From the NCBI GenBank assembly GCA_021814735.1, contig JAKAHX010000016.1:1-12995 (forward strand): DNA of 12,995 nt, read 5' to 3'. The position numbers were made by a program, and so were the translations under genes. Shown here in pieces: positions 1 through 12,995 of the stretch. The notes under the pieces were generated by a model, which did no database searches, was not told the origin of the DNA, and saw only the letters and a program-made list of their open reading frames with translations. The stretch is from Chloroflexota bacterium. GTDB lineage: Bacteria > Chloroflexota > Limnocylindria > Limnocylindrales > CSP1-4. Every line of letters starts with the position of its first letter. Positions within the stretch are counted from its first letter, which is position 1.

Positions 1-175
1 CGCGCGTGCCGACCAGGAGGTGTTTCCCGACCGCCTCGACGCTCACCACGGTCTGCCCTGTCAACCGTTCGACCGGCGCACCGCCCGGCCTCCCCCGTGC
101 AGCCGTGATGGTGCGTCCCTCCAGCACCGCGCGCAGCACCGCCGCGGTCCGGGCGAGCGTGTCTCCCTCCGGCAT
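1..175 (-). CDS. nei: Fpg/Nei-family DNA glycosylase, N-terminal part (cut by window edge)
   Basis: Base-excision repair enzyme (DNA glycosylase/AP lyase) that removes oxidised bases. Only the first 58 residues are in the window. I translated them by hand from the ATG at 175: the protein begins MPEGDTLARTA, the family signature. After removal of Met, the Pro becomes the N-terminal catalytic nucleophile and the next Glu is the catalytic acid. The later segment VEAVGKHLLVGTR carries the conserved Lys (K51) of the family. The start is certain because the Pro must be residue 2. The gene begins 9 bp after the lhr stop with no clear Shine-Dalgarno, so it is probably cotranscribed and translationally coupled with lhr. 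The same lhr-nei order is known in Mycobacterium tuberculosis (Rv3296-Rv3297). The MPEGDT form suggests the actinobacterial Nei type rather than Fpg/MutM (usually MPELPE), but the C-terminal zinc finger cannot be inspected. Confidence 0.9.
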   Translation of the reverse strand, partial: MPEGDTLARTAAVLRAVLEGRTITAARGRPGGAPVERLTGQTVVSVEAVGKHLLVGTR

Positions 176-184
176 GCGACGGCG

Positions 185-4912
<4,728 letters not shown>

Positions 4913-4920
4913 GGGAGAGA

Positions 4921-4926
4921 AGTATA
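4921..4926 (-). promoter_or_regulatory. Putative -10 box of lhr (leaderless promoter)
   Basis: On the minus strand TATACT lies 8 bp upstream of the GTG start of lhr. With a usual 6-8 bp distance from -10 box to transcription start, the mRNA would begin at or next to the start codon. There is no Shine-Dalgarno in the 20 bp upstream, which fits leaderless translation. No convincing -35 hexamer is seen. TATACT also stands out because the surroundings are very GC-rich. Confidence 0.5.
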
Positions 4927-5012
4927 GGGAGCGACCCCTCAGGGACCCCGCGGGCGGCCGGCGGGCGAGCCCGATGGAGCCGCGCGATGGTCCCCGGGCG
5001 TGCGGCGAGACG

Positions 5013-5468
5013 CTACCGTCGCGCCGCCGCGTACGCCTCCTGCGGCCGCACCACCAGCACCGGCACCCGGGAGTGGCGCACCACGTACTCTGAGACGCTG
5101 CCGAGCAGGAGACGCCCGATCACGCTGCGACCGTGCGTCCCCACCACGACCAGGTCCGCGGATTCAGCCTCCGCGGCCGCCACGATCGCCTCGCCCGGCT
5201 GGCCCTCCCAGGTGAGGTACGTGGCCGCGACGCCGGCGCGCAGCGCGTCGTCCACCACGGCCCTCGCGATCGCGTCGGCCTCCTCGCGCGCCGCCACGGC
5301 GGTGCCCGGGAACATGGCACTCGCGGCTGCCACCTCGGGCACGTTCACCACGTTGATGACGATCAGCCGCGCCTGCAGGCGCCCGGCCAGATCGATCGCC
5401 TCGTCTGCGGCCGCACTCGACGCCGGGGATCCGTCGGTGGCCACGAGGATCGTCTCGATCATCGCCAT
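5013..5468 (-). CDS. Universal stress protein (UspA family, ATP-binding type)
   Basis: Small cytoplasmic single-domain Usp of 151 aa, the normal family length. It opens with the typical beta-1 strand and loop ETILVATDGSPAS (5-17). It ends with the ATP-binding motif G-x2-G-x9-G-S (GTHG at 110-113, GS at 123-124), followed by VPVLVVRP (135-142). The complete motif predicts nucleotide binding. Usps of this type help survival under stress and growth arrest, and several belong to the DosR regulon of mycobacteria (established knowledge). The ATG at 5468 has an AAAGGAGG ribosome site ending 4 bp upstream. The ATG at 5462 would give the more usual short N-terminus with a 10-bp spacer, and either could be used. 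The gene stands alone, with about 300 bp of untranslated sequence upstream that holds an inverted repeat at 5565-5579, and lhr 100 bp downstream. Confidence 0.95.
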   Translation of the reverse strand: MAMIETILVATDGSPASSAAADEAIDLAGRLQARLIVINVVNVPEVAAASAMFPGTAVAAREEADAIARAVVDDALRAGVAATYLTWEGQPGEAIVAAAEAESADLVVVGTHGRSVIGRLLLGSVSEYVVRHSRVPVLVVRPQEAYAAARR

Positions 5469-5472
5469 GGCG

Positions 5473-5480
5473 CCTCCTTT
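5473..5480 (-). promoter_or_regulatory. Strong Shine-Dalgarno of the universal stress protein gene
   Basis: AAAGGAGG on the minus strand is the best ribosome-binding sequence in the window. It implies a leadered mRNA, unlike lhr and the CoA-transferase gene. Spacers are 4 bp to the ATG at 5468 and 10 bp to the ATG at 5462, so it does not decide the start. Confidence 0.7.
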
Positions 5481-5564
5481 CCTCCGCCCGAGCCTGCATC
5501 GCGCGCGCGGCGGGCGGCGTCTGCCGGACGGCCCGAACGCGCCGGTCAGCCGGCCCGGTTCCCC

Positions 5565-5579
5565 GGGACGCGCGGTCCC
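5565..5579. promoter_or_regulatory. Inverted repeat GGGAC-N5-GTCCC, candidate regulator site
   Basis: Perfect 5-bp arms GGGAC and GTCCC around GCGCG, centred about 104 bp upstream of the stress-protein ATG at 5468. The arms are the half-sites of the mycobacterial DosR consensus (core GGGACTWWAGTCCC), but the spacer here is 5 bp instead of 4, which would change helical phasing. It is a candidate only. Its support is its position upstream of a Usp gene and the DosR-like regulator encoded 5 kb away. Confidence 0.35.
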
Positions 5580-5771
5580 CGCTTGGCCCTCTCCGGCGCG
5601 GGGGGACGAGCGCTGGACCGAAACACGGATCGTGCCGCACGCACCCCCGGCCGCGGTGGCCCCAGGCCGACCGAGCCACCAGGTCGACGATCACGCGGGC
5701 GCGTCGCGCCCCGGCCGCGGACGGTGCGTCGACCAGACCGCGGTCACGCGCGGCGGTCCTGCGTGGTGCGC

Positions 5772-6149
5772 TCAGGCTGCGAGCGCCCGGAGCTGCCCGA
5801 CCAGGCTGGATCCCGAGAGCCGCTTGAGCAGCGTGGCACCCACGCCGCACCGCCGGGCATCCAGCCGCTCCTGCTGATCCCAGTACGACGCGAGGACCGC
5901 GATCCGGCTGTGCTCCAGCGGATCCGCGACCGCCCGCACCACCGGGCGCCACCCGCTGCGCAGGTCGCCGTCGACCAGTGCCACGTCGATCCGCGTCTCC
6001 CGGACCACGGCCGCAGCCTCGGCGGCGCTGGATACCCGGGCCACGATCTCGAAGCCGTGACGGGACAGGTAGTCCGACAGCGCGTCTCCCGCCGCGCGGT
6101 GATCGCTCACCAGGAGCAGGCGGAGGGGCTCGGCAGCGGGAGGTACCAT
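5772..6149 (-). CDS. Stand-alone receiver-domain protein, atypical active site
   Basis: 125 aa, essentially one CheY-like receiver domain with no output domain. Strand beta-1 reads LRLLLVSDHR (9-18), the phospho-acceptor region VALVDGDL gives Asp60, and the beta-5 loop GATLLKRL gives Lys109. Two conserved positions are altered: the first acid of the usual Asp-Asp pair is Ser15 (Asp16 remains), and the beta-4 Thr/Ser is Ala87 (LASYWD). Phosphorylation may therefore be weak or absent. Layout and wording resemble the receiver of the response regulator at 10324-10995 (LRLLVVDDHE, LTSYPDEE, GYLLKQ), suggesting a duplicated NarL-type receiver that lost its DNA-binding half. I chose the ATG at 6149 because the domain begins right after it. 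The frame stays open further upstream, but into low-complexity sequence. No good Shine-Dalgarno is seen. It is divergent from the Lon-family gene and shares its 170-bp upstream region, including the palindrome at 6207-6220. Confidence 0.8.
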   Translation of the reverse strand: MVPPAAEPLRLLLVSDHRAAGDALSDYLSRHGFEIVARVSSAAEAAAVVRETRIDVALVDGDLRSGWRPVVRAVADPLEHSRIAVLASYWDQQERLDARRCGVGATLLKRLSGSSLVGQLRALAA

Positions 6150-6206
6150 GCCGGAAGGTTGCCCACCCGAAGATGGAGGGCGAAGCGACGAAGAGGCCAA
6201 ATAACC

Positions 6207-6220
6207 GGGCCGTTCGGCCC
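6207..6220. promoter_or_regulatory. Palindrome GGGCC-GTTC-GGCCC, candidate DosR-type operator
   Basis: Arms extend to 6 bp (GGGCCG and CGGCCC around TT). It sits between the divergent receiver gene and Lon-family gene, centred about 64 bp upstream of the receiver ATG and 106 bp upstream of the Lon start. The same arrangement GGGCC-N4-GGCCC occurs at 10240-10253 and 8839-8852. It agrees with the DosR core consensus at the GGG-C and G-CCC positions and spacing. Binding is an inference. Confidence 0.5.
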
Positions 6221-6257
6221 TACGCACATCACAGCTGCGTGACGATGCTATCGGGCA

Positions 6258-6292
6258 AGGCGAACGCCGCAGGGGACGCGCGGCGTTCGCCT
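6258..6292 (+). other. Perfect 13-bp stem-loop in the leader of the Lon-family gene
   Basis: Arm AGGCGAACGCCGC (6258-6270) and its exact reverse complement (6280-6292) enclose a 9-base loop. It ends 27 bp before the GTG start at 6320 and lies just upstream of the ribosome site, so in plus-strand mRNA it would form a very stable 5' hairpin. It could protect the 5' end, restrict translation or act in attenuation. The following CTTGATT is only weakly T-rich and no plus-strand gene lies upstream within this gap, so an ordinary terminator is less likely. Confidence 0.65.
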
Positions 6293-6319
6293 CCTTGATT
6301 CCCGCGGCGGAGCAGCGAG

Positions 6320-8785
6320 GTGGCCAGGATGCAGTCCTCGACACCACACACCCCCGGTCCGCCGGATGCGGACGGCGCCCAGCTGGTCCCCGTGGAGCGG
6401 CTCCGGCGCCGCTGCGACCCCGCAGTCTTCACGTTCGCCTCCACCGCCGAACTGCGTCCGCTGGACCAGACGGTCGGCCAGCCGCGTGCCACGGGGGCGA
6501 TCGCGTTCGCCCTCGGGATCCACGATCCCGGCTACAACCTGTTCGTGCTCGGGCCGACCGGGACCGGCCGGCGCACCACCCTGCACGCGTATCTCGAGCG
6601 GGCGGCCCGGGAACGCCCCAGCCCACGCGACTGGGTCTACCTGTTCGACATGGCCAACCCGCGGCGACCGATCGCGGTCTCCTTCCCGGCCGGCCAGGCC
6701 GGGGCGTTCGCCCGTGACGTCGCGCGGTTCGTCGCGGATGCCGGCCGGGAGATCACGCGCGCCTTCGAGAGCGATGAGTATCGTCGCCGCGCCGGGCTGG
6801 TGACCTCGGAGACGGACGAACGCCGCCAGGCCACCCTGTCCGCCTTCCGCGCGGAGGCGGCGGTGCTTGGCCTGGGGCTCGAGTTCACCCCGGCCGGGAT
6901 CCTCACCCTCCCGATCCGCGACGGCCGGCCGATCCGGGCCGACGAGTTCGACCAGCTCTCCCCCGAGGAACGAGAGGTCTACCGGGAGCACGGCCACACA
7001 ATCGAGGAGCGGCTCCCTGACGTGCTGGCGCGCCTGCGCGCCCTCGAGCGCGAGGCCCGGGAGCGGATGGCGGCCCTCGACCGGGAGGTCGCCGTCTTCG
7101 CCATCGGGCACCTGCTCGACGAGCTCCGCGCCCGCCACGCCGGCATCGAACGCCTCGGCTCGTGGTTCGACGCGCTGCGGGACGACATGCTGGAGCACCT
7201 GGACCTGTTCCGCCCGACCGCGGAGGCCGAGACGGCGGACCAGGCCGGCCACGTGGCCCAGGAAGCACGCCAGGCCCGCGAGGCGATCCTCGGGCGCTAC
7301 GCGGTCAACGTGCTGGTGACGCACCAGCCGGATGCGCCCGCCCCGGTCGTCGACGAGCCCAGCCCCACCTACTACAACCTCTTCGGGCGGATCGAGTACA
7401 CGACCCTGATGGGCGTGGTCACCACGGACCATCGCAACATCCGCCCGGGCGCCATCCACCGGGCCAGCGGCGGCTTCCTGGTGCTCCGGGTCCAGGACCT
7501 CCTGGCAGATCCGCTCGCGTGGGAACGACTGAAGGACACCCTGCGAACGGGACAGGCGCGCGTCGAGAACATCGGCGCGCAGTACGTCCTCTTCCCCACC
7601 GCCACCCTGGAGCCCGAGCCGATCCCGGTGGACGTGAAGGTGGTGCTGGTGGGTCCGGCCGCCCTCTACCAGGCCCTCTACCTTGTCGACGAGGAGTTCC
7701 GGACGCTATTCAAGGTGCGCGCCGAGTTCGACGTCGAGATGCCGTGGGGCGACGCGGAGGCCGCGCTCTACGCGTCGTTCATCGCGGGGCACGTCCAGGC
7801 GTCCGGGCTCCACCATTTCACGCCAGAGGCGGTCGCGCGCGTCGTCGAGCACGGCGCACGGATCGCCGAACACCAGGAGCGGCTCTCCACCCGCTTCTCC
7901 GAGATCGTGGACCTGGTGACCGAGGCGAGCTACTGGGCCGGCCAGGCAGGCCGCGAGCTGGTGGCCGGCGAGGACGTGACCCGCGCGGTGCAGGCGCGCC
8001 AGGAACGGGCGGGCCTGGCCGAGGAACGGCTCCGACGGCTGATGGCCGAGGGGACGCTCCACATCCAGACCACGGGACAGACGGTCGGCCAGGTGAACGG
8101 GCTGGCCGTCCTGACCACCGGCGATCATGCCTTCGGTCAGCCGATCCGGATCACGGCCACCACGGGCGTGGGACCTGGCGAGGTGGTACACGTCGACCGC
8201 GAGACGGAGATGAGCGGCCGCATCCACACCAAGGGCTTCCTGATCGCCTCCGCGTTTCTCGCCGAGCGATACGGGCGGGCCCGTCCCCTCAACATCCGCG
8301 CCTCGGTGGCGGTCGAGCAGTCGTACGAGGCGATCGAGGGGGATTCGGCCTCGCTGGCCGAGATCTGCGCACTGCTCTCCAGCCTCGCGGACCTCCCGGT
8401 CCGGCAGGGGCTTGCGGTGACCGGTTCCATGGACCAGCACGGCGCCGCTCAGCCCGTGGGTGGGGTCAACGAGAAGATCGAGGGCTTCTTCCACGCCTGC
8501 CGGATCGGCGGGCTGACCGGCGACCAGGGCGTGATCCTCCCCGAAGCCAACATCCGCAACCTGATGCTCGCCCAGGACGTGCTCGACGCGGTGGAAGCCG
8601 GCACCTTCCACGTCTGGGCGGTGCGCGACGTCGACGACGCCCTCGGGCTCCTGACCGGGGTGCCGGCGGGACGGCGGGGCGAGGACGGGCGCTATCCCGA
8701 CGGGACCATCCACCGTCTGGTCGACGACCGCATCGCCTTCCTGGTGGACCAGGCGCGCCAGTTCACGTCGCCGCCCCAGCCCTGA
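6320..8785 (+). CDS. Lon-family serine protease with AAA_32-type ATPase region (LonB/LonC-like)
   Basis: 821-aa cytoplasmic protease lacking the N-terminal substrate domain of classical LonA. The C-terminal proteolytic domain is intact: catalytic Ser676 in EGDSAS (673-678) and Lys719 in GGVNEKI (714-720), preceded by KGFLIASAFLAERY (638-651). The ATPase half starts with GYNLFVLGPTGTGRRTT (71-87), a Walker A loop with Arg84 instead of Lys. The Walker B candidate GGFLVLRVQDLL (384-395) has Arg390 where an acidic residue would be expected. A long charged, probably helical insert (about 165-325) separates them. ATP dependence is therefore uncertain. ATP-independent LonC proteases of thermophiles have similarly altered motifs (established knowledge). 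Starts: GTG 6320 (GGAG 7 bp upstream) or ATG 6329 (GAGG 8 bp upstream). The gene is monocistronic and converges on the CoA-transferase gene. Confidence 0.92.
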   Translation: MARMQSSTPHTPGPPDADGAQLVPVERLRRRCDPAVFTFASTAELRPLDQTVGQPRATGAIAFALGIHDPGYNLFVLGPTGTGRRTTLHAYLERAARERPSPRDWVYLFDMANPRRPIAVSFPAGQAGAFARDVARFVADAGREITRAFESDEYRRRAGLVTSETDERRQATLSAFRAEAAVLGLGLEFTPAGILTLPIRDGRPIRADEFDQLSPEEREVYREHGHTIEERLPDVLARLRALEREARERMAALDREVAVFAIGHLLDELRARHAGIERLGSWFDALRDDMLEHLDLFRPTAEAETADQAGHVAQEARQAREAILGRYAVNVLVTHQPDAPAPVVDEPSPTYYNLFGRIEYTTLMGVVTTDHRNIRPGAIHRASGGFLVLRVQDLLADPLAWERLKDTLRTGQARVENIGAQYVLFPTATLEPEPIPVDVKVVLVGPAALYQALYLVDEEFRTLFKVRAEFDVEMPWGDAEAALYASFIAGHVQASGLHHFTPEAVARVVEHGARIAEHQERLSTRFSEIVDLVTEASYWAGQAGRELVAGEDVTRAVQARQERAGLAEERLRRLMAEGTLHIQTTGQTVGQVNGLAVLTTGDHAFGQPIRITATTGVGPGEVVHVDRETEMSGRIHTKGFLIASAFLAERYGRARPLNIRASVAVEQSYEAIEGDSASLAEICALLSSLADLPVRQGLAVTGSMDQHGAAQPVGGVNEKIEGFFHACRIGGLTGDQGVILPEANIRNLMLAQDVLDAVEAGTFHVWAVRDVDDALGLLTGVPAGRRGEDGRYPDGTIHRLVDDRIAFLVDQARQFTSPPQP

Positions 8786-8822
8786 GACCGCCGCGGCCCG
8801 GCGCAGCACCGGTCCTCCCGGG

Positions 8823-8838
8823 CGCCGGCATCCCGGCG
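8823..8838. terminator. Possible hairpin terminator between convergent genes
   Basis: CGCCGG-CATC-CCGGCG forms a 6-bp GC stem with a 4-base loop, 38 bp past the Lon-family stop. The GGGCC-N4-GGCCC element follows immediately at 8839-8852. There is no T-tract, so intrinsic termination is uncertain. Position between two converging genes is the main support. Confidence 0.35.
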
Positions 8839-8852
8839 GGGCCGGCAGGCCC
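8839..8852. repeat. Third GGGCC-N4-GGCCC element, in a convergent gap
   Basis: GGGCC-GGCA-GGCCC. With one base on each side it matches 14 of 16 positions of the element at 10239-10254 (GGGGCCGG..GGCCCG). No promoter is expected here because both flanking genes end at this gap, so as an operator it would be out of place. It may be a hairpin or a chance product of the GC-rich gap, and it tempers the operator reading of the other two copies. Confidence 0.5.
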
Positions 8853-8908
8853 GCCAGCACCGGTCCTCCCGGGCGCCGGCAGCGAGGCCTGCCCGGTGGA
8901 CCCGGGCG

Positions 8909-10180
8909 CTACAGGTAGTGGCGTCCGCGCGCGATGCAGTCGAGGTCGGCCCGGAAGTCCGGGTGCGCGATCGCGGTGAGCGCCCTCGCCCGTTCCGAGA
9001 TGCTGCGCCCGTGCAGATGCGCCACCCCCCACTCGGTGACCACTGTCTGGACGTGTGCGCGCGTGGTGACCACCCCGGCGCCCTCCTTGAGGGCGCACAC
9101 GATCCGGGAGGTCCTGCCGTCGGATGTCGTGGACGGGAGGGCGATGATGGAGAGCCCTTCCTCGGCCAGCGCCGCGCCGCGGACGAAGTCCATCTGGCCG
9201 CCGACACCGCTGTAGAGGCGCCAGCCGATGGAGTCCGCGCACACCTGTCCGGTGAGGTCGACCTCGATTGCCGAGTTGATCGAGCGCATGCGCCGGAACC
9301 GGCGGATCACGGCCGTATCGTTGGTGTAGTCGACCTCGCGCATCTCGACCATCGGGTTGTCGTCCGCGAAGTCGTAGAGGCGCTGGGTCCCCATCATGAA
9401 CGTGGCCACCACCTTGCCCCGGTCCAGTTCCTTGCGGGCCCCGGTGATCACGCCGGCCTCGACCAGGTCGACCACGTTGTCGGTGACCATCTCCGTGTGC
9501 ACGCCCAGGTCGTGCTTGTGGCGGAGCGCGAGGCCAACCGCACTCGGGATCGCGCCGATCCCCATCTGGAGCGTCGCCCCGTCGGGGATGAGGTCGGCGA
9601 CGTAGTCGGCGATGCGGCGTTCCACCTCGCCGGGCGCGCCGGGGTCGTGCACGTAGGGGGGCCGATGCACCTCGATCGCGAGATCGATCTCGGAGACGTG
9701 CAGGAAGCTGCTCCCGTGCGTTCGGGGGAGCGCGGAGTTGACCTGGGCGATGACGGTCTTCGCGCACCGCACCGCGGAAAGCGTGGCGTCCACCGAAGTG
9801 CCGAGCGAGCAGAAGCCGTGCGCGTCGGGCGGTGTGACGTTGATGAAGGCGGCGTCGAGCGGGACCAGGCCGCGGGTGAACAGGCCGGGGACGTCGGACA
9901 GGAAGACGGGGATGTACTCTGCGCGGCCCTCCGCGACCGCCTGCCGGGCGTTCGGCCCGATGAAGAGGGCGCGGTGCCGCAGGTGCCCCGCCATCTCGGG
10001 CGCCATGTGCGGCGCGGGCCCCTCCGCGTGCAGGTGGACGATCTTGACGTCCTCGAGGTCGAACGCGCGGGCGCAGAGCGCGTCCAGCAGCTCGGTGGGC
10101 GTGGCCGCCTCGGCCTGGACGAAGATCTGGTCGCCGGACCGGATGCCGGCCACGGCTTCCGCGGGGGTCACGATCCGCAT
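8909..10180 (-). CDS. Acetyl-CoA hydrolase/transferase family protein
   Basis: 423 aa, the size of single-subunit acetyl-CoA hydrolase / 4-hydroxybutyrate (or acetate) CoA-transferases. It probably exchanges CoA between acetyl-CoA and a carboxylic acid, or hydrolyses the thioester, in the cytoplasm. Visible family marks: LQMGIGAIPSAV (204-215), the catalytic-Glu loop GVHTEM (Glu230), the glycine-rich YSGVGGQMDFVRGA (323-336) and a C-terminal RARALTAIAHPDFR (397-410). Substrate cannot be told from sequence. The ATG at 10180 begins the standard MRIVTPAEAV. It lacks a Shine-Dalgarno, but TAGGCT lies 6 bp upstream, pointing to a leaderless mRNA. A GGGCC-N4-GGCCC palindrome is centred 66 bp upstream. 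The gene follows the response regulator on the same strand after 143 bp, so it likely has its own promoter, possibly under that regulator. In oxygen limitation such an enzyme would help acetate or fermentation-acid handling (inference). Confidence 0.92.
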   Translation of the reverse strand: MRIVTPAEAVAGIRSGDQIFVQAEAATPTELLDALCARAFDLEDVKIVHLHAEGPAPHMAPEMAGHLRHRALFIGPNARQAVAEGRAEYIPVFLSDVPGLFTRGLVPLDAAFINVTPPDAHGFCSLGTSVDATLSAVRCAKTVIAQVNSALPRTHGSSFLHVSEIDLAIEVHRPPYVHDPGAPGEVERRIADYVADLIPDGATLQMGIGAIPSAVGLALRHKHDLGVHTEMVTDNVVDLVEAGVITGARKELDRGKVVATFMMGTQRLYDFADDNPMVEMREVDYTNDTAVIRRFRRMRSINSAIEVDLTGQVCADSIGWRLYSGVGGQMDFVRGAALAEEGLSIIALPSTTSDGRTSRIVCALKEGAGVVTTRAHVQTVVTEWGVAHLHGRSISERARALTAIAHPDFRADLDCIARGRHYL

Positions 10181-10186
10181 GGACGG

Positions 10187-10192
10187 AGCCTA
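10187..10192 (-). promoter_or_regulatory. Putative -10 box of the CoA-transferase gene
   Basis: TAGGCT (fits TANNNT) on the minus strand ends 6 bp before the ATG at 10180, with no ribosome site between them, so transcription would start at or very near the ATG. The arrangement parallels that of lhr. No clear -35 is seen, as expected if an activator bound at 10240-10253 is needed. Confidence 0.4.
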
Positions 10193-10239
10193 TGGCGCGA
10201 AGCCTGCACGGGTAACGATCCGAACCGCGCCGCCTCGAG

Positions 10240-10253
10240 GGGCCGGAGGGCCC
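10240..10253. promoter_or_regulatory. Palindrome GGGCC-GGAG-GGCCC, candidate DosR-type operator
   Basis: Perfect 5-bp arms with a 4-bp spacer, centred about 66 bp upstream of the CoA-transferase ATG. The distance is almost the same as between the 6207-6220 palindrome and the receiver gene. The position suits a class I activator site. The arms match the invariant GGG-C / G-CCC positions of the DosR box. Confidence 0.5.
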
Positions 10254-10275
10254 GTCCACCGGACACGCGCCACGT

Positions 10276-10288
10276 CCCGCTCAGCGGG
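10276..10288 (-). terminator. Small hairpin downstream of the response regulator
   Basis: CCCGC-TCA-GCGGG forms a 5-bp stem with a 3-base loop, about 35 bp past the regulator stop. It lacks a T-tract. It might mark the end of the kinase-regulator transcript, together with the palindrome at 10304-10319. Confidence 0.25.
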
Positions 10289-10303
10289 TCGGGTGCTGCG
10301 TCG

Positions 10304-10319
10304 CACCGGCCGGCCGGTG
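10304..10319. repeat. 16-bp perfect palindrome just past the response-regulator stop
   Basis: CACCGGCCGGCCGGTG equals its own reverse complement and begins 5 bp beyond the regulator stop. It could be part of the transcript end or simply reflect GGCC-rich composition. No further role is visible. Confidence 0.4.
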
Positions 10320-10323
10320 TCGG

Positions 10324-10995
10324 CTACTCCGCGCCGGGGAGACGGTGACGGGCGACGAACGCGGCGGCCTGCGACCGACGCTGCAGGTTCAGCTTCGCAA
10401 GGATCGAGCTGACGTAGTTCTTGACCGTCTTGTCGGAGAGGAAGATCTCCGAGGCGATCTCCTTGTTGGTCTTCCCCTCGGCGATCAGCAGCAGGATCTT
10501 CTGCTCCTGGCGCGTCAGCTGCGCGAGCTCGTCGGTGTACGTGCCCGTGGCGATGCGCCGCACGCGGTCCAGGACCTTCTCGGTCACCGCGGGGTCGAGG
10601 AGCGACTCGCCCCGCCCCACCGCCTCGAGCGAGGAGACGAGGTCGCGGCCGCGGATCTGCTTGAGGAGATAGCCGCTCGCGCCGGCGACGATCGAGGCAA
10701 AGACCGCCTCCTCGTCGGGGTAGCTGGTCAGGATCACCACGCGCGTCTGGGGCATCTCCGAGCGGATCTCGCGGGTGGCCTCGATCCCGGACCCGTCGGG
10801 CAGACGCACGTCCATCACGATGAGGTCGGGCTGGTACTTGTGCGCAGACTCGATCGCCTCCGCCACCGTGCCCGCCTGCGCGACGACCTGGAAGCCCTCG
10901 CGTCGCTCGAGCAGCGAGACCAGTCCCTGGCGCACGACCTCGTGGTCGTCCACCACCAGGAGCCGCAGCGGCCTGGTTGTCGCCCCTTCAGTCAC
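10324..10995 (-). CDS. NarL/DosR-type response regulator
   Basis: 223-aa two-component transcription regulator. The receiver domain (about 10-125) has the acidic pair Asp16-Asp17, phospho-acceptor Asp62 (LIVMDVRLPDG), Thr90 and Lys112, all intact. The LuxR-type helix-turn-helix (about 160-217) contains LTRQEQKILLLIAEGKTNKEIA and the recognition helix KTVKNYVS. Lys189, Lys192 and Asn193 occupy the places of the mycobacterial DosR DNA-contact residues Lys179, Lys182 and Asn183, and the following LAKLNLQRRSQAA also resembles DosR. It therefore may read a GGGxC-type palindrome like those at 6207, 8839 and 10240 (inference). The GTG start at 10995 has GGAGGA 5 bp upstream. It lies 20 bp behind the histidine kinase in the same operon and is almost certainly its phospho-acceptor partner. 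Confidence 0.95.
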   Translation of the reverse strand: MTEGATTRPLRLLVVDDHEVVRQGLVSLLERREGFQVVAQAGTVAEAIESAHKYQPDLIVMDVRLPDGSGIEATREIRSEMPQTRVVILTSYPDEEAVFASIVAGASGYLLKQIRGRDLVSSLEAVGRGESLLDPAVTEKVLDRVRRIATGTYTDELAQLTRQEQKILLLIAEGKTNKEIASEIFLSDKTVKNYVSSILAKLNLQRRSQAAAFVARHRLPGAE

Positions 10996-11000
10996 CGTCG

Positions 11001-11006
11001 TCCTCC
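11001..11006 (-). promoter_or_regulatory. Shine-Dalgarno of the response regulator
   Basis: GGAGGA, 5 bp upstream of the GTG at 10995, supports that non-ATG start. It lies in the 20-bp space after the kinase stop. Confidence 0.7.
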
Positions 11007-11015
11007 GATCCCCGC

Positions 11016-12629
11016 TCAGGCCGCGCCGGTCACGGCTCCCCCGAGCGGCACGCGGACCGCCACCCGGGTCCCGCGCCCAACGCCGCTCTCGACGAGGAGT
11101 TCCCCACCGAGCTCGGATGCGCGCGTGCGCATGTTACCGAGTCCCATGTGACCCGGCCCGCGCCTGGCGGACGGGTCGAACCCCACGCCATCATCCACGA
11201 TGGCCAGTTCCAGTGCACGCTCCCCGGCGCGAAGCCGGATCTCGGCGTGGTTCGCGCGCGCGTGGCGCGCCACGTTGCTCAGCGCCTCGCGGGTGAGGTG
11301 CAGGAGCTGCATCGTGTCGTCGGCGGGGATCTCGAAGTCGGCGGGGCCATCCACCTCGAGCGCGATGTCGATCATGGTGTTGACCCGGAACTCCTCGGCC
11401 ATGGCGGCGAGCGCCTCGACCAGCCCGGCCTGGTCCAGCGGCTCCGGCCGGAGGCCGAAGATGAAGTTGCGGATGTCCCGGATGGTCAGGTTGATCGACT
11501 CGATCGCGTGCTCGATCTTCTCCGCGGCGGCGGTCGAATCGTTCGGCAGTTCTTCCAGGGCGTCGTCCAGCATCAGCCCCACCGCGTAGATGCTCTGGAT
11601 GACGCCGTCGTGGAGGTCGCGACCGATGCGCTGGCGTTCCTCGAGGATCGCCAGCCGTTGCTCCTGCTCGTGGAGCCTCGCGTTCTCCATGGCGATCCCC
11701 GCGTGGGCGGCGAAGCGCTCCACCAGCCGCTGGTCGGCATCGGTGAACGGCGTGCCGTCCTCCTTGTCCGTCAGGTAGAGGTCGCCGATGACGCGGCCGC
11801 GTGCGGTGACAGGCACACCGAGGAGGCTGTGCATCGGCGGGTGGTGCGGCGGAAACCCGACGCTCCGCGGGTGGGCCGTGATGTCGGGGACGCGGATCGC
11901 GCGGGCCTCCTCGACGATCATCCCCAGCAGCCCGTGACCCCGCGGTGGCGGACCGATGCGCTCGCGCTCCGCCCGGCTGAGGCCGCTGGTGATGAAGGGG
12001 TCGATCTGGCGCTGCTCGTCCAGCACGCCGAGCGCGGCATACCGGGCGCCCACCAGGCGCCGCACGTTGTCCACGATCGGCTGGAGCACCCGTTCCGCCG
12101 ACAGCACGCCCGCGATGCCGCGCGTGGCATCGTCCAGGGCCGCCAGCTGCTCCTCCCGGGCGCGCGCGGTGGCCACGGCATGGGCCCTCGAGGCCACCAG
12201 CTCGACGACCCTTCCAGCCGACGTCGCCGCCTCGTGCGGGCCGTCGACGAGCAGTTCACCCAGGTCGTCGGACTCGTCTGCCGTCCGGAGCACGCGTCGC
12301 TCGAGGTCCGGCGCACGCCCACCGGCGGGCGCGCGCCGCAGCGACCCCACCCCGACCTCGACCGCCGGCAGCGGCCCTCGCAGCACCAGCCGGATCCCGG
12401 ACAGCTGCCGCGCGGCGGCGTACGCCCCCAGCGCCTTCGAGAGCTGCGCACGCTCGGGCGCGCCGGAGGTGCGTGTCCACGCCTCCACGGCCTCGAGCAG
12501 CTCCACGAGTGGGTCCAGGGAGGACGGCCCACTGCCGGCCGGGAGGCCGCCGTCATCGACGAGCGCCGTCCCGGCCGGGGCGGGCGCTGGGTCCTGGGAC
12601 TCGGCGCCGCGGGTGCCGGTCCGGCTCAT
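11016..12629 (-). CDS. GAF-domain sensor histidine kinase, DevS/DosT-like
   Basis: 537 aa, no membrane segments, so a cytoplasmic sensor. Order: Pro/Ala-rich start; a weak GAF-like region (about 55-160); a clear GAF domain (about 170-320); a HisKA_3 segment RQRIGRDLHDGVIQ with phospho-His340; and an HATPase domain with N box TREALSN (446-452), VDDGVGFD (478-485) and GHMGLGN (493-499). The GAF holds FPPHHPPMHSLLGVP and GDLYLTDK. His263 and Tyr285 are 22 residues apart, as I recall for the haem-ligating His149 and distal Tyr171 of M. tuberculosis DevS, so haem-based sensing of O2, NO or CO is possible. Unlike DevS, this GAF is next to the kinase instead of at the N-terminus. The ATG at 12629 overlaps the upstream stop as ATGA. 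An in-frame ATG at 12644 would add five residues. It phosphorylates the regulator encoded next. Confidence 0.93.
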   Translation of the reverse strand: MSRTGTRGAESQDPAPAPAGTALVDDGGLPAGSGPSSLDPLVELLEAVEAWTRTSGAPERAQLSKALGAYAAARQLSGIRLVLRGPLPAVEVGVGSLRRAPAGGRAPDLERRVLRTADESDDLGELLVDGPHEAATSAGRVVELVASRAHAVATARAREEQLAALDDATRGIAGVLSAERVLQPIVDNVRRLVGARYAALGVLDEQRQIDPFITSGLSRAERERIGPPPRGHGLLGMIVEEARAIRVPDITAHPRSVGFPPHHPPMHSLLGVPVTARGRVIGDLYLTDKEDGTPFTDADQRLVERFAAHAGIAMENARLHEQEQRLAILEERQRIGRDLHDGVIQSIYAVGLMLDDALEELPNDSTAAAEKIEHAIESINLTIRDIRNFIFGLRPEPLDQAGLVEALAAMAEEFRVNTMIDIALEVDGPADFEIPADDTMQLLHLTREALSNVARHARANHAEIRLRAGERALELAIVDDGVGFDPSARRGPGHMGLGNMRTRASELGGELLVESGVGRGTRVAVRVPLGGAVTGAA

Positions 12630-12995
12630 GACCGGCGCTCCCAACCAGCGGCAGCCGCCGCCCGGCCCAGGCCCTCGGCCGGCGACGACCCGCGGTCGAG
12701 CTCCGCGGCGTAGCGCCCCAGCATCTCGGCAAACGCGCCACCGTCCTCGTCAGGCGCCACGACCACCGTCGCGGTCGACGCGAGTCGCTGGCCCGGCGTT
12801 ACGCCGGCGGGCAGCACGGCGATCACCTGCGCACCCCGCCAGGCTGCCGCATCGAGGGCCGCCGCCTCCGCCGCGGGATCGAGCGGCTCGGCGAGCACCA
12901 GCACGCCGAACTCGAGGATGTACTCGAGCCCCAGCTCCACGTCGGCAGCATCCAGGCGCACCCACCGAGTGTCCGCCGGCGGGATGCCCTCCGGC
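12626..12995 (-). CDS. Unrecognised gene, 3' part; possibly PfkB/ribokinase-like (cut by window edge)
   Basis: The frame is open to the window edge; about 122 C-terminal residues are visible. Hand translation beyond the internal GTG at 12961 continues PEGIPPADTRWV, so the real start lies outside. The stretch LVLAEPLDPAAEAAALDAAAWRGAQVIAVLPAG followed by LASTATVVVAPDEDGG resembles, in order and spacing, the middle of ribokinase/PfkB sugar kinases. The strand ends in a residue pair near an Asn/Asp-x-Glu motif (ANETE-like). The protein stops about 30 residues later (AAAAGWERRS), so the catalytic GAGD segment of true PfkB kinases is missing here. It could thus be a degenerate non-catalytic fold or an unrelated protein. 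The stop overlaps the kinase start (ATGA), so the two are translationally coupled, which hints at a part in the same signalling unit. Confidence 0.4.
   Translation of the reverse strand, partial: PEGIPPADTRWVRLDAADVELGLEYILEFGVLVLAEPLDPAAEAAALDAAAWRGAQVIAVLPAGVTPGQRLASTATVVVAPDEDGGAFAEMLGRYAAELDRGSSPAEGLGRAAAAAGWERRS

Follow-up and report, generated by a model that had tools for sequence, protein, structure and literature searches.

Entry of tuberculosis bacteria into dormancy is aided by an oxygen-sensing kinase. The mycobacterial kinase systems DevS/DosS and DosT combine a haem-type GAF domain (with a ligand His and a distal Tyr), HisKA_3 and HATPase_c domains, a DevR-type response regulator, and nearby DevR-type boxes, all of which recur at the locus analyzed here. 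Fusing the second GAF domain, GAF-B, onto the haem-containing GAF-A of DosS alters CO and NO binding (PMC4082495), which implies that GAF-B has some effect in DosS. DevS/DevR-like pairs described outside mycobacteria include two actinobacterial ones: OsdK/OsdR of Streptomyces coelicolor, with stress-protein genes nearby and a consensus, AGGGCCGATCGGCCCT, that is said to conform to the M. tuberculosis consensus (excerpts of PMC5069765), and PolS/PolR of Microlunatus phosphovorus, with a proposed oxygen role and two N-terminal GAF domains in the DevS layout (excerpts of PMC6754071). Here we describe a kinase-regulator pair in a 12,995-nucleotide stretch of DNA from a Chloroflexota bacterium (the whole stretch is hereafter termed "the window") and compare it with these systems.

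The window encodes a sensor histidine kinase of 537 aa (11016..12629, minus strand), as defined by its open reading frame, Pfam matches, and a structure model. Pfam places GAF_2 at residues 177-315, the HisKA_3 dimerisation/phospho-acceptor domain at residues 331-397 (11439..11639, minus strand), and the HATPase_c catalytic domain at residues 438-529 (11043..11318, minus strand). The H-box His, His340 (DLHDG), is invariant in 120/120 aligned members of the kinase family (the window kinase and 119 listed homologs), and the HisKA_3 plus HATPase_c core with this His is a feature of the DevS/DosT type. The kinase has no NCBIfam match above cut-off; its core resembles MctS and NarQ/NarX at scores below the NCBIfam cut-offs. 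Homologs bearing Limnocylindrales names (P0028, P0034, and P0047) show 52-54% identity, and a further homolog (P0051) is Dormibacteraeota by name; going by the names of the first three, the host probably belongs to the Limnocylindrales. Just upstream of the kinase gene is a partial gene (12626-12994, minus strand) whose stop overlaps the kinase start (ATGA), and a longer copy of this gene in relative L122 gives a sub-threshold PfkB match (18 vs. 25.8 bits); the overlap and the match together suggest possible translational coupling between the kinase gene and a gene of sugar-kinase type.

The GAF domain next to the kinase core (residues 177-323; 11661..12101, minus strand) is homologous to GAF-A across the full domain length and is 47-50% identical to proven haem domains. 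The first-pass annotation had equated His263 of an HPPM segment and Tyr285 of an LYLTDK segment with DevS His149 and Tyr171, and had proposed an alignment with DevS and DosT as the check. That alignment bears out both equivalences and extends them to DosT: His263 (11841..11843, minus strand) corresponds to the haem ligands DevS His149 and DosT His147, Tyr285 (11775..11777, minus strand) corresponds to the distal residues DevS Tyr171 and DosT Tyr169, and Gly201 (12027..12029, minus strand) corresponds to DosT Gly85, at a position occupied by Glu87 in DevS. For these comparisons DevS and DosT were represented by PDB chains only, and full-length mycobacterial comparisons apply to other species, the returned loci having contained no M. 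tuberculosis record. When the window kinase was aligned with 119 homologs (of 120 listed from a total of 6974), His263 was present in 119 of the 120 sequences, Tyr285 in 120, and Gly201 in 119. One homolog, P0093, has Gln at the His263 position and keeps the Tyr; it either lost the ligand naturally or contains an error. Both His and Tyr are present in 83/83 loci whose match to the window GAF has an E value of at most 1e-15 (window copy included), a set preselected for resemblance to DevS or the window.

The same annotation had warned that other GAF kinases might share the HPPM-like segment, and the warning was well founded. In a control family consisting of homologs of a Thermomicrobium roseum GAF kinase (L017, P0121-P0240; 120 listed of 2943), a GAF domain likewise sits directly on a HisKA_3 kinase and carries an HPP segment with the His, which is found in 119/120 listed members, mostly as HPPV; unlike in the window kinase, the Tyr is found in 0/120 (119 Gly, one Val) and the IG...GxG edge motif is missing. 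The HPP-His by itself is therefore of little diagnostic value, and we rejected it as sufficient evidence that a GAF domain binds haem. The existence of the segment apart from the full haem signature is what would be expected if HPPM were a mere structural feature of the GAF superfamily, in a domain that binds another ligand or none, but we consider this reading of the window GAF improbable: in the window family and in actinobacterial GAF-A, the His occurs together with Tyr285, Met266, Ile225-Gly226, and Gly231-x-Gly233, all of which are missing from the His-only control family, and the level of identity to proven haem domains points the same way. Comparison of 11 distal and edge haem-contact residues of DosT shows 5 identical in the window, among them Arg222, which is variable in mycobacterial GAF-A (Arg in 12/39 hits). 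In a tree of 91 rows, rooted at the midpoint only and with 20/84 inner branches open, the control family stands apart from the haem-type GAFs, and actinobacterial GAF-A domains group with L057, L059, and L061, from other phyla, at 94/96. We conclude that alignment, fold, pocket residues, and tree strongly support assignment of the window GAF to the haem-binding DevS/DosT type, and sequence thus predicts a domain that binds haem through His263. The genome also encodes a ferrochelatase, so that this bacterium can plausibly make haem. A GAF domain 48% identical to that of the window, with both His and Tyr, also occurs in a SpoIIE-family phosphatase of a Streptomyces sp. NBC_00055 plasmid (L194:2360-3718), and the haem GAF may thus be a portable input for phosphatases too.

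The residue at position 201 bears on which signal the predicted haem would report. According to excerpts of a review, DosT, with Gly85, forms a stable O2 complex, and DevS Glu87 is the proposed cause of autooxidation, an argument that, in the same review, is said to be obscured by autooxidation data that conflict. Because Gly201 matches the Gly of DosT, the window kinase is predicted to form a stable O2 complex and hence to sense O2 directly. That the GAF binds haem but senses redox state (ferric/ferrous haem, a role favoured by some authors for DevS), or NO/CO, rather than O2 is a rather unlikely alternative; the pocket class is the same as that of DevS, for which gas versus redox sensing is disputed in the excerpted review, but the position of DevS Glu87 is Gly in 119/120 aligned family members including the window, as in DosT with its stable O2 complex.

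The order of domains differs from that of DevS/DosT. The layout of those kinases, GAF-A (haem)-GAF-B-kinase, was looked for in the window kinase and was not found: by Pfam and by the structure model, no GAF domain intervenes between haem GAF and kinase, and the haem GAF ends 6 residues ahead of the H-box motif, as compared to 170-198 residues in 37 mycobacterial and Nocardia loci (L020-L056) and 176-203 residues in Streptomyces DevS-like kinases (L010, L011, L018, and L060, OsdK itself not being among them). Conversely, the window kinase has an extra domain in front, at residues about 39-172 (12114..12515, minus strand), where Pfam finds nothing before residue 177. The domain has two helices, four strands, and a long helix and looks like a reduced GAF/PHY-like fold, in keeping with the "degenerate GAF-like region" posited in the first-pass annotation, with no Pfam match to go with it. 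Domain placement in the full-length model is uncertain, because its pTM is only 0.66. The same annotation had spoken of a "rewired gas sensor". The part of that claim that holds is that the haem GAF touches the kinase with no GAF-B; the part that finds no support is the implied exchange of DevS domains, of which the analysis shows no sign. The haem GAF is directly on the kinase in 29/29 best-matching relatives fetched, which were chosen by whole-kinase similarity, a choice that favours the same layout. A true swap, in which GAF-B of DevS was relocated ahead of the haem GAF, would account for the GAF-like look of the first domain and for the two GAFs of DevS, and is nevertheless very improbable, since at least 10/29 of these relatives lack the first domain and still have the haem GAF on the kinase, and since the fold of the first domain is reduced and matches nothing in Pfam.

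Direct attachment of haem GAF to kinase is not confined to this lineage. A DevS-like kinase on a Tsukamurella tyrosinosolvens plasmid (L015:2387-3553) has both His and Tyr, with 15 residues between its haem GAF and the H-box motif, indicating that direct haem GAF-kinase coupling occurs in Actinobacteria too; the annotated protein, of 388 aa, has a single GAF and lacks the N-terminal GAF-like domain of the window kinase. An Anaerolineae MAG (L061; Chloroflexota) has a haem-type GAF with His and Tyr in the DevS order (haem GAF at 40-187, second GAF at 270-361), grouping with actinobacterial GAF-A, which indicates that the DevS layout is not limited to Actinobacteria. Another Chloroflexota locus, L059, has a haem-type GAF in the order seen in the window and groups with actinobacterial GAF-A as L061 does. 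Because the GAF-A/GAF-B/kinase order is not that of the window kinase, we do not class it as a DevS/DosT member; most likely, it works like a DevS/DosT sensor kinase.

Next to the kinase gene, at 10324..10995 on the minus strand, is a response regulator gene encoding a receiver domain and a LuxR/NarL-type HTH. Comparison with the PDB shows the product to be DevR-like (recognition helix KTVKN), its best solved match being DevR (3c3w; 194.5 bits, E 1.3e-56), with VraR next at 166 bits, 28 bits less; it also resembles NarL, and it has no NCBIfam match above cut-off among the 25 listed of 108. We assembled 21 loci, comprising the window and one locus from each of 20 relatives (L122-L141), the latter picked for long contigs from 31 matching at E 1e-90 or better. 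A homologous regulator stands beside the kinase in 21/21 loci, always with the K-x2-K-N found in the recognition helix of DevR, corresponding, by counting in the regulator-DevR alignment, to DevR Lys179, Lys182, and Asn183, residues that we take to have a role in DNA contact. We conclude that gene context supports gas sensing by the window kinase.

The window contains DevR/OsdR-type boxes in promoters near the gene pair. One, CGGGCCGTTCGGCCCT (6207..6220; 16-mer 6206-6221; boxes are given with no strand), is in the divergent promoter region between a receiver gene and a Lon-like gene and is identical in two same-genus relatives (L122 and L141), where it is also upstream of the Lon-like gene. 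A second, GGGGCCGGAGGGCCCG (10240..10253), is about 60 bp upstream of a CoA-transferase gene. A third match to the pattern (8839..8852) is between convergent gene ends and is probably no promoter site. The pattern, GGGMC-N4-GKCCC, thus occurs 3 times in the window vs. 0.58 expected, with 3 or more occurrences in 4/200 shuffles. Spacings from 0 to 14 were compared. The 21 loci, which total 367,656 bases, contain 36 sites at spacing 4 vs. 3-14 at each other spacing; 20 control regions hand-picked from 17 of the same genomes, totalling 369,017 bases, contain 11 sites at spacing 4 vs. 3-10 at other spacings; and a positive control of 49 actinobacterial DevS-type loci contains 39 sites at spacing 4 vs. 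0-8 at other spacings. With intergenic calls from a home-made gene caller, 32/36 sites in the loci are intergenic (13.9% of bases) vs. 2/11 in the controls (11.9%). Binomial probabilities are 1e-23 for intergenic position and 1.6e-4 for 36 vs. 11, on an assumption of independence that close relatives violate. Sites become fewer farther from the gene pair, with 21, 8, and 4 per 3-kb bin in 20 loci.

The signal is local. In the genome of origin, the box GGGMCGNNCGKCCC shows no excess (15 vs. 23 for the reversed pattern), and over 61 genomes the longer box AGGGMCSNNSGKCCCT shows none (29 vs. 31, summed), from which we infer that enrichment is confined to the neighbourhood of the gene pair. The exact GGGACN4GTCCC in the genome of origin is uninformative (7 vs. 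5 for the reversed pattern); with 2 mismatches allowed, the window has 12 matches vs. 23.5 expected; among permuted half-sites at spacing 4, GGGMC ranks eighth of 20, tied, in raw counts; and the exact box is absent from 5/20 relatives' loci. The informative controls are spacing, control regions, and intergenic position. A spacing-4 peak is also seen for GGGCM, a related permutation (ratio 4.0 vs. 5.8 for GGGMC), and, weakly, for GGGMC in the control regions (2.1). The window has no significant box upstream of the regulator gene or of the gene for a Universal stress protein (Usp; 5013..5468, minus strand; Pfam) in the same cluster. That the boxes belong to another regulator, the kinase-regulator pair having a different, for example NarL- or VraR-like, job, would fit the lack of genome-wide enrichment and the likenesses of the regulator to VraR and NarL and of the kinase core to MctS and NarQ/NarX; there is, in our estimate, little chance of it, given the lead of DevR among solved matches, the thinning of sites away from the gene pair, and the enrichment of the identical pattern and spacing, matching the published OsdR consensus, in actinobacterial DevS-type loci.

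We treated as candidate targets those genes that follow a box within about 350 bp. In the window these encode an acetyl-CoA hydrolase/CoA-transferase family protein (8909..10180, minus strand; Pfam PF13336 and PF02550, below NCBIfam cut-offs), a Lon-like (LonB/LonC type) AAA protease (6329..8785, plus strand; Pfam, run on 6323-8785), and a single receiver-domain protein (5772..6149, minus strand; 29.9 vs. 30.2 bits, just below the Pfam cut-off). CoA-transferase genes are downstream of a box in the window and in L124, L129, L133, and L141, Lon-like protease genes in the window, L122, and L141, and receiver-domain genes in the window, L126, and L141. The best site upstream of the CoA-transferase gene is 57-59 bp before the start in 6/13 loci, four being exact, with a fifth exact match at 80 bp; among those six, the sites of L122 and L127 are not significant individually. 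Other genes downstream of boxes encode pyruvate-type 2-oxoacid:ferredoxin oxidoreductase (L127, L130, and L134), cyclic-nucleotide-binding proteins (L124, L129, and L135), Usp (L130; in L133 a Usp-matching gene is divergent from the kinase gene), zinc alcohol dehydrogenase (L129), short-chain dehydrogenase (L137), a histone-deacetylase-family protein (L125), DoxX-like proteins (L131 and L138), copper proteins (L131 and L136), and the kinase itself (L131 and L133); 3/19 target proteins scanned have no Pfam match. The oxidoreductase of L127 (L127:13773-16118) has an N-terminal receiver-like domain at sub-threshold score (28.3 vs. 30.2 bits). Given the known roles of these enzymes, this mix fits a low-oxygen response.

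Building on the computed homology, residue equivalence, layout, conserved partner gene, and local box enrichment, we propose that the window kinase is probably a DosS/DosT-type kinase that senses gas through haem, with O2 as its predicted direct signal. Haem b would be held by His263 and O2 hydrogen-bonded by Tyr285. With a switch direction borrowed from DosS/DosT, O2-bound haem would keep the kinase off, and deoxy (or NO/CO-bound) haem would release it, allowing autophosphorylation at His340; the haem GAF signal would enter the kinase helix directly, with no GAF-B between, unlike in DevS. The phosphoryl group would pass from His340 to the DevR-like regulator next door, which, once phosphorylated, would recognise GGGMC-N4-GKCCC boxes in promoters close by, turning on fermentation and stress genes: in the window, those for the CoA-transferase, Lon-like protease, and receiver protein; in relatives, those for 2-oxoacid:ferredoxin oxidoreductase, stress proteins, and others.

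In the open-licence PMC literature, at title and abstract level, we recognised no haem-GAF or DosR-type system in Nitrolancea, Chloroflexi/Chloroflexota, or Limnocylindrales; the haem sensor of PMC11537054 is, in the excerpted text, of the PAS type, not GAF. The component parts are already known, and what is new, relative to that literature, is this layout together with a DosR-type box system outside Actinobacteria. On balance we favour a DosRS-type O2-sensing system in Limnocylindria-like Chloroflexota in which a naturally shortened sensor relays the haem signal directly to the kinase helix, the system controlling local anaerobic-metabolism and stress genes through DosR-type boxes. If this is correct, haem-to-kinase signalling needs no GAF-B, and the haem GAF is a portable module, present also on a Streptomyces SpoIIE-type phosphatase. 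This natural family, with its haem GAF directly adjoining the kinase and, in some members, no space for another sensor domain in front, would offer a minimal system for studying control of the kinase by haem ligation. The box analysis would carry the DosR-type regulon, described for actinobacteria, into another phylum and tie it to fermentation enzymes, a link that would make the oxygen-sensing role directly testable in a predicted oxygen switch of simpler form than DosS.
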